This document shows positions 1-64,000 of a DNA stretch of 64,000 bases, piece after piece. The notes under the pieces were generated by a model. It had not been told where the DNA came from and searched no databases. It saw only the letters and a list, made by a program, of their open reading frames with translations. Where the stretch lies: positions 62,001 through 126,000 of the forward strand of contig CAMLJY010000001.1 in the NCBI GenBank assembly GCA_946480465.1, in the 5' to 3' direction. This DNA is from an uncultured Burkholderiales bacterium. GTDB taxonomy: Bacteria > Pseudomonadota > Gammaproteobacteria > Burkholderiales > Burkholderiaceae. A program made the position numbers and the translations under genes. Every line of letters starts with the position of its first letter. The first letter of the stretch is position 1.

Positions 1-496
1 AGATCGGCACGTGGGTGCCCACGCCGGGAATCGCGCGCACGGTGGCGCCCGGCCGCGCATCGGCGAGGTAGCCCTGCAGCTCGATCACGTCCTCCGGAAA
101 GCGGTCTTCGTGGGCCGAAGCCAGGTGGCGCCGCAGTGCCTGCGCGGTGGCCTGGTCGGTGCCGGGCGCGCGGCCCAGCCCCAGGTCGATGCGGCCGGGG
201 TACAGCGTGGCCAGCGTGCCGAACGACTCCGCCACGGTCAGCGGCGCATGGTTCGGCAGCATCACGCCGCCGGAACCGACGCGGATCGTCTTCGTGCCGC
301 CGGCCACGTGGCCCACCAGCACCGCGGTGGCCGAGCTGGCGATACCGTCCATGTTGTGGTGCTCGGCAAGCCAGAAGCGGCGGTAGCCCCAGGCTTCGGC
401 ATGCCGGGCCAGGTCCAGCGTGCGGCCCAGCGCGGTGGCGGCGTCGCCGCCTTCGGGAATGGGAGCGAGGTCGAGGATGGAGAGCGGCGGGATCAT
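1..496 (-). CDS. LLM-class flavin-dependent oxidoreductase (luciferase-like), 3' truncated by window edge
   Basis: The frame starts [16 protein letters not shown] and continues through [17 protein letters not shown] and [15 protein letters not shown], which is the N-terminal signature of the single-component luciferase-like monooxygenases of the YhbW type. Members of this family form an (alpha/beta)8 barrel and use reduced flavin; the substrate is usually unknown, and none can be inferred here. Only the first 165 codons are present; the gene runs off the left edge. The ATG at 496 is chosen because the conserved strand begins within a few residues. The gene stands 113 bp downstream of a solute-binding protein gene on the same strand. 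Confidence 0.85.
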
Positions 497-609
497 CGGC
501 CGATGGTGCCCGCGTTCGGACGGCCTTGGCGGGGCAGGGGGCTACCACCCGTCGACACGGCGGACGCTCCAGCGTCCATCGCCTCGGCAGGCGCTGACGC
601 GGGCGCGCT

Positions 610-1458
610 TCAGTTCCCGTCGAGCCGATGCAGCGTGTTGAAGCGGCGGATCGACTCGTCGAACAGCCGTGTGGCGCGGCCGCTGCGCTGCAGCGTGGCC
701 AGGGCCTGCGCGAGCAGGGTGCACAGCTGCTCGTCGCTGGCCGGGCTGGTGGCCGCCCACAGCGGCGCGGACAGCTCGTCGATGCGCATCAGCGGCTCGA
801 AGTCCGAGGCGCGCAGGCCCTGTTCGGCCAGGCGGTGGGCGAAGCTGACCGACGGGTGGGCGAAGACGTCGATGCGGCCGGCGCGCGCCTTCTGGAAGTT
901 GAGGCTGTTCTGCGCCACCGTGTCGATCACCGAGGTGTCCGGCGCCACGCCGATGCCTTGCCGCAGCAGCCATTCGTGGAAGTTGCTGCGCAGTTGCACG
1001 CCGAAGCGCAGCCCCTGTCCACGCAGCTGGTCCAGGGACTGCCATGGCGGCTGGCCTGGCCGCCGCACGCGGTACAGCCACAGCTCGTAGGGAGCGACGG
1101 TGCCCAGCCAGCGCAGCCGCGCCTCCCGCTCCGGCGTGCGGGCAATCGCCAGCACCAGGGCATTCGGCTCCGTCGACGCGATCATCAACGCGCGCTGCAA
1201 CGGCAGGAACTCCAGCTCGGCCGCCTGCAGCGGCAGCCGTCCCGCCACCAGCGCCAGCGCGGCCTGCATCACATCCACCGCGGCGCCGCGGGCCGGGGCC
1301 GATGGGCTGCCGTATTGCAGTGGCGGGAAAGACTCGGCCAGCAGCCGCAGCTTCAGGGGTGCCGGCGCAGCCTGCAGGCCCGGCATGCACAGCGCCAGCC
1401 CATGCGCAACGGTCGCCTGCAGCAACAGGCGCCGGTGGGCCGCGCACGGGTGGGACAT
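610..1458 (-). CDS. Periplasmic substrate-binding protein, amino-acid ABC (SBP_bac_3-like) type
   Basis: This 282-residue protein has an N-terminal export signal (basic HRR followed by LLLQATVAHGLALC, probable cleavage after LQA). The remaining part resembles the two-lobed solute-binding fold of family 3: the early segment LRLLAESFPPLQYG, a mid-domain LRFGVQLRSNFHEWLLRQ and a helix near IDVFAHPSVSFAHRL. Such proteins either deliver small solutes to an ABC transporter or act as stand-alone sensors. No permease or ATPase gene lies nearby, so a transport partner cannot be named. The family assignment rests on fold-like sequence pattern rather than on a diagnostic motif. Confidence 0.7.
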   Translation of the reverse strand: MSHPCAAHRRLLLQATVAHGLALCMPGLQAAPAPLKLRLLAESFPPLQYGSPSAPARGAAVDVMQAALALVAGRLPLQAAELEFLPLQRALMIASTEPNALVLAIARTPEREARLRWLGTVAPYELWLYRVRRPGQPPWQSLDQLRGQGLRFGVQLRSNFHEWLLRQGIGVAPDTSVIDTVAQNSLNFQKARAGRIDVFAHPSVSFAHRLAEQGLRASDFEPLMRIDELSAPLWAATSPASDEQLCTLLAQALATLQRSGRATRLFDESIRRFNTLHRLDGN

Positions 1459-1579
1459 GGGCGCGATTGAATCACGCCGCGATGCGCCCGTGGCGGCCTT
1501 TCCCGCGGGACTCGGCTGGGTCCGTTGAAGAGCACCGGCATCGCCCGGGTGGTTCGCCGGCGCCTGCGTTGCGAGTGCC

Positions 1580-2320
1580 CTAGGCTCCGAACAGCCGGCG
1601 CCGCAGCCGTGCCGTCCGCGCGGCGAAGGCGTCGTCCAGCAGCAGCCCCGTCACCACGAGATCCTCGCGCTGGCCCGTGGCCGCATCGCGGAGGTGGCCG
1701 CGCAGCACGCCTTCGTGTTCGAAGCCGAGCTTCAGCGCGGCGCTGATGGCCTCGGTGTTGTCGGGGTAGAAGTGCGCCACCAGCCGCTCCAGCTGCATCG
1801 GCCCGGCAGCGAAGCGCAGCGCCAGGTGCGCGGCCTCCACCGAAGCCCAGGAACTGGAACCGGGCAGCAGGCCGATCAGGAACTCGGCGCGGCGGTGCCG
1901 GAAGCCCACGTCCACAAGGCTGACGAAGCCGACACCTTCTGCACCCACCCGGACAGTCCAGTGCAGGGCCCGGTGATCCTCCACCAGCGCGTCGCGCTCG
2001 CCGGCCAGCAAGGCCTTCAGCGCGGCATCGTCGGCCGGCAGGGCCACGGCCTGGCGGTTGAAGCGGGCCATGAAGTCCGCATCCGCCCAGCAGCGCCGCA
2101 CCAGTGCCGCATCGTCGGGCCCGCGCCGCACCAGGCGCACGCGCGGGCCCTCGATCGGCTGCCACCAGAAGGGCGCGTGCTGCCAGGCCAGGAACCCGGT
2201 CCGGGGATCGGCCTGGTCCGCCAGCCGGCGGTCCAGCAGCGCGCGCGCTTCGTCGAAGCGGCCCTCGCGGCGCAGCCGTGCCAGCGTGCCGGCCAGCGCG
2301 GCTGCGGTGGCCTCAGGCAT
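1580..2320 (-). CDS. GNAT-family N-acetyltransferase (RimJ/RimL-like)
   Basis: The 246-residue product has an N-terminal helical stretch (1-50) followed by a GNAT domain from about residue 60. Visible features are VRLVRRGPDDAALVRRCW (first strand and helix), GVGFVSLVDVGFRHRRAEFLIGLLP (central beta-strands leading to the acetyl-CoA site) and the C-terminal NTEAISAALKLGFEHEG motif typical of RimJ/RimL enzymes, where Asn and the LGFxxEG segment close the fold. The substrate is unknown; this family acetylates protein N-termini or small amines. Its start codon overlaps the stop of the upstream RTX-like gene by 8 bp (ATGCCTGA), so the two are probably translated together. Confidence 0.82.
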   Translation of the reverse strand: MPEATAAALAGTLARLRREGRFDEARALLDRRLADQADPRTGFLAWQHAPFWWQPIEGPRVRLVRRGPDDAALVRRCWADADFMARFNRQAVALPADDAALKALLAGERDALVEDHRALHWTVRVGAEGVGFVSLVDVGFRHRRAEFLIGLLPGSSSWASVEAAHLALRFAAGPMQLERLVAHFYPDNTEAISAALKLGFEHEGVLRGHLRDAATGQREDLVVTGLLLDDAFAARTARLRRRLFGA

Positions 2321-2897
2321 CGGCAGTCACGAACTCGTAGACCGGTGCGCCGACCACGTCGATGGTGACAAAGGTTCCCCACTCGAGCGCGATCAGATCG
2401 GAGAAGTCGATGGGGCCCAGGTCGATGGGCATGACGGTGAAGATCGGGTCGCCCTCCGGCGGAGGTGGCGGGACATAAGGCGCGAGCAACTGCGTGCCGT
2501 CTTCCAGCGTGGCGCCGCCCTGGCCGTCGAGCAGCACGGTGAGACCGTCGAACTGCAGGCGCTCGATGCCGTGCAGCAGGTCGCTGCCATCGCGGCCGCT
2601 CACTTTGTCGACCAGCTTGTATTGCCACGAGCTGGCGTCGAAAGTCAGTTCGTAGTCGTCCAGCACGCCGCGGTACACCGCGGTGTCCTCGCCCTTGCCG
2701 CCATAGAGCTTGTTGTCGCCGGTGCTGCCTTGCAGCGTGTCGTCGCCGTCCGTTCCATTGATGATGGAGGTGTCCACCGGCGGGGGCGGCGGTGGATCAC
2801 CCTTGCCGGCGTAGAGCGTGCCGGACGTGCCGGCGCTGCTGCCTTGATCGAGCCAGGCCGAAGGGACCGCATCAGCGGTGGTGGCTGTGTCGTACAT
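2313..2897 (-). CDS. Small RTX-like calcium-binding repeat protein
   Basis: The 194-residue product contains a short block of glycine/aspartate nonapeptide-like repeats (INGTDGDDTLQGSTGDN followed by KLYGGKGEDTAVYRG) that fit the GGxGxDxLx pattern of RTX calcium-binding rolls. The continuation SGRDGSDLLHGIERLQFDG is the usual C-terminal flank of RTX domains. Two proline runs (residues about 35-40 and 165-169) separate the segments. No Sec signal is visible; RTX proteins commonly leave by type I secretion, but no secretion genes are present here. The ATG at 2897 is chosen because AGAGAGGA sits 7-14 bases before it. The following acetyltransferase gene overlaps it by 8 bp. Confidence 0.7.
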   Translation of the reverse strand: MYDTATTADAVPSAWLDQGSSAGTSGTLYAGKGDPPPPPPVDTSIINGTDGDDTLQGSTGDNKLYGGKGEDTAVYRGVLDDYELTFDASSWQYKLVDKVSGRDGSDLLHGIERLQFDGLTVLLDGQGGATLEDGTQLLAPYVPPPPPEGDPIFTVMPIDLGPIDFSDLIALEWGTFVTIDVVGAPVYEFVTADA

Positions 2898-3144
2898 GAA
2901 GGAGATCCTCTCTGAACAGGTGGCGCGTTCGGTTCCCTCTTCTTGTACTGGCCGCTCACCGAGCGCATTACCGATCGCGTGGGACGCATTGTGCGAAGCG
3001 TCCCCGACCCGCCGCGTGATCGCCATCACATCGGCGCCCGCTATTTCGTTTCGGCCGCCAGCGGGCAGCCAGTCGTGGGCCGGGGTGGCCGGCAGTGGTC
3101 AGCGGTGGCCGGCACGGGCCGGCACGGGCCGGCGGCGGCTGGTG

Positions 3145-4044
3145 TCAGGCCGGCGCCTGCCGCGCCGGGTCCAGGATCCACTCGCGGAACGCGGCCAGCG
3201 CGGGGGTCTCGGTGGCCGAGCGCGGTGCGCACAGGTAGTAGCCACGGCCGGTGGACACCGGCAGCGGCAGCGGCATCGCGACGCGGCCCTCGGCCAGTTC
3301 GCGTTCGAACAGGCACAACTGGATCACCGCGACGCCCATGTTGCCGGCCACGGCCTCGATCAGGCCGGCGCCCAGGTCGAAGCCGGCCGCCAGCCGCAGG
3401 CCGCGCGTGTCCAGCCCCTGGGCGCGCAGCCACAAGGCCCAGTTGTCGGGGTAGTTGGTGTGGTGCAGGAGCGGGAACTTCAGCAGGTCGGCCGGGGTGC
3501 GGATTCGCTCGGCCACGCTGGGATGGCAGATGGGCACGATCTCGCGGCCGATGACGTAGCTGGCTTGTATATGACGCGGCCACCGGCTGGTGCTGGTGGC
3601 GCGGGTCTGGATCCAGACGTCGATGTCCTCGCGCTTCATGTCGTCGTCTTTCCAGTACGGCTTGAAGACGACCTGGCACCACGGGTGCGCGGCATGGAAG
3701 GACGTGAGCCGCGGCACCAGCCAGCGCATGTTCAGCGACGGGATGGCGCACACGCGCAGCACCTGCGGGCCGCCGCTGGGCGCCTTGTCGGGCACCGCGT
3801 CTTCCAGCGCCGCCAGCGCCGGCTGCACGCGCTGGTAATAGGCCTGCGCGAAAGCACTGGGCTGCACGCCGTTGCTGCCGCGTTCGAACAGCATGACCCC
3901 GAGGGTGGATTCCAGCCGCTGGATGGCCCGGCTGACAGCCCCTTGCGTCACCACCAGGCGCTGCGCCGCGCGGGTGAAGCTGCCCGATTCGACCAGCGCG
4001 ACGAAGGCGTGCAATTCCGGCAGGGAGGGCGAGCGGATGCGCAT
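3145..4044 (-). CDS. LysR-family transcriptional regulator (GcvA-like)
   Basis: The 299-residue product shows an N-terminal winged helix-turn-helix (LPELHAFVALVESGSFTRAA, then VTQGAVSRAIQRLE, residues 8-65) and a C-terminal periplasmic-binding-like effector domain from about residue 95 (VLRVCAIPSLNMRWLVPRL). It is divergent from the TctC receptor gene, with 103 bp between start codons. That spacer holds the palindrome CATGC-AG-GCATG at 4062-4073. Such an arrangement usually means the regulator controls the divergent operon and itself; the inducing ligand could be the solute bound by the receptor. That control is inferred from position, not shown. Confidence 0.9.
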   Translation of the reverse strand: MRIRSPSLPELHAFVALVESGSFTRAAQRLVVTQGAVSRAIQRLESTLGVMLFERGSNGVQPSAFAQAYYQRVQPALAALEDAVPDKAPSGGPQVLRVCAIPSLNMRWLVPRLTSFHAAHPWCQVVFKPYWKDDDMKREDIDVWIQTRATSTSRWPRHIQASYVIGREIVPICHPSVAERIRTPADLLKFPLLHHTNYPDNWALWLRAQGLDTRGLRLAAGFDLGAGLIEAVAGNMGVAVIQLCLFERELAEGRVAMPLPLPVSTGRGYYLCAPRSATETPALAAFREWILDPARQAPA

Positions 4045-4147
4045 GGCCCATTACATCATGTCATGCAGGCATGCGGGCTTGTCGATGGACGCGATGGTGC
4101 GATGCCGCGCAAAGTGGCCCTCACCGCAACCCCACGAGGTCCCAGAG

Positions 4148-5119
4148 ATGACCCTCACCCGCCGCCAATTGATGTTCGCTGCCTCGGCCGCATTCGCCGG
4201 CCCGCTGGCCGCGCAGACGCGCTACCCGGAGCGCCCGGTGACGCTGCTGGATCCGTTCACCGCGGGCAGCAACACCGACTACTTTGCCCGCGTGCTGGCC
4301 GAGGAGATGGGCAAGCTGCTCGGGCAGCCGATGGTCGTCGAGAACAAGGCCGGTGGCGGCGGCTCCGTGGGCGCCGAGGCAGTGGCGCGCGCGAAGCCCG
4401 ACGGCTACATGCTGGGCATGGGCACGGTCAGTACGCTGGTGTCCAACCCGGCGGTGAACAAGGCGCTGCGCTACGACCCCCTGACCGACTTCACGCTGAT
4501 CACCACGCTGGTCAGCCTGCCCAGCGCCACGGTGGTGCTGGCGTCGTCCCCGATCAAGTCGCTGGACGACCTGATCAAGGCTGCCAAGGCCAAGCCCGGC
4601 GCGATCAGCTTCGCCAGCCCGGGCGTCGGCTCGGCCGGCCACGTGCTGCTCGAGCATTTCGCGCACCTGGCTGGCGTCAAGTTCAATCACGTGCCCTACC
4701 GCGGCAGCGGCCCGATCCAGACCGATCTGCTCGGCGGCCAGCTCGACGTCGCGAGCGACAACATCCCCTCGCTGATGCCGCACATCCAGAGCGGCAAGCT
4801 GCGCGTGCTGGCCATCCGCGACGTCAAGCGCCTGCCGCAGTTGCCGAACGCGCCGACCTTCAAGGAACTGGGCTTCGAGCCCGTGAGCCAGCCGCTGTGG
4901 TTCGGCCTGGTGGGCCCTGCCGGCATGCCGAAGGACCTGGTGAAGCGGCTGGCCGATGCCGCGCACCAGGCGATGAAGACACCGGCGTTCCAGCAGAAGG
5001 CGGCGCTGGCGGCCACCACGATCTCGCCGAGCACGCCCGAGGAATTCCAGGCGCTGGTCAAGCGCTGGCTCGAGCAGTTCAAGACCACGGTGCAGACCGC
5101 CCGCATCGTGCTGGAGTGA
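4148..5119 (+). CDS. Tripartite tricarboxylate transporter (TctC/Bug family) substrate-binding protein
   Basis: The 323-residue product starts MTLTRRQLMFAASAAFAGPLAAQ, a signal peptide with a twin-arginine-like RRQLMF core, so Tat export is possible. The mature part has the Bug landmarks: YPERPVTLLDPFTAGSNTD (first lobe), VENKAGGGGSVGAE, KPDGYMLGMG and VPYRGSGPIQTDLLGGQ. Bug proteins bind carboxylates or related small anions in the periplasm; Burkholderiales carry many orphan copies. No TctA/TctB membrane genes are adjacent. The gene is followed after 4 bp by the N-formylglutamate amidohydrolase, which suggests a carboxylated amino-acid derivative as ligand (inference). Confidence 0.93.
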   Translation: MTLTRRQLMFAASAAFAGPLAAQTRYPERPVTLLDPFTAGSNTDYFARVLAEEMGKLLGQPMVVENKAGGGGSVGAEAVARAKPDGYMLGMGTVSTLVSNPAVNKALRYDPLTDFTLITTLVSLPSATVVLASSPIKSLDDLIKAAKAKPGAISFASPGVGSAGHVLLEHFAHLAGVKFNHVPYRGSGPIQTDLLGGQLDVASDNIPSLMPHIQSGKLRVLAIRDVKRLPQLPNAPTFKELGFEPVSQPLWFGLVGPAGMPKDLVKRLADAAHQAMKTPAFQQKAALAATTISPSTPEEFQALVKRWLEQFKTTVQTARIVLE

Positions 5120-5123
5120 GGGC

Positions 5124-6023
5124 GTGCGCGAAGAACAAGCTCAGGGATGCAGCGGCGCCGGCTGGGTGGAGGTGCGCACCGGCCTGCCGGGGCTGGCGCT
5201 GCCGCTGGTGTGCGACTCGCCGCACAGTGGCGTGCGCTACCCGGCCGACTTTCGCCATGCCATCGATCGGCGCGCACTGCGCATGGGCGAGGACACCCAC
5301 GTCGAGCGCCTGTGGGGCCATGCGCCGGAGGTGGGTGCGACGCTGGTGCTGGCGCATTTCCCGCGCACCTACATCGACCCCAACCGCGCGCTGTCCGACC
5401 TGGAGCCGGCGATGATCGACGGTCCCTGGCCGGGCGAGGCGGCGCCCGGCGCCCGCACGCTGGCACTCGGCATGGGCCTGGTGTGGCGGCAGACGCCCAC
5501 GCGGCTGCCGATCTACGACCGGCTGCTGAGCGTGGCCGAGGTCCAGGCCCGCATCGACACCTGCTGGCGCCCGTACCACGCGGCCCTGCAGCGCGCCTGC
5601 GACGAGGCGGTCGCGCGTTGGGGATCGTGCTGGCACCTGGACCTGCACTCGATGCCCAGCAATGCCTACGAACGCCTGGGGCTGCCGGGCGACCGCAAGC
5701 TGGCCGACTTCGTGCTGGGCGACCTGAACGGCCGCAGCTGCGACGCGGGCTTCCGGGACTGGGTGAGCCAGGTGATCCGGGAGCACGGCTACCAGGTGGC
5801 GATCAACGACCCCTACGAGGGCCAGGAGCTGGTGCGCCTGCACGGCCGGCCGGCCGAACACCGCCACAGCCTGCAGATCGAGGTCAACCGCGCCCTGTAC
5901 ATGGATGAGGCGACGCGCGAACCGCACGAAGGCTTCGAGCGCCTGCGCGCCGACATCGCCAGCATGCTGGTGGAGATCGCGCGCTTCGTGCGCTGGCGCG
6001 CCCGCGAGGAGAGCAACTCATGA
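5124..6023 (+). CDS. N-formylglutamate amidohydrolase (HutG-like)
   Basis: The 299-residue protein belongs to the N-formylglutamate amidohydrolase family, zinc hydrolases that release formate and glutamate from N-formylglutamate, the last step of one histidine degradation route. Family features visible are LVCDSPHSGVRYP (metal-binding region), FPRTYIDPNRALSDLEP, WHLDLHSMP and the late HRHSLQIEVNRALYMDE. The GTG start at 5124 follows GGAGTGAGG. It lies 4 bp after the TctC gene and overlaps the next gene by 4 bp (ATGA), so the three are one operon. No other hut genes are nearby, so a role on other N-formyl or N-acyl amino acids is possible. Confidence 0.88.
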   Translation: MREEQAQGCSGAGWVEVRTGLPGLALPLVCDSPHSGVRYPADFRHAIDRRALRMGEDTHVERLWGHAPEVGATLVLAHFPRTYIDPNRALSDLEPAMIDGPWPGEAAPGARTLALGMGLVWRQTPTRLPIYDRLLSVAEVQARIDTCWRPYHAALQRACDEAVARWGSCWHLDLHSMPSNAYERLGLPGDRKLADFVLGDLNGRSCDAGFRDWVSQVIREHGYQVAINDPYEGQELVRLHGRPAEHRHSLQIEVNRALYMDEATREPHEGFERLRADIASMLVEIARFVRWRAREESNS

Positions 6024-7216
6024 AGCACCTGGCCGCGTCTTTTCGGCGTCATTCATCCGCGCTGCTTCTCGGCGCGGCCGCATGGCTGGCAGGCACTGTT
6101 GCGCTGCCTCAGGCCGCGCAGGCGGCGGCACCGGGCGTCACGGACGACAGCGTGCTCGTCGGCCAGTCCGCCAAGATCAGCGGCAGCGCGGGCACCACCG
6201 CCGGGCGCCAGTACCGAGACGGACTGCAGCTGGCCTTCGACGCGGCCAACCGAGACGGTGGCGTGCACGGCCGGCGCATCGACCTGAAGACGCTGGACGA
6301 CCAGAACGACGCGGCGAAGGCGCTGGCCAACACCCGCAGGCTGATCGCCGACGAGCGTGTCTTCGCGCTGGCCGGCTACACCTTCACCCAGAACGTGCGG
6401 GCCGCGCTGCCGCTGCTGCGCGAGTCCGGCGTGCCCCTGGTGGGCGCCTACACGGGCATGCCCGAGCTGTACGACGGCAGCCAGCGGATGGTCTTCGCGC
6501 TGCGCGCCAGCTTCGCCGACGAGCTCGCGGCCATCATCCGGCACATCGACACCGTCGGCTACGACCAGGTGGCGATGGTCCACTACGACAACCCGCTGGG
6601 CGTGGAACTGCGCGAGGACGTGGCCGAGCGCCTCAAGCGCATCGGCCGCGGCCTGGTCGCCAGCGGTGCGATGCGGCTGAACGCACCCGACTACATCGCC
6701 GCCGCCCGCGGTGCCGTGCAGCCGCTGCTGAAGAGCTGCCCGAAGCTCGTGATCCTGGGGGTCTCAGGACGCGATGCCGCGGCCGTCGTGCAGGGCATGG
6801 CAGCCAGCGCCTGCCCACCGGCGCGGTTCATGGGCCGCAACATCGTCGACATCGGCCTGCTGCAGCAGATGCTGGGCGAGGCGGCGCGCGGCGTCATCGT
6901 CACCCAGGTGGTGCCCAATCCCACACGCGGAATCCTTCCGCTGGTGGCCGAATACCGCGCACTGCTGAAGCAGCGCGACCCGGCCGCGCGGCCCGACTTT
7001 GCCGAATTCGAGGGCTACATCGCCGGCCGCTGCGTCGTGCTGGCCTTGCAGCGCGCCGGCCGCGAGCTGGACCGCAGCGGCTTCATCAGGGCCATGGAGG
7101 CGGTGACGCTGGAAGGGCCGGACCGCTTCCGCATCCAGTTCGGCGCAGGACGCCGCGCCGGCAGCCGCTACACCAACATCGTGATGGTCTCGGACAGGGA
7201 ACGCATCACCGACTGA
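6020..7216 (+). CDS. Branched-chain amino acid-type (LivK) ABC transporter substrate-binding protein
   Basis: The 398-residue product has a signal peptide ending near AAQAAAP (residue about 37) and a type I periplasmic-binding fold. Diagnostic segments are DDSVLVGQSAKISGSAG, DGLQLAFDAANRDGGVHGR, LKTLDDQNDAAKALANTRR and the later FAEFEGYIAGRCVVLALQRAG. The family binds amino acids, amides or aromatic acids in the periplasm. It overlaps the amidohydrolase gene by 4 bp and ends the operon. No Liv permeases or ATPases are present, so it must serve a transporter encoded elsewhere or act in sensing. The ligand is unknown. Confidence 0.9.
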   Translation: MKHLAASFRRHSSALLLGAAAWLAGTVALPQAAQAAAPGVTDDSVLVGQSAKISGSAGTTAGRQYRDGLQLAFDAANRDGGVHGRRIDLKTLDDQNDAAKALANTRRLIADERVFALAGYTFTQNVRAALPLLRESGVPLVGAYTGMPELYDGSQRMVFALRASFADELAAIIRHIDTVGYDQVAMVHYDNPLGVELREDVAERLKRIGRGLVASGAMRLNAPDYIAAARGAVQPLLKSCPKLVILGVSGRDAAAVVQGMAASACPPARFMGRNIVDIGLLQQMLGEAARGVIVTQVVPNPTRGILPLVAEYRALLKQRDPAARPDFAEFEGYIAGRCVVLALQRAGRELDRSGFIRAMEAVTLEGPDRFRIQFGAGRRAGSRYTNIVMVSDRERITD

Positions 7217-7248
7217 GCTGCGCTGCGCGGGCGCGGCACTCGCGTGCC

Positions 7249-9048
7249 CTAGACCCACGCCTCCAGCAGCGTCCGCAGCTGGGCATGGGTGTAGGGCTTG
7301 GTGAGGTGGCCGTCCATGCCGGCGGCGGCGGCGCGCCGCGCGTCTTCGGCGAAGGCGTCGGCGGTCAGCGCCAGGATGGGCACCCGCGGCAGGCCCAGGC
7401 GTTGCTCGCGCTCGCGGATGAGCCGGGCCGCGGCGTAGCCATCAAGCACCGGCATCTGGCAATCCATGAGCACCAGGTCGACCACCTGCCGTTCCAGCAG
7501 CGCCAGCGCCTCGGCGCCGTTGTCCGCATGCAGCACGGTCAGGCCCATGGCCTGCAGCATTTCCTGTGCGATGAGGCGGTTCACCGGGTTGTCCTCCGCC
7601 AGCAGCACGGTGGCCTGCAGCGCGGGTTCATGCCCGGCCAGCGCGCCGTGCGCGGAGTCGCCCGGCAGCTCGGGCGGCAGGGTGTCGGGCTCGGGTGGCG
7701 GCGCTTCGGGCAGCGCGAGCGTGAAGCGGAAGGCCGAGCCCTGGCCCGGGGTGCTGTGCACGCGGATCTGCCCGCCCATCTCCTGCACGATGCGCTGGCT
7801 GATCGACAGGCCCAGCCCGGTGCCGCCGTGGCTGCGGCTGCGCGAGTGGTCGATCTGGTAGAAGGGGTCGAACAGGCGGCCGAGCCGGTCCGGCGGGATG
7901 CCGATGCCGCTGTCGCGCACTTCGAAGCCGATGCCGCGCGGCCGCAGGCTCAGCCGCAGTTCGACGCGGCCGCGCTCGGTGAACTTGATGGCATTGCCGA
8001 TCAGGTTGGCCAGCACCTGCTTCAGGCGCCGGCCATCGGCCAGCACGCGGTCGGGCACCTCCGGATCCAGCAGCAGTTCCAGCTGCAATCCCCGCTTTTC
8101 CGCGTTCGGGCGGAACAGCGCCACCACGGCCACCGCCAGTGCGTGCAGCGACATCGGCACAGGCCGCAGCGCGAACTTGCCCGATTCGATGGTCGACTGG
8201 TCGAGCAGGTCGTTCAGCAGCGCCATCAGCAGCGTGCCTGACGAGGCGGCCACGCGGGCCAGGCGGCGCTGCCGCATGTTCAGCGGCGAGCGGCGCAGCA
8301 GTTCCAGTGCGCCGAGCACGCCGTTCATCGGCGTGCGGATCTCGTGGCTCATCGTTGCCAGGAACTCGGTCTTGGCCCGATTCGCCGACTCGGCCGCGTC
8401 CTTGGCGCGCTGGAGCCGGGCGTTCGCGGCCTGCAGATCCAGGCTCTGGCGGATGGAGCTGGTGGCGACCTCGCGGTACTGGCGCGCGGCACGGAATAGT
8501 GCGAGTCCATAAAGCGTTATCAGCGCGGCCATGGAAAGCGAGCGCACCGATTCGACGAAGACCGAGGCGCCGACCACCGCGGCCACCTGCGGCGCCACCA
8601 GCAGCGTGAACGAGCGCCCGGCCAGCGACATGAAGAGCGCCGCCAGCGAGATGGAGCCGCAGACGATCATCAGCACCAGCGTGGCCTGCAGGCCCTGCAG
8701 GCGCGGGTACACCACGAGCAGCCCCAGCACCCAGACGGCGGCCGATGCCGCCGCGCTGAGTTCCAGCGCTGCCGTGGCGCGCCGCGGGGCTTCCGGGCGG
8801 TCGAGCCGGTCGCCGGCGAAGCGCCGCGCCAGCCACCAGCGGAAGAGCGCGATCGCCGGCCCCGCCAGGCCGATCACGGCCGCCGCCCACGGCGGCCCGT
8901 GCCGCCAGCCCAGCCACGCCAGGTACAGCACCGCCGCCAGGTGCGGTGGCACGCTGCGGGCGGCGCTGGCCAGGCTCAGGCGCAGCAGCTCGCGCTCGGT
9001 CTCGGCGGCGGGTGAGGGGGGCTCGGTCAGCGTGGTCACCGGATGCAC
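7249..9048 (-). CDS. Hybrid sensor histidine kinase/response regulator with membrane-bound N-terminus
   Basis: The 599-residue protein begins with about 195 residues holding six or so hydrophobic segments (for example [48 protein letters not shown]). A coiled linker leads to the kinase core with phospho-accepting His235 in [11 protein letters not shown], an ATPase domain ([34 protein letters not shown]) and a C-terminal receiver with Asp529 in [11 protein letters not shown]. It therefore autophosphorylates and relays to its own receiver. No periplasmic sensing loop is obvious. The start is a GTG. No partner response regulator is adjacent, so the output is unknown. Confidence 0.93.
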
Positions 9049-9070
9049 CCCTGACCGGCCGTTCAGCCCC

Positions 9071-11068
9071 TCATTGGGCGCGTGTGGCGCGCTTGGCCGG
9101 CTGCTGCGGCGGCCGCGTGCGGTAGAACTGCATCGGCACCGCCGCCGCCTGCTGCAGCACGTTGCGCTTGATGCGGCCGACGACGTGCATCTCGCAGGGC
9201 TTGCAGTCGAAGCGCAGCGCCAGGGTCTCGTCGCCGTGCTGGATGGTCAGCGGCTCGGCGCGCACCGTGCCCTGCACGCCGGTCACGCCCTTGGCCTGCT
9301 TGGGACACAGGCTCAGCGAGTAGCGCACGCAGTGCTTGGTGATCATCAGGCTCGCCTCGCCCAGTTCTTCGTGGCTCTCGTACGCGGCACCGATCACCCG
9401 CACGCCGTGGCGGGCGTAGAAGTCGCGCGCCTTGTGGTTGTAGACGTTGGCGAGGTAGCTGAGCGTGTCGTCAGGATAGGGCGCCGGCGGCTCGGCCGGC
9501 CGGGCACGCGGCAGGCGTTCACGGGCGGTTTCGCGGGCGGTTTCCAGTGCGGCCACGGCACCGCGCCGCAGCGCGTTGACGGCACCGGCGGGCAGGAACC
9601 AGGGCTGGGTGGTGTCCACCGCGATGCTGCGCGCCTCGAAGATCGTGCCGCCCAGCTTGCCCAGGTGCTCGCGCAGCGTGGCTTCGGCGCGTTCGGGCTG
9701 TTGCGCGCCTTGGTGCGCCTGCTCGATCGCGGCGCTGGCCTGGTGGCCGTCCTCGTCGGTCAGCGTCAGCATGAAGCCGGTCGCGGTTTCGGCAAAGCGC
9801 AGGTCCACGGCGATGCGGCGTTCCGACGACTTGCGATCGAGCTGGCGGTCCCAGGCGATGTCGCGGTTGCGGTAGAGCGCGGTGTGCTTGCGCAGGTCCT
9901 TGAGGCCTGCCATCGGCTCGTTCGGGTAGACGCGCCACTGCCGTCCGGCCTCGTCCAGCGGCCGCGCGACGTTGACCTGCACGCCGCACAGCTCCTGCTG
10001 CAGGTCCCACCAGGTCAGGCCGTCGCCGTTGTTCAGCGCGCTCGCCTCGCCGGCGAGCAGCACGTCGAAGTGGTCGGCGCCCAGCCGCTGCACCTCGCCC
10101 AGCGGCAGGCCGGCGTGCTTGGGCGTGTCGAAGGCGCCGATGTCTTCCTTGCGGCCGTTGACGAAGTAGTCGGTGGCCTGGCGGTTGAAGTTGCGCTCGG
10201 GGTCGGGCGTGAAGAAGACGGTGGTTCGGCCGGAGGACGAACGCTTCAAGCCCGCGTCCTCTTCCATCAGCGCATCGAGCAATTGCCGGTAGTGGGCGGT
10301 GACGTTCTTGACGTAGCCCAGGTCCTTGTAGCGGCCCTCGATCTTGAAGCTGCGGATGCCGGCATCGACCAGCGCGCGCAGGTTGGCGCTCTGGTTGTTG
10401 TCCTTCAGCGACAGCACGTGCTTGTCGTGCGCGACGATGCGGCCCTGCGCATCGGTGACGGTGTAGGGCAGCCGGCATTCCTGCGAGCAGTTGCCGCGGT
10501 TGGCGCTGCGGCCGGTGTGGGCATGGCTGATGAAGCACTGGCCGGAATAGGCCACGCACAGTGCCCCGTGCACGAAGAATTCCAGCGCCGCGTGCTGCAC
10601 CTCGGCGCGGATGGCCTGGATCTGCTTCAGCGTGAGTTCGCGCGCCAGCACCATCTGCGAGAAACCCACGTCCTGCAGGAAGCGGGCTTTCTCGGGGGTG
10701 CGGATGTCGGTCTGGGTGCTGGCGTGCAGCTGGATCGGCGGCAGGTCGAGTTCCAGCAGGCCCATGTCCTGCACGATCAGCGCATCGGCACCGGCTTCGT
10801 GCAGTTGCCACACCAGGCGGCGGGCGGGTTCCAGCTCGTCGTCGCGCAGGATGGTGTTGAGCGTGACGAAGATCTTCGCGTGGTAGCGGTGGGCGTGGCG
10901 GGTGAGGCGCTCGATGTCGGCCACGGTGTTGCCGGCATTGGCGCGGGCGCCGAAATCGGGGCCGCCGATGTAGACGGCATCGGCGCCGTGGTCGATGGCG
11001 GCGATGCCGATGTCGGCATCGCGCGCGGGCGCAAGCAGTTCGAGTGATTGGCGCGGGGCGGCGGGCAT
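9071..11068 (-). CDS. rlhA: Peptidase U32-family 23S rRNA hydroxylase RlhA (ho5C2501 synthase)
   Basis: The 665-residue product is a long-form U32 protein (the Escherichia coli enzyme has about 653 residues), which separates it from the shorter TrhP tRNA hydroxylase of about 450. Landmarks are [58 protein letters not shown], the cysteine-rich [13 protein letters not shown] and [13 protein letters not shown]. The C-terminal domain ends with LCPK and [14 protein letters not shown], further conserved cysteines of the family that may bind an iron-sulfur cluster. RlhA hydroxylates cytidine 2501 of 23S rRNA using prephenate-derived chemistry (family knowledge). The hybrid kinase gene follows 22 bp downstream. 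Confidence 0.87.
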
Positions 11069-11135
11069 GGGCGCCTCTTCAGAATGGCCCGCGATTTTAG
11101 GCGGGGCCCCTGTCCGAAGGGGCCCTTCCGGGCAT

Positions 11136-11756
11136 TCAGGCCTGTGCGATCAGGCGCGCCGCGGCGCCGTCGATCGAGGCTTTCAACTCCACGTAATTGC
11201 GGTTCACCGGGAATTGCGGGAACTGCTTCACGATCGATTCCGGCGGATGGATGAAGAACCCGGCGTCGGCCGCGCCCAGCATGCCGGTGTCGTTGTACGA
11301 ATCGCCGGCGGCGATGACCTTGAAGTTCAGCGACTTCAGCGCATTCACGGCATGGCGTTTCTGGTCGGGCTGGCGCAGCTTGTAGTCGCGCACGTAGCCG
11401 GCGTCGTCGATTACCAGCTTGTGGCAGAAGAGGCTGGGCCGGCCGAGCTGGCGCATCAGCGGGTCGGCGAATTCGTAGAAGGTGTCCGACAGGATGATGA
11501 CCTGGTAGCGGCTGCGCAGGTCGTCCAGGAACTCCTTCGCGCCTTCCAGCGGCGCCATGCCGCCGATCACGTCCTGGATGTCCGCGAGCTTCAGGCCATG
11601 TTGTTCCAGCAGGGCGATGCGAAAGCGCATCAGCTTGTCGTAGTCCGGCTCGTCGCGCGTGGTGCGCATGAATTCGGCGATGCCGGTGCGCTTGGAGAAT
11701 TCGATCCAGATCTCGGGGATCAGCACGCCTTCGAGGTCGAGGCAGACAACTTGCAT
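11136..11756 (-). CDS. thrH: Bifunctional phosphoserine phosphatase/homoserine phosphotransferase ThrH
   Basis: The 206-residue product is a HAD-superfamily enzyme. It opens with MQVVCLDLEGVLIPEIW, where the LDLEG nucleophile motif with Glu as second acidic residue is the ThrH hallmark. Motif II is ILSDTF, and the final Mg-binding motif is AAGDSYNDTGML. Length matches ThrH (about 205 residues). Known members dephosphorylate phosphoserine and can transfer the phosphate to homoserine, linking serine and threonine synthesis. The start at 11756 is preferred over an upstream in-frame codon because it places the catalytic aspartate at residue 7, as in the family. It lies 67 bp upstream of rlhA. Confidence 0.92.
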   Translation of the reverse strand: MQVVCLDLEGVLIPEIWIEFSKRTGIAEFMRTTRDEPDYDKLMRFRIALLEQHGLKLADIQDVIGGMAPLEGAKEFLDDLRSRYQVIILSDTFYEFADPLMRQLGRPSLFCHKLVIDDAGYVRDYKLRQPDQKRHAVNALKSLNFKVIAAGDSYNDTGMLGAADAGFFIHPPESIVKQFPQFPVNRNYVELKASIDGAAARLIAQA

Positions 11757-12025
11757 GGTGGTTCCGCTCCGGGCGGCATGGGCTGGGGCAACGGGCGCGG
11801 ATGGTACCGCAGCGACCTGCGCGGGCCGGGCCGGCACGCGGGCGGGCAGGCTGGCAACCCCGGGTGCGCGCGGGTGGACAAAGGCCGGGGGCTGGCGGTC
11901 TACTGTCGTGTTGGCCGAGAACCCATGTGCACGGTCGATTCAGGATTGGGAATGCGTGCAGAGGTGATGGTCGGGATTCGGGGATTGGAATGGGAGGCGC
12001 GGCGCGTGGCGCCCGCACCGGCGCG

Positions 12026-14374
12026 ATGATTGCCGGCTCCCTGCGCCAGGCCCTGCTGCATGGCAACGGGCTCGCCCGCCGCGTGCTCGTGTCGGTGGTG
12101 CTGTTCAGTTCGGCGATCACCGCGCTGATCACCGCGATCGAGCTGCATGGCAGCTACCGGCGCGACCTGCGCGCGATCGACAGCGCATTCCAGTTCGTCG
12201 GCAGCAACTACCTGCCGTCGCTGGCCAACAGCGTCTGGAACGTCGACGACGTGCAGGTGCAAAGCCAGCTCGACGCGCTGGTCAGCCTGCCGGACGTGGA
12301 GTACATCGCCATCCTGGAGGAAGGCCGCGTGCGCTGGCATGCCGGCCGGGCCGTCTCGGCCCGCACCAAGGAGACCCGCATTCCCCTCGTGCGCCGCGGC
12401 GCCACCGGGCAGCACCGCATCGGCGAGGTGCAGATCGTCGCCAGCGTCGACCGGGTGCTGATGCGCGTGTGGACGCGGCTGGCCGAGGTGCTGCTGGCCA
12501 ACGGGGTGAAGACGGCGCTGGTGGCGGTGTTCCTGCTGCTGTGCTTCCAGCTGCTGGTGACGCAGCACTTGGCGCGGCTGGCCGGCTACGTGCGCGGCAT
12601 CGACCCCGAGACCACCAGCGCGGACCGCCCGCCGCTGCGGCTGGCCCGCTCGCCCAGGGGCCGCTGGCGGCCCGACATCCTGGATGCGGTGGTCGATGCG
12701 ATCAACAGCCTCGTCGCCTCGCTGCAGAGGGCGCGCCGGCAGCTGATGCTGTCGCAGGCCGAACTGGCCGAGAGCGAGGCCCGCCTGCGCCTGGGGCTGG
12801 AGGCCGCCGGCGCCGGGCTGTGGGACTGGGACGTGGCCGGCGCGCGCGTCTACCTGGGCGCCGGCTGCCTGCGCCTGCTGGGCTGCGAGGCCAGCGCGGA
12901 GGCGGCGGGGCCGCGGCAGCACGACCTGGGCTTCTGGCAGTCGCTGACCCACCCGGACGACCTGGGCGAGGTGCAGCGCCTGGTGCGCGCGCATTTCGAC
13001 GACGCGCAGCCGGGCGCGCGCTTCACGGCCGAGATCCGCCTGCGCTGCGACGACGGCAGCTGGCGCTGGACGGCCTGGCGCGGCCGCGTCGTCGAGCGCG
13101 ATGCCCAGGGCCGGGCCCTGCGCGCGATCGGCACGGTGGCCGACATCCACCAGCGCAAGACCGCCGAGGAGGCGGTGCGGGCGCTGAACCGCGAACTCGA
13201 GGACCGCGTGCGCGAGCGCACGCTGGCGCTGGAGCAGGCGCGGGACGAAGCGCAGCGCGCCAGCCAGGCGAAGTCCGATTTCCTCTCGCGCATGAGCCAC
13301 GAGCTGCGCACGCCGATGAACGCCATCCTCGGCTTCTCGCAGCTGCTGGCGATGGGCGAGGCGGTGCCGAAGCAGCGGCGCTGGATCGGCGAGATCCAGC
13401 ATGCCGGCGAGCACCTGCTGCAGCTGATCGACGAGCTGCTGGACCTGTCGCGCATCGAGGTCGGCAAGCTCAAGATCACGCTGGCGCCGGTGCCGCTGCG
13501 GCCGCTGATCGACGAGGCGCTGGGCATCGTGCAGGCGGCCATGCCGCAGGCCGTGCCGCGGCTGGAGCGCCGCTTCGGCGCTCTGCACCCGGTGGCGGTC
13601 GCCGATCCGCTGCGGCTGAAGCAGATCCTCGTCAACCTGCTGACCAATGCGCTGAAGTACGCGCCGGGCGAGAGCCCGATCGTCGTCTCGCTGCAGCCGG
13701 CCGATGGCGGCCGCGTGCGCCTGGCGGTGACCGACCAGGGCCTGGGGCTGCCGCGCGACCAGCTGGACCGCCTGTTCCGCCCCTTCGAGCGCCTGGGCCG
13801 AGAGGACACGGCCATCGAAGGCACCGGCGTCGGCCTGTCGCTGAGCAAGCGGCTGGCCGAGCTGATGGCGTGTGAGCTGGGCGTCGATTCCGAGCCGGGC
13901 CGGGGCTCCAGCTTCTGGATCGAGCTGCCGCTGGCCGCGGGCGACGGGCGCGCTGACGTGGCTGCGGCGCCGCCGGCCGCGGGGCCGGGCCTGCGCGCGC
14001 TGCGGGTGCTGTACGTCGAGGACAACCCGACCAACCGGACGCTGATGGAAGCCTGGTTCGGCGACCGCCCGCGCTGGCAGCTGGCGCTGGCCGAGGACGG
14101 CGAGGAAGGCCTGCGCCGCGCGCTGGCCGAGCCGCCGGATGCGGTGCTGCTGGACCTGCACCTGCCCGGCATGGATGGCTACGCCGTGCTGCACGCGCTG
14201 CGCGAGGATCCGCGCACCGCGGCGCTGCCGGTGATCGCGGTGACCGCCGATGCCAAGCCGGACGAGCGCGCGCTCGGGCTGGCCGCCGGCTTCGACGGCT
14301 ACGTCACCAAGCCGGTGAAGTTCGACGAACTGGCGGCGCTGCTGGAGCACCTGGCCGCGCCCAACGCGGGTTAG
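12026..14374 (+). CDS. Hybrid sensor histidine kinase with periplasmic sensor, PAS and receiver domains
   Basis: The 782-residue protein has a first membrane segment (about 20-38, VLVSVVLFSSAITALITAI), a periplasmic region of about 120 residues (including SVWNVDDVQVQSQL), a second membrane segment near 160-180 and a PAS domain (about 255-380, LEAAGAGLWDWDV). The kinase core follows with His425 in MSHELRTPMNAILGF, ATPase motifs NLLTNALKYAPGE and GTGVGLSLSKRL, and a C-terminal receiver with Asp710 in VLLDLHLPGMDG. A longer start at 11990 is possible and has a better purine-rich site (GGGGA); 12026 keeps the first membrane segment near the N-terminus. Its stop codon overlaps that of the convergent molybdoenzyme gene. 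Confidence 0.9.
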   Translation: MIAGSLRQALLHGNGLARRVLVSVVLFSSAITALITAIELHGSYRRDLRAIDSAFQFVGSNYLPSLANSVWNVDDVQVQSQLDALVSLPDVEYIAILEEGRVRWHAGRAVSARTKETRIPLVRRGATGQHRIGEVQIVASVDRVLMRVWTRLAEVLLANGVKTALVAVFLLLCFQLLVTQHLARLAGYVRGIDPETTSADRPPLRLARSPRGRWRPDILDAVVDAINSLVASLQRARRQLMLSQAELAESEARLRLGLEAAGAGLWDWDVAGARVYLGAGCLRLLGCEASAEAAGPRQHDLGFWQSLTHPDDLGEVQRLVRAHFDDAQPGARFTAEIRLRCDDGSWRWTAWRGRVVERDAQGRALRAIGTVADIHQRKTAEEAVRALNRELEDRVRERTLALEQARDEAQRASQAKSDFLSRMSHELRTPMNAILGFSQLLAMGEAVPKQRRWIGEIQHAGEHLLQLIDELLDLSRIEVGKLKITLAPVPLRPLIDEALGIVQAAMPQAVPRLERRFGALHPVAVADPLRLKQILVNLLTNALKYAPGESPIVVSLQPADGGRVRLAVTDQGLGLPRDQLDRLFRPFERLGREDTAIEGTGVGLSLSKRLAELMACELGVDSEPGRGSSFWIELPLAAGDGRADVAAAPPAAGPGLRALRVLYVEDNPTNRTLMEAWFGDRPRWQLALAEDGEEGLRRALAEPPDAVLLDLHLPGMDGYAVLHALREDPRTAALPVIAVTADAKPDERALGLAAGFDGYVTKPVKFDELAALLEHLAAPNAG

Positions 14375-16605
14375 GCCGGCCGCACATCCACTGCCACGCC
14401 CGACAACACCGCATTGCCCGACAGCGGGTCCAGCAGCCGCTCGTCCAGCACCGCGTTCAGGTTGGCGCCGGGGCGCTCGGCCGCCACGCCGAGCTGCGCG
14501 CCCGCCAGGTCGTGGCCCCAGCCGTGCGGCAGGCTGACGACGCCGGGCATCATCGCCTCGCTCAATTCCACCGGCGCCTGCACTTCGCGGCCGTCGCGCT
14601 GCACGCGGGCGCGGCTGCCGGCGGCCAGGCCCAGGCGGGCGGCGTCCTGCGGGTGCACCAGCAGCGTGCAGCGCTCGGGGCCTTTCGCCAGCAGCGGCAG
14701 GTTGTGCATCCAGCTGTTGTTCGACCGCACGTCGCGGCGGCCGATGATCTGCAGCGGCGCCGGCGCGGCTTCCAGGTCGGCCACGGCGCGCGGCAGGTCG
14801 GCCAGCAGCGGCTCGGGCGCCAGCTCGACGCAGCCGCTGGGGGTGCGCAGCAGCTCGGGAATGCGCGGCTGCAGCTCGCCCAGGTCGATGCCGGCTTCCG
14901 CGTCCATCAGCCGGGCCAGGTTCAGGCCCTCGGGCTTCAGGCCGAAGCGGTCGCCGTAGGGGCCGGACCGCAGCGCCAGGTCCAGCAGCCGCTCGGGGCC
15001 CTGCCAGCGCGAGACGGCGGCGATCATCGTGTCCGCCTGGTGGCGGGCGGCGTCACCGGCCAGGCGGCGCACGTCCTCGGCCAGCAGTTCGTCGTCCAGT
15101 GCCTGCAGGTCGGCCTGGGCACCGCGGCCCTTCACGATGGCGAGCAGGCGCAGCAGGCTCTGCCACTCGGGCGGCTGGCCTTCGGCCGGCGCGAAGACGG
15201 GGGCGCTGTAGCGCGCCTGGTTGCGCCACGAGAACTGCGGGAAGGCGATGTCGTAGTGGCTGTCCTCCAGCGGCGACAGGCCCGGCAGGATCACGTCGGC
15301 ATGGCGGGTGGTCTCGTTGAGGTAGATGTCCAGGCTGAGCATGAAGTCCAGCCGGTCGAGCGCGGCGGACAGCCGCGGTCCGTTCGGCGCCGACAGCACC
15401 GGGTTGCTGGCCAGCGTGATCAGCGCCCGCACCTGGCCGGCGCCGGGGGTCTCGATCTCCTCGGCCAGGCGCACCATCGGCAGTTCGCCCAGCACCTCGG
15501 GCGAACCGCTGACGCGGCTGCGGTGCCGGCCCGTCGCCATGCCGCGGCCACGCCCGGGCGGGCCCATCGTGTTGGCGGCGAAGGCGGGCGCTTTCGGGAA
15601 CATCGCGCCGCCGGGGCTGTCGAGGCGGCCGGTGACGATGTTCAGCGCGTCGATCAGCCACTGGGTCAGCGTGCCGAAGGCCTGCGTGCAGGTGCCCAGG
15701 CGCCCGTAGACCACGGCGCGCTCGGCCGCGGCGAAATCCCGGGCCAGCGCGCGGATGGTGTCCGCGGCCAGGCCGCAGCGGGCAGCCGCGCGTTCGGGCG
15801 TGAACGGGGCGATGGCCTCGCGCAGCGCGTCCAGCCCGCGCACGTGCGGCTCCACCGCGCCCAGGCGCACGAGGCCTTCGCCGAACAGCGTGTGCAGCAT
15901 CGCGGCGAGCAGGTGCACGTCGGTGCCGGGGCGGATGAAGTGGTGGGCGTCGGCCAGCTCGGCGGTCTCCGTGCGGCGCGGGTCGATGACCACCAGCTTG
16001 CCGCCGCGGGCGCGCAGCGCCTTCGCCTTGCCGCGGAAGTCGGGCACCGTCCACAGGCTGCCGTTGCTGGCGGCGGGGTTGGCGCCCAGCACCAGCATCC
16101 AGTTCGTGCGGCTGATGTCCGGCACCGGGAAGCTCAGCGCATGGCCGAACATCAGGCCGGCTTGCAGGTGCTTGGGCATCTGGTCCAGCGTGCTGGCCGA
16201 GTAGTTGTTCTTCGTGCCCAGCGCCCGCGCCAGGCGCTGGAAGTACAGCTGCAGGCCGAATTTGTGGGCGCTGGGGTTGCCGATCGACAGCGCGACCGCA
16301 TCGCGGCCGTGCGTGGCCATGAGCGGCGGCAGGCGGCGCTCGATCTCGGCGAAGGCCTCGTCCCAGCTCACCGGCACGTGGCGGCCGCCGCGCTTGGCCA
16401 GCGGCTGGCGCAGCCGGTCGGGATCCTCGTGCAGGTCCTTCAGCGCCACAGCCTTCGGGCACAGGTAGCCGCGGCTGAAGGGATCGCTGTCCATGCCACG
16501 GATGGACACGACCTGGCGGCCCTCGGTGCGCACTTCGAGGCCGCAGCAGGCCTCGCACAGCGGGCAGATGCGGTAGTGGCGGGTGGCGGTGCTGGTGGTC
16601 GTCAT
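14371..16605 (-). CDS. Molybdopterin-dependent oxidoreductase with N-terminal 4Fe-4S site
   Basis: The 744-residue product is a DMSO reductase-superfamily catalytic subunit. Residues 14-49 carry the 4Fe-4S motif C-x2-C-x3-C-x27-C (CPLCEACCGL ... GYLCPKAV). Then come the molybdopterin segments: LGTKNNYSASTLDQ, LVLGANPAASNGS, VVIDPRRTETAELADAHHFIRPGTD, and the C-terminal dinucleotide domain with MHNLPLLAKGPERC and SLPHGWGHDL. No Tat signal is visible, so a cytoplasmic location is likely. No electron-transfer subunit is adjacent. The ATG at 16605 is chosen because it starts 13 residues before the first cluster cysteine. The substrate cannot be read from sequence. Confidence 0.9.
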   Translation of the reverse strand: MTTTSTATRHYRICPLCEACCGLEVRTEGRQVVSIRGMDSDPFSRGYLCPKAVALKDLHEDPDRLRQPLAKRGGRHVPVSWDEAFAEIERRLPPLMATHGRDAVALSIGNPSAHKFGLQLYFQRLARALGTKNNYSASTLDQMPKHLQAGLMFGHALSFPVPDISRTNWMLVLGANPAASNGSLWTVPDFRGKAKALRARGGKLVVIDPRRTETAELADAHHFIRPGTDVHLLAAMLHTLFGEGLVRLGAVEPHVRGLDALREAIAPFTPERAAARCGLAADTIRALARDFAAAERAVVYGRLGTCTQAFGTLTQWLIDALNIVTGRLDSPGGAMFPKAPAFAANTMGPPGRGRGMATGRHRSRVSGSPEVLGELPMVRLAEEIETPGAGQVRALITLASNPVLSAPNGPRLSAALDRLDFMLSLDIYLNETTRHADVILPGLSPLEDSHYDIAFPQFSWRNQARYSAPVFAPAEGQPPEWQSLLRLLAIVKGRGAQADLQALDDELLAEDVRRLAGDAARHQADTMIAAVSRWQGPERLLDLALRSGPYGDRFGLKPEGLNLARLMDAEAGIDLGELQPRIPELLRTPSGCVELAPEPLLADLPRAVADLEAAPAPLQIIGRRDVRSNNSWMHNLPLLAKGPERCTLLVHPQDAARLGLAAGSRARVQRDGREVQAPVELSEAMMPGVVSLPHGWGHDLAGAQLGVAAERPGANLNAVLDERLLDPLSGNAVLSGVAVDVRPA

Positions 16606-16853
16606 GCGCGGGTCTCCCAGGGGCGTCGAAGGGCCGCTCCGACGCGGCTCCCCGACCCTTTGGCGGGGGCGACCCGGCCTGCCGAGTCCTTGGGGGCGCA
16701 CCGATGCGGCCGACGGTTGTCGCGGAATCAGCGACGCTTGTCCGTCACGCAGGCGACGACGATAAGCCGGCTGGGCCCGTGGCGCGATCACCCGGGAAGT
16801 AACGAGCCGCGGCCCGGCGTGCGCGCGCGCCCCGATCCCTGCCGCGCAGGCTC

Positions 16854-17951
16854 CTAGTCCGTGCCGGCCAGCGCCGCACTGACCTTGCGCGAGCGGCCGT
16901 TGCGCACCACCGTCAGCGTCACCGTCTCGCCGGGCTGGTGCTTCTCCAGCGCGGTCAGCATGTCGTCCAGGTTCTGGACCGCCTCGTCGTTGATGGCGGT
17001 GATGATGTCGCCGTGCACGATGCTGCCGTCAGCCGCGCGGCGGAACGGATGCAACCCGGCGCGCTCGGCGGGGCCGCGGGGTGTCACCTGCAGCAGCGCC
17101 ACGCCATCGGGCAGGCGCAGCGCGCGCTGGACCTGCTCCGGCATGGCGGACACGCCCAGCGCGGGCCGCGTGATGCGGCCGTCCTTGATCAGGCGCGGCA
17201 CGATGCGGTTGACCTCGTCGACCGGAATCGCGAAACCGATGCCGGCGCTGGCGCCCGAGGGGCTGTAGATCGCCGTGTTGACGCCGATCAGCCGGCCCGC
17301 GGAATCGAGCAGCGGCCCGCCGGAATTGCCGGGGTTGATCGCCGCGTCGGTCTGGATCACGCCGCGGATGGTGCGCTGGTTCACCGAGTCGATCTCGCGG
17401 TTCAGCGCGCTGACGATGCCGGTGGTCAGCGTCTGGTCCAGGCCGAAGGGGTTGCCGATGGCGTAGACCTTCTGCCCCACCTGCAGGTCGCGGCTGGTGC
17501 CGACCGGAATGGGTTGCAGCTTCTCGCGCGGCAGGTTGATCTTCAGCACCGCCAGGTCGCGGTCGGGGAAGGCGCCGACCAGCGTCGCCCGGTGCGTGCT
17601 CTGGTCGGCCAGGGTCACCCGCGCGGCGTCACCGCCCTGGATGACGTGGAAGTTGGTGACGACGTGGCCCTGGTGGTCCCAGACGAAGCCGGTGCCGGTG
17701 CCGCGCGGCACCTGCTGCACGCTGCGCGAGAAGAAGTCGCGCGCCACCTCAAGCGTGGTGATGTGCACCACCGAGGGCGACAGGCGCTTGAAGACGTCGA
17801 CGTTGGCCAGCTCTTCCGCGGTCAGGGGGCCGCGTGGCGCGACCGGGCGCGAGGGAACGTCGCCGCGCTGCGCGGGAACGGCGAGGTGGGCGGCCAGCAG
17901 GCCGGCGGCGAGGGCGGTGCGGAGCAGGGGGGCGCGCATCGGATCGGGCAT
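16854..17951 (-). CDS. HtrA/DegP-type S1C serine protease with one PDZ domain
   Basis: The 365-residue product has a signal sequence ([20 protein letters not shown]) and a trypsin-like domain with the triad His102 (VVTNFHVI), Asp132 ([11 protein letters not shown]) and Ser210 ([13 protein letters not shown]). A single PDZ domain follows (about 265-362, [29 protein letters not shown]). One PDZ domain and short length resemble DegS more than DegP, although there is a cleavable-looking signal rather than an obvious anchor. Such proteins handle misfolded or damaged envelope proteins. The thioesterase gene lies 13 bp upstream on the same strand. Confidence 0.92.
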
Positions 17952-17964
17952 CGGGAAGGAACGG

Positions 17965-18450
17965 TCAGCTGACGATGTAGGCTGCCGCCGCGGTCGCGAT
18001 CAGGGTGCCTTCGTCGTTGTGCAGGCGCATCTGCGTGGAGCCGACGCGGCCGCCCAGGCGCATGACCTCGGCGCTGGCGACGAAGTGCTCGCCGACGCCT
18101 TGGCGCAGGTAGTCCACCCGCAGGTCGATCGTGCCCATCTTGACGAAGCGGTGCATCACCTGCTCGGTGGTCTCGGCGGCATGCTTGTCGGCGATCGCCA
18201 GCATCAGCGCGCAGCCGCCCATCGCATCCAGCGTGGCGGAGATCACGCCGCCGTGCAGCCGGCCGTAGTGCGCATGGCCGACCAGTTCGGGGCGCATGTC
18301 GAAGCGCACCAGGAAGTCCGGCCGCAGCTGCTGAACCTTCAGTCCCAGCACCTGGTTGAACGTGATCTTGTGCTCGATCAGCGCGACCAGCTCGGCATCG
18401 AGCCGGGTCTGTTCCGCGCTGCTGCGGACCGCGGGAGGGGGTGTGGACAT
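17965..18450 (-). CDS. Hotdog-fold thioesterase (PaaI/YigI-like)
   Basis: The 161-residue product has the hotdog thioesterase layout: [21 protein letters not shown], the central [20 protein letters not shown] that forms the hot-dog helix with its conserved His-Gly-Gly, and [26 protein letters not shown] on the sheet. These enzymes hydrolyse acyl-CoA thioesters, and this one could act on aromatic or medium-chain substrates (family knowledge, not resolved here). The ATG at 18450 is chosen because the sequence upstream of it is low-complexity. It is the first gene of a probable pair with the HtrA-type protease. Confidence 0.85.
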
Positions 18451-18613
18451 GGGCGCGAAGCATAGCCTCGGCCGGCGGGACGCCGTGCCGGGGGGCGGGG
18501 CGCTGGGGCGGCCGGGGCGCGAGGGCGCCGGCGGCTTCGCGTGCATGGCGGGGCCGGCGCCGGCGCCGGCCGGCTGCGCTCAAGACTCGGGCCTGCCTGC
18601 CGAAACCTGGTGG

Positions 18614-18916
18614 ATGAACCGCTTGACCCCCCACGTCTTCCTGGTTGTGCTGGCCGGCCTGGGCTGGGCCTGCGCGTTCGCCGCCATCGGACTGGGCCTG
18701 TTCCGCCACGTCGAGGACGTGGGCTCGATCGGCTTCGTCTTCGGCGCATTCGGATTCCTGGGCGGTGCCGCCAGCACCTGGCTGCGCCTGGCCTTCGAGC
18801 ACCACCTGCCCTTGGACCTGGCGGCGCGCCTGCGCGGCCGGGCGGCCCAGGCCGAGGAGGACTCGGCACCCCCGGCGGTGGCATCGGTCAGCGCATTCGG
18901 TGGTTTGTCACGCTGA
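18614..18916 (+). CDS. Hypothetical small protein with two membrane segments
   Basis: This 100-residue reading frame encodes two likely membrane helices (VFLVVLAGLGWACAFAAIGLGLF, residues about 8-30, and SIGFVFGAFGFLGGAASTWL, about 38-57). A charged tail follows (LAARLRGRAAQAEEDSAP). I do not recognise a family. The frame has sensible amino-acid composition for a membrane protein, but the ribosome site before ATG 18614 is weak and a GTG three bases upstream is an alternative. It is divergent from the thioesterase gene and may be co-directional with the next two unknown genes. Confidence 0.5.
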   Translation: MNRLTPHVFLVVLAGLGWACAFAAIGLGLFRHVEDVGSIGFVFGAFGFLGGAASTWLRLAFEHHLPLDLAARLRGRAAQAEEDSAPPAVASVSAFGGLSR

Positions 18917-19013
18917 CCCGGCGGTCAAGGCCATGCCACATGCCGCCGGTAGAACACAGTCGCGCTGGCGCCGCGGGCAGGCGGTGCCGCAGGACCAACG
19001 AGGGAGCTGACAG

Positions 19014-19325
19014 ATGATCCAGGTGCAGATCGCGGCGACGGTGGAGCGCAGCGGCGTGTCCGGGCTGCGCTGGGTGCTGGTGGACGCCGCCGAGGCGCAG
19101 CGCGCCGCGCACTCCCCTGCTCCGGCGGGAGCCGACGGGCGCGCTGCGCAAACCTGGGTCGTGCCCGACGCCGGCGCCCCGGTGCGCCGCGCCACCCTGG
19201 GCGTGCACGTGGCCTGCGCGGCGGTGCTGCTGTTCGCGTTGACCTCCGCGTGGTGGGTCAGCTCGGCGATGCATGGCGCCGCGCCCACCACTTCGGCCGG
19301 CGTATCTGCCGCGCCGGCACGCTGA
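19014..19325 (+). CDS. Hypothetical protein with one C-terminal membrane segment
   Basis: The 103-residue product follows a good ribosome site (GAGGGAG, 7 bases before the ATG). It has an N-terminal soluble part (IQVQIAATVERSGVSGLRWV), a short alanine-rich linker and one membrane helix near residues 63-82 (LGVHVACAAVLLFALTSAWW). No known family is recognised. The next gene begins 21 bp downstream after another strong ribosome site, so the two probably form one operon of unknown role. Confidence 0.6.
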   Translation: MIQVQIAATVERSGVSGLRWVLVDAAEAQRAAHSPAPAGADGRAAQTWVVPDAGAPVRRATLGVHVACAAVLLFALTSAWWVSSAMHGAAPTTSAGVSAAPAR

Positions 19326-19346
19326 ACCCCCCTGGAGGAACGAGCG

Positions 19347-19985
19347 ATGACCGCCGCGACCGACCGCGCGCTGCGCTGGGACGACGAGCAGGAGCTGCTG
19401 GGCATGCGCGTGCGCGTGCACTTCTTCGATGCCGAGCGCGCCAATGCCGCCGCCGACTGGATCGACCGCCTCCTGCCGCTGCTGGTGCCCGACCGGCCCA
19501 CGGCGCTGCATGCGCAGGGCGAGCGCGGCCAGTACACGCTGGCCAGCCTCGTCGCCCACCCCGACGGCGTGTTCGAACACGGCAACGGCCTGATCTGCGT
19601 GCTCGACCGCAGCGCCGACCGGCGGTCGCACGACCTCGACCACTGGCAGCGCCAGCTGCGCGGCGATGCGCTGGTGCAGTCGCTTGTCGCCGCGATGGCG
19701 GTGGCCGGGCAGAGCCAGCGGCCGACGGCGGCGATGCTGCGTTGCCACAACGCCGTCTACCAGATCGACCCGACCCCGGCGGCGCTGGAATGCGTCGGGA
19801 CCAGCCTCGGCCCGGCGCTGGCCTATTGCGGTGGCCAGCTGCCGCTGAGCGTGCAGCAGTTGGCCGCCTACTGCGAACCGCGGCTGCGCGCGCTGCCGGC
19901 GGGCGGCGGACCGGCCGGCGGCGTGGCTCAGTGCGACATCGCGTTCGCCGACACCACGCCCTCCGTCGCCGAAATCGCCGACTGA
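19347..19985 (+). CDS. Hypothetical soluble protein, unrecognised family
   Basis: The 212-residue product has a strong ribosome site (GGAGGAACGAGCG just before the ATG) and no signal or membrane segment. Visible segments include LLGMRVRVHFFDAERANAAADW, TLASLVAHPDGVFEHGNGLICVLD and DHWQRQLRGDALVQSLVAAM, a mix of predicted strands and helices typical of a compact enzyme or binding domain. I recognise no motif. Its last 58 bp overlap the 3' end of the convergent gene 19928-21085. Confidence 0.65.
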   Translation: MTAATDRALRWDDEQELLGMRVRVHFFDAERANAAADWIDRLLPLLVPDRPTALHAQGERGQYTLASLVAHPDGVFEHGNGLICVLDRSADRRSHDLDHWQRQLRGDALVQSLVAAMAVAGQSQRPTAAMLRCHNAVYQIDPTPAALECVGTSLGPALAYCGGQLPLSVQQLAAYCEPRLRALPAGGGPAGGVAQCDIAFADTTPSVAEIAD

Positions 19986-21085
19986 TTCGCGGCCGGCTCC
20001 CCGGACGCCCGGCCGGCCCGGTCCAGCGCCCAGCCTTCCACCGCCGCTTCCGGCGCTTGCCAGCGCTGGCTGGGGCCGACCAGGCCGCGGCGGGCGGCGC
20101 GCAGCAGCAGCTGTTCGCAATCGGCCGCGGTCAGGCGCGTGGCCAGCCGTTGCCAGCGGCGCTGCACCAGGGCATCGGCCCAGGCCTGTTCCATCGCGGC
20201 GCGCATCGCCGGTGCGTCGATCGCCGCGCCGGCGGCCAGGCGGCGCGCCAGCAGCGTGTGCATGAAGACCTGGAAGGCCTGCCGCAGCTCGCTGCTCGGC
20301 ATCAGCGCGGCCAGCGCGACCAGTCGCCGCGCGTAGCCGGCCTGGCAGAACTGCAGCGTCAGCATCACCTGCAGCGCCTGCACCGGGTTCAGCACCCGCA
20401 CCCGGTTCGGCGGCAGCACCAGCAGGGGCAGGGTGGCCGCGCGGGCATGGTCCAGCGGCGTTGCCAGGCTCATCAGCCCGGCCAGGCGCCGCCATTGCGG
20501 GGCCGTCAGGCCGCGGCGGGTCGCTTCGCCGGCGGCTTCCGCCTGCTCGGCCTGTTCCAGCGCCTGGCTCCAGTCCAGGCCTTCGGCGGCGGCGCGCGCC
20601 GCTTCCGACAGCATCGCCAGGTTGCCGGCGGCGTAGGCGGCCTGCTGGTTCAGGCGCGCCGGCAGCGGCGGATGAGCCGATTGCGCCAGCGCATCGCCGC
20701 CGGCCAGCGCGGTGCCGGTCACCGGGCACTGCGGCACCTGCAGCTGGCCGATGAAGTGCGGCGTGACCTGCACGCTCTCGAAGGCGCGGCCGCGCTGCCA
20801 GGCCGCCAGGCGCAGCTCCAGCCATTGCCGCACCGCCAGGCTCGGCCGCAGGGTGCGGTGGCCGAACACCACCCGTGCCGCGCTCCAGCCCTGGCGCACC
20901 GGGTTGTCAGCGTGCAGGTGGGCCACCGGCGGCGTCAGGCGGTGGCGGGCGAAGTCCCAGCCGATCTCGAAGCCGACGTCGTCGACGCCCTGGGGCTGGT
21001 GGCGGCGCGCCGCGGGCGCCGGACGTGCGGCCCGTGCGGCGGCCGGAGCGGCGGGGGCTTCGAACAGGAAGGCGGCTTGCGACAT
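19928..21085 (-). CDS. Hypothetical protein, unrecognised family, mainly helical
   Basis: The 385-residue product starts MSQAAFLFEAPAAPAAARAA and has a proline/alanine-rich N-terminus. Next comes a conserved-looking segment (DDVGFEIGWDFARHRLTPP) and a long helical region with repeated alanine and leucine (for example GLDWSQALEQAEQAEAAGEA, MRAAMEQAWADALVQRRW). Internal cysteines occur in VPQCPVTGTAL. No export signal is visible. It shares 58 bp of antiparallel 3' sequence with the unknown gene 19347-19985. I cannot assign a function. Confidence 0.6.
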   Translation of the reverse strand: MSQAAFLFEAPAAPAAARAARPAPAARRHQPQGVDDVGFEIGWDFARHRLTPPVAHLHADNPVRQGWSAARVVFGHRTLRPSLAVRQWLELRLAAWQRGRAFESVQVTPHFIGQLQVPQCPVTGTALAGGDALAQSAHPPLPARLNQQAAYAAGNLAMLSEAARAAAEGLDWSQALEQAEQAEAAGEATRRGLTAPQWRRLAGLMSLATPLDHARAATLPLLVLPPNRVRVLNPVQALQVMLTLQFCQAGYARRLVALAALMPSSELRQAFQVFMHTLLARRLAAGAAIDAPAMRAAMEQAWADALVQRRWQRLATRLTAADCEQLLLRAARRGLVGPSQRWQAPEAAVEGWALDRAGRASGEPAANQSAISATEGVVSANAMSH

Positions 21086-21143
21086 GCGGGTCTCCAGCGA
21101 GGCACCGAGACGTCCTCGGCGGTGCCAGTCTCAGTGCGAGGTA

Positions 21144-21158
21144 GCTCATGACGTGAGC
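21144..21158. promoter_or_regulatory. Short inverted repeat in divergent spacer
   Basis: GCTCA-TGACG-TGAGC lies between the unknown gene 19928-21085 and the Rieske oxygenase gene. Arms are only 5 bp, so this is a weak operator candidate. Confidence 0.25.
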
Positions 21159-21229
21159 CATCTATCCCAGACCCCCTTTCGACCCTTCCGCCGATGGTAG
21201 ATCACGCCATGAGCCACAGCGCCAGGCGG

Positions 21230-21246
21230 CCGCACTTACAGTGCGG
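21230..21246. promoter_or_regulatory. Candidate operator upstream of Rieske oxygenase gene
   Basis: CCGCACT-TAC-AGTGCGG is a perfect inverted repeat with 7-bp arms (8-bp arms if the flanking G/C pair is counted). It lies 30 bp before the oxygenase start at 21277. The position suits a repressor site or a 5' leader hairpin. No regulator gene is adjacent to identify the binding protein. Confidence 0.4.
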
Positions 21247-21276
21247 CGCGGTGTTCCGCAACCGGATGGGGACGGC

Positions 21277-22368
21277 ATGGCAACCTGGCAGGTGGCAGCA
21301 GACGTGCGATCGGCCGCGACGCTGGACGCGGCCTTCTACCGCAGCGAGGAAGCGTTTGCCGAAGCAATGGAGCGGGTGTTCGCGCGCAGCTGGCAATGGA
21401 TCGGCCCGCTGGACGACGTGACGGCGCCGGGGCGCCTGTCGCCGCGCTGCCTGCTGCCGGGCGGCCTGGACGAGCCGCTGCTGCTGGCGCGCGACCGCGC
21501 CGGCATGCTGCGCTGCCTGTCCAACGTCTGCACCCACCGCGGCAACCTGCTGGTGCACGAGGCCTGCGCGGCCGAGCAGATCCGCTGCGGCTACCACTCG
21601 CGGCGCTTCGACCTGGCGGGGCGCATGAGCTTCATGCCGGAGTTCCAGCAGGCGCTGGACTTTCCGTCGCCGGCCGACGACCTGCCGCAGGTGCCCTTCG
21701 CCGACTTCCATGGCCAGGGCTTCGCCGCCGTGCATCCGGTCGCGCCCTTCGAGGCCTTCTTCGCCGAGGTGCAGGCCCGCGTCGGCGGGCTGCCGATCGC
21801 GTCGCTGCGGCACGATCCGTCGCGCGACCGCAGCTTCGAGTTCGACGCGCACTGGGCGCTGTACGTCGAGAACTACCTCGAGGGCCTGCACATCCCCTTC
21901 CTGCATGCCGGGCTGATGGAGACGCTGGACTTCGGCCAATACCGCTACGAGCTGGGGCGCTACGCCAACCTGCAGCTGGCCCTGGCCAAGCCCGGCGAGC
22001 CGGCCTTTGCCTTGCCCGCCGGCTCGCCGGACCAGGACCAGGCCGTGGCCGCGTACTACTGGTGGGTGTTCCCGAACCTGATGCTGAACTTCTACCCCTG
22101 GGGCCTGTCGCTGAACCAGGTCCAGCCGCTGTCGTCCACGCGCACGCGGGTGATCTTCCGCAGCTTCGTCGGCGATCCGTCGCAGCTGGGGCGCGGCGCC
22201 GGCGGCGACCTGGACCGGGTGGAGATGGAGGACGAGGCGGTGGTGGTGCAGGTGCAGCGCGGCGTGCGCTCGCGCTTCTACCGCGGCGGGCGCTACTCGC
22301 CAACGCGTGAAGTGGGCGTCCATCATTTCCACCGGCTGATCGGCGAATTCATGGCGGACGGCCCATGA
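21277..22368 (+). CDS. Rieske-type ring-hydroxylating oxygenase alpha subunit
   Basis: The 363-residue product carries a Rieske 2Fe-2S site with C85-x-H87 (NVCTHRGN) and C104-x2-H107 (RCGYHSRR), spaced 16 residues as in the family. The C-terminal catalytic domain has the mononuclear iron motif N199-x2-E202-x2-H205-x4-H210 (NYLEGLHIPFLH). Such enzymes insert oxygen into aromatic or aliphatic substrates using electrons from a reductase. The substrate is not evident. The ATG at 21277 precedes the conserved N-terminal helix. It overlaps the flavodoxin-like gene by 4 bp, which suggests linked function. Confidence 0.88.
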   Translation: MATWQVAADVRSAATLDAAFYRSEEAFAEAMERVFARSWQWIGPLDDVTAPGRLSPRCLLPGGLDEPLLLARDRAGMLRCLSNVCTHRGNLLVHEACAAEQIRCGYHSRRFDLAGRMSFMPEFQQALDFPSPADDLPQVPFADFHGQGFAAVHPVAPFEAFFAEVQARVGGLPIASLRHDPSRDRSFEFDAHWALYVENYLEGLHIPFLHAGLMETLDFGQYRYELGRYANLQLALAKPGEPAFALPAGSPDQDQAVAAYYWWVFPNLMLNFYPWGLSLNQVQPLSSTRTRVIFRSFVGDPSQLGRGAGGDLDRVEMEDEAVVVQVQRGVRSRFYRGGRYSPTREVGVHHFHRLIGEFMADGP

Positions 22369-22856
22369 AGTGCCTGCTGATCGTGCACCACACGATGACC
22401 GGCGGCACGCGCCAGATGGCCGAGGCGGCGGCAGCCGCGGCACGCGCGGAACCCGAGGTCGACGTGCGTCTGCTGCGGGCGCCCGACGCGGGCCCCGCCG
22501 ACGTGCTGGCCGCCGACGGCTACCTGTTCGCGACGCCGGAGAACCTGGCGGCGATGTCCGGGCTGATGAAGGACTTCTTCGACCGCTGCTACTACGCCGT
22601 GCTCGACCGCATCAACGGCCGCCCCTATGCCGCGATGGTCTGTGCCGGCAGCGACGGCCGCAACGCGCTGCGCCAGATCGATCGCATCGCCACCGGCTGG
22701 CGCCTGAAGTGCGCGGCCGAAGGCATCATCGTCTGCACCGAGGCGCAGACACCGGAGCGCATTCTGGCGCCCAAAGTGATCGGCCAGGCCGACCTGTCGC
22801 GCTGCGCCGACCTGGGGGCGGCGCTGGCGGCCGGGCTGGCGCTGGGGATCTTCTAG
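22365..22856 (+). CDS. Flavodoxin/NAD(P)H-oxidoreductase-family protein
   Basis: The 163-residue product has a flavodoxin-like start (MKCLLIVHHTMTGGTRQMA), with the phosphate-binding loop TMTGGT after the first strand. A second strand and loop follow (ADGYLFATPENLAAMSGLMKDF) that would contact the flavin ring. It overlaps the Rieske oxygenase gene by 4 bp (ATGA). It could carry electrons for that oxygenase, although the usual partners are ferredoxin reductases, so the pairing is an inference from gene order. Confidence 0.78.
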   Translation: MKCLLIVHHTMTGGTRQMAEAAAAAARAEPEVDVRLLRAPDAGPADVLAADGYLFATPENLAAMSGLMKDFFDRCYYAVLDRINGRPYAAMVCAGSDGRNALRQIDRIATGWRLKCAAEGIIVCTEAQTPERILAPKVIGQADLSRCADLGAALAAGLALGIF

Positions 22857-22878
22857 TACGAGCTGACGAACACGAACG

Positions 22879-23232
22879 ATGAGCTTTGCCGCATTGAAGA
22901 AACACGCCGCCGGGCTGCGCGGCGCGACGACGGACGTCAAGTGGGAGTCCGTGTGGGTGGCCTCGGTCGGCGCCAAGATGTTCCTGGCCGGAGGTCCGGA
23001 GCCGGGCGCCTGGAAGACCTGCTCCTTCAAGGTCGACGAGCACCGCTTCCTCGAGCTGAGCGGCCTGCCCGGCCTCGCGCCCGCGCCCTACCTGGCCCGT
23101 GTGAAATGGGTGCAGCTGCAGGACCCGAAGGCGCTGCCGCTGGCGGACCTGAAGGCGCTGGTCGAGCGATCGCACGCGCTGGTGCTGGCCGGCCTCAGCA
23201 AGAAGCTGCAGCGCGAGATCCTGGGCGGCTGA
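22879..23232 (+). CDS. MmcQ/YjbR-family protein
   Basis: The 117-residue product matches the MmcQ/YjbR fold, a small double-wing alpha/beta domain. Typical segments are DVKWESVWVASVGAKMFLAGG in the N-terminal half and the C-terminal helix LKALVERSHALVLAGLSKKLQ, close to the family pattern of a late Leu-x-x-Ser-tyr/his-x-Leu-Val stretch. The biochemical role is uncertain; members resemble DNA-binding domains. It lies 22 bp after the flavodoxin-like gene and may be the last gene of that operon. Confidence 0.82.
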   Translation: MSFAALKKHAAGLRGATTDVKWESVWVASVGAKMFLAGGPEPGAWKTCSFKVDEHRFLELSGLPGLAPAPYLARVKWVQLQDPKALPLADLKALVERSHALVLAGLSKKLQREILGG

Positions 23233-23347
23233 AGGTTCGGCCCGCCCCGCGGCTTGCGCCGATCAAACGGCGCCCGGCATGCGTTCGGGCACGGTCAGGC
23301 AAGTGCGGTCCTTCCGCGCTGGCGCCACCGATCCCGGGGGAGGGCGT

Positions 23348-24604
23348 TCAGGCGGGAAGCGCGTGGCGCTGGCGCAGCAGCGTTTCAAGGCATTGCTCGC
23401 GGATGCCGTAGAAGTGCTTGACCTCGTCGATCTGCTGCAGCACCGCCGCAGCCGGCTTCGGCGACCGCCGCTTGACCGCCAGGATCATCTTGTTCTTGTT
23501 GGTGTGCTCCAGCGAGACGAACTCGAACACCTTGGTGTCGTAGCCGCAGGCTTCCAGCCACAGCGCGCGCAGGCCGTCGGTCAGCATTTCGGCCTGCTGG
23601 CCCAGGTGCACGCCGTGCTGCAGGATGGGCTTCAGCGGGTGCGGCTGCAGCAGCTGCGGCCGCACCTCCTTGTGGCAGCAGGGCGAGCACAGGATGATCT
23701 GCGCGCCGCCGCGCAGGCCGAGGTCGATCGCGAAGTCGGTCGCGGTGTCGCAGGCGTGCAGCGCGATCATCACGTCCAGCGCCTGCGGCTGCCAGTGGCG
23801 CACGTCGCCCTGCTGCATGCGCAGGCCTCCGAGGCCCAGCTTGTCGATCGCCGCGTTGCACAGCGCCACCATGTCGGGCCGCAGCTCGACGCCGGTGACC
23901 TCCGCGGCGATGGCGCGCGAATGACGCAGCCAGTCGTGGATGGCGAAGGTGAGGTAGCCCTTGCCGCTGCCGAAGTCGATGATGCGCAGCGCCGGGGCGT
24001 CCGCCAGCGGCGAGTCGGCCAGTGCGTGCGCGAAGACCTCGATGAACTTGTTGATCTGCTTCCACTTGCGGGCCATCGCGGGCACCAGCTGGCGGCGCTC
24101 GTCGGTGACGCCCAGCTCGGCCAGGAAGGGGCGGTCCAGCGTCAGCCAGCGCTGCTTTTCGCGGTTGTGGGCCGCAGTGGCCGGCGGGGCCGTGGCCGGG
24201 CCGGCGCTCGGCATGGCCGGGTCCCCGCTGCCGGGCACGCCCGCGGCGCGGGCATGCAGGCTGGCCTGGCCGCGCTGCGTGACGACCAGCTCGATCTCGC
24301 CGTCAGCCAGGTGCAGGTGGGCGTGGCGGAAGGCCGCCGGCCCGAGCAGCTCGCCCAGCACCGCGGGCAGCTCCGCGGCGCCGTGGTTCTTCGTGATGTC
24401 GCGGCTCTGGTGGCGGAAGACCAGCTGCAGGCAGCGTTCGCCGCGCAGCGTGACGGGCCGCAGCAGCATGCGCTGCAGGTCGGCCTGCGGACCGCGGTAC
24501 TTCGCGAGCGAGCCTTTCAGCAGCCGGCCGTCGGCCAGGGCCAGCAGCAGGCGGTCGATGAACTGGGGCAGGGCCTCCGCGGGCGCGGTGCGGGGGATGG
24601 TCAT
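23348..24604 (-). CDS. SAM-dependent methyltransferase (Methyltransf_32-like)
   Basis: The 418-residue product has an N-terminal domain of about 190 residues and a C-terminal Rossmann methyltransferase domain. The SAM-binding motif I is IIDFGSGKGYLTFAIHDWL (residues about 210-228). Later come GVELRPDMVALCN, MIALHACDTATDFAID and IILCSPCCHKEV, a His-Ala-Cys and Cys-Cys-His pattern shared with the METTL25/GSTCD-like group. The substrate is unknown; these relatives are often linked to RNA or protein methylation. It is convergent with the YjbR gene and 58 bp downstream of the TetR gene. Confidence 0.82.
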   Translation of the reverse strand: MTIPRTAPAEALPQFIDRLLLALADGRLLKGSLAKYRGPQADLQRMLLRPVTLRGERCLQLVFRHQSRDITKNHGAAELPAVLGELLGPAAFRHAHLHLADGEIELVVTQRGQASLHARAAGVPGSGDPAMPSAGPATAPPATAAHNREKQRWLTLDRPFLAELGVTDERRQLVPAMARKWKQINKFIEVFAHALADSPLADAPALRIIDFGSGKGYLTFAIHDWLRHSRAIAAEVTGVELRPDMVALCNAAIDKLGLGGLRMQQGDVRHWQPQALDVMIALHACDTATDFAIDLGLRGGAQIILCSPCCHKEVRPQLLQPHPLKPILQHGVHLGQQAEMLTDGLRALWLEACGYDTKVFEFVSLEHTNKNKMILAVKRRSPKPAAAVLQQIDEVKHFYGIREQCLETLLRQRHALPA

Positions 24605-24662
24605 GGCTGGAGTCGGGCGGGCGCCCGGTGCTTGCCCACTGCCTCGCGGCAGCGGGCCGGGC

Positions 24663-25382
24663 TCATGCCGAGCGGATTCGGGCGGTGCGGCGGATTGTCG
24701 CCGGCCGCTTCGCCGGCGGCGGCGTGCGGGGCTTCAGCACGGCGGCGCACACCTGCTGCAGTGCGGCCTGCAAGGCCGGGCGGGAAGCCGGTCCATCGTG
24801 CCGGGCTCGCCAATGCACCAGCGCATTGATGGCGCCGTTCAGCGCTGCGGCCAGCGCGTCGGCGCGGCGTTCTTCCGCGCTGCCTTCGGGCTGCACGATC
24901 TGCAGCACGGCCTCGCGCAACAGGCGGAAGCCGTGGCGCTCGTCCAGGGCCTGCCACTCGGCGGCGCCCAGCACGGCGGGGGCGTCGATGAGCAGCACCT
25001 GGCGCGCGCCGGGCGCGGACACCGCCTCGATCCACGCCAGCGAGCCGGCGAGCAGCTGCGCCTGGGGATCGGCGATGCCTGCGGTGGCCGACTCGATGGC
25101 CTGGGCCAGTTCCGCGTGCACGCTGTCGCAGACGGCGACGAAGAGGTCCTTCTTGTCCCGGAAGTGGTGGTACAGCGCGCCGCGCGTCAGCCCGGTGGCG
25201 GCCAGCAGCGCTTCGGTCGACGTGGCGGCGTAGCCGTCGCGCTCGAACAGGCGGCGGGCCTCGGCCACCAGCCGTGCGCGCGACTGCAGGCCCTGCTCGA
25301 TGCGGCGGTTGCCGACCGGTGGCGGCTCGGCGGGGAGGGCCAACGCGCTGGCCAGGGGGATGCGGGATCGCGGCTTTGACAT
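24663..25382 (-). CDS. TetR-family transcriptional regulator
   Basis: The 239-residue product has the TetR N-terminal helix-turn-helix (residues about 33-80: ARLVAEARRLFERDGYAATS, then ALLAATGLTRGALYHHFRDKKDLF). A helical ligand domain of the TetR C-terminal type follows. It has a longer basic C-terminus (about 215-239) than most members. Two near-identical inverted repeats sit at and just upstream of its start codon, so it probably represses itself and the divergent VOC-family gene. The ATG at 25382 lies inside one of those repeats. Confidence 0.9.
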   Translation of the reverse strand: MSKPRSRIPLASALALPAEPPPVGNRRIEQGLQSRARLVAEARRLFERDGYAATSTEALLAATGLTRGALYHHFRDKKDLFVAVCDSVHAELAQAIESATAGIADPQAQLLAGSLAWIEAVSAPGARQVLLIDAPAVLGAAEWQALDERHGFRLLREAVLQIVQPEGSAEERRADALAAALNGAINALVHWRARHDGPASRPALQAALQQVCAAVLKPRTPPPAKRPATIRRTARIRSA

Positions 25383-25395
25383 ACAGGCTGTACGT
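25379..25395. promoter_or_regulatory. TetR operator copy 1, overlapping the tetR start codon
   Basis: ACATACAG-G-CTGTACGT is an inverted repeat with one mismatch between arms. It covers the ATG of the TetR gene. It shares all but two bases with the copy 33 bp away. Confidence 0.7.
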
Positions 25396-25411
25396 ATCTA
25401 GCATCGTTCAA

Positions 25412-25428
25412 ACATACAGTCTGTATGT
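25412..25428. promoter_or_regulatory. TetR operator copy 2, perfect palindrome
   Basis: ACATACAG-T-CTGTATGT is a perfect 8-bp-arm palindrome. Its centre is 33 bp, about three helical turns, from copy 1, so two dimers could bind the same DNA face. It lies between the divergent TetR and VOC genes. Confidence 0.75.
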
Positions 25429-25441
25429 AACGTCGCCGCCG

Positions 25442-25479
25442 GTCAACCATCCCCCGTTAACCATCCGCCGGTCAACCAT
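25442..25479 (+). repeat. Three direct repeats of GTYAACCAT
   Basis: GTCAACCAT (25442-25450), GTTAACCAT (25456-25464) and GTCAACCAT (25471-25479) are spaced 14 and 15 bp between the operators and the VOC start. They could be a binding array for a further protein or a slipped duplication. Confidence 0.5.
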
Positions 25480-25525
25480 GCGCCGCACCGGCAGCACCGG
25501 CGCAGCCCCCGCCTGGAGCCTCTTC

Positions 25526-25960
25526 ATGACCATCCCCCGCCTGCTCAGTGCCTACCCGCTCGTGACCACGCCCCACCTGGCCGCGTGCCGCGACTTCCAC
25601 CAGCGCCACTTCGGCTTCGAGGTGGTCTTCGAGGCCTCCTGGTTCGTGCTGCTCGCGCGCGGCGCGGAAGAAGGCACGGTCTCGCTCGCCTTCATGACGC
25701 CCGACCATCCCTCGCGCCCGCCCGGCCCCGAGGTCTTCAGCGGCCAGGGCCTGTTGCTGACCCTGCAGACCGACGATGCCGCGGCTGAGGCCGAGCGCCT
25801 GGGGGCGGCAGGCGTGGCTCTGGCCCACCCGCTCACGCGAGAGCCCTGGGGCCAGCTGCGCTTCCAGGTGCGCGATCCGGCGGGACTGGTGCTGGACGTC
25901 GTCGAGCAGGTCGAGCCGGCGCCCGGCTACTGGGCCCGTCATGGCGTGGTCGAGGGCTGA
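25526..25960 (+). CDS. VOC-family (glyoxalase/bleomycin-resistance-like) protein
   Basis: The 144-residue product has the paired beta-alpha-beta-beta-beta modules of the vicinal oxygen chelate fold. The first module runs SAYPLVTTPHLAACRDFHQRHFGFEVVFEA and the second LLLTLQTDDAAAEAERLGAAG, ending RFQVRDPAGLVLDVVEQVE. Such proteins are metal-dependent lyases, dioxygenases or drug-binding proteins. The start at 25526 follows GGAG at a normal distance; a longer start at 25478 is possible. It is divergent from the TetR gene and shares its operators, so it is the likely regulated target, perhaps for detoxification of the TetR ligand. Confidence 0.83.
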   Translation: MTIPRLLSAYPLVTTPHLAACRDFHQRHFGFEVVFEASWFVLLARGAEEGTVSLAFMTPDHPSRPPGPEVFSGQGLLLTLQTDDAAAEAERLGAAGVALAHPLTREPWGQLRFQVRDPAGLVLDVVEQVEPAPGYWARHGVVEG

Positions 25961-26000
25961 AACCATGTCGCCGTCGGGCGCACTTGCGGTGGCGCGGCGC

Positions 26001-26014
26001 GCCGCCTAGACTGG
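26001..26014 (+). promoter_or_regulatory. Promoter-like element GCCGCCTAGACTGG
   Basis: The same 14-base pattern, GCCGCCTA(C/G)ACT(G/A)G, is found before upp and before the YVTN gene. TAGACT could be a -10 hexamer. Here it lies about 140 bp before the PhnB-like start. Confidence 0.35.
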
Positions 26015-26151
26015 ATATTCATCCAGTGTTTTGGCGGCGCGTGGGCGCGGCGATTGCCGCGCCCGTGGCTGCCATCCTCTCGGCTTCGCACCGCGCCCGG
26101 GCCGGCGCAGCGGAGCCGCCCCTTGCAGCCCGGCCCCGGAAAGCACCCGCC

Positions 26152-26628
26152 ATGACCAAGAAGGTTTCCCCGATCCCCGAAGGCTATTCCAGCGTCACGC
26201 CGTACATCACCATCAGCGGCGCCTCCGACGCCATCGCGTTCTACAAGAAGGCCTTCGGCGCCGAAGAAGTGATGCGCATGAACAGCCCCGACGGCAAGGT
26301 CGTGCATGCCGAGATCCGCATCGGCGGCTCGGTGATCATGCTGCACGACGAGAACCCCGAATGGAACGCCCGCAGCCCGAAGACCATCGGCGACAGCGGC
26401 AGCTCCATCATGCTGTACGTGCCGGACGTCGATGCGGTGATGAAGGCCGCCGAGCAGGCCGGCGCCACGGTCACGATGCCGGCGGCCGACCAGTTCTACG
26501 GCGACCGCTGCGGCAACATCACCGACCCCTTCGGCCACAAGTGGGCCATCGCCACCCACATCGAGGACGTGGCGCCGGACGAGATCGAGCGCCGCGCGAA
26601 GGCGATGTTCTCCGGCCAGAAGGGCTGA
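26152..26628 (+). CDS. PhnB-like VOC-family protein
   Basis: The 158-residue product belongs to the PhnB-like group of the VOC superfamily: EGYSSVTPYITISGASDAIAF, YKKAFGAEEVMRM, VVHAEIRIGGSVIMLHDE and the C-terminal FYGDRCGNITDPFGHKWAIATH, whose DPFGHxW closing motif is diagnostic. PhnB itself has no proven activity, and relatives include lyases and resistance proteins. It reads in the same direction as the VOC gene 25526-25960 but is separated by 191 bp with its own promoter-like element. It is convergent with the large secreted-protein gene. Confidence 0.88.
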   Translation: MTKKVSPIPEGYSSVTPYITISGASDAIAFYKKAFGAEEVMRMNSPDGKVVHAEIRIGGSVIMLHDENPEWNARSPKTIGDSGSSIMLYVPDVDAVMKAAEQAGATVTMPAADQFYGDRCGNITDPFGHKWAIATHIEDVAPDEIERRAKAMFSGQKG

Positions 26629-26655
26629 GCCTCGAGCGGCCTGGCCGAGCCGCGG

Positions 26656-29022
26656 CTACCGGTGGCTGGGCAGCTCCACCACGTAGGCGTCCACGCTCGC
26701 GCCGCCGCTCCAGTCGCTGCCGAAGAGCAGGCGCGTCCCGCTGGGCGAGATGTTGACGTGCGGCTCCGCCCAGTAGCCGTGGGGCCCTGAGCCGCCGGTC
26801 GAGCGGTGGTGCGCCACGCGGCAGACGCGGCCGTTGTTCAGGTCCGCGAGCAGCAGCTCCTGGTCCAGCAGGTTCTGGCCCAGGCGGTTGCCGGTGACCG
26901 ACACGGCCACCCAGCCCGGCTGCCGGAATGCGTGGCCCGACAGGTGCGTGCCGCTGGGCGGGTAGGGGTAGCCGGTCTTCTGCCCGATCAATTCGGTCAC
27001 GACGCCGGTTTGCAGGTTCTCGGCGATCAGCGTGCCGTAAGGCGCCACGTCGAACTGTGTCGACACCCACACGTCCTGGCCGTTGGCCAGGCGGGTGATG
27101 TCGCCGTGCTCACGCGTATCGGACTTCATGCCGCGCAGGCGGGTGTGCGTGGCGGCGTCCACCACGTCCTGGCCGAACAGGTATACCGTGCCCGAGGGGG
27201 CGATCTGCGGCGCCCCGCCGACGCGGCGCGGCCCCTCGGTGCGCGTAGACAGCCGGAAGGTGAAGCCGGTGTCCGTGCGCGCGGCGTCCAGGCCGCGGCG
27301 GCGCAGGCCGAAGAGGTCGCTGTCCCAGCTGCTGAAGATGGGATCGCCACCCATGTCCACCTTGTAGGCATCGGGGGAGGCGGCGTCAGGGATGTCGTAG
27401 ACCACCTCCTTGTGGTTCGTGTTCACCGTGTACTTCACCAGTTGGCGCAGCGAGGTGCCGGACTGCTCCCAGGCGTGGGTGAAGTAGAGCACCTCCGGGT
27501 CCTTGGCCGACCAGGCGACGTGCTCGATGTCGGTCGGCTTGATGTCCAGCTTGCGCAGGTACTGGTAGCTGCGGCCATCGAACAGGTGGTGGCCGGTGCC
27601 GGGGCCGGAGGTGACGTACAGCAGCAGATAACGTTCGTCGAGGTTCCAGGCCGGCATGGTCGAGTAGGCGGGCTTGGCGATCTTCGAGGCGAAGTCGGCC
27701 TGCACGTCGGTCACCCGCACGATGCGCGTGCCGAACACCGGATCGGTCACCGCCTGGCCCTTCGCCGGCTTGGCCAGCGCGGGCATCGGCCGCGCCAGCG
27801 TGTCCTGGACCAGGCCGGTGCACAGGCCCGCTTCGGCGGGTGCTTCCACCGTCACCGTGGCACTGGCCGTCGCCGAGCCGCTGCCGCCGCTGCAGGTGGC
27901 CGTGTAGGTCGTGGTCGACGACGGCCTGACCGTGGCGCTGCCGCTGGGGCCGCCGCGGCCGCTCCATCCCCCGCCCGCGGTGCAGGACGTGGCGTTGGTG
28001 GACGACCAGCTGAGCACCGACGACTGGCCGGGTGCGATGCGGGCCGGGTTGGCCTCCAGGGTGGCCGTGGGACCGGTGGCCCCGGTGAAGGTGGCCGTGA
28101 TGCTCCTGGCCGCGTCCATCGTCACCTGGCAGCTGCCGGTGCCTGCGCACAGGCTCCAGCCGTTGAAGACGGCGCCCGCGGCCGGCTGCGCCGTCAGCGT
28201 CACCAGCGTGCCGGCATCGAAGGCCTGCGAACACGTGCTGCCGCACTGGATGCCCGCCGGGCTGGAAACGATGCTGCCGGGGCCGCTCACCATGGCCGTC
28301 AGCACCGGGCGCGCCGGGGTGCCGCCGTCACCGCCGTGCAGGGCCTGCACCTCGGCGGCGGACAGGGCCCGGTCGTACACGCGGACATCGTCGATCAGTC
28401 CGACGAAGCTGCCGGCCCGCGCATAGCCGCCGATCGCGGCGCTGCCGCCGGTGCCGCTGTAGTCCGAGGCGGCGGTCGTCACGTCCGCGCCATCGACGTA
28501 GACGCGCTCGATGACGCCGGCCGACTTGACGATCACCAGGTGGTGCCAGGTGTCGGACGAGAGCAGCCGGGACGAACGCTTCTGCCCGCTGCCATACCGG
28601 GCGCGTGCGGATGCCAGCGGGCGGCCGCCCACCAGCGACACCTGCAGGTGGTCGGCGTCGGCGGAGGCGCCGGCGACGAACAGGTGGCGCGTGCCCGTCA
28701 GGCTGCCCGGCCGCAGCCACATCGCCACGCTGCGCGTGCCTCGCACGTCCGAGAACGTGCCCAGCGACACGTAGCCGCCGGCGCTGCCGTTGAAGGCCAG
28801 CGCCTGGCCGAGCTTGCCCGCGGTCCAGGCTGCGGTCACGCTGCCGGGCGCGCCGCCCACCGCGTCGGCGGCCAGCGCGCCCGCGCCTTCGTCGAAGGCC
28901 CAGTGGTGGATGAGGCCTGGGGGCGGCACCTGCGCGTGCGCGGCGGGCGGCACCAGCAGCGTGGCGGCCGTGGCGGCCAGGCGCAAGGTCCAGGAAATTA
29001 CGGCACCGGGGACGTTCGGCAT
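26656..29022 (-). CDS. Secreted multidomain protein: LamG, bacterial repeat, Ig-like and C-terminal beta-propeller
   Basis: The 788-residue product has a signal peptide (LRLAATAATLLVPPAAHAQ) and then a LamG/concanavalin-like domain (about 35-235, LIHHWAFDEGAGALAADAVG, IDDVRVYDRALSAAEVQAL). A cysteine-bearing bacterial repeat follows (VSGPGSIVSSPAGIQCGSTC, with FNGWSLCAGTGSCQVTM). Next is an Ig-like domain (SVLSWSSTNATSCTAGGGW). The C-terminal half, from about residue 400, looks like a PD40/oligogalacturonate lyase-type beta-propeller (YSTMPAWNLDERYLLLY, HVNISPSGTRLLFGSDW). This architecture suggests a secreted or surface carbohydrate-binding protein. Substrate and activity are unknown. The start at 29022 places the signal peptide at the N-terminus. 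Confidence 0.85.
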   Translation of the reverse strand: MPNVPGAVISWTLRLAATAATLLVPPAAHAQVPPPGLIHHWAFDEGAGALAADAVGGAPGSVTAAWTAGKLGQALAFNGSAGGYVSLGTFSDVRGTRSVAMWLRPGSLTGTRHLFVAGASADADHLQVSLVGGRPLASARARYGSGQKRSSRLLSSDTWHHLVIVKSAGVIERVYVDGADVTTAASDYSGTGGSAAIGGYARAGSFVGLIDDVRVYDRALSAAEVQALHGGDGGTPARPVLTAMVSGPGSIVSSPAGIQCGSTCSQAFDAGTLVTLTAQPAAGAVFNGWSLCAGTGSCQVTMDAARSITATFTGATGPTATLEANPARIAPGQSSVLSWSSTNATSCTAGGGWSGRGGPSGSATVRPSSTTTYTATCSGGSGSATASATVTVEAPAEAGLCTGLVQDTLARPMPALAKPAKGQAVTDPVFGTRIVRVTDVQADFASKIAKPAYSTMPAWNLDERYLLLYVTSGPGTGHHLFDGRSYQYLRKLDIKPTDIEHVAWSAKDPEVLYFTHAWEQSGTSLRQLVKYTVNTNHKEVVYDIPDAASPDAYKVDMGGDPIFSSWDSDLFGLRRRGLDAARTDTGFTFRLSTRTEGPRRVGGAPQIAPSGTVYLFGQDVVDAATHTRLRGMKSDTREHGDITRLANGQDVWVSTQFDVAPYGTLIAENLQTGVVTELIGQKTGYPYPPSGTHLSGHAFRQPGWVAVSVTGNRLGQNLLDQELLLADLNNGRVCRVAHHRSTGGSGPHGYWAEPHVNISPSGTRLLFGSDWSGGASVDAYVVELPSHR

Positions 29023-29291
29023 GGGTTGATGCTTCCGATGGTTGTGGTCGCGAGACCGATTCACACGGCTTGGCCGCACCCCGCGGCCGAGAGCCGGGGC
29101 GGAAGCTAGGCGCGCCGGGCGCTGGCGGCATTTCATTTGTTGTCAGCGGCCAGCTGGCCGGCCACCGCGTTCAGGGGGTCGGCAGGCCGGGCGTGAGGAA
29201 GTGGTGGTTACGGCGCTGCGTCAGGTCCCGGGCCGCGCATGAGACCGGCGCCCCCCCCGAGAGGGTGTGGCCGATTCGTTCAGTGCTTCTC

Positions 29292-30248
29292 TCAGGCTGC
29301 GGCGGGCAGGCCCAGGCGGGCCCGCGCCTCGGCCGGCGACGCGATTTCGCGGCCGGCGCGGCGCGCGCACTGCGCCAGCGCTTCGATCATCGGGCCGTTG
29401 CCGGCGGCGCGTTCGCCGCCCGGCAGGTAGAAGCTGTCCTCCAGCCCGGTGCGCAGCATGCCGCCCAGCTCGGCCACGCGCTGGTGCAGAGGCCAGATCT
29501 CGGCCCGGCCGATCAGCGTGGCTTGCCACACGGCGCCCATGGCGTCGTCGGTCCGCTTCCGGGGCGCCTCGGCACCCTTGGGGAGCGGCCCCGGTGTGCC
29601 GGGGGCCGGATTCCCACGGGACACCACGTACTTCGGAAGCCACTGGAGCAACTCGGCATCGCAAGGCATGCCGGAGGCCACGCCCATCACGAAGTTGTAC
29701 TCGGGCAGACCGCTGAACATCCCGGCCTTCAGGTACATGCCCACCGAGCGCACGATGCCGACGTCGAAGCATTCGAACTCGGGGTGGGTGCCGGCCTCGG
29801 CCATCACGTCCAGCATGGCCTGCACCTTGGCCACCGGGTTGTCGAAGACCATCGGCGGCCAGGCCCAGCGGCCGTCTTCGCGCAGCTTCAGGTAGTTCAG
29901 GCTGCCGGCGTTGCAGGCGGCGATCTCCGGCTTCACGCGGCGGATGCAGGCCGCGGGGCCGCTGATGTCCGGGCCGATGACGCCGGTGGTCAGGTTGATG
30001 ATGACGCCGGGGCAGGCATCGCGGATGGCCTGGCACACCGCTTCGGCCAGGTCGGGATCCCAGCTCGGCAGGTGGCCCTTGCCCTCGCCCTGCTGGCGCA
30101 GGTGCACGTGCATGATGGCGGCGCCGGCATGGAAGGCGTCGCGCGCCTCGGCCGCCATCTGCGCGGGCGTCACGGGCACGGGGTGCTGCTTCGGGTCGGT
30201 CAGCACGCCGGTGAGGGCGCAGGTCAGGATGGCCTTGTCGGCATTCAT
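29292..30248 (-). CDS. Beta-keto acid cleavage enzyme (BKACE, DUF849 family)
   Basis: The 318-residue product is a BKACE/Kce-type TIM-barrel enzyme: KAILTCALTGVLTDPKQHP, HAGAAIMHVHLRQQGEGKG with the zinc-binding His-x-His, PGVIINLTTGVIG, PEIAACNAGSLNYLK and MLRTGLEDSFYLPGGERA. Known members condense a beta-keto acid with acetyl-CoA and release acetoacetate plus a new CoA ester, using zinc. It overlaps the biotin carboxylase gene by 4 bp (ATGA) and is the last gene of the leftward operon, in a place where Liu and Atu operons often encode other late-step enzymes. Its substrate may be a late keto intermediate (inference). Confidence 0.9.
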   Translation of the reverse strand: MNADKAILTCALTGVLTDPKQHPVPVTPAQMAAEARDAFHAGAAIMHVHLRQQGEGKGHLPSWDPDLAEAVCQAIRDACPGVIINLTTGVIGPDISGPAACIRRVKPEIAACNAGSLNYLKLREDGRWAWPPMVFDNPVAKVQAMLDVMAEAGTHPEFECFDVGIVRSVGMYLKAGMFSGLPEYNFVMGVASGMPCDAELLQWLPKYVVSRGNPAPGTPGPLPKGAEAPRKRTDDAMGAVWQATLIGRAEIWPLHQRVAELGGMLRTGLEDSFYLPGGERAAGNGPMIEALAQCARRAGREIASPAEARARLGLPAAA

Positions 30249-32239
30249 GGCGTTTCCAGTGCAAGTTCGACCAGCAGCGCGCCGGCGCGCACCGCCTCGC
30301 GCGGCGCGGCATGCACCGCGGCCACGGTGCCGGCGGCCCCGGCGTGCAGCCACATCTCCATCTTCATGGCCTCGATGCTGGCCAGCGGCTGGCCGGCCTC
30401 GACCCGGTCGCCGGGCTTGACCAGCAGCTGCGCGACCAGGCCAGCCACCGGCGCGCGGGCCTGGCGCGGGTCGTCGGCCGCGGCGGCGTCCGGAACCGGC
30501 GAGGGTTCATAAAAGCCAAAGGACGCGGCCTCGCGCACCAGGTGCAGCGTGGCGGGCGCGCGGCCCCGCGGCGGCTCCTCCACGGCATGCCAGCGGCGGC
30601 GCACGCCGGCGTGCTCCACCCAGGCCACGCTGCCTGTGCGCCGGACGAGACGGACGCCGTGCACCCGGCCATCCAGCGTGACCTGGGCCGATCCGTCTGC
30701 CGCCGGCGCCACGCGCATCGTGCGGGTTCGCTCGCCGCACCGCAGCGTGAGGCCGAAGGAGGCCACGCCGGCGCTGCGCAGCGCCGCCGGCGCGCGGGCC
30801 GTGGTGAGCAGCGCCGCCGCGAGCCATGCCTCGTCATCGGGCTGCGGGCGCTGCAGCAGCGGGTGGCCGCTGGTGGCCCAGTCGTCGATGAGCCCGGTGT
30901 GCAGCGCGCCGCGGCGGAAGTCCTCGTGCTGCAGCAGCTCGCGCAGAAAGCGGGCGTTCGTGCGTGGGCCGATGAGCGGCGCGTCCTCCAGGGCGGCGAC
31001 CAGGCGGCGGATGGCGTCGCCGCGGTCGCGGCCGTGCACGATCAGCTTGGCCACCATCGCGTCGTAGTGCGGTCCGATCTCGCTGCCTTCGGCGATGCCG
31101 TCGTCGATGCGCAGCGAGGGCGGGCACCCCGGCGGGTTGGCCGCGGCCAGCGCGGCCGCCGGCTGCCAGTGCAGCACGCGGCCGGTCTGCGGCCTGAACT
31201 GGTCGCAGGGGTCTTCGGCACACAGCCGCGCCTCGATCGCATGGCCGGCGAAGCGGACTTCGTGCTGTTGCAGCGGCAAGCGTTCGCCGGCGGCCACGCG
31301 CAATTGCCACTCCACCAGGTCCAGCCCGGTGACGGCCTCGGTGACCGGGTGCTCCACCTGCAGCCGGGTGTTCATCTCGAGGAAGAAGTGGCGGCCTCGC
31401 TGGTCGACGATGAACTCCACCGTACCGGCACCGACATAACCGACGGCATGAGCGGCCGCCACCGCGTCGCGGCCCATCGCCTCGCGCTGGCCGGCGGTGA
31501 TGATGGGCGAGGGCGATTCCTCGATCAGCTTCTGCCGGCGCCGCTGCGCCGTGCAGTCGCGTTCGCCCAGGTGGATGGCGTGGCCGTGGCGGTCGGCGAA
31601 GACCTGGATCTCGACGTGCCGGCCGCGCTCGACCAGGCGCTCCAGCATCAGGCGCCCGTCGCCGAAGGCGCTCCCGGCCTCGCGCCGCGCGTCCGCCAGT
31701 GCCGCGGGCAGCTCGGGCGCGCCCCGCACCAGCCGCATGCCGCGCCCGCCGCCGCCGGCGACGGCCTTGACCAGCAGCGGCCAGCCCAGGGCCTGGGCTT
31801 CGTGCCGCAGGCGCTCGTCGGACTGGTCCTCACCCAGGTAGCCGGGCACGCAGGGCACGCCGGCCTCGGCCATGCGGCGCTTGGCGCGGGCCTTGTCGCC
31901 CATCGCGTCGATCGCCTCTGCCGGCGGGCCGATGAAGACCAGGCCCGCCACGGCGCAGGCACGCGCGAAGTCGGCGCGTTCGGACAGGAAGCCGTAGCCG
32001 GGATGCAGCGCATCGGCGCCGGTGGCGCGGGCAGCGGTGATCAGCGCATCGATGCGCAGGTAGGACTCGGCCGCCGGCGCCGGCCCCAGCCGCACCGCCT
32101 CGTCGGCCTGGTGCACATGCGGCGCATCGGCATCGGCGTCGCTGAACACCGCCACGGTGCGGTAGCCCAGCGCCCGCGCGCTGCGGATCACCCGGCAGGC
32201 GATTTCCCCGCGGTTGGCGATGAGGATCCTGCTAAACAC
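30245..32239 (-). CDS. Acyl-CoA carboxylase biotin-carboxylase/BCCP subunit (AtuF/LiuD type)
   Basis: The 664-residue product joins a biotin carboxylase (ILIANRGEIACRVIRSARAL; ATP-grasp loop KAVAGGGGRGMRLV; EMNTRLQVEHPVTEAVTGLDL), a middle linker domain and a C-terminal biotinyl domain with Lys626 in SIEAMKMEMW. It is the alpha subunit of a heteromeric carboxylase, with the beta subunit encoded three genes upstream. Methylcrotonyl-CoA or geranyl-CoA carboxylase is the likely activity, given the neighbours. The start is GTG at 32239, whose first bases overlap the stop of a short frame that duplicates this gene's own N-terminus (32232-32357). Confidence 0.92.
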   Translation of the reverse strand: MFSRILIANRGEIACRVIRSARALGYRTVAVFSDADADAPHVHQADEAVRLGPAPAAESYLRIDALITAARATGADALHPGYGFLSERADFARACAVAGLVFIGPPAEAIDAMGDKARAKRRMAEAGVPCVPGYLGEDQSDERLRHEAQALGWPLLVKAVAGGGGRGMRLVRGAPELPAALADARREAGSAFGDGRLMLERLVERGRHVEIQVFADRHGHAIHLGERDCTAQRRRQKLIEESPSPIITAGQREAMGRDAVAAAHAVGYVGAGTVEFIVDQRGRHFFLEMNTRLQVEHPVTEAVTGLDLVEWQLRVAAGERLPLQQHEVRFAGHAIEARLCAEDPCDQFRPQTGRVLHWQPAAALAAANPPGCPPSLRIDDGIAEGSEIGPHYDAMVAKLIVHGRDRGDAIRRLVAALEDAPLIGPRTNARFLRELLQHEDFRRGALHTGLIDDWATSGHPLLQRPQPDDEAWLAAALLTTARAPAALRSAGVASFGLTLRCGERTRTMRVAPAADGSAQVTLDGRVHGVRLVRRTGSVAWVEHAGVRRRWHAVEEPPRGRAPATLHLVREAASFGFYEPSPVPDAAAADDPRQARAPVAGLVAQLLVKPGDRVEAGQPLASIEAMKMEMWLHAGAAGTVAAVHAAPREAVRAGALLVELALETP

Positions 32240-32357
32240 GACCGTGCCCCGCGGGTAAATCGCCTGCGTGCGCTGCGCGCACCATGCGTTCTGGCTTCGC
32301 CGCAGCGGCCTGGCGGCCGATGTCCCCGCGGTTGGCGATCAGGAACTTGTCAAACAT
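32232..32357 (-). pseudogene. Duplicated 5' end of the biotin carboxylase gene, now a 41-codon overlapping frame
   Basis: Starting at 32357 the frame reads MFDKFLIANRGDIG, a copy of the N-terminus found again in the next gene (MFSRILIANRGEIA). It then departs into unrelated sequence (RQAAAAKPERMVRAAHAGDL) and stops. Its ATG overlaps the stop of the crotonase gene (ATGTTTGA), and its stop overlaps the biotin carboxylase start (GTGTTTAG). It may be the original start, split off by an insertion or duplication of 118 bp, and may still couple translation between the two genes. Confidence 0.7.
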
Positions 32358-33342
32358 GATCCCGCTCCGCTGCCGGCGCCCACGCCGGTTTGCGCTTCTG
32401 CATGAAGGCGCTGGTGCCTTCGAGGCCTTCCGAGCCGAGCGCGGCGCGGGCGAACACGCTGGCGGCATGGTTCACCAGGCCGCCGGGTGACTCGAAGCGT
32501 GCGCGCGCCAGCAGTGCCTTGGTCGAGGCCAGGGCGCCGGGAGCGCAGTGCAGGATGTCGCTCACCACGCGTGATAGCGCCGCCTCCAGCGCCGCGCCGT
32601 CGTGCAATTCATGCACCAGCCGCAGCGCCAGCGCGTCCCGGGCATCGAGCCGGGCACCGGTGACGGCCAGGCGCTTGGCCTCGGCATAGCCCAGGCGCTC
32701 GACCAGGAAAGGCGCGATCTGCGCCGGCACCACGCCCAGCGAGGTCTCCGGCAGCCGGAAGCTGGCGCTGGGCGCGGCCAGCACCACGTCGGCGACGCAG
32801 GCCAGGCCGAGGCCGCCGCCCATCACCGAGCCTTCCACCACGGCCACCACCGCCAGCCCGGTCGACGCGAAGGCGACGCACAGCTCGCCGAAGGCCGCGC
32901 TGACGGCGGCCAGGGCGCCGGCCGATTCGGCCTCCCGGCCGCGCGCGGCGGCCATGTCGCGGACGTCCCCGCCCGCGCAGAAATGCCCGCCTGCGCCGCG
33001 CAGCACCAGCACCCGCGCGTCGGCCGAGGCCTGGGCTTCGGTCAGCACGGTGCGCAGATCGCGCACCATCTGCAGCGACATGGCGTTGCGGCTTTCGGGC
33101 CGGTTCAGCGTGATGCGCCAGACGCCGCGCTGCGGGGTGGCGTCCCGGGCGCCGCGCTGCGGCGTGGCGTCCGACGCGCCGCCGGGCGGCGTGGCATCCG
33201 AGGCGCCGCCGAGCGGCGTGGCATCCGAGGCGCCGCCGAGCGGCGTGGCATCCGAAGCGCCGCCGAGCGGCGTGGCATCCGAAGCGCCGCCGAGCGGCGC
33301 GTCGCGTTCGACGAGCAGCGTCTCCATCGCCGTCGCCGCCAT
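32350..33342 (-). CDS. Enoyl-CoA hydratase/isomerase (AtuE-like crotonase) with N-terminal repeat insert
   Basis: The 330-residue product is a crotonase-fold enzyme: WRITLNRPESRNAMSLQM, VLRGAGGHFCAGGDVRDM (oxyanion loop), VEGSVMGGGLGLACVADVVL and FRLPETSLGVVPAQIAPFL. The usual first catalytic glutamate is replaced in GGGLGLAC, while the second (LPETSLG) is kept, as in LiuC/AtuE-type glutaconyl-CoA hydratases. Residues about 15-72 are a repeated insert (PLGGASDAT units) absent from the family, lying between METLLVERD and GVWRITL. It begins 2 bp after the dehydrogenase stop. Methionine 6 (33327) is an alternative start. Confidence 0.9.
   Translation of the reverse strand: MAATAMETLLVERDAPLGGASDATPLGGASDATPLGGASDATPLGGASDATPPGGASDATPQRGARDATPQRGVWRITLNRPESRNAMSLQMVRDLRTVLTEAQASADARVLVLRGAGGHFCAGGDVRDMAAARGREAESAGALAAVSAAFGELCVAFASTGLAVVAVVEGSVMGGGLGLACVADVVLAAPSASFRLPETSLGVVPAQIAPFLVERLGYAEAKRLAVTGARLDARDALALRLVHELHDGAALEAALSRVVSDILHCAPGALASTKALLARARFESPGGLVNHAASVFARAALGSEGLEGTSAFMQKRKPAWAPAAERDHV
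33123..33300 (-). repeat. 27-bp in-frame tandem repeat array inside the crotonase gene
   Basis: Six full units (33123-33149, 33150-33176, 33177-33203, 33204-33230, 33231-33257, 33258-33284) and a partial seventh occur. Units five and six are identical and unit four differs by one base. Each has arms CGCCGC and GCGGCG around a 3-base loop (GCT, CGG or CGA); only the first unit has a mismatch. The array adds nine residues per unit (PLGGASDAT and variants) and keeps frame. Confidence 0.95.
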
Positions 33343-33344
33343 GC

Positions 33345-34499
33345 TCAGTGGCCGCCTTTCGGCAGGGTGCCTTCGAGCTTGCAGATGATGCCCAGCATCA
33401 CCTCGTCCGCGCCGCCGCCGATGGAGCCCAGGCGCGTGTCGCGGTAGGCCATGGAGACGATGTTGTCCCAGGTGAAGCCCATGCCGCCCCAGTACTGCAG
33501 GCAGCTGTCAGCCACTTCGCGCGATAGGCGGCCGGTCTTCAGCTTGGCCATCGAGGCGAGCTTGGTGACGTCCTTGCCGCCGACGTACAGCTCAACCGCC
33601 TTCCAGGTCAGCGCGCGCAGGCATTCCACCTCGGTGCGCAGCTCCGCGAGCCGGAAGTGCACCACCTGGTTGTCGAGGATGGCCTTGCCGAAGGCCTTGC
33701 GTTCGCGGGTGTACTCGATGGTGGCGTCGATCAGCCGGTCCAGCCCGCGCAGCGCCGAGGCGGCGGCCCACAGCCGCTCTTCCTGGAACTGCATCATCTG
33801 GAAGGTGAAGCCCAGGCCTTCCTGGCCGATCACGTTGCGCCGCGGCACGCGCACGTTGTCGAAGAACAGCTGCGCCGTGTCCGACGAGTTCATGCCGATC
33901 TTCTTGATCTTCTGCTTCGTGATGCCCTTCGCATCCATCGGCACGATGATCAGGCTCTTGTTCTTGTGCACCGGTCCGTCGCTGGTGTTGGCGAGCAGGC
34001 AGCACCAGTCGGCCTGCAGGCCGTTGGTGATCCACATCTTGCTGCCGTTGATCACGTAGTCGCCGTCGACCGGCTTGGCGGTGGTCTTCACCGCCGCCAC
34101 GTCGGACCCGCCGCCGGGCTCGCTGACCGCCACGCAGCCGACCACGTCGCCGGCGATGGCCGGTGCCAGGAACTCGCGCCTCAGTTCGTCGGAGCCGAAA
34201 CGCGCCAGCGCCGGCGTGCACATGTCGGTGTGCACGCCGATGGACATCGGCACGCCGCCGCAGTGGCAACTGCCCAGCGCCTCGGCCATCACCATCGAGT
34301 ACGAGAAGTCGAGGCCCAGGCCACCGTATTCCTCCGGGTACTTGATGCCCAGGAGGCCTAAAGCGCCGAGCTTCTTGAAGACCTCGTGCGCCGGGTACTG
34401 CTCGGCGGCTTCCCACTCGGGCACGTGGGGGTTGATTTCCTTGTCGACGAACTTCGTCACCGTGTCCGCGATCTGCTGGTGCTCAGGGGTCAGCTTCAT
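33345..34499 (-). CDS. Acyl-CoA dehydrogenase (AtuD/citronellyl-CoA dehydrogenase-like)
   Basis: The 384-residue product is a FAD-dependent acyl-CoA dehydrogenase: LGIKYPEEYGGLGLDFSYSM, GCVAVSEPGGGSDVAAVKTT (FAD/substrate loop), GSKMWITNGLQADW and RKAFGKAILDNQVVHFRLAE, ending QYWGGMGFTWDN and GGGADEVMLGI. The segment GGVPMSIGVHTDMCTPALARFGSDE resembles my recollection of AtuD, and differs from isovaleryl-CoA dehydrogenases, which have a histidine-serine-asparagine stretch there. It would introduce a double bond before carboxylation. Genes on both sides are 2 to 25 bp away. The exact substrate is an inference. Confidence 0.92.
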   Translation of the reverse strand: MKLTPEHQQIADTVTKFVDKEINPHVPEWEAAEQYPAHEVFKKLGALGLLGIKYPEEYGGLGLDFSYSMVMAEALGSCHCGGVPMSIGVHTDMCTPALARFGSDELRREFLAPAIAGDVVGCVAVSEPGGGSDVAAVKTTAKPVDGDYVINGSKMWITNGLQADWCCLLANTSDGPVHKNKSLIIVPMDAKGITKQKIKKIGMNSSDTAQLFFDNVRVPRRNVIGQEGLGFTFQMMQFQEERLWAAASALRGLDRLIDATIEYTRERKAFGKAILDNQVVHFRLAELRTEVECLRALTWKAVELYVGGKDVTKLASMAKLKTGRLSREVADSCLQYWGGMGFTWDNIVSMAYRDTRLGSIGGGADEVMLGIICKLEGTLPKGGH

Positions 34500-34524
34500 C
34501 GGATGTCTCCAGTCACATTGGACG

Positions 34525-36141
34525 CTAAAGCCGCGCGACGCCGAAGGCGTTGGGGCGCAGCACGCGCTGTTCGGATTCGGCCGCGAGCGCGAGGCACAGG
34601 CCCAGCACCCGACGGGTGTCGCGCGGGTCGATCACGCCGTCGTCCCACAGGCGTGCGGTGCCGAAGAGCACGTGCGACTCGCGGTCGATGCGCTGGCGCA
34701 GCTGGTCGCTCATGGCCTTCAGCGCCTCGTCATCGACGGCCAAGCCGCCGCGTTCCAGCTTGGCGCGGCTGACGATCTCCATCACCATCGCCGCTTGCGC
34801 GCCGCCCATCACCGCCACGCGGGCCGAGGGCCAGCTGAAGATGAAGCGCGGATCGAAGCCGCGGCCGCACATGCCGTAGTTGCCTGCGCCGAAGCTGCCG
34901 CCCAGCACGATGGTGAACTTCGGCACCCGCGCATTGGCGACGGCCTGGATCATCTTGCTGCCGTGCTTGATGGCGCCGGCGTGCTCGGCCTCGCGGCCCA
35001 CCATGTAGCCGGTGGTGTTCTGCAGGAAGACGAGCGGGGTGCCGCTCTGGTCGCACAGCTGGATGAACTGCCCGGCCTTGGTCGAGCCCGCCGGCTGGAT
35101 CGGGCCGTTGTTGCCGAGGATGCCGAGCAGGCGGCCTTCGATGCGGGCATGGCCGCAGACGGTGTCCGGCGCGTACGGGCCCTTGAACTCGAGGAAGTCC
35201 GAGCCGTCGACGAGGCGGGCGATGACCTCGCGCACGTCGTAGGGCTCGCGGTCGTCGGCGGGCACCAGGCCCATCAGCTCTTCCGCATCGAAGAGCGGGG
35301 CGGGGACGCTGGCCGGCGCCGAGGGTGGCGTGGTGTCCCAGTTCAGCTTGTCGAGCAGTTCACGCGTCAGCGCGATGGCGTGCGCGTCGTTCTCGGCCAG
35401 GTACTCGCCCAGGCCGGTGGTCTCGGCATGCAGCATCGCGCCGCCCAGCTCGTCGTCGCTCGCGTCCTCGCCGATGGCGGCTTTCACCAGCGGCGGGCCG
35501 GCCAGGAAGATGCTGGAGCGGTCGCGCACCAGCACCACGTAGTCCGACAGGCCCGGCAGGTAGGCGCCGCCGGCGGTGGACGAGCCATGCACCACCGCCA
35601 CCTGCGGGATGCCGGCCGCGGACAGCCGCGCCTGGTTGGCGAAGGCGCGGCCGCCCTCGACGAACATCTCGCTCTGGTACATCAGGTTGGCGCCGCCCGA
35701 TTCCACCAGCGACACCAGCGGCAGCTTGTTCTCCATCGCGATCTGCTGCGCGCGCAGGGCCTTGCGCAGGCCCATCGGCGCGATGGTGCCGCCCTTGATC
35801 GCCGCGTCATTGGCGGACACCAGCACCCGTTTGCCGGCGACCGTGCCGATGCCGACGATGGAGCCCCCGCCCATCACGCTCTTCTTGCCGTCGTCGTCGT
35901 GCATGCCCAGGCCGGCCAGCGTCGACAGCTCGAGGAAGGCCGAGCCGCGGTCCAGCAGCCGCGCCACGCGTTCGCGCGGCAGCAGCTGGCCGCGACGCTC
36001 GAACTTGTCGGCCTTGGATGCGGATTCGGCCACCACCAAGGCCTCCAGCCGGCGCACTTCCGCCAGGCGCTCGGCCATGCGCTCGGCATTGGCGCGGAAG
36101 GCGGCGGAGCGCGGATCGAGGCGGCTGTTCAACGCGGGCAT
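34525..36141 (-). CDS. Acyl-CoA carboxylase carboxyltransferase (beta) subunit (AtuC/LiuB-like)
   Basis: The 538-residue product is a carboxyltransferase of the propionyl/methylcrotonyl type with two crotonase-like halves: ESGGANLMYQSEMFVEGGR and VHGSSTAGGAYLPGLSDYVV in the N-half, NNGPIQPAGSTKAGQFIQLC and VLGGSFGAGNYGMCGRGFDP in the C-half. It transfers CO2 from biotin on the alpha subunit (30245-32239) to an unsaturated acyl-CoA. The sequence EHAGAIKHGSKMIQAVANAR looks closer to geranyl-CoA than to methylcrotonyl-CoA carboxylases, but this is from memory. The start overlaps the SDR stop by one base (TGATG). Confidence 0.93.
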   Translation of the reverse strand: MPALNSRLDPRSAAFRANAERMAERLAEVRRLEALVVAESASKADKFERRGQLLPRERVARLLDRGSAFLELSTLAGLGMHDDDGKKSVMGGGSIVGIGTVAGKRVLVSANDAAIKGGTIAPMGLRKALRAQQIAMENKLPLVSLVESGGANLMYQSEMFVEGGRAFANQARLSAAGIPQVAVVHGSSTAGGAYLPGLSDYVVLVRDRSSIFLAGPPLVKAAIGEDASDDELGGAMLHAETTGLGEYLAENDAHAIALTRELLDKLNWDTTPPSAPASVPAPLFDAEELMGLVPADDREPYDVREVIARLVDGSDFLEFKGPYAPDTVCGHARIEGRLLGILGNNGPIQPAGSTKAGQFIQLCDQSGTPLVFLQNTTGYMVGREAEHAGAIKHGSKMIQAVANARVPKFTIVLGGSFGAGNYGMCGRGFDPRFIFSWPSARVAVMGGAQAAMVMEIVSRAKLERGGLAVDDEALKAMSDQLRQRIDRESHVLFGTARLWDDGVIDPRDTRRVLGLCLALAAESEQRVLRPNAFGVARL

Positions 36142-37028
36142 CAGTGCTGTTCCTCGCCGGGCGCGTCGCGCAGCACGGCGGGCGGCACCGCGCGGTGGAA
36201 GCCCTCGAAGGGCCGGCTGTTGTGGTGGTCCACGCGTGGGAAGACGGGCGATCCGAGCCCGGCGCCGCCGTCGATCGGCAGCGTCACGCCGGTGATGAAG
36301 GCGGCCGCCGGCGACAGCAGGAAGACGATGGCGGCGCTGACCTCGGCTTCCGTCGCCAGGCGGCGCAGCGGCACGTGGTCTTTCAGCTTCGGGATCAAGG
36401 CCTTGGCGGCGCCGCCGTAGGTGTCCATGCCGCTGGACGCCACCCAGCCCGGCGCCACCGCGTTGACGCGCACGCCGGCCGGCGCCCACTCGAAAGCCGC
36501 GCTCATCGTCAGGTTGGCCATGCCGGCCCGCGCGGCGCCGGAATGCGCCATGCCCGGCATGCCCAGCTTGTAGTCGGCGGTCATGTTGACGATGGCGCCG
36601 CCGTGCGTGCGCAGGCACTGCGTGTACAGCTCCCGCATCATCAGGAAGCCGCCGGTCAGGTTGTTCGACACCACCGCATCGAAGCCGTTGCGGCTGATGG
36701 CTTCCAGTGGCGCCGGGAACTGGCCGCCGGCGTTGTTGACCAGCGCGGTGATGGGCCCGTCCTTCAGCGCCTCGGCCACGTGCTGCTTCACCGCGGCCTC
36801 GTCGCGGATGTCGAAGGCGCGCCAGCGGCAGCGGCCGCCGTCCTCGGCGATCTCGCCTGCCACGCGCCGCAGCTTGTCTTCCGAACGGCCACTGATCAGC
36901 ACCTCGGCGCCCAGCGCGGCCAATTCGTGCGCCACGCAGCGCCCGATGCCCGAGCCGCCGCCGGTGACCCACACGCGCCGTCCATCGAACAGGCCGGGGC
37001 TGAAGACGCTGCGGTAGCGGTCGGGCAT
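36141..37028 (-). CDS. SDR-family oxidoreductase, PECR/2,4-dienoyl-CoA reductase-like
   Basis: The 295-residue product has the NADP-binding motif TGGGSGIG (22-29), NNAG (98-101) and the segment HSGAARAGMANLTMSAAFEWA (162-182). In ordinary SDRs this position is Tyr-x3-Lys. Here the tyrosine is absent, exactly as in peroxisomal trans-2-enoyl-CoA reductase and its dienoyl-CoA reductase relatives, so an enoyl- or dienoyl-CoA substrate is likely. A strong ribosome site (GGAGGAAC) precedes the ATG at 37028. It is the first gene of the leftward operon, matching the place of AtuB ahead of AtuC. Confidence 0.88.
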   Translation of the reverse strand: MPDRYRSVFSPGLFDGRRVWVTGGGSGIGRCVAHELAALGAEVLISGRSEDKLRRVAGEIAEDGGRCRWRAFDIRDEAAVKQHVAEALKDGPITALVNNAGGQFPAPLEAISRNGFDAVVSNNLTGGFLMMRELYTQCLRTHGGAIVNMTADYKLGMPGMAHSGAARAGMANLTMSAAFEWAPAGVRVNAVAPGWVASSGMDTYGGAAKALIPKLKDHVPLRRLATEAEVSAAIVFLLSPAAAFITGVTLPIDGGAGLGSPVFPRVDHHNSRPFEGFHRAVPPAVLRDAPGEEQH

Positions 37029-37084
37029 GCAGGTTCCTCCGTGGGACGCGCCGTGCGCGGGGCGTGACGCATTGGAGCGAAGGG

Positions 37085-37098
37085 TGACGTTAACGTCA
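37085..37098. promoter_or_regulatory. Candidate LiuR/MerR-type operator palindrome
   Basis: TGACGTT-AACGTCA is a perfect 14-bp palindrome in the 182-bp spacer between the leftward Atu-like operon and the rightward SCP2 operon. It resembles the LiuR motif TTGACGT..ACGTCAA. The MerR-family gene at 37560-38003 is the obvious binding protein. The site could control both operons. Confidence 0.7.
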
Positions 37099-37210
37099 AC
37101 CCAATGCCTCATGGGGGATTACGCGGATGTTCGCGTCATGGCGGCCGGCCAGAATGCTTCGCCAGCGTGCGCCCCTTTCTCTCTGCCGCGCCGCATCACC
37201 AGGAGAACGA

Positions 37211-37507
37211 ATGGACCTCGCCACCGCCACCGGCATGCTGCGCAGCAAGGTGGGTGACCAGAGCGGGCTCGATGCCGTGCTGAAGTTCGACACCGGCGCC
37301 GGCGGCGTGATCGTGATCGACGGCAAGGCCGTGCCGAACACCGTGGACAACACCGACCGCGCGGCCGACTGCACCGTGTCCATCTCGATGGACAACCTGG
37401 GGGACCTGCTCAGCGGCGAGCTGGAACCCACCACCGGCTTCATGACCGGCAGGTTCAAGGTGTCCGGTGACATGAGCGTGGCGCTGAAGCTGCAGAGGCT
37501 GGTGTGA
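37211..37507 (+). CDS. SCP2 sterol-carrier-domain protein
   Basis: The 98-residue product is a stand-alone SCP2 domain: KVGDQSGLDAVLKFDTGAGG, IVIDGKAVPNTVDNTDRAAD, CTVSISMDNLGDLLSGELEP and GFMTGRFKVSGDMSVALKL, the last being the family's closing strand and helix. SCP2 domains bind acyl-CoAs or other lipids in a hydrophobic tunnel and often sit beside beta-oxidation genes. AGGAG precedes the ATG at 37211. It is the first gene of the rightward unit and shares the spacer with the candidate MerR operator. Confidence 0.9.
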   Translation: MDLATATGMLRSKVGDQSGLDAVLKFDTGAGGVIVIDGKAVPNTVDNTDRAADCTVSISMDNLGDLLSGELEPTTGFMTGRFKVSGDMSVALKLQRLV

Positions 37508-37559
37508 GCCGGGACCGTTCCCCGCTCGGCGGGAAGGCGCACGGCACCCGGGGGGCTTC

Positions 37560-38003
37560 GTGAACCTGCGGGTCGCCGCGGCCAGCGCGCACGAAGCCGT
37601 CGCCGCCCACCGCGACGAGGGTGCCGCCGAGCTCTTCGGCATCGGCGATCTCTGCGCGGAATTCGGCATCTCGGCGCGCGCCATCCGCTTCTACGAGGAC
37701 AAGGGCCTGCTGGCGCCGCGGCGCGTCAATGGCGCGCGCGTCTACACGCGGCGCGACCGGGCGCGGCTGGCGCTGATCCTGCGCGCCAAGGCCATCGGCT
37801 CGTCGCTGGCCGAGATCAAGCACTACCTGGACCTGTACGGCGCGCACGGCGAAGGCCGCACCCAGCAGCTGAAGTTCGTGCGCGAGCGCACCGATGCGGC
37901 CATCGCCGAGCTGGAGGCCAAGCGCGCCGCGATCGAGGCCACGCTGGCCGAGCTGCGGGTGATCAACCAGAGCGTGCGCACCGCGCTGGCGGCCAAGGGC
38001 TGA
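37560..38003 (+). CDS. MerR-family transcriptional regulator (LiuR-like)
   Basis: The 147-residue product has the MerR N-terminal winged helix-turn-helix (LFGIGDLCAEFGISARAIRF, YEDKGLLAPRRVNGARVYTR) and a dimerisation coiled coil (LKFVRERTDAAIAELEAKRA). No C-terminal metal cysteines occur, so it is not a metal sensor. Length and gene context fit LiuR, the regulator of branched-chain acyl-CoA catabolism in proteobacteria. The start is GTG at 37560. Its likely operator is the palindrome at 37085-37098. The effector may be an acyl-CoA from this pathway. Confidence 0.87.
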   Translation: MNLRVAAASAHEAVAAHRDEGAAELFGIGDLCAEFGISARAIRFYEDKGLLAPRRVNGARVYTRRDRARLALILRAKAIGSSLAEIKHYLDLYGAHGEGRTQQLKFVRERTDAAIAELEAKRAAIEATLAELRVINQSVRTALAAKG

Positions 38004-38170
38004 GAAGCTGTGAGCGAATCCCGCACACCCGCTCGTCCCGCCAAAGCGACGCCATTCGTCGAAAGCAAATGCTCGCCATGGCCCGGGCTATGGCTGCACT
38101 TTGCGTCTCGATTGGCGCCGCTGTCGCGGCCCGCTCGGGCGCGCCCGATTCATTCATGGCTTCTGACGCG

Positions 38171-38404
38171 ATGGCGGACACCCCGGCCGGCTTTGGCTTT
38201 CGCCGCATGAAGAACGGCGACGTGCTGGTGACGCACCACGGCCGCCTGGCCAGCACCCTGCGCGGCCGGGACGCCGTCGACTTCCTGAGCGAGATGGAGG
38301 GCGCCGACGAGGCATCGCGGCAGCACGCCATGGCCAGGCTGACCGGCAACTACCGGCGCGGCAACGAACGCACGGCCAGCGCGCACGCTCGCAACAGGCG
38401 TTAG
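38171..38404 (+). CDS. Conserved small protein of unknown function
   Basis: The 77-residue product reads FGFRRMKNGDVLVTHHGRLA, then STLRGRDAVDFLSEME, ending LTGNYRRGNER. The compact KNGDVxxxHHG-x-LRG pattern looks familiar from small conserved hypothetical proteins of Burkholderiales, although I know no function. The ATG at 38171 is preferred over one at 38069 because the N-terminal extension lacks conserved character. It lies 28 bp before the thiolase gene. Confidence 0.65.
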   Translation: MADTPAGFGFRRMKNGDVLVTHHGRLASTLRGRDAVDFLSEMEGADEASRQHAMARLTGNYRRGNERTASAHARNRR

Positions 38405-38432
38405 CGACACCCTCATCCCGCAGGAGACCGGC

Positions 38433-39638
38433 ATGACCGAGGCCTACATCTACGAGCACCTGCGCACCCCGCGTGGCAAGGGCAAGAAGGACGGTGGCCT
38501 GCACCAGGCCACGCCGATCTGGCTGCTGCGCACCCTGCTGCAGGCGATGCAGCAGCGCCTGCAGCTGGACACCGCGCTGGTCGACGACGTGGTGCTGGGC
38601 TGCGTCACGCCCATCGGCGAGCAGGGCGCGGACATCGCCCGCACCGCGGTGCTGGATGCCGGCTGGTCCGAGGCCACGGCGGGCGTCACGCTCAGCCGCT
38701 TCTGCGCCTCGGGACTGGAGGCGGTGAACCTGGCCGCCGCCAAGGTGCGCAGCGGGCTGGAGGACATGGTGGTCGCCGGCGGCGTCGAATCGATGAGCCG
38801 CTGGCCCATGGGCAGCGACGGCGGCGCGTGGGTCATGGATCCACGCGTCAACCAGGCGCTGGGCTTCATCCCGCAGGGCATCAGCGCCGACCTGATCGCG
38901 ACGCTGGAAGGCTGGACGCGGGAGGACGTGGACGGGTTTGCGCTGCGCTCGCACCACCTGGCCGCGGCAGCCCGTGCGGACGGGCGCTTCAGCCGGGCGA
39001 TCGTGCCGGTGAAGGACATCGCCGGTCTGACGATGCTGGCCGAGGACGAGACGATCCGACCCAACGCGACGCTGGAGGCGATGGCCAGGCTGGAGCCCTC
39101 GTTCGCGATGATGGGCCAGATGGGATTCGACGCCACGGCCCTGCGCAAGTACACGACCGTCGAGAAGATCCGCCACGTGCACCATGCCGGCAATTCGTCC
39201 GGCATCGTCGACGGCGCGGCGCTGATGCTGCTGGGCTCGAAGGAAGCTGGTGAGCGGGCGGGGCTGAAGCCGCGGGCGCGGGTGCGCAGCATGGCGGTGA
39301 CCGGCTCCGAGCCCACCATCATGCTGACCGGCCCGGCGCCCGCGTGCGAGAAGGCGCTGAAGAAGGGCGGCTTGGCCGCGCGGGACATCGACCTGTGGGA
39401 GGTGAACGAAGCCTTCGCGGTGGTGCCGATGAAGTGCGCCCGCGCGCTCGACATCGACCCCGAGCGCATCAACGTCAACGGCGGCTCGATCGCGATGGGA
39501 CACCCGCTGGGGGCCACCGGCTGCATCCTGCTCGGCTCCCTGCTGGACGAGCTGGAGCGGCGCGACCGGAGCCTGGGCTGCGCGACGCTGTGCGTCGGCG
39601 GCGGCATGGGCATCGCCACCATCATCGAGCGACTCTGA
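38433..39638 (+). CDS. Acetyl-CoA C-acyltransferase (FadA-type thiolase)
   Basis: The 401-residue product is a thiolase with active Cys91 (SRFCASGLEAV), the NEAF segment (325-328), His357 (AMGHPLGATG) and Cys387 (LCVGGGMG). It splits 3-ketoacyl-CoA with CoA to acetyl-CoA and a shortened acyl-CoA, the last beta-oxidation step. AGGAGA precedes the ATG closely. The FadB-type gene begins 2 bp after its stop, so the pair forms a beta-oxidation module with the leftward operon across the regulator. Confidence 0.94.
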   Translation: MTEAYIYEHLRTPRGKGKKDGGLHQATPIWLLRTLLQAMQQRLQLDTALVDDVVLGCVTPIGEQGADIARTAVLDAGWSEATAGVTLSRFCASGLEAVNLAAAKVRSGLEDMVVAGGVESMSRWPMGSDGGAWVMDPRVNQALGFIPQGISADLIATLEGWTREDVDGFALRSHHLAAAARADGRFSRAIVPVKDIAGLTMLAEDETIRPNATLEAMARLEPSFAMMGQMGFDATALRKYTTVEKIRHVHHAGNSSGIVDGAALMLLGSKEAGERAGLKPRARVRSMAVTGSEPTIMLTGPAPACEKALKKGGLAARDIDLWEVNEAFAVVPMKCARALDIDPERINVNGGSIAMGHPLGATGCILLGSLLDELERRDRSLGCATLCVGGGMGIATIIERL

Positions 39639-39640
39639 CC

Positions 39641-41794
39641 ATGGGCGACACGATCACTTTGGAGGTTGGCGCGGACGGCATCGCCATCGCCATCGCCACG
39701 ATGGACCTGCCGGGCCGGCCGATGAACGTCGTCAACGACGAGCTGATGCTGCCGCTGGCCGCGATCGCCGAGCGGCTCGCCACCGACGCCGGCATCAAGG
39801 GCCTGGTGCTCGCCTCGGGCAAGGCGGATTTCTGCGCCGGGGGCGACATCGACAGGTTGTCGCGCCTGGAATCGGCCCAGCAGGCTTTCGACCTGACGAT
39901 GCAGATGAAGGCCGTGCTGCGCCGGCTCGAGACGGCCGGCAAGCCGGTGGTGGCCGCGGTCAACGGCCATGCACTGGGCGGTGGGCTGGAGATCGCGCTG
40001 GCCTGCCATGCGCGTTTCGTGCTGGACGACCCGAAGATCAAGCTCGGCCAGCCCGAGGTGAAGCTGGGCCTGCTGCCCGGTGGCGGCGGCACGGTGCGCC
40101 TGCCGCGCCTGATCGGCATCCAGCCCGCGCTGCAGCTGATGGCCGAGGGCACGGAGGTCTCGCCGCAGAAGGCCTTGGCGCTGGGCCTGGTCACCGGGCT
40201 GGCCGCGAACCGGGACGAACTGATCGCGAAGGCGCGGGCATGGTGTGCGGCCAACCCGAAGGCCAAGGCGCCCTGGGACCAGCCGAAGTTCCGCTTCCCC
40301 GGCGGCGACTCGCGCTCGCCCGCGGTGGCGCAGGTGTTTGCCGTCGCGCCGTCCATCGCATCGGCCAAGAGCTGGGGCAACTACCCGGCCATCCAGCACA
40401 TCATGAGCAGCGTGTTCGAAGGCGGCCTGCTCGACGTGGAGGCGGCCAGCGCGGTGGAGTCGCGCTACTTCGCGGCCTGCGCGATGTCCCAGGAATCGCG
40501 CAACCTCATCGGCACGCTGTGGTACCAGCTGAACGCCATCAAGAAGGGGGCGTCCCGCCCGGCCGGCGTGCCCGAGTCGCGCGTGAAGAAGCTGGGCGTC
40601 CTGGGCGCCGGCATGATGGGCGCGGGCATCGCCCACGTCTCGGCCCAGGCCGGCATCGAGGTGGTGCTGCTGGACGTGACGCAGGAGGCCGCCGAGCGCG
40701 GCAAGGCCCATTCGCGCGGCCTGCTGGACAAAGCTGTGAAGAAGGGGCGCAGCACGGCCGAGCAGCGCGATGCGCTGCTGGCCCGGATCACGCCGACGAC
40801 GAGCCACGAGCAACTGGCCGGCTGCGACCTGGTGATCGAGGCGGTGTTCGAGGACCGTGCGGTGAAGGCCGAGGTGACGAAGCGGGCTGAAGCGCAGCTG
40901 GGCGCCGAGGCGGTGTTCGCCTCCAACACCTCCACGTTGCCGATCACGGGTCTCGCCGCCGCCAGCGCCCGGCCCGCTCACTTCATCGGTTTGCACTTCT
41001 TCTCGCCGGTGGACAAGATGCCGCTGGTCGAGATCATCGTCGGCGCGAAGACCTCGCCCGAGACGCTGGCACGCGGCTTCGACTACGTGCTGCAGATCGG
41101 CAAGACGCCCATCGTCGTCAACGACAGCCGCGGCTTCTACACCAGCCGCGTCTTCGGCAGCTACGTGATGGAGGGCATCGCGATGCTGAAGGAGGGCGTG
41201 CACCCGCGCAGCATCGAGGTGGCGGGCCTGCAGGCCGGCATGCCGATGCCACCGCTGGCGCTGCAGGACGAGGTGTCGCTGAGCCTCAGCCTGCACGTGG
41301 CCGAGCAGGCCAGGAAGGACCTGGCCGCGGAAGGCCGGGTGATGACCGAGCACCCGGGCCTCGCCGTCATCCGCCAGCTGTGCGAGATCGGCCGCATCGG
41401 CAAGAAGGCCGGCCGGGGCTTCTACGACTGGCCGCAGGAACCGGGTGGCGAGAAGGCCCTGTGGCCCGGACTGGCGCGGCTCTATCCCGCCGCCGCCCAG
41501 CAGCCCGGGCAGCGTGAGCTGATCGATCGCCTGATGTTCGCGCAAGCCAACGAGGCGGCGCGCTGCTTCGAGGAAGGCGTGCTGCGCTCGGTGGCGGAAG
41601 CCAACATCGGAAGCATCTTCGGCTGGGGATTCGCGCCCTTCCACGGCGGCGCGCTGCAGTACATCAACGCGATGGGGCCCCAGCGCTTCGTCGAGCGGGC
41701 GCGTGAACTCGCGGCCAGGCACGGCCCGCGCTTCGAGCCCGCGGCAGTGGTGGTGCGGATGGCGGCCCAGGGCGCGGCGTTTCGCGACGCGTGA
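39641..41794 (+). CDS. FadB-type enoyl-CoA hydratase/3-hydroxyacyl-CoA dehydrogenase
   Basis: The 717-residue fusion protein has an N-terminal crotonase domain (FCAGGDIDRLS, VNGHALGGGLEIALACHARF, LGQPEVKLGLLPGGGGTVRL with both catalytic glutamates). An NAD-dependent dehydrogenase domain follows, with its nucleotide loop at about 322 (LGVLGAGMMGAGIAHVSAQA) and catalytic segment HFIGLHFFSPVDKMPLVEII. A C-terminal domain ends with SIFGWGFAPFHGGALQYI. It hydrates and oxidises enoyl-CoAs. It starts 2 bp after the thiolase stop, so the two are likely translated together. Confidence 0.95.
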   Translation: MGDTITLEVGADGIAIAIATMDLPGRPMNVVNDELMLPLAAIAERLATDAGIKGLVLASGKADFCAGGDIDRLSRLESAQQAFDLTMQMKAVLRRLETAGKPVVAAVNGHALGGGLEIALACHARFVLDDPKIKLGQPEVKLGLLPGGGGTVRLPRLIGIQPALQLMAEGTEVSPQKALALGLVTGLAANRDELIAKARAWCAANPKAKAPWDQPKFRFPGGDSRSPAVAQVFAVAPSIASAKSWGNYPAIQHIMSSVFEGGLLDVEAASAVESRYFAACAMSQESRNLIGTLWYQLNAIKKGASRPAGVPESRVKKLGVLGAGMMGAGIAHVSAQAGIEVVLLDVTQEAAERGKAHSRGLLDKAVKKGRSTAEQRDALLARITPTTSHEQLAGCDLVIEAVFEDRAVKAEVTKRAEAQLGAEAVFASNTSTLPITGLAAASARPAHFIGLHFFSPVDKMPLVEIIVGAKTSPETLARGFDYVLQIGKTPIVVNDSRGFYTSRVFGSYVMEGIAMLKEGVHPRSIEVAGLQAGMPMPPLALQDEVSLSLSLHVAEQARKDLAAEGRVMTEHPGLAVIRQLCEIGRIGKKAGRGFYDWPQEPGGEKALWPGLARLYPAAAQQPGQRELIDRLMFAQANEAARCFEEGVLRSVAEANIGSIFGWGFAPFHGGALQYINAMGPQRFVERARELAARHGPRFEPAAVVVRMAAQGAAFRDA

Positions 41795-42212
41795 GTGATG
41801 CCGGGGCCCAGCGCCCTCGCGCGCGGATGACCCGATGAGCGAGGCGCCGCTTCGCTGCGTGGCGCCAGCCCCGGATCGTCAAGGCGTCACCGGCATGCCG
41901 CGCGAATGGCGGCGCTTCGCGTCTGCCGCGTCCGCACCCGGCGTGCCCATCGGCAGCAGCGCGAAGCTCGCCGCATCGGTCCCCGCTGCAGCGCGGCAGG
42001 CACGGTGCGGGGGGCAGCGGCGGCTTCGGCATCGGCAGGCTCCTGGGGTGGCGTCGGAATCGGCGGCATCGTGGGCGCGCGGGGCTTCATCGCGGCTTCC
42101 CGCGCTGGTGGTGCAGGGTTGCAATCGTTGCCGCAGCGGCGTGACAAGAGGGCCGGCCCGGGAAGGCGGCCGCCACGGGCTGAACTACCATCGCGGCGCT
42201 TCGCTCGCCTGC
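41795..42212. other. 418-bp gene-free stretch with palindromic repeat-like element
   Basis: No convincing gene is seen on either strand. At 41843-41866 lies GGCGCC-GCTTCGCTGCGT-GGCGCC, whose outer arms pair and whose inner part resembles the 27-bp unit inside the crotonase gene. The rest is GC-rich without clear promoters or terminators. Confidence 0.6.
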
Positions 42213-42932
42213 ATGAACCCCGCCCGCTACGACCGACTCGATGCCCTGCGTGGCGCCGCCATCGTCTGGATGGCCGCCTTCCACCTGGTGTTCGACCTCA
42301 ATCACTTCAAGCTGCTGCAGCCCGCGCAGAACTTCTACACCGATCCGCTGTGGACGGTGCAGCGCACCTTCATCGTCTCGCTGTTCCTGTTCTGCGCGGG
42401 GCTCGGGCAGGCGGTGGCGCTGCACCACGATCAGCCCTGGCAGCGCTTCTGGCGCCGCTGGCTGCAGATCTTCGATTGCGCCGTGCTGGTCTCGGTGGCG
42501 TCGGCCTTCATGTTCCCGCGCAGCTGGATCAGCTTCGGCGTGCTCCACGGCATCGTGGTGATGCTGGTGCTGGTGCGCTGGATGGCGCCGCTGAAGCACG
42601 GGCTGTGGCTGGTCGGCGCCGTGGCGATCGTGCTGCCGCAGTTCGTCAGCCACCCCTTCTTCGACACCCGCTGGACCAACTGGATCGGCCTGGTCACGCG
42701 CAAGCCGGTGACGGAGGACTTCGTACCGGTGCTGCCCTGGCTGGGCGTGATGTGTTTCGGCCTGGCGACCGGGCAGACGGTGCTCGCGCACGCGCCCATG
42801 CTGCTGAAGGGCCGGGTTCCGGCGCTGCTGCGGCCGCTGGCGGGGCTGGGGCGCTGGTCGCTCAGCTTCTACATGCTGCACCAGCCGGTCTTCATCGGCG
42901 CCATCCTGCTGTACCTACACTTCAGGGCCTGA
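42213..42932 (+). CDS. DUF1624-family membrane acetyltransferase-like protein
   Basis: The 239-residue product has about seven membrane segments. It begins RYDRLDALRGAAIVWMAAFH, the hallmark of the heparan-alpha-glucosaminide N-acetyltransferase/DUF1624 family, with the conserved Asp-x-x-Arg-Gly in the first helix. Later segments include FIVSLFLFCAGLGQAVALHH and SFYMLHQPVFIGAILLYLHF. Family members may acylate sugars or lipids in the membrane; activity in bacteria is mostly unproved. The start is the ATG at 42213. The next gene, rlmB, starts 30 bp later. Confidence 0.87.
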   Translation: MNPARYDRLDALRGAAIVWMAAFHLVFDLNHFKLLQPAQNFYTDPLWTVQRTFIVSLFLFCAGLGQAVALHHDQPWQRFWRRWLQIFDCAVLVSVASAFMFPRSWISFGVLHGIVVMLVLVRWMAPLKHGLWLVGAVAIVLPQFVSHPFFDTRWTNWIGLVTRKPVTEDFVPVLPWLGVMCFGLATGQTVLAHAPMLLKGRVPALLRPLAGLGRWSLSFYMLHQPVFIGAILLYLHFRA

Positions 42933-42962
42933 GTGCCGCCCGGTGCTCCGCGAAGGCACCCC

Positions 42963-43697
42963 ATGAGTTCCAAGATCCTGTTCGGCTTCCACGCCGTCAC
43001 CGTGCGGCTCAAGACCGCGCCCGAGTCCATCGTCGAGATCCACGTCGACGCCACGCGCCGCGACGCCCGCATGCGCCAGTTCGCCGAGCGCGCCGAGGCC
43101 GCCGGCGCCAAGCTGGTCGACAGCGACGACGCCCGCCTCACCGGCCTGGCCGGCTCGCCGCGACACCAGGGCGTGGTGGCGCGGGTGCAGCCGCTGAAGG
43201 GCCGGCATTCGCTGGACGAGGTGCTCGACGAGGTCGACGGCCCGCCGCTGATCCTGGTGCTGGACGGCGTGACCGACCCGCACAACCTGGGCGCCTGCCT
43301 GCGCGTGGCCGACGGTGCCGGCGCGCATGCGGTGGTGGCGCCCAAGGACCATGCGGTCGGCATCAATGCCACGGTGTCCAAGGTGGCCAGCGGTGCCGCG
43401 GAGACCGTGCCCTACCTGATGGTCACCAACCTGGCGCGCACGCTCAACGAGCTGAAGGAGCGCGACATCCGCATCGTCGGCTTCAGCGACGATGCCGAGC
43501 GCACGCTCTACGACGTCGACCTCAGCGGCCCGGTCGCGCTGGTGCTGGGTGCCGAGGGCCCCGGCATGCGGCAGCTCACCCGCAAGACCTGCGACGAACT
43601 GGTGCGCATTCCGATGGCGGGGGCGGTGGAAAGCCTCAACGTCTCGGTCGCCTCGGGCGTGTGCCTGTACGAGGCGCGGCGCCAACGGCTGAGATGA
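42963..43697 (+). CDS. rlmB: 23S rRNA (guanosine-2251-2'-O)-methyltransferase RlmB
   Basis: The 244-residue product is a SPOUT methyltransferase with an N-terminal RNA-binding domain ([20 protein letters not shown]) and the trefoil-knot domain: [20 protein letters not shown] (motif 1), [20 protein letters not shown] (motif 2) and [20 protein letters not shown] (motif 3, SAM-binding). It methylates the ribose of G2251 in the peptidyl-transferase loop. It overlaps the sirtuin gene by 4 bp (ATGA). Confidence 0.95.
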
Positions 43698-44467
43698 GCG
43701 TCAGCGGCACGCTGCTCGATGAACTGCGCCGCCGCGTGCAGGTGGTGCCGTCGATCTGCGTGCTGACCGGCGCCGGCATGAGCGCCGAGAGCGGCATCCC
43801 CACCTTCCGCGACGCGCTGACCGGCCTGTGGGCGCGCTTTGACCCGATGCGCCTGGCCAGCGAGGAAGGCTTTCGCGCCGACCCTGCGCTGGTGTGGAAC
43901 TGGTATGCCGAACGCCGTGCCGGCGTGCGGGCCGCGCAGCCGAATGCCGGCCACCACGCGCTGGCCGCCTTCGCGCGGCGCCACCCTGGCCGGCTGACCG
44001 TGGTGACGCAGAACGTCGACGACCTGCACCAGCGTGCCGGCAACACCGACACGATCCGCCTGCATGGCGACATCCTGGCCGACCGCTGGTTCGACGCCTG
44101 TGCCCGGGCGCGCGGCGGCGGCCTGGTGTGCGACACCGACTGGGCTGCGCCCGGTGCGCCGCCCTGCTGTGCCGAGTGCGGCAACCGCGTCCGCCCCGGC
44201 GTGGTGTGGTTCGGCGAAGCGCTGCCGCTGGCGGCCCTGCAGTCGGCCGAAGCGGCGGCGTCGGGCTGTGCGCTGATGCTGGTGGTCGGCACCTCGGGCG
44301 CCGTGTGGCCCGCGGCCGGACTGGCAGCGCGTGCGCGCCGGGCGGGCGCTTACGTCGCGATCGTCAACCCGCAGCCCAGCGAGATCGACGACGATGCCCA
44401 TGCCGTGCTGCGGGGCACGGCGGCGGACCTGTTGCCGCGTCTCTTCGGTGATAGCGGCGACGCCTGA
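43694..44467 (+). CDS. NAD-dependent protein deacylase, class III sirtuin (CobB-type)
   Basis: The 257-residue product has the sirtuin motifs [15 protein letters not shown] (26-40), [12 protein letters not shown] (105-116) and catalytic His124 (RLHGD), plus a cysteine set for zinc (C136, C146, C159, C162). The pair Tyr71 and Arg74 (WYAERR) is the class III signature that binds the carboxylate of succinyl- or malonyl-lysine. So desuccinylase activity is likely besides deacetylation. It overlaps rlmB by 4 bp, and upp follows 71 bp downstream. Confidence 0.92.
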
Positions 44468-44486
44468 CGTCGCGGCGCGCATGCCG

Positions 44487-44500
44487 GCCGCCTACACTGG
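44487..44500 (+). promoter_or_regulatory. Promoter-like element GCCGCCTACACTGG before upp
   Basis: TACACT (44493-44498) could be a -10 hexamer 41 bp before the upp start. The same 14-base context occurs at 26001 and 49025. No clear -35 is visible. Confidence 0.4.
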
Positions 44501-44538
44501 CGGCTCCGCCGCCGCCGGCCCCTCGTTCGAGCGTTCCC

Positions 44539-45180
44539 ATGCCCGTCATCGCCGTTTCCCATCCGCTGGTTCGCCACAAGATCGGCTTGCTGCGCGAAGC
44601 CGACATCTCCACCAAGAAGTTCCGCGAGCTGACGCACGAACTGGCGCGGCTGCTGGCCTACGAGGCGACCGCGGATTTCCCGCTCGAGCGCACCACCATC
44701 CAGTGCTGGAGCGGCCCGGTCGAGATCGACCAGATCGCCGGCCGCAAGGTCACCATCGTGCCCATCCTGCGCGCGGGCCTGGGCATGCTGGACGGCGTGC
44801 TGGACCTGGTGCCCAACGCGAAGATCAGCGTCGTCGGCCTCTCGCGCGACCACGAGACGCTGCAGCCGGTGCACTACTTCGAGAAGTTCGTCGGCCACCT
44901 GGAGGAGCGCACCGCGATCATCGTCGACCCGATGTTGGCCACTGCCGGCTCGATGATCGCCACCATCGACCTGCTGAAGAAGCGCGGCTGCCAGGACATC
45001 CGGGCGCTGGTGCTGGTGGCCGCGCCCGAAGGCATCAAGGCCATCGAGGACGCCCACCCGGACGTGCGCTGCTGGACCGCGGCGATCGACAGCCACCTGA
45101 ACGAGATCGGCTACATCATCCCGGGCCTGGGCGACGCTGGCGACAAGATCTTCGGCACCAAGGATGAAGAGACGCGCTGA
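44539..45180 (+). CDS. upp: Uracil phosphoribosyltransferase
   Basis: The 213-residue product matches Upp in length and sequence: [20 protein letters not shown] at the start, [37 protein letters not shown] (PRPP-binding loop) and the C-terminal [18 protein letters not shown], the uracil-binding segment. It salvages uracil to UMP using PRPP. Its last 65 bp overlap, on the other strand, the tail of the PEP-CTERM protein gene. Confidence 0.96.
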
Positions 45181-45973
45181 TCCGCCTCCGCCCGGAGGTG
45201 GCGCCCAGTGCCGCCAGCCCGAGCGCCAGCAGGGGCAGTGAACCCGGCTCGGGCACGAAGAACTTGTCGATGTCGAACGAGAGCGCCTCGCCCGCGTGCA
45301 GCGTCAGGTCCCACTGGAAGGCAAAGCTGCCGTCCCCGGGCCCGAAAGGCAGGCCGCTGTCGTTCAACTCGGTGGTGCCGAAGTCGTTGAGCGACAGGAA
45401 CAACTCGCCGAATGAGCCGGCTTGGTAGGCGGTGGGCAGCAGGGATGAGCTGACCCGCAGATCCATGCTGCCGTCGGTCTGGCGCACGCCGGCCGCTCCG
45501 CCGCTCAGGCGATCCTGGCCACCGAAGCCGCCCAGGTCGAAGTCCGCTTCCATGAAGAGCGACAGCACCAGCGGCACCGTGCCGGTGTTGCGCAGCGTGA
45601 CGTTCTCGCGCAGTTCCGCATTGCGTTCACCTGCCGCGCCGCCGTTCAGCGTGTAGGCCAGATCCACTGCGAGGGCGCCGCCGGCATAGCTCAGGTCAAT
45701 GCGGTTGCCGGCCGAGGTGCTGCCGGTCAGGGCGAGCGTGTGCAACGGTGCTTCGTAGGACTGGCCTTCGAGCCGGTACCAGAACCATTGCTCGAAGAGC
45801 TGCTCGGTGCCGTTCACCGTGAAGGAGGACAGGCCGTACACCGACGCCGGGTCGACGGTGATGGCGGCGTTGCCATCGGTCACGGACAGCGGCGCGGCCG
45901 TGGCCGCCGTGGCCGCCAGGACCGCGGCGATGCTGGTGCCCAGCCGGCGCAGGAAGAGGTGTGATGCAGTCAT
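45116..45973 (-). CDS. PEP-CTERM sorted exported protein with unusual extended tail
   Basis: The 285-residue product has a signal peptide ([18 protein letters not shown]) and a beta-rich middle. The PEP-CTERM signal is at 240-264: [18 protein letters not shown], then the basic cluster GRRR. PEP-CTERM proteins are processed by an exosortase and sent to the outer surface. Normally the chain ends just after the basic cluster. Here 21 more residues (arginine- and cysteine-rich) follow, because the frame runs into the 3' end of upp. No exosortase gene lies in the window. A lost stop codon is possible. Confidence 0.85.
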
Positions 45974-45990
45974 GGGGTGGTCTCCGTGCG

Positions 45991-47352
45991 TCAGGGCTTG
46001 CAGTTCAGATTGAGAAACCGATTGGTCACCTTGCCCGTCTTGTCGACGGAGATCGAGGTTTCCCAACTGCAAGAGCAGGGCGCCGCGCCGTTCGGTCCAC
46101 TGACCGTCGCCTCGAACAGCGCGCGCCGGGTGTAACCGTGGTCCTGGATCTCCTTGCGGCTCAGGCGCACCTTTCCCGGGGCGTCGAGCCACAGGATGCG
46201 GCGCTCGTCTTCGTAGCGCTTGAAACCGGGCGGTTGCTTGTCGTCGTTGCGGGCGCCGCGAGCGGTGACGCCGCCGTGGTAGTCGTCGTCGCACCAGCCG
46301 GCGTCTCCGGGGCCGCAATCGCCGCTGCCGTTCTTGCGCCCGGCGAAGGGGTCGGTGTCCGATCGCGACGAGTCGTAGCGGGGGTCGGAACTGAGGGCGC
46401 CGTTCTTCTTGCGCTGCACGCCGTTGGCCGTCGCGATGCGCTGGACGCGCTGTCCTTCCTCGCACAGCTGCGGCTTGCTCAGGGGCTGCAGCTCGGCGAT
46501 CACCTCGAAGCGGAAGCCGACGTCGAAGTCGGCCTTCGTCATGTCGAGCTGGTCACCGGTGGCTGGGTGATTGAACACGCCCAGTGCGCGCTGATCTTCC
46601 TTTGCAAAACGGTACGGGGTGCCGGAGAAGCTCAACGCGTCCGGCCCCTCGACCGCGCCGGCGGACTTCACCGTCATGCTCTTGCAGCCGCAGGTGTTCT
46701 TCTCCTTCTCCTTGAACACGCCCTGGGCAGCCAGCGCCAGCATGGTGTGCCGCGTCGACGTGCCGCCTTGGTCGTCCGTCACCGTCAGGGCGATGCCGTA
46801 GGTGCCGGGACCAGGGAAGCGGTGGTCGAGCAGGGGGCCCTTGCCACGCGTGCCGTCGCCGAAGTCCCAGTCATAGTCGACGATCAGCCCATCCGGGTCG
46901 GATGAGCTGCGCGCGTCGTGGCGCAGCGTGAAGGGCAGGCTGGTGCGCGTGGTCGTGGCCTGGGCCTCGGGCTGGGCATTGAGGCGCACCTCCACCACAT
47001 CGCTCAGCACCTCGGTCAGGGCCAGGTCCGTCAGCCGTGCCCGAAGGTAGTAGGTGCCTGCGGGCAGGGCCCCCGCGTTCCACAGCACGGCGAACTCGGC
47101 CATGCCGTCCGGCGCGGGCGCGGTGATCGGCAGCCAGGCCGACAGGTCGCGCGAGTACTCGAAGTCGACCGACTTGACCTGGGTCGGATCGATGGCGGCG
47201 TCGACCCGTGCGGCCACCATGGCACCGACGTTGACGATGCCGTGCGGCAGGGGGGCGACGATCTCGATTGGCGCCGCGGCGGCGGCGTTCAGTGCACCCG
47301 CGAGGAGCACGAGTCCGGCCCGCAGCGCGGGCCGCAGGAATCGTTTCGGCAT
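45991..47352 (-). CDS. Exported PKD-domain protein
   Basis: The 453-residue product has a signal peptide (LRAGLVLLAGALNAAAAAP), an N-terminal Ig-like segment (FEYSRDLSAWLPITAP), and a PKD domain near residues 150-210 (YDWDFGDGTRGKGPLLDHRF, then GTYGIALTVTDDQGG). The C-terminal half is less familiar, with paired cysteines (NTCGCKS, GDCGPGDAGWCDDD, APCSCSW) that suggest disulfides. It precedes the PEP-CTERM gene by 17 bp in the same direction, so the two may form a secreted pair. Function is unknown. Confidence 0.83.
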   Translation of the reverse strand: MPKRFLRPALRAGLVLLAGALNAAAAAPIEIVAPLPHGIVNVGAMVAARVDAAIDPTQVKSVDFEYSRDLSAWLPITAPAPDGMAEFAVLWNAGALPAGTYYLRARLTDLALTEVLSDVVEVRLNAQPEAQATTTRTSLPFTLRHDARSSSDPDGLIVDYDWDFGDGTRGKGPLLDHRFPGPGTYGIALTVTDDQGGTSTRHTMLALAAQGVFKEKEKNTCGCKSMTVKSAGAVEGPDALSFSGTPYRFAKEDQRALGVFNHPATGDQLDMTKADFDVGFRFEVIAELQPLSKPQLCEEGQRVQRIATANGVQRKKNGALSSDPRYDSSRSDTDPFAGRKNGSGDCGPGDAGWCDDDYHGGVTARGARNDDKQPPGFKRYEDERRILWLDAPGKVRLSRKEIQDHGYTRRALFEATVSGPNGAAPCSCSWETSISVDKTGKVTNRFLNLNCKP

Positions 47353-47490
47353 GTTCGTTCACTCCAGGTTGGAGGGCGTCGCCCCAGCAGGTTGCAGTGG
47401 CTTGTGCTGGCAGGCCGCTCCGATAAACTGCATGAAGAGCGTGTGGTTCGACGCGATGCACGCCCCGTGCCATCTCCAGGCGCGACGGTC

Positions 47491-48000
47491 ATGGACGACT
47501 CAAGCGTTGCCGCATCGCGGGCCAGCCCCGCCGGGTCCATGCGAAGGCTCCAACCTCCCCGGGAAGCCGCCGTGCGCGATGCGCTGGCGGCCGAGCAGCG
47601 GCGTTCTGCCGAACTTCGTCGGCTGCACAGGCTGCACGCGGTGCTGCTCGTGGCCATCGGCCACAGTTGCTACGACGTGGCCGACTGGTTTGGCGAAGAC
47701 CCGCGCAGCATCGAACGCTGGGTGCATGCATTCCAACGCGAGGGGCTGGCCGGCCTGATGTCGCGCCGCGGCGGCGGCCGCCCGTCCCGGCTGGACGCGG
47801 CGCAACGCTTGCGCCTGGCCGGCGAACTGCTGGTGTCTCCAGCGTTGCTCGGCTATGGCCAGGCCCGCTGGAGCGGCAAGCTGGTGGTCCTGCACCTGCA
47901 GCGCCACTACGGCGTGGCCATGAGCCTGCGGCAGTGCCAGCGCCTCATGGGGCGGCTCGCGCCATTGCCCCCCGCACCGCCCTCGATGCGGCAGCGGTAA
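47491..48000 (+). CDS. Stand-alone helix-turn-helix protein resembling IS630-family transposase N-terminus
   Basis: The 169-residue product has a helix-turn-helix like those of IS630/Tc1-type transposases ([60 protein letters not shown]). A second winged segment follows ([40 protein letters not shown]). The DDE catalytic domain that should follow is missing; the frame ends cleanly, and no terminal inverted repeats are seen. It may be a domesticated DNA-binding protein or a transposase remnant. Confidence 0.72.
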
Positions 48001-48175
48001 GGGCGCGCGGGGTGCCGGTCCGGCGCTCCGCCTGCCGATGCCGGGCACGTCATGTCAAGCCGGCCGACAGCATGGATGCGTGCCCTGGCCGGTGCCGCAT
48101 GGGCGCTTTCGGTACCATCGCGCCCGTTTTCTTCATTGCGCGTCGATGAACGCGCGCGACCAGGAGCTTTTGACC

Positions 48176-48997
48176 ATGGCCATGGATGTCGTCGACTACG
48201 AGATCAAGGGTTCTGAAATGCAATTCGTCGAGGTCGAGCTCGACCCCGGCGAGGCAGCGGTCGGCGAAGCCGGCAGCATGTTCTTCATGGACGCCGGCAT
48301 CGGCATGGACACCGTGTTCGGCGACGGCTCCAAGAGCGGTGGCGGCGGCTTCTTCGGCAAGCTGCTGGGCGCGGGCAAGCGCCTGATCACCGGCGAATCG
48401 CTGTTCACCACCGTCTACACCAACAACGCCCACCAGAAGCAGCGTGTCGCCTTCGGCGCGCCATACCCCGGCAAGATCCTGCCGATGGACCTGTCCAAGC
48501 TGGGCGGCATGCTGATCTGCCAGAAGGACTCGTTCCTGTGCGCCGCGCGCGGGGTGTCGCTGGGCATCGCGCTGCAGCAGAAGCTGTCGGTCGGCTTCTT
48601 CGGCGGCGAGGGCTTCATCATGCAGAAGCTCGAAGGTGACGGCCTTGCCTTCGTGCATGCCGGCGGCACCGTGGTCAAGCGCGAGCTGCAGCCCGGCCAG
48701 ACCCTGCTGGTGGACACCGGCTGCGTGGTCGCCTACACGCCCAACGTCAACTTCGAGATCCAGTACGTCGGCAAGATCAAGACGGCGCTGTTCGGCGGCG
48801 AGGGCCTGTTCTTCGCCAAGCTGACCGGCCCCGGCACCATCTGGCTGCAGAGCCTGCCGTTCTCGCGCCTGGCCAGCCGCGTCTTCGCGGCGGCGCCGCA
48901 GACCGGCGGCGGCGGCCGCGACGAAGGCTCGGTGCTGGGCGGCATCGCCACCGGTGGGTTGCTGGGAGGAATTCTCGGCGGCGGCGACGACGATTGA
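48176..48997 (+). CDS. AIM24/TIGR00266-family protein
   Basis: The 273-residue product belongs to the TIGR00266/AIM24 beta-helical family: [60 protein letters not shown] and [20 protein letters not shown]. The tail is glycine-rich and acidic ([14 protein letters not shown]). The function is unproved. The ATG at 48176 is chosen because AGGAG (48162-48166) stands 9 bases before it; an ATG at 48146 is less well placed. Confidence 0.9.
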
Positions 48998-49024
48998 CCT
49001 GTCGCAGCCCCACCGGCCGGGGCC

Positions 49025-49067
49025 GCCGCCTACACTAGCGCCTGCGCGGGCCCCAGGGCCCGCGCAG
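49025..49067 (+). promoter_or_regulatory. Promoter-like element followed by 12-bp-stem hairpin, upstream of YVTN gene
   Basis: GCCGCCTACACTAG (49025-49038) has a -10-like TACACT. It is followed at 49042-49067 by a perfect inverted repeat with 12-bp arms (CTGCGCGGGCCC, CA, GGGCCCGCGCAG). If transcription begins near 49043, the hairpin would form the very 5' end of the mRNA. Confidence 0.4.
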
Positions 49068-49099
49068 CTGTCTCGGCCGTCCTCTCTCGCTGCCCCACC

Positions 49100-50104
49100 A
49101 TGTCGTTTCCTTCCCTGCGGCGCTGTGCCGCCGCGCTGGCGCTGCTGTGTGCGCTGGCGCCCCTGGCCTCCCTGGCCGACGGCGGGCCGCGGCCGGTGTT
49201 CGTGCTCAATTCGCTGGATGCGTCGATCAGCGTCATCGACCCCGCCAACTTCACCGAGCGCAAGCGCATCCCCACCGGCAAGGAGCCGCACCACCTGTAC
49301 CTGACGCCGGACCAGAAGAGCCTGATCGTCGCCAACGCGATGAGCAACTCGCTGACCTTCATCGACCCGGTCACCGCCGAGGTGCAGCGCACGATCAACG
49401 ACATCGACGATCCCTACCAGCTGCGCTTCTCGCCGGACATGAAGTGGTTCGTCACCGCCGCCAACCGGCTCGACCATGTCGACCTGTACCGCTGGCAGCC
49501 ACAGGACGCGGCGCAGCCGGTGAAGCTGGTCAAGCGCATCCCGGCGGCCAAGACGCCGAGCCACCTGGCCATCGATTCGAAGAGCACGGTGGTCTACGTC
49601 TCGCTGCAGGACAGCGACGAGCTGATGGCGATCGACCTCGCCACGCAGGCGCCGCGCTGGAAGGTCTCGATCGGCAAGATGCCGGCGGACGTCTACCTGT
49701 CGCCGGACAACAAGCGCCTCTTCGTCGGCCTCACCGGCGACCGCTTCGTCGAGGCCTACGACGTCTCCGGCGCGGCCCCGAAGCTGCTGCAGCGCATCGG
49801 CACCGGGGACGGTGCGCACGCCTTCCGCGCCAAGGGCGACGGCAGGCACCTTCTCGTCAGCAACCGCGTCGCCAACTCGATCAGCATGATCGACATGCAG
49901 ACGATGGCCGTCGTCGCGCAACTGCCCGCGCCCGGTGGCCCGGACTGCATCGAGCTGATGGCCGACGGCCGCACGCTGATGTTCAGCTCGCGCTGGGCGC
50001 GCAAGCTCAGCTTCGTCGATCTCGACAGCCGCAAGCTGGTGCGGCAGGTCCCGGTGGGCCGCTCGCCGCATGGCGTGTGGACGCTGGACCATGCGCCTCG
50101 ATAA
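49100..50104 (+). CDS. YVTN-family beta-propeller protein, exported
   Basis: The 334-residue product has a signal peptide (RRCAAALALLCALAPLASLA) and a seven-bladed type of repeat: FVLNSLDASISVIDPANFTE, TPDQKSLIVANAMSNSLTFI, SIGKMPADVYLSPDNKRLFV and VGRSPHGVWTLDHAPR. These YncE-like proteins sit in the periplasm and may bind DNA or cofactors; here the role is unknown. It overlaps the deacetylase gene by 14 bp and starts an envelope-type run that reaches 52891. Confidence 0.87.
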   Translation: MSFPSLRRCAAALALLCALAPLASLADGGPRPVFVLNSLDASISVIDPANFTERKRIPTGKEPHHLYLTPDQKSLIVANAMSNSLTFIDPVTAEVQRTINDIDDPYQLRFSPDMKWFVTAANRLDHVDLYRWQPQDAAQPVKLVKRIPAAKTPSHLAIDSKSTVVYVSLQDSDELMAIDLATQAPRWKVSIGKMPADVYLSPDNKRLFVGLTGDRFVEAYDVSGAAPKLLQRIGTGDGAHAFRAKGDGRHLLVSNRVANSISMIDMQTMAVVAQLPAPGGPDCIELMADGRTLMFSSRWARKLSFVDLDSRKLVRQVPVGRSPHGVWTLDHAPR

Positions 50105-50903
50105 GCGCTTCCCGGCCCTTGCCCGCCACCTGGCCTGCTCGGCCTGCCTGGCGCTCGCGCCGGGCAGCGTGGCCGTCGCCGTGGCGGCGGCGCCCTGCGG
50201 CAAGCCGCTGTACCTCACATTCGATACCGGGCACATGGGCGTGGCGCCCCTGGTGGCGGACGTGCTGAAGAAGCACGGCGTGAAGGTCACCTTCTTCCTG
50301 GCCGACGAGCGCACGCAGGACGGCGGCTCCAGCCTGGACGAGCGCTGGGCGCCCTGGTGGCGCGAGCGCGCGGCCGAGGGCCATGCTTTCGGCTCGCACA
50401 CGATCACGCACCTGCGCTGGCTGGCTGATCGGGCCGGCGGCGGCTTCGAGATGCGTTCGGACTTCGGACCGCAGGCGAACCAGCGCCGCGCCGTGGATGC
50501 CGCCGCCTACTGCGCGGAGCTGGCCGCGCCGGCGGCGCGCTTCAAGGCCATCACCGGCCAATCGATGCAGGCCTGGTTCCGCGCCCCCGGCGGCAAGACC
50601 TCGCCGGCGCTGCTGAAAGCGGCGCAGGGCTGCGGCTGGTCGCACGTCGGCTGGTCCGAGGCCGGCTTCCTCGGCGACGAGCTGCCCAGCGAGCGCCATC
50701 CCAATGCGCAGCTGCTCGAGCGCGCGCTGCAGCGCATCCGCCCCGGGGACATCCTGCTCGCCCACCTTGGCATCTGGTCGCGCCGGGACCCCTGGGCGCC
50801 GGCGGTGCTGGAGCCGCTGGTCCAGGGCCTGAAGGCCAAGGGCTTCTGCTTCGCGACGCTGCGCGAGCACCCGGTGCTCGGCCGCGCCGGCACCGTGAAG
50901 TGA
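50091..50903 (+). CDS. Polysaccharide deacetylase-family (NodB-like) protein
   Basis: The 270-residue product has an export signal (LACSACLALAPGSVAVAVAA) and NodB motifs: motif 1 is LYLTFDTGH where the usual second aspartate (TFDDG) is threonine, motif 2 is SHTITH with the two metal-binding histidines, and motif 3 is FRAPGG. Change of the second motif-1 aspartate weakens but does not exclude metal-dependent deacetylation; some relatives keep TFDTGH. Its start lies 14 bp inside the YVTN gene end. The substrate may be an envelope glycan. Confidence 0.85.
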   Translation: MRLDKRFPALARHLACSACLALAPGSVAVAVAAAPCGKPLYLTFDTGHMGVAPLVADVLKKHGVKVTFFLADERTQDGGSSLDERWAPWWRERAAEGHAFGSHTITHLRWLADRAGGGFEMRSDFGPQANQRRAVDAAAYCAELAAPAARFKAITGQSMQAWFRAPGGKTSPALLKAAQGCGWSHVGWSEAGFLGDELPSERHPNAQLLERALQRIRPGDILLAHLGIWSRRDPWAPAVLEPLVQGLKAKGFCFATLREHPVLGRAGTVK

Positions 50904-50910
50904 GCGGCCC

Positions 50911-51876
50911 GTGAGCTGGAACCCGCTCGACTGGTTCGGCGACGCGCAGCAGGCCTTGTTCGAAGGCTTCGTGCAGCCGTTGCTGTTCCATGCCGGCCAG
51001 GGCAACCTGCTGGAAGACGGCTTCGACGCCACTGGCTGGCTGCTGGTCGGCCTGCTGCAGATCGGCGTGATGCTGACCTTCATGCGTGCGCTGGAGCGCT
51101 GGCGTCCCGTGGAGCCGGTGACCGACCGGGCCGCGGTGCGCACCGACGTGATCTACACGCTCATCCATCGCCTCGGCCTCTTCCGCGTTCTGATGTTCTT
51201 CACGATCGACCCGCTGTGGGACGCGCTGGCCGGCGAGGCGCGCCTGCTGGGCCTGCGCGGGCTGGACCTGGACCGGCTGTGGCCCGGCATCACCGACGTC
51301 GCGATCGTCAGCTTCATCGTCTACCTGCTCGTCTTCGACTTCGTGGACTACTGGCTGCACCGCGCGCAGCACCGCTTCCACTGGTGGTGGCAGCTGCATG
51401 CGCTGCACCACAGCCAGCGCCAGATGACGATGTGGAGCGACAACCGCAACCACCTGCTCGACGACCTGCTGCGCGACAGCCTGTTCGTGCTGCTGGCCTT
51501 CGTGATCGGCGTGCCGCCGGGGCAGTTCGTCGCGCTGGTCGCGCTGACCCAGCTGGTGGAGAGCCTGTCGCACGCCAACGTGCGCATGGACTTCGGCCGC
51601 CTCGGCAGCCGTCTGCTCGTCGGCCCACGCTTCCATCGCCTGCACCACTCGATCGGCCTGGGCCACGAAGGCGATGCGCCCGGCACGCTGGGCGGCCACA
51701 ACTTCGCCGTGCTGTTCCCGGTCTGGGACCTGCTGTTCGGCACCGCCCGCTACGACGGCCTGGACCATGCCACCGGCATCCGCGACCAGCTGCCCGAAGC
51801 GGGCGGACGCGACTACGGCCGCGGCTTCTGGGCGCAGCAGTGGCTGGGCCTGAAACGGCTGGCCGGGCGCGCTTGA
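50911..51876 (+). CDS. Sterol desaturase/fatty acid hydroxylase-family membrane protein
   Basis: The 321-residue product has about four membrane segments and the three histidine clusters of the fatty-acid hydroxylase superfamily: HRAQH (about 150), HALHHS (about 163) and HRLHH (about 246), which bind a di-iron centre. Such enzymes hydroxylate or desaturate lipids. Start is GTG at 50911, 7 bp after the deacetylase stop, so the two are likely cotranscribed. The substrate could be a membrane lipid; it is not determined. Confidence 0.9.
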   Translation: MSWNPLDWFGDAQQALFEGFVQPLLFHAGQGNLLEDGFDATGWLLVGLLQIGVMLTFMRALERWRPVEPVTDRAAVRTDVIYTLIHRLGLFRVLMFFTIDPLWDALAGEARLLGLRGLDLDRLWPGITDVAIVSFIVYLLVFDFVDYWLHRAQHRFHWWWQLHALHHSQRQMTMWSDNRNHLLDDLLRDSLFVLLAFVIGVPPGQFVALVALTQLVESLSHANVRMDFGRLGSRLLVGPRFHRLHHSIGLGHEGDAPGTLGGHNFAVLFPVWDLLFGTARYDGLDHATGIRDQLPEAGGRDYGRGFWAQQWLGLKRLAGRA

Positions 51877-51988
51877 CGCGCCCGCGGGGGAGGCCACTGC
51901 CGGGCCTGACCCCGGGCGGTGCCGCCCGAGCGGCATGGCTGACCGAGCCGCGGGCCCGCAGCCGGCCGTCGCATATCCTCGCGCCCTG

Positions 51989-52891
51989 ATGAAACCCCTG
52001 CTCGATGCCTTCTGGCGCGCCGGCGCCTATTGCCTGCACCCCAAGGTCATCGGCCTGTCGCTGCTGCCGCTGCTGCTCAGCGCCGCGCTCGCGCTGCTGC
52101 TGGGCTGGCTCTACTGGGAGCCGGCGCAGGCCGCGGTGCGTGCCACGCTGGAGGGCTGGCACCTGGTGAATGCCGCGCTGACGTGGATCGAGACGCTGTT
52201 GGGCGGCTCGTTCCGTGCGGTGCTGGCGCCACTGATCATCGTGGCCCTGGCGGTGCCGGTAGTGGTCGTGCTGTCGCTGCTGCTGGTGGCCTGGCTGATG
52301 ACGCCGGCGATCGTGCGGCTGGTCGTGGCGCGCCGGTTTCCGGCCCTGCAGAAGAAGCAGGGTGCGGGGCTGCTGCTGGGCCTGGGCTGGTCGCTGGCCT
52401 GCAGCGCGCTGGCACTGGTGCTGCTGGCCCTGAGCCTGCCGCTTTGGCTGATCCCGCCGGTGGTGCTGATCGTGCCGCCGCTGATCTGGGGCTGGCTGAC
52501 CTACCGCGTGCTGAGCTTCGACGTGCTGGCCGATCACGCCGATCGTGCCGAGCGGCGCCTGCTGATGGACCGGCACCGCTGGCAGCTGATCGCCGCCGGC
52601 GTGATCACCGGCTACCTGGGCGCGGTCCCGTCGATGCTGTGGGCCTTCAGCGTGAGCGCGCTGATCCTGGCGCCCTTCCTGATCGTCGTCTCGGTGTGGC
52701 TCTACACGCTGGTCTTCGCCTTCAGCGCCTTGTGGTTCGCGCACTTCCTGCTGGCGGCGCTGTCCGCCTTGCGGGCCGAAACCGCCGCCCCCATGCCCGC
52801 GACAGCGCTGCCGGCGGGTCCGGTCGCGCACCTCCATGGTGCGGATGGGGCTGAGCCGGATGCACCAAGATTGAGCGATCATCGGCACTGA
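51989..52891 (+). CDS. EI24/CysZ-like multi-pass membrane protein
   Basis: The 300-residue product has five or six membrane segments ([60 protein letters not shown] and others) in the EI24 pattern, with [18 protein letters not shown] at the start and [19 protein letters not shown] in the loop before the last helices. Related CysZ takes up sulfate, though many EI24 proteins have no known role. The C-terminus is hydrophilic. The end of the gene overlaps the first of two candidate NtrC sites for glnA. Confidence 0.87.
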
Positions 52892-52900
52892 ATCGGTGCA
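52861..52900 (+). promoter_or_regulatory. Two candidate NtrC binding sites upstream of glnA
   Basis: Site 1 (52861-52877) begins with a perfect half-site TGCACCA. Site 2 (52884-52900) ends with CGGTGCA, six of seven matches to TGGTGCA. Each follows the TGCACCA-N3-TGGTGCA layout imperfectly in the other half. Centres are 23 bp apart, roughly two helical turns, and lie 75 to 100 bp before the predicted start. Confidence 0.5.
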
Positions 52901-52939
52901 GATGCCGCACTATCGCGCGGCATTGCAGGGGGAAGTCCC

Positions 52940-52954
52940 TGGCATGGTGTCTGC
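52940..52954 (+). promoter_or_regulatory. Probable sigma-54 promoter of glnA
   Basis: TGGCATGGTGTCTGC keeps the invariant GG and GC dinucleotides 12 bp apart, as in the -24/-12 consensus TGGCAC-N5-TTGC. It lies 95 bp before the glnA start. With ntrBC downstream this supports nitrogen control. Confidence 0.6.
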
Positions 52955-53049
52955 TACATTCCAGTGCGTCTTTCGAGGGGCCTGCCCCTCGCCGAGAAGA
53001 ACCGCACCCCACCCACTCCCTTTCTCGCGTTCTGCTAGGAGAACCCTTG

Positions 53050-54465
53050 ATGGCCAAGACCGTCGCCGACGTGATGTCGATGGTGAAGGAAAACGAAGTC
53101 AAGTTCGTCGACTTCCGTTTCACCGACACCCGCGGCAAGGAACAACACGTGTCCGTGCCCGTTTCCCATTTCGATGAAGACAAGTTCACGTCGGGACACG
53201 CGTTCGACGGCTCGTCGATCGCCGGCTGGAAGGGCATCGAAGCGTCGGACATGCTGCTGATGCCGGACCCGAACACGGCCAACATCGACCCGTTCTTCGA
53301 AGAACCCACGCTGATCCTGACCTGCGACGTGCTCGAGCCGGGCGACGGCAAGCCGTATGAGCGCGATCCCCGGTCGCTGGCCAAGCGCGCCGAGGCGTAC
53401 CTGAAGTCCTCCGGCATCGGCGACCAGGCCTTCTTCGGTCCCGAGCCCGAGTTCTTCATCTTCGACCAGGTCCAGTGGAACGTGGACATGCAGGGCTGCT
53501 TCGTGAAGGTCACTTCCGAAGAAGCGCCCTGGAGCACCGGCGCCACGCTGGAAGGCGGCAACATGGGCCACCGCCCGGCCGTCAAGGGCGGCTACTTCCC
53601 GGTGCCCCCGGTCGACAGCTTCCAGGACATGCGCTCGGAGATGTGCCTGATCCTCGAATCGATGGGCATCCCGGTCGAAGTGCACCACCACGAGGTGGCG
53701 GCCCCGGGCCAGAACGAGCTGGGCACGAAGTTCAGCACCCTGGTCCAGCGCGCTGACTGGCTGCAGCTGCAGAAGTACGTGATCCACAACGTCGCCCACG
53801 CCTACGGGAAGACCGCGACCTTCATGCCCAAGCCCATCGTCGGCGACAACGGCTCGGGCATGCACGTGCACCAGTCGGTCTGGAAGGACGGGAAGAACCT
53901 GTTCGCTGGCGACGGCTACGGCGGCCTGAGCGAGTTCGCGCTGTACTACATCGGCGGCATCATCAAGCACGCCCGCGCGCTGAACGCCATCACCAACCCC
54001 GGCACCAACAGCTACAAGCGCCTGGTGCCCGGCTTCGAAGCCCCGGTGAAGCTGGCCTACTCGGCTCGCAATCGCTCGGCCTCGATCCGCATTCCGTACG
54101 TGGCCAACCCGAAGGGCCGCCGCATCGAAGCGCGCTTCCCGGATCCTCTGTGCAACCCGTACCTCGGCTTCTCGGCGCTGCTGATGGCGGGCCTGGACGG
54201 CGTGGAGAACAAGATCCACCCGGGCGAAGCCGCCACCAAGGACCTGTACCACCTGCCGCCGGAAGAAGACGCGAAGATCCCGACCGTCTGCCACAGCCTG
54301 GACCAGGCCCTCGAGTACCTCGACAAGGACCGCGCGTTCCTGACCAAGGGCGGCGTGTTCACCGATTCCTACATCGACGCCTACATCGAGCTGAAGATGC
54401 AGGAAGTGACCCGCTTCCGCATGACCACGCACCCGCTGGAATTCGACCTGTACTACAGCCTGTGA
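53050..54465 (+). CDS. glnA: Type I glutamine synthetase (GlnA)
   Basis: The 471-residue product is GSI-beta: [42 protein letters not shown]/glutamate site [31 protein letters not shown], and [16 protein letters not shown]. Tyr400 in [10 protein letters not shown] is the GlnE adenylylation site. It makes glutamine from glutamate and ammonia with ATP. The ATG at 53050 is preferred over TTG at 53047 because it gives the family length and follows AGGAG. A sigma-54 promoter with NtrC sites precedes it, and a terminator follows. Confidence 0.97.
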
Positions 54466-54491
54466 TCACCGCTTGCGGTGTTCGTTGACAG

Positions 54492-54516
54492 GGGCGGCCT
54501 CAGGGCCGCCCTTTTT
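54492..54516 (+). terminator. Rho-independent terminator after glnA
   Basis: GGGCGGCC-TCAG-GGCCGCCC forms an 8-bp GC stem with a 4-base loop, followed by five T residues. It stands 27 bp past the glnA stop, so glnA can be expressed apart from ntrBC. Confidence 0.85.
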
Positions 54517-54553
54517 CATGCTGCGAGAGAATGAGCGCAGATTGGAGATCCCG

Positions 54554-55081
54554 ATGAAGCGCCCGCTGATCGCACTCACGCTCCTCGTCGCCGCGGCCGC
54601 GCAGGCGCAGTCGCCGGCCCCTGCGCCGGCAGCCGCTGGCGCGTCCGTTGCGGTTTATCGCTGCCCCGGCCCGCCCGTGCTCTACACCGACCAGATCACG
54701 CCCGCCGAAGCGCGCGAACGCGGCTGCCGCCTGATCGAAGGCACGCCCGTCACCGTCATCCAGATGCCGAAGCCGCGGCCCGCGGCCCCGCAGGCCAACG
54801 GCGCCTCGCCCGCGCGCGGCGGCGCCGACAGCCGCGTCGACCAGACCGCGCAGCGCCAGCGTGACGCGGAGGCGCGCCGCATCCTCGAGGCCGAGCTGAA
54901 GCGCGAGGAAGAGAAGCTGGCGGCGCTGAAGCGCGAGTACAACAACGGCGAGCCCGAGCGCCTGGGCAGCGAGCGCAATTACCAGACCTACATCGATCGC
55001 GTCGCCGGCCTGAAGGCCAGCATCACGCGCAGCGAAAGCGACATCGCCGCACTGAAGCGCGAGATCGCCAAGCTGCCATGA
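54554..55081 (+). CDS. Small exported protein with C-terminal coiled coil
   Basis: The 175-residue product has a signal peptide (LIALTLLVAAAAQAQ). A cysteine pair lies in a segment VAVYRCPGPPVLYTDQITPA and RERGCRLIEG, like DUF4124-type domains. A C-terminal charged coiled coil follows (LEAELKREEEKLAALKREYN). Function is unknown, but the gene lies between glnA and ntrB and overlaps the latter by 4 bp, so it is cotranscribed with ntrB. Confidence 0.75.
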   Translation: MKRPLIALTLLVAAAAQAQSPAPAPAAAGASVAVYRCPGPPVLYTDQITPAEARERGCRLIEGTPVTVIQMPKPRPAAPQANGASPARGGADSRVDQTAQRQRDAEARRILEAELKREEEKLAALKREYNNGEPERLGSERNYQTYIDRVAGLKASITRSESDIAALKREIAKLP

Positions 55082-56166
55082 GCGCCGCAGGCGAGGCGCC
55101 GGCGAGCAGCCGCTTCGAGGCGCTCGACCTGCTGGCGACGATGGTGGCCGTGGCGGCCGGGGATGGCTCGCTGCACTACGTCAACGCGATGTTCGAGACC
55201 GTCGCGGGCTTGTCGCGCAAGAGCCTGATGCGCTCGCAGCTCTTCGACTGGTTCGCCGAAAGCGCGCAGTTGCGCGAGACGCTGACGGCGGTGCTGCGCA
55301 ACGAGATCGCCACCGGCCGCTTCGACGGCACGCTGCGCCGCACGCCGCTGGCCGCGCATGAACTGCTGCCGGTGCACGTCATCGTCACGCAGATCGACCA
55401 CCGCCGCGACCTGGCCTTGGTCGAGATGCTGGAGATCGAGCAGCAGACGCGGCAGGACCGCGAGGAGCGCTCGATCGGCCAGGTGCAGGCCAACAAGGAA
55501 CTGATCCGCAACCTGGCGCACGAGATCAAGAACCCGCTGGGCGGCATCCGCGGCGCGGCGCAGCTGCTGGCGATGGACTTGCAGTCGAAGGAGCTGACCG
55601 AGTACACCAACGTCATCATCCGCGAGGCCGACCGCCTGCAGGCCCTGGTCGACCGGCTGCTGGCGCCGCATCGGCGGCCGCACGTGGTGGCCGACGTCAA
55701 CATCCACGAAGTGTGCGAGCGGGTGCGGGCGCTGATCCTGGCCGAGTTCCCGCAGGGCCTGAAGGTCCTGCGCGATTACGACACCTCGATCCCCGACTTC
55801 CGCGGCGACCGCGAGCAGCTGATCCAGGCCGTGCTCAACATCGCGCAGAACGCGGCGCTGGCGCTGGCCGAGCGCATCGCCGCGGGGGATGCGCGCATCG
55901 TGCTGCGGACCCGCGTGGCGCGGCAGGTCACCATCGGCAAGCAGCGCTTCCGACTGGCACTGGAATTGCATATCGAGGACAACGGTCCGGGCGTGCCCGA
56001 CGAGATCCGCGATCGCATCTTCTATCCCCTGGTCTCAGGGCGGGAGGGCGGTTCGGGTCTGGGGCTGACGCTGGCGCAAACGTACGTCCAGCAGCACTTG
56101 GGAATGATCGAGTGCGACAGCGTGCCCGGCCGGACCTTGTTCAAGATCACGATACCGCTGCCCTGA
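55078..56166 (+). CDS. glnL: Nitrogen regulation sensor histidine kinase NtrB (GlnL)
   Basis: The 362-residue product lacks membrane segments, has an N-terminal PAS-like domain (about 12-120, LDLLATMVAVAAGDGSLHYV), His148 in LAHEIKNPLGGIRGAAQLLA, and ATPase motifs (NIAQNAALALAERI, DNGPGVPDEIRDRIFYPLVS, GSGLGLTLAQTYV). It phosphorylates NtrC under nitrogen limitation and is controlled by PII. Its start overlaps the preceding gene (ATGA). NtrC is 230 bp away rather than adjacent, because palindromic repeats fill the spacer. Confidence 0.94.
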   Translation: MSAAGEAPASSRFEALDLLATMVAVAAGDGSLHYVNAMFETVAGLSRKSLMRSQLFDWFAESAQLRETLTAVLRNEIATGRFDGTLRRTPLAAHELLPVHVIVTQIDHRRDLALVEMLEIEQQTRQDREERSIGQVQANKELIRNLAHEIKNPLGGIRGAAQLLAMDLQSKELTEYTNVIIREADRLQALVDRLLAPHRRPHVVADVNIHEVCERVRALILAEFPQGLKVLRDYDTSIPDFRGDREQLIQAVLNIAQNAALALAERIAAGDARIVLRTRVARQVTIGKQRFRLALELHIEDNGPGVPDEIRDRIFYPLVSGREGGSGLGLTLAQTYVQQHLGMIECDSVPGRTLFKITIPLP

Positions 56167-56293
56167 ATGGACTGCATGCCACTTCATCCCGGCGCCTTGC
56201 GCCAAGTTCGTCGCATGAATCCGGCCCACCCCAGCGGACGCCGCGGAACCGGCTCTGCCGGGCCGCTGGCGTGCCTTGCAGGCCGCACCGTCC

Positions 56294-56393
56294 CTGGCGG
56301 GCCGGCCGCTCGCCAGGCATCAAAGGTCCATGGGACCTTCGATGTCCGCGCTTGCCCCCCTCGGGGGGAGGCGCCGAAGGCGCTTCGGGGGGG
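56294..56393 (+). repeat. Mosaic of palindromes between ntrB and ntrC
   Basis: Four or more inverted repeats lie in tandem: CTGGCG..CGCCAG (56294-56316), AAGGTCC-ATG-GGACCTT (56323-56339), CCCCCC-TC-GGGGGG (56355-56368) and GCGCC-GAA-GGCGC overlapping CGAAG-GCG-CTTCG (56371-56387). The last ends in a G run that serves as the ntrC ribosome site. The type resembles dispersed extragenic palindromes of Burkholderiales. Confidence 0.75.
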
Positions 56394-56396
56394 GCG

Positions 56397-57914
<1,518 letters not shown>

Positions 57915-58049
57915 GCCGCCCGGGCGTAAAGGCGAGGGTGGGGGCCGCGGCGGCGCGGCTGTCACGCTCGCCGTGCCTCGCGGCCTGCCGCTGGTTTGGC
58001 GCTGCCGCCGTGGCGGCGCGTCGGGTGCTTGCCTCGGGCTCTGCGAGGG

Positions 58050-58109
58050 GCTCTCGGTGATGCTCTCGGTGGTGCTCTCGGTGGTGCTCTCAGTGGTGCT
58101 GTCAGTGGC
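58050..58109. repeat. 12-bp tandem repeat, five copies
   Basis: GCTCTCGGTGAT, GCTCTCGGTGGT (twice), GCTCTCAGTGGT and GCTGTCAGTGGC follow directly. The stop codon of the leftward gene 58102-58737 lies in the last copy. Confidence 0.9.
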
Positions 58110-58737
58110 GGGAGTCGTCCCAGCGCGGGCTGTGCAGCGGCATCGAGCCGGTCCAGCTGCGCTCGACCTCGTCGAACTCGGAGTGCGACGCTTCCATCAC
58201 CTCCACCGCAGCGGCATCCGCCGCCGCGCCGTGCAGCGTGACCGGGGCGGTGACGCTCTTGGCGACGTTGCGCAGCGCGATCGCCTCGACCAGGCGGGTG
58301 CGCAGGGCGCGCAGCGCGTCGCGCGGTTCGTCCGCCTGCAGGGTTTCCAGCTGCTCCAGGCCGCGCTGCAGCACGTTGGCCGACAGGCGCAGCAACGCGC
58401 GGGAGCCGTGCTTGCGCAGCGAGCGCTCGATGTGGGCCAGGTGCGGCATCAGCCTGCGCAGGGCCGGCCGCTCCTTCATCAGCGCGTGCAGCGCACGGTG
58501 CGCCGCACGCAGTGCCTGGCCGCGGCTTTCCACGATGGGCGCCGCGGCCGGGATGGACGAACTGGGCGGCACCAGCGTGGCGCCGCTGCCGTGGTCCGGG
58601 GGGAAGAAGCGCCCGCGCAGCCAGGCCAGCGGGCGGAAACGTTCGAGGCGGACGCGTTGCGCCTCAGGTTCGTGCTTCGGCGCGACCTGGGTCGCGACCA
58701 GGGCGTCAGTGAGATAACTCGACGGGGCGTCCCTCAT
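58102..58737 (-). CDS. Hypothetical protein, mainly helical
   Basis: The 211-residue product begins RDAPSSYLTDALVATQVAPK and has basic and proline-rich N-terminal parts. A helical centre follows (LRAAHRALHALMKERPALRR, LAHIERSLRKHGSRALLRLS), then a C-terminal acidic region ending VEVMEASHSEFDEVERSWTG. The segment ASHSEFDEVERSWTG looks conserved. No signal or membrane segment is seen. I cannot assign a family. Its stop codon lies within the 12-bp tandem repeat. Confidence 0.65.
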   Translation of the reverse strand: MRDAPSSYLTDALVATQVAPKHEPEAQRVRLERFRPLAWLRGRFFPPDHGSGATLVPPSSSIPAAAPIVESRGQALRAAHRALHALMKERPALRRLMPHLAHIERSLRKHGSRALLRLSANVLQRGLEQLETLQADEPRDALRALRTRLVEAIALRNVAKSVTAPVTLHGAAADAAAVEVMEASHSEFDEVERSWTGSMPLHSPRWDDSRH

Positions 58738-58846
58738 GGTCTTGTTGCCGCCAGTGGCAGCCCGAAACGATTCGATGCAGCGGGCGATGATGCCACGCGA
58801 GGGGGGTCGCCGGAACCGCGCTTACACCCCCCTACCAGCCATGGAG

Positions 58847-61800
58847 TTAGGGATGGTCGGCAGCGACGTTCGGTGCTCTCGCGGCGGCGCCGGCCTGTGG
58901 CGGCGGGTCGTCGACGATCGGCCCGCGCCCGCTCCAGCGGTCCAGCGCCAGGTAGATCACCGGCGTGATGTACAGCGTGACCGCCTGCGAGACGATCAGC
59001 CCGCCCACCACCGCCAGGCCCAGCGGTTGCCGCAGCTCCGCGCCGGCGCCGATGCCGAGCGCGATCGGCAACGCGCCCATCAGCGCGGCCAGCGTCGTCA
59101 TCATGATCGGCCGCAGGCGCAGCAGGCAGGCCTGGCGGATCGCTTCCGCCGGCGCCAGGCCCTCGCCGCGCTGCGCATCCAGCGCGAAGTCGATCATCAT
59201 GATCGCGTTCTTCTTGACGATGCCGATCAGCATCAGGATGCCGATGGTGGCGATCAGCGTCAGGTCCTTGCCGAAGAAGGTGAGCGTCAGCAGCGCGCCC
59301 ACCACGGCCGAGGGCAGGCCGGCCAGGATGGTCAGCGGGTGGATGTAGCTCTCGTACAGCACGCCCAGCAGCAGGTAGATCACCAGCACCGCGACGATCA
59401 GCAGCACCGCCTGGCCGCCCTGCGCATCCTGGAACACCGCCGCGTCGCCGCCGTAGCTGGTGACGATGGTGGGCGGCAGCTTCATCTCGGCGACGAAGCC
59501 TTCCAGCCTCTTCGTCGCGTCACCCAGTGCCACGCCCGGCGCCAGGTTGAACGACAGCGTGATGGCCTGCAGCTGGCCCTGGTGATTGACGGCTGTGGGG
59601 CCGATGGTGCGCTCGACGCTGGCGAAGGACGACAGCGGCACCAGCGCGCCGCCCTTGCCGCGCATGTACAGGCGGCTGAAGGCGTCCTCGAACTGGCGGT
59701 CCATGTCGGCCGCTTCCATGATCACCTGGTAGCTGTTGGCCGGGCCGTAGATGGTGGCCACCTGCCGCTGGCCGTAGGCGGTGTACAGCGTGCTGCGCAG
59801 GTCGGCCATCGAGACGCCGAGCAGCTCGGCGCGGTCGCGGTCGATGCGCAGCGAAGCCTGCAGGCCGCGCAGCTGCGAATCGCTGGTGACGTCGCGGAAC
59901 AGCGGGTCGCGGCCCATGCGGTCGGCCAGGCGGGTGGCCCAGTCGTTCAGTGCGTCGGCGCTGACGCTTTGCAGCGTGTACTGGTAGCGGCTCTTGGCGG
60001 AGCGGCCACCCAGCTGCAGGTTCTGCACCGGGCGCATGTAGACGGCCACGCCGGGTACCGCGCGCATCTGGCGGCGCAGGCGGTCGACCACCTCGGTCAT
60101 GTGCGGGCGCTCGGCGCGTGGCTTCAGGGTGACGAAGGCGCGGCCGGTGTTCTGCCCGCCGCCGCCACCGCCCACGCGCGTGCCGACGGCGGCCACCGCC
60201 GGATCGCCGCGCAGGATGCCGCCGACGCGTTCGGTCAGCGCTTCCATCGCGGGGAAGGAGATGTCCTCCGCGGCTTCCACCGTGACCAGGACCTGGCCGA
60301 TGTCCTCCTCCGGGAAGAAGCCCTTGGGGATGGTGACGAAGAGCACCGCGGTGAGCACGAAGCTGCCGATGGCGACTGCGCCGATGACCCAGCGGTGCGC
60401 CAGCGACCAGTCCAGCGTGCGCGCGTACAGGTTCAGCACGGCCGTGAAGCCGCGCTCGAAGACGCGGCCCAGGGCTGACTCTTCCGTCGCCTCGTGGTGG
60501 CGCAGGAAGCGGCTGGCCAGCATCGGCACCAGCGTCAGCGAGACCACCGCCGACACCAGGATCGCCAGGCCCACGACCACCGCGAACTCGTGGAACAGCA
60601 GGCCGATGACGCCCGGCATGAAGAAGATCGGGATCAGCACCGCGACGAGCGACACCGAGATCGACATGATCGTGAAGGCCATCTCGCGCGCGCCGCGCAA
60701 GGCGGCCTGGAACGGCGGCATGCCGGCCTCGACGTGGCGCACGATGTTCTCGAGCATCACGATCGCGTCGTCGACCACCAGGCCCACCGCGAGCGTGAGG
60801 CCCAGCAGCGAGATGTTGTCCAGGCTGTAGCCCAGCGGGTACAGCAGCGAGACGGCGCCGATCAGCGAGATCGGCAGCGACAACGCGGGGATCACCGTGG
60901 CCGCGGCGCGGCGCAGGAACAGGAAGATCACCAGGATCACCAGCACGATGGTGCCGGCCAGCGTCAGGTTGACGTCGTGCAGCGCTTCGCGGATCGACCG
61001 CGAGCGGTCGTTCAGCGTCGAGATCGTCACCGAGTCCGGCAACTGCTCCTTGAAGCGCGGCAGCGTCGCCAGCACGCGGTCGACCACCTGCACCGTGTTC
61101 GCATCGGGCTGGCGCTGGATGGCCAGCGTGACGCTGGGCTCGCCGGCGTAGGTGGAGCTGTTCTTCAGCGTGTCGAAGCTGTCCTGCACGTCCGCCACGT
61201 CGCGCAGGCGCACGGGGGTGCCTTCGCGGGTGGCGACGATGATGTTCGCGAACTCGCGCGCGGTGGCCAACTGGCGGTTGGCCTGCACCGTCAGCGTCTG
61301 CTGCGGGCCGTCGAGGACGCCCACGGGCGTGTTCGGGTTGGCGGCGGCCACGGCGGCGCGCAGTTCATCGAGCGCCAGGTTGCGTTCGGCCAAGGCCTGG
61401 GGGCGCACCTTGATCCGCACCGCGTAGCGCCTTTGCCCAAAGATTGCTACCTGGGCCACGCCGGTGATCGTCGACAGCGTGGGCGCGATCAGGTTCTCGG
61501 CGTACTCGTTCAGCTCCGCCAGGCCCATCGACGGCGACTGCAGCGCCACCAGCAGCACCGGCGCATCCGCCGGGTTGACTTTGCGGTACGAGGGCTGGCT
61601 GGTCATCTCCGACGGCAGCGAGCGCTGGGCGCGGAAGAGGGCGGCCTGCACGTCCACCGCGGCCGCGTCGATGTTGCGGGAGGCCTCGAACTCCAGCGTC
61701 ACCGACGTGGTGCCCAGCGTGTTGGTCGAGCTGATGGTGCTCAGGCCCGCGATGGTCGAGAACTGCTTCTCCAGCGGCAGCGCGACCGAGCTGGCCATGG

Positions 61801-61972
61801 TGTCCGGCGAGGCGCCGGGCAGGCTGGCGCTGACCTGGATCACCGGCGTGTCGTAGCGCGGCAGCGCGGCCACCGGGATGTCCTTCAGCGCCACCAGGCC
61901 GGCCATCACGACCGCGATGTTGAGCAGCACCGTCATCACCGGACGGCGGATGAAGAGGTCGGTGAAGGCCAT
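58847..61972 (-). CDS. RND efflux pump inner-membrane transporter (MdtB/MdtC-like HAE1 family)
   Basis: The 1041-residue product has the twelve-helix RND plan: first helix VMTVLLNIAVVMAGLVALKD, large periplasmic loops (FSTIAGLSTISSTNTLGTTS), and the proton relay aspartates in the fourth helix (GLVVDDAIVMLENI). The second half repeats with MLIGIVKKNAIMMIDFALDA. Length and the motif of the N-terminus (FTDLFIRRPVMTVLLNIAVV) fit the MdtBC/HAE1 type. It would expel lipophilic drugs or metabolites in a tripartite pump with the adaptor gene 18 bp upstream. No outer-membrane factor is present. Confidence 0.93.
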   Translation of the reverse strand: MAFTDLFIRRPVMTVLLNIAVVMAGLVALKDIPVAALPRYDTPVIQVSASLPGASPDTMASSVALPLEKQFSTIAGLSTISSTNTLGTTSVTLEFEASRNIDAAAVDVQAALFRAQRSLPSEMTSQPSYRKVNPADAPVLLVALQSPSMGLAELNEYAENLIAPTLSTITGVAQVAIFGQRRYAVRIKVRPQALAERNLALDELRAAVAAANPNTPVGVLDGPQQTLTVQANRQLATAREFANIIVATREGTPVRLRDVADVQDSFDTLKNSSTYAGEPSVTLAIQRQPDANTVQVVDRVLATLPRFKEQLPDSVTISTLNDRSRSIREALHDVNLTLAGTIVLVILVIFLFLRRAAATVIPALSLPISLIGAVSLLYPLGYSLDNISLLGLTLAVGLVVDDAIVMLENIVRHVEAGMPPFQAALRGAREMAFTIMSISVSLVAVLIPIFFMPGVIGLLFHEFAVVVGLAILVSAVVSLTLVPMLASRFLRHHEATEESALGRVFERGFTAVLNLYARTLDWSLAHRWVIGAVAIGSFVLTAVLFVTIPKGFFPEEDIGQVLVTVEAAEDISFPAMEALTERVGGILRGDPAVAAVGTRVGGGGGGQNTGRAFVTLKPRAERPHMTEVVDRLRRQMRAVPGVAVYMRPVQNLQLGGRSAKSRYQYTLQSVSADALNDWATRLADRMGRDPLFRDVTSDSQLRGLQASLRIDRDRAELLGVSMADLRSTLYTAYGQRQVATIYGPANSYQVIMEAADMDRQFEDAFSRLYMRGKGGALVPLSSFASVERTIGPTAVNHQGQLQAITLSFNLAPGVALGDATKRLEGFVAEMKLPPTIVTSYGGDAAVFQDAQGGQAVLLIVAVLVIYLLLGVLYESYIHPLTILAGLPSAVVGALLTLTFFGKDLTLIATIGILMLIGIVKKNAIMMIDFALDAQRGEGLAPAEAIRQACLLRLRPIMMTTLAALMGALPIALGIGAGAELRQPLGLAVVGGLIVSQAVTLYITPVIYLALDRWSGRGPIVDDPPPQAGAAARAPNVAADHP

Positions 61973-61990
61973 GGCCGCGCCTTTTGACCG

Positions 61991-63322
61991 TCAGGATGCG
62001 GGCATGCCGCTGCCACGTGCGGCGCCGGCGGAGGCGCCGGATGCGGTGCCCGCCACCACCCCCGCGGCCCCACCCGCGCCGCCAGCGCCGCCAGCGCCCT
62101 TGCCGCCGCCGCGGCGATCGGTGCCGCTCTGCCACGGCGTGGGCCGCACGCTGCTGCCCGGGCGCACGTTCTGCTTGCCCTCGACGACCACGCGCTCGCC
62201 TTCCTGCAGGCCCTCGACGACGACGAACTCGCCGATCGGCATGCGCGACTGCACCGGGCGCGATTCAACCGTCGAGTCCGCCTTCACGACGTAGACCGAG
62301 CGGTCGTTGCCGCGGATGACCAGCGCCGCCTGCGGGATCACCAGCGCGCCGGCCATCGTGCGCGTCGTCAGGTGCACGTTGACGTACTGGCCCGGCCACA
62401 GCGCCTGCGCCGGGTTGGCCAGCTCGGCCTTGACCTTGATGGTGCCGGTGGGCGTGTCGACCGCGTTGTCGACGAAGACCACCTTGCCACGCAGCGGTGC
62501 GGCCGCAGGCGCGGCGCCGCGGCCACGGTCGGCGGGCATGCCGGGGGCGGACACGGCCACCTCGGTGCCGGTGTCCTGTGCGCTGCCGCCGGGCGTACGC
62601 AGCAGCGCCGCCAGCTGCGATTCGGGCACGCTGAAGGAGACGCCGATCGGGTCGATCTGCTTGATGCCCACCAGCGCCGTGCCGCCGGGTTGCACCAGCG
62701 AGCCGCGGTGCACTGCCACCGCACCGATGCGGCCGGCCAGTGGTGCGCTGATGGTGCCGAAGCTCAGGTCCACCTCCGCCGCGCGCAGGGCGGCCTGCGA
62801 GGCGGCGACGGTGGCGCGCTGCGCGTCCAGGCTGGCGCGCACCGTGTCGGCCGCGCTCTGGGCGATGAAGTTCTCGGTCCGCAGTTCCTGTGCGCGCTTC
62901 CATTGCCGCTCCAGGTCGGCCAGCGTGGCCTGGTCCTTCAGCAGCTGGGCGCGGGCACGGTCGGCGTTGGCCTGCTGGGCCCGCACGTCGAGCCTGAAGA
63001 GTGGCTGGCCGCGCCTGACGAAGTCGCCGTCCTTGACCAGCACCTCGGCGATGGTGCCCGAGAGCTGCGGGCGCACGTCCACCGCGTCCAGCGCGACGAC
63101 CGTGCCGGCGGCCTCGACGGTGACGGGCACGTCGCGCTTCTGCGCCGCGAAGACGCTGACGGCGGTGGCACCGCGGCCGGCGCCGGAGGCCGCTGCAGAG
63201 GCGGTTGAACCGGCTGGTGCCGATGCCGTGGTGCCTTCGGACCCTGAGCGTTGGCAGCCCGCGAGCGCAGCGGCACCGAGCACGCTGAGCGCCAGGATCC
63301 CGGCGACTGGTTGTTGGTTCAT
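61991..63322 (-). CDS. RND efflux periplasmic adaptor lipoprotein (MdtA-like)
   Basis: The 443-residue product has a lipobox LAGC (Cys23) after MNQQPVAGILALSVLGAA, then the adaptor layout: VVALDAVDVRPQLSGTIAEV (first lipoyl half), a helical hairpin (ANADRARAQLLKDQATLADL), second lipoyl half (LSFGTISAPLAGRIGAVAVH) and a beta-barrel domain (ALWPGQYVNVHLTTR). A glycine-rich tail follows residue 400. It links the RND pump to an outer-membrane channel. The start at 63322 is chosen because it puts the lipobox at residue 20-23. Confidence 0.93.
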   Translation of the reverse strand: MNQQPVAGILALSVLGAAALAGCQRSGSEGTTASAPAGSTASAAASGAGRGATAVSVFAAQKRDVPVTVEAAGTVVALDAVDVRPQLSGTIAEVLVKDGDFVRRGQPLFRLDVRAQQANADRARAQLLKDQATLADLERQWKRAQELRTENFIAQSAADTVRASLDAQRATVAASQAALRAAEVDLSFGTISAPLAGRIGAVAVHRGSLVQPGGTALVGIKQIDPIGVSFSVPESQLAALLRTPGGSAQDTGTEVAVSAPGMPADRGRGAAPAAAPLRGKVVFVDNAVDTPTGTIKVKAELANPAQALWPGQYVNVHLTTRTMAGALVIPQAALVIRGNDRSVYVVKADSTVESRPVQSRMPIGEFVVVEGLQEGERVVVEGKQNVRPGSSVRPTPWQSGTDRRGGGKGAGGAGGAGGAAGVVAGTASGASAGAARGSGMPAS

Positions 63323-63598
63323 GGTGTTGGTGTGGCGCCTCCCGCGGCCCGTCCGAAACACTATCACCGCGTCAGGGCTGCCGTATTGCCCGCGTGTTGC
63401 TGGACCGGGTTTCCTCCGGGCAGCCGTGGGCAGGCGGCAGGCCTGCCTCAGGCGCCTGCTCAAGTGCCGGCGTCAGTCAGTACGGGCGCCCCGCGCGGCG
63501 TCACGTCACGTGTGCGCTCCGGCCATTCCACCCAGCACAGGCCGATGCCGGCCACGCCGAAATCCACTGGTTCGAGGCCGCGGTCGATGGCCGCGTTG

Positions 63599-64000
63599 TC
63601 AGCGCTGGCCATGGGCCGTCAGGCCGGCGCCCTCGCGGCGCATCGAGACGCCGACCGCGAGTATGTCGATGACCAGCAGGTGCAGGATGCGGCTGATCAT
63701 CGGCAACTGGGTGTCGGGGTCCTCCTGGGGGTCGACGACCAGCGCCACGTCGGCCCTCTTCGCCACAGGCGACTGGCCGGAGGTGATGGCGATGGTGCGG
63801 GCGCCGCGGGCACGCGCGGTGTCCGCCACCGCAGTGAGCTCGTTGAAGCGGCCGGCCCCGCCGCCTCCGCCGCCGCTGCCACTGACCAGCACCACCACGT
63901 CGCCCTCGGCCAGCGCGCCCGCGGCCAGCACCTGCAGGCGCGGGTCGGTGCAGGCATGGCTGGCGATCCCCAGGCGCATGAACTTCAGCTGCGCGTCCTG
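63599..64000 (-). CDS. SIS-domain regulator (RpiR/HexR type), N-terminus beyond window
   Basis: The 133 codons present read through QDAQLKFMRLGIASHACTDP, VVVLVSGSGGGGGGAGRFNE, ARGARTIAITSGQSPVAKRA and PMISRILHLLVIDILAVGV, which is the SIS sugar-phosphate-binding domain of the RpiR family. The preceding DNA-binding part lies off the right edge. HexR-type members control glucose and gluconate catabolism. The glycine run (GSGGGGGGAG) is longer than the usual ligand loop and may be an expansion. Confidence 0.87.
   Translation of the reverse strand, partial: QDAQLKFMRLGIASHACTDPRLQVLAAGALAEGDVVVLVSGSGGGGGGAGRFNELTAVADTARARGARTIAITSGQSPVAKRADVALVVDPQEDPDTQLPMISRILHLLVIDILAVGVSMRREGAGLTAHGQR

Follow-up and report, generated by a model that had tools for sequence, protein, structure and literature searches.

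Intragenic minisatellites and other small variable segments occur in bacterial genes and are, according to the sections of PMC2884548 on this subject, particularly abundant in genes for membrane proteins. Two further repeat types offer points of comparison. PARCELs are tandem repeats in coding sequence that show dyad symmetry and differ in copy number; their amphipathic unit of 25 residues (75 nt) occurs in many unrelated open reading frames (ORFs). Rickettsia palindromic elements insert into assorted genes.

Here we describe an array of 27-bp units within a gene for a catabolic enzyme, located in a 64-kb stretch of DNA (in the following called the window). With a probability of about 0.8, we regard it as an in-frame minisatellite (VNTR) of intragenic type, placed at the first beta-hairpin turn of an AtuE-type crotonase. 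It would hence most likely be a repeat of a common sort that changes in size within its gene, and not an element of foreign origin.

The host gene and its neighbourhood

The best PDB sequence match of the encoded crotonase is AtuE of P. aeruginosa (4zu2, 9.7e-75). In a fold search, 4zu2 took rank 3 behind two Marinobacter 4k3w chains, with 54% identity in the fold alignment, and several close relatives carry the source name isohexenylglutaconyl-CoA hydratase. The nearby carboxylase beta subunit scored 717 bits to geranyl-CoA carboxylase (5ikl) versus 546 bits to the beta subunit of methylcrotonyl-CoA carboxylase, and an AtuD-like acyl-CoA dehydrogenase gene, putatively for citronellyl-CoA dehydrogenase, lies beside the crotonase gene. 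As a whole, the neighbourhood is similar to the set of genes for acyclic terpene utilization laid out in the pertinent part of PMC4847356. By similarity and neighbourhood, the enzyme is thus most like an AtuE-type isohexenylglutaconyl-CoA hydratase in an atu-type cluster. The nearest solved chain to the alpha subunit is, however, the alpha subunit of methylcrotonyl-CoA carboxylase, which speaks against the atu label, and none of the best 25 of 71 NCBIfam rows for the crotonase reached its own cut-off; for PRK05674 (gamma-carboxygeranoyl-CoA hydratase equivalog) the score was 153.8 bits, below the cut-off of 426. AtuE is therefore used here as a name by similarity and neighbourhood only. The two enzymes share the crotonase core and similar gene neighbours, but the match to 4zu2 covers residues 70-329 of the query and 13-270 of the chain and thus begins only past the array, so that 4zu2 shows no counterpart of it.

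Adjoining the biotin carboxylase gene lies a gene for a beta-keto acid cleavage enzyme (BKACE, 1.4e-78) at 29295-30506, which may belong to this catabolic cluster as well. On the other side, a 295-residue frame at 36141-37028 ends where the carboxylase beta gene starts; from its motif, we take it to be short-chain-dehydrogenase-like. The ORF listed at 34525-36972 (815 aa) extends out of frame into it.

Table 1 Features of the array and its surroundings in the window.
Feature	Coordinates	Strand	Remarks
biotin carboxylase alpha subunit gene	30245..32239	-	family match; AtuF-like by position
atuE-like crotonase gene	32350..33342	-	330 aa; Pfam ECH_1 1.8e-38
native turn and second strand, PQRGVWRIT	33109..33135	-	proposed array seed
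inserted array	33136..33297	-	six 27-bp units (54 codons)
unit 6, PQRGARDAT	33136..33162	-	most diverged unit
unit 5, PPGGASDAT	33163..33189	-
unit 4, PLGGASDAT	33190..33216	-
unit 3, PLGGASDAT	33217..33243	-
unit 2, PLGGASDAT	33244..33270	-
unit 1, PLGGASDAT	33271..33297	-
acyl-CoA dehydrogenase gene (AtuD-like)	33345..34499	-	Pfam family match; adjoins crotonase gene
geranyl-CoA carboxylase beta-subunit-like gene (AtuC-like)	34525..36141	-	match to 5ikl

Structure of the array

Tandem Repeats Finder returned a period of 27 with 6.6 copies and 92% matches at 33123-33299, and translation of the units confirmed the tandem array that the original prediction had placed in this gene. In coding order, four PLGGASDAT units are followed by PPGGASDAT, PQRGARDAT and the native PQRGVWRIT. 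The six full units expected were all found, followed by this native segment. The insert sits in the turn between crotonase strands 1 and 2, which bears out its predicted location after the first strand and ahead of WRITLNRPE. Compared with array-free relatives, the protein is longer here by exactly 54 residues (span 69 vs 15) instead of the suggested 58 or so. Being tandem, with a unit longer than that of a microsatellite and a period that is a multiple of three, the array has the properties of an in-frame minisatellite.

Divergence of the units rises toward the native strand. Units 1-4 share 26-27 of 27 bases pairwise, in agreement with the claim that the most recent units are nearly identical; unit 5 is identical to them at 24/27 positions, and unit 6 matches units 1-5 at 19-20/27 and the native segment at 20/27.

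A second tandem repeat in the window, at 58038-58108, has a 12-bp unit in about 4.9 copies. One of its minus-strand frames reads STTESTTESTTESITES, and the two stop-to-stop frames overlapping it had no Pfam match at E 1e-10.

Variation in size among relatives

Searching about 5.8 billion protein sequences, we obtained 4762 matches among the 7995 best word-sharing candidates, of which the best 120 were compared, all of them at their N-termini. Judged by the best matches, the source would be a member of the Burkholderiales close to Rubrivivax, Ideonella and Aquabacterium. In the closest set of 24 rows (the window protein and P0001-P0023), we measured the span from strand 1 to TLNRP. The spans of 69 (window), 60, 51, 42, 33, 33, 33 and 15 residues form a nine-residue ladder; 15 rows have a span of 15, seven stand on the ladder above it, and two lie off it (P0004, span 50; P0010, span 38). 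A looser anchor catches an earlier TVAV in P0012-P0014 and gives 20 instead of 15, hence figures from the strict anchor are used throughout. The inserts of relatives are worth 5, 4, 3, 2 and 0 units compared with 6 in the window. As the original prediction implied, the 27-bp period keeps the frame and sizes differ mostly by whole units, and the alignment shows an insert varying from 0 to 6 units' worth, not one of fixed length.

The closest relative, P0001, has exactly one unit fewer although its core is identical to that of the window protein (258/258), a whole-unit copy difference (6 vs 5) between close relatives. The exact copy number of six could be set by assembly, the array (162 bp) being close to short-read length and tandem repeats being known, as noted in part of PMC6868369, to be mis-assembled. 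That assembly altogether created this number, or the one-unit gap to P0001, is the least probable of the alternatives weighed here, because relatives from different sources hold arrays that have diverged and are of other sizes. Moreover, P0001 differs by a substitution, with one changed residue in unit 1.

Similar units (PLGGASDAT, PLGGASDVT) are kept, according to the alignment, in relatives 81-84% identical to the window protein. Under a strict pattern of two adjacent P[LQ][AG]G units, only P0001-P0004 were positive among the best 120 proteins; since P0005-P0007 lack this pattern, we call their inserts degenerate, and their two-unit label rests on insert length and the in-register score. Among the matches listed, searches with N-terminal parts yielded no array-bearing proteins beyond P0001-P0007: one returned P0001-P0003, P0006 and P0007, another P0001-P0007 and the array-free P0011. 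At 116 loci, some of them duplicate places, two adjacent units occurred in none of 112 readable N-termini. Genome scans, which covered samples of larger groups, gave no relative above 72% identity among the matches listed; units were therefore compared between species at the protein level.

In the homologues of Aquincola (L084, as P0029 from Aquincola sp. S2) and Aquabacterium humicola (L085, as P0055), the turn is exactly 9 residues longer without a native register match. P0029 and P0055 were considered as one-unit arrays, but with the true register ranking only 5 and 4 of 9, they were excluded from the ladder for lack of a register match.

Origin of the unit

When each insert was compared with the native 9-mer of its own protein, the true register came first of the 9 phases in all seven on-ladder array rows, two of which are near-copies. 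Among the off-ladder rows, it was first of 9 in P0010 and only 6th of 9 in P0004. The per-column residue match in columns 5-9 is weak, with fractions of 0.045-0.39 over the seven on-ladder rows. At the DNA level, 20 of the 27 native bases recur in unit 6, more than in any of 18,981 in-frame background 27-mers (maximum 19) from 43 ORFs chosen by length and GC3. This identity leans on the first 13 bases, the last 14 matching at 7/14 (background fraction 0.17), and registers taking in the upstream RDA codons fit the native segment equally well (20/27). The array was probably, though by no means certainly, seeded by duplication of the native nine-codon turn-plus-strand segment, a reading that the DNA identity, being confined to the first 13 bases, only partly shows.

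The units also contain hairpins, and the original prediction had seen in them a dispersed palindrome that invaded the coding region and then multiplied. Such an element would be comparable to Rickettsia palindromic elements or PARCELs. Palindromic insertions in frame within housekeeping genes are on record in the relevant part of PMC2996958. The window holds six copies of CGCCGC-N3-GCGGCG, compared with a mean of 0.67 and a maximum of 4 over 100 shuffles. Of the seven hairpin positions that we counted, only that at 33123-33137 is imperfect, by a single mismatch in its right arm; the other six are perfect, against five of six in the original prediction. Three different loop types keep perfect arms, for which the chance would be about 0.18 cubed if they were independent events, but their shared descent means that they are not. 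Using the codon usage of the window's high-GC3 ORFs, we obtained perfect 6-bp arms in 17-19% of synonymous draws for each of the five P-x-x-G contexts of the array, and in none for a sixth context, TPWPGV, taken from relatives.

Furthermore, the native segment, with which the unit is in register, already holds the near-palindrome. All six perfect copies of the pattern lie in the array, and the unit was found nowhere else in the window. The exact 21-base pattern was absent from viral contigs, and the unit, allowing up to 3 mismatches, from 100 genomes of relatives of G229 (homologue 70% identical), none of them a close relative. Plasmids searched with the array DNA returned a single match, of 71.9%, in a Pseudoroseomonas PRC-barrel gene. 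With no dispersal found in the window, the viral contigs or these 100 genomes, a native register and hairpins no stronger than expected from recoding, an invading palindrome is not supported, and we judge it highly improbable.

Phylogenetic distribution

A tree of 36 rows was computed on core sequence only; it has 32 inner branches, of which 9 are starred and 15 open. The array rows do not cluster as one group. The window protein and P0001 fall inside a starred set of 13 together with 11 array-free rows, and P0002-P0007 lie outside of it. The AU test did not reject a single clade of the eight array rows (p 0.086); when P0010 was included, p was 0.026. Array presence on this tree needs at least three changes. 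Units resemble each other across lineages (the window has PLGGASDAT and P0003 has PLGGASDVT), which would speak for a single origin followed by losses, or for exchange, rather than for invention several times over.

A different history would make the beta-hairpin a lineage-specific repeat nursery, in which the native nine-codon segment went through several rounds of duplication, expansion and clean erasure within one clade. Array-bearing and clean relatives would then stand side by side perhaps because the GC-rich near-palindrome of the native segment is a slippage hotspot. We regard this history as rather doubtful.

Translation start, protein structure and selection

Two ATGs, at residues 1 and 6, precede the array, and the first lies 2 bp past the stop of the upstream acyl-CoA dehydrogenase gene. 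The first strand, TL[LI]VER, is kept in 8/8 array rows, from which we conclude that translation starts upstream of the array. A start downstream of it was discounted, as array-bearing and array-free rows alike keep this strand.

In an AlphaFold2 model of the window protein, residues 19-67, between strands 9-13 and 74-79, have a pLDDT below 50. The model is of moderate quality (mean 68.4; five models 41.2-68.4). For the array-free P0008 (mean 75.4), strands 9-13 and 20-25 were predicted to be joined by a short turn. In these models the array looks like a floppy surface loop; the hairpin tip is presumably exposed in crotonase oligomers.

Repeat length might instead be a selected trait, with the loop tuning partner binding, localisation or stability, or with mRNA hairpins slowing translation. 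The frame is kept and similar units persist in the relatives 81-84% identical mentioned above, as this would predict, but most of the closest rows (15 of 24) do without an insert and AlphaFold2 shows no structure in it. The array mRNA folds at -107.5 kcal/mol compared with a mean of -111.2 for synonymous recodings, and 191/300 independent and 174/300 repeat-preserving recodings were at least as stable. Selection for mRNA hairpins thus gave no signal, and selection on repeat length in general appears improbable.

Discussion

We envisage that the native nine-codon turn-plus-strand segment was most likely first doubled in tandem. The spare copy would have ceased to be strand-like and, through slippage during replication or through unequal recombination, would then have gained and lost units, mostly in 27-bp steps. 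Slippage as the motor of copy change and near-neutrality of the repeat are both inferred. Because the turn would tolerate added length, the repeats could form a floppy loop and leave the enzyme core unchanged.

The array reveals no new system. Its value lies in a natural series (0, 2, 3, 4, 5 and 6 units' worth in one loop of one enzyme) for the birth of in-frame repeats from coding DNA, which bears also on the persistence of such repeats and on how much floppy sequence a crotonase tolerates. Literature searches on repeats, on the enzyme together with repeats and on AtuE yielded no publication title on this array, which does not prove that there is none.

Among known systems, PARCELs resemble the array in being coding tandem repeats of dyad symmetry and variable copy number. 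Their 25-residue amphipathic unit contrasts with one of 9 residues here, and their spread over many ORFs with a single gene and no dispersal found. Rickettsia palindromic elements likewise place an in-frame palindrome in a non-structured segment of a housekeeping-type gene; theirs are insertions in assorted genes, whereas here a tandem array stands at one gene. These elements are among those mentioned in PMC2996958. The segments described in the sections of PMC2884548 cited at the outset are similarly short and in-gene, some being in-frame tandem repeats of at least 20 bp, and vary among close relatives; the array differs from the membrane-protein genes emphasized there in its location in a crotonase-family catabolic enzyme.
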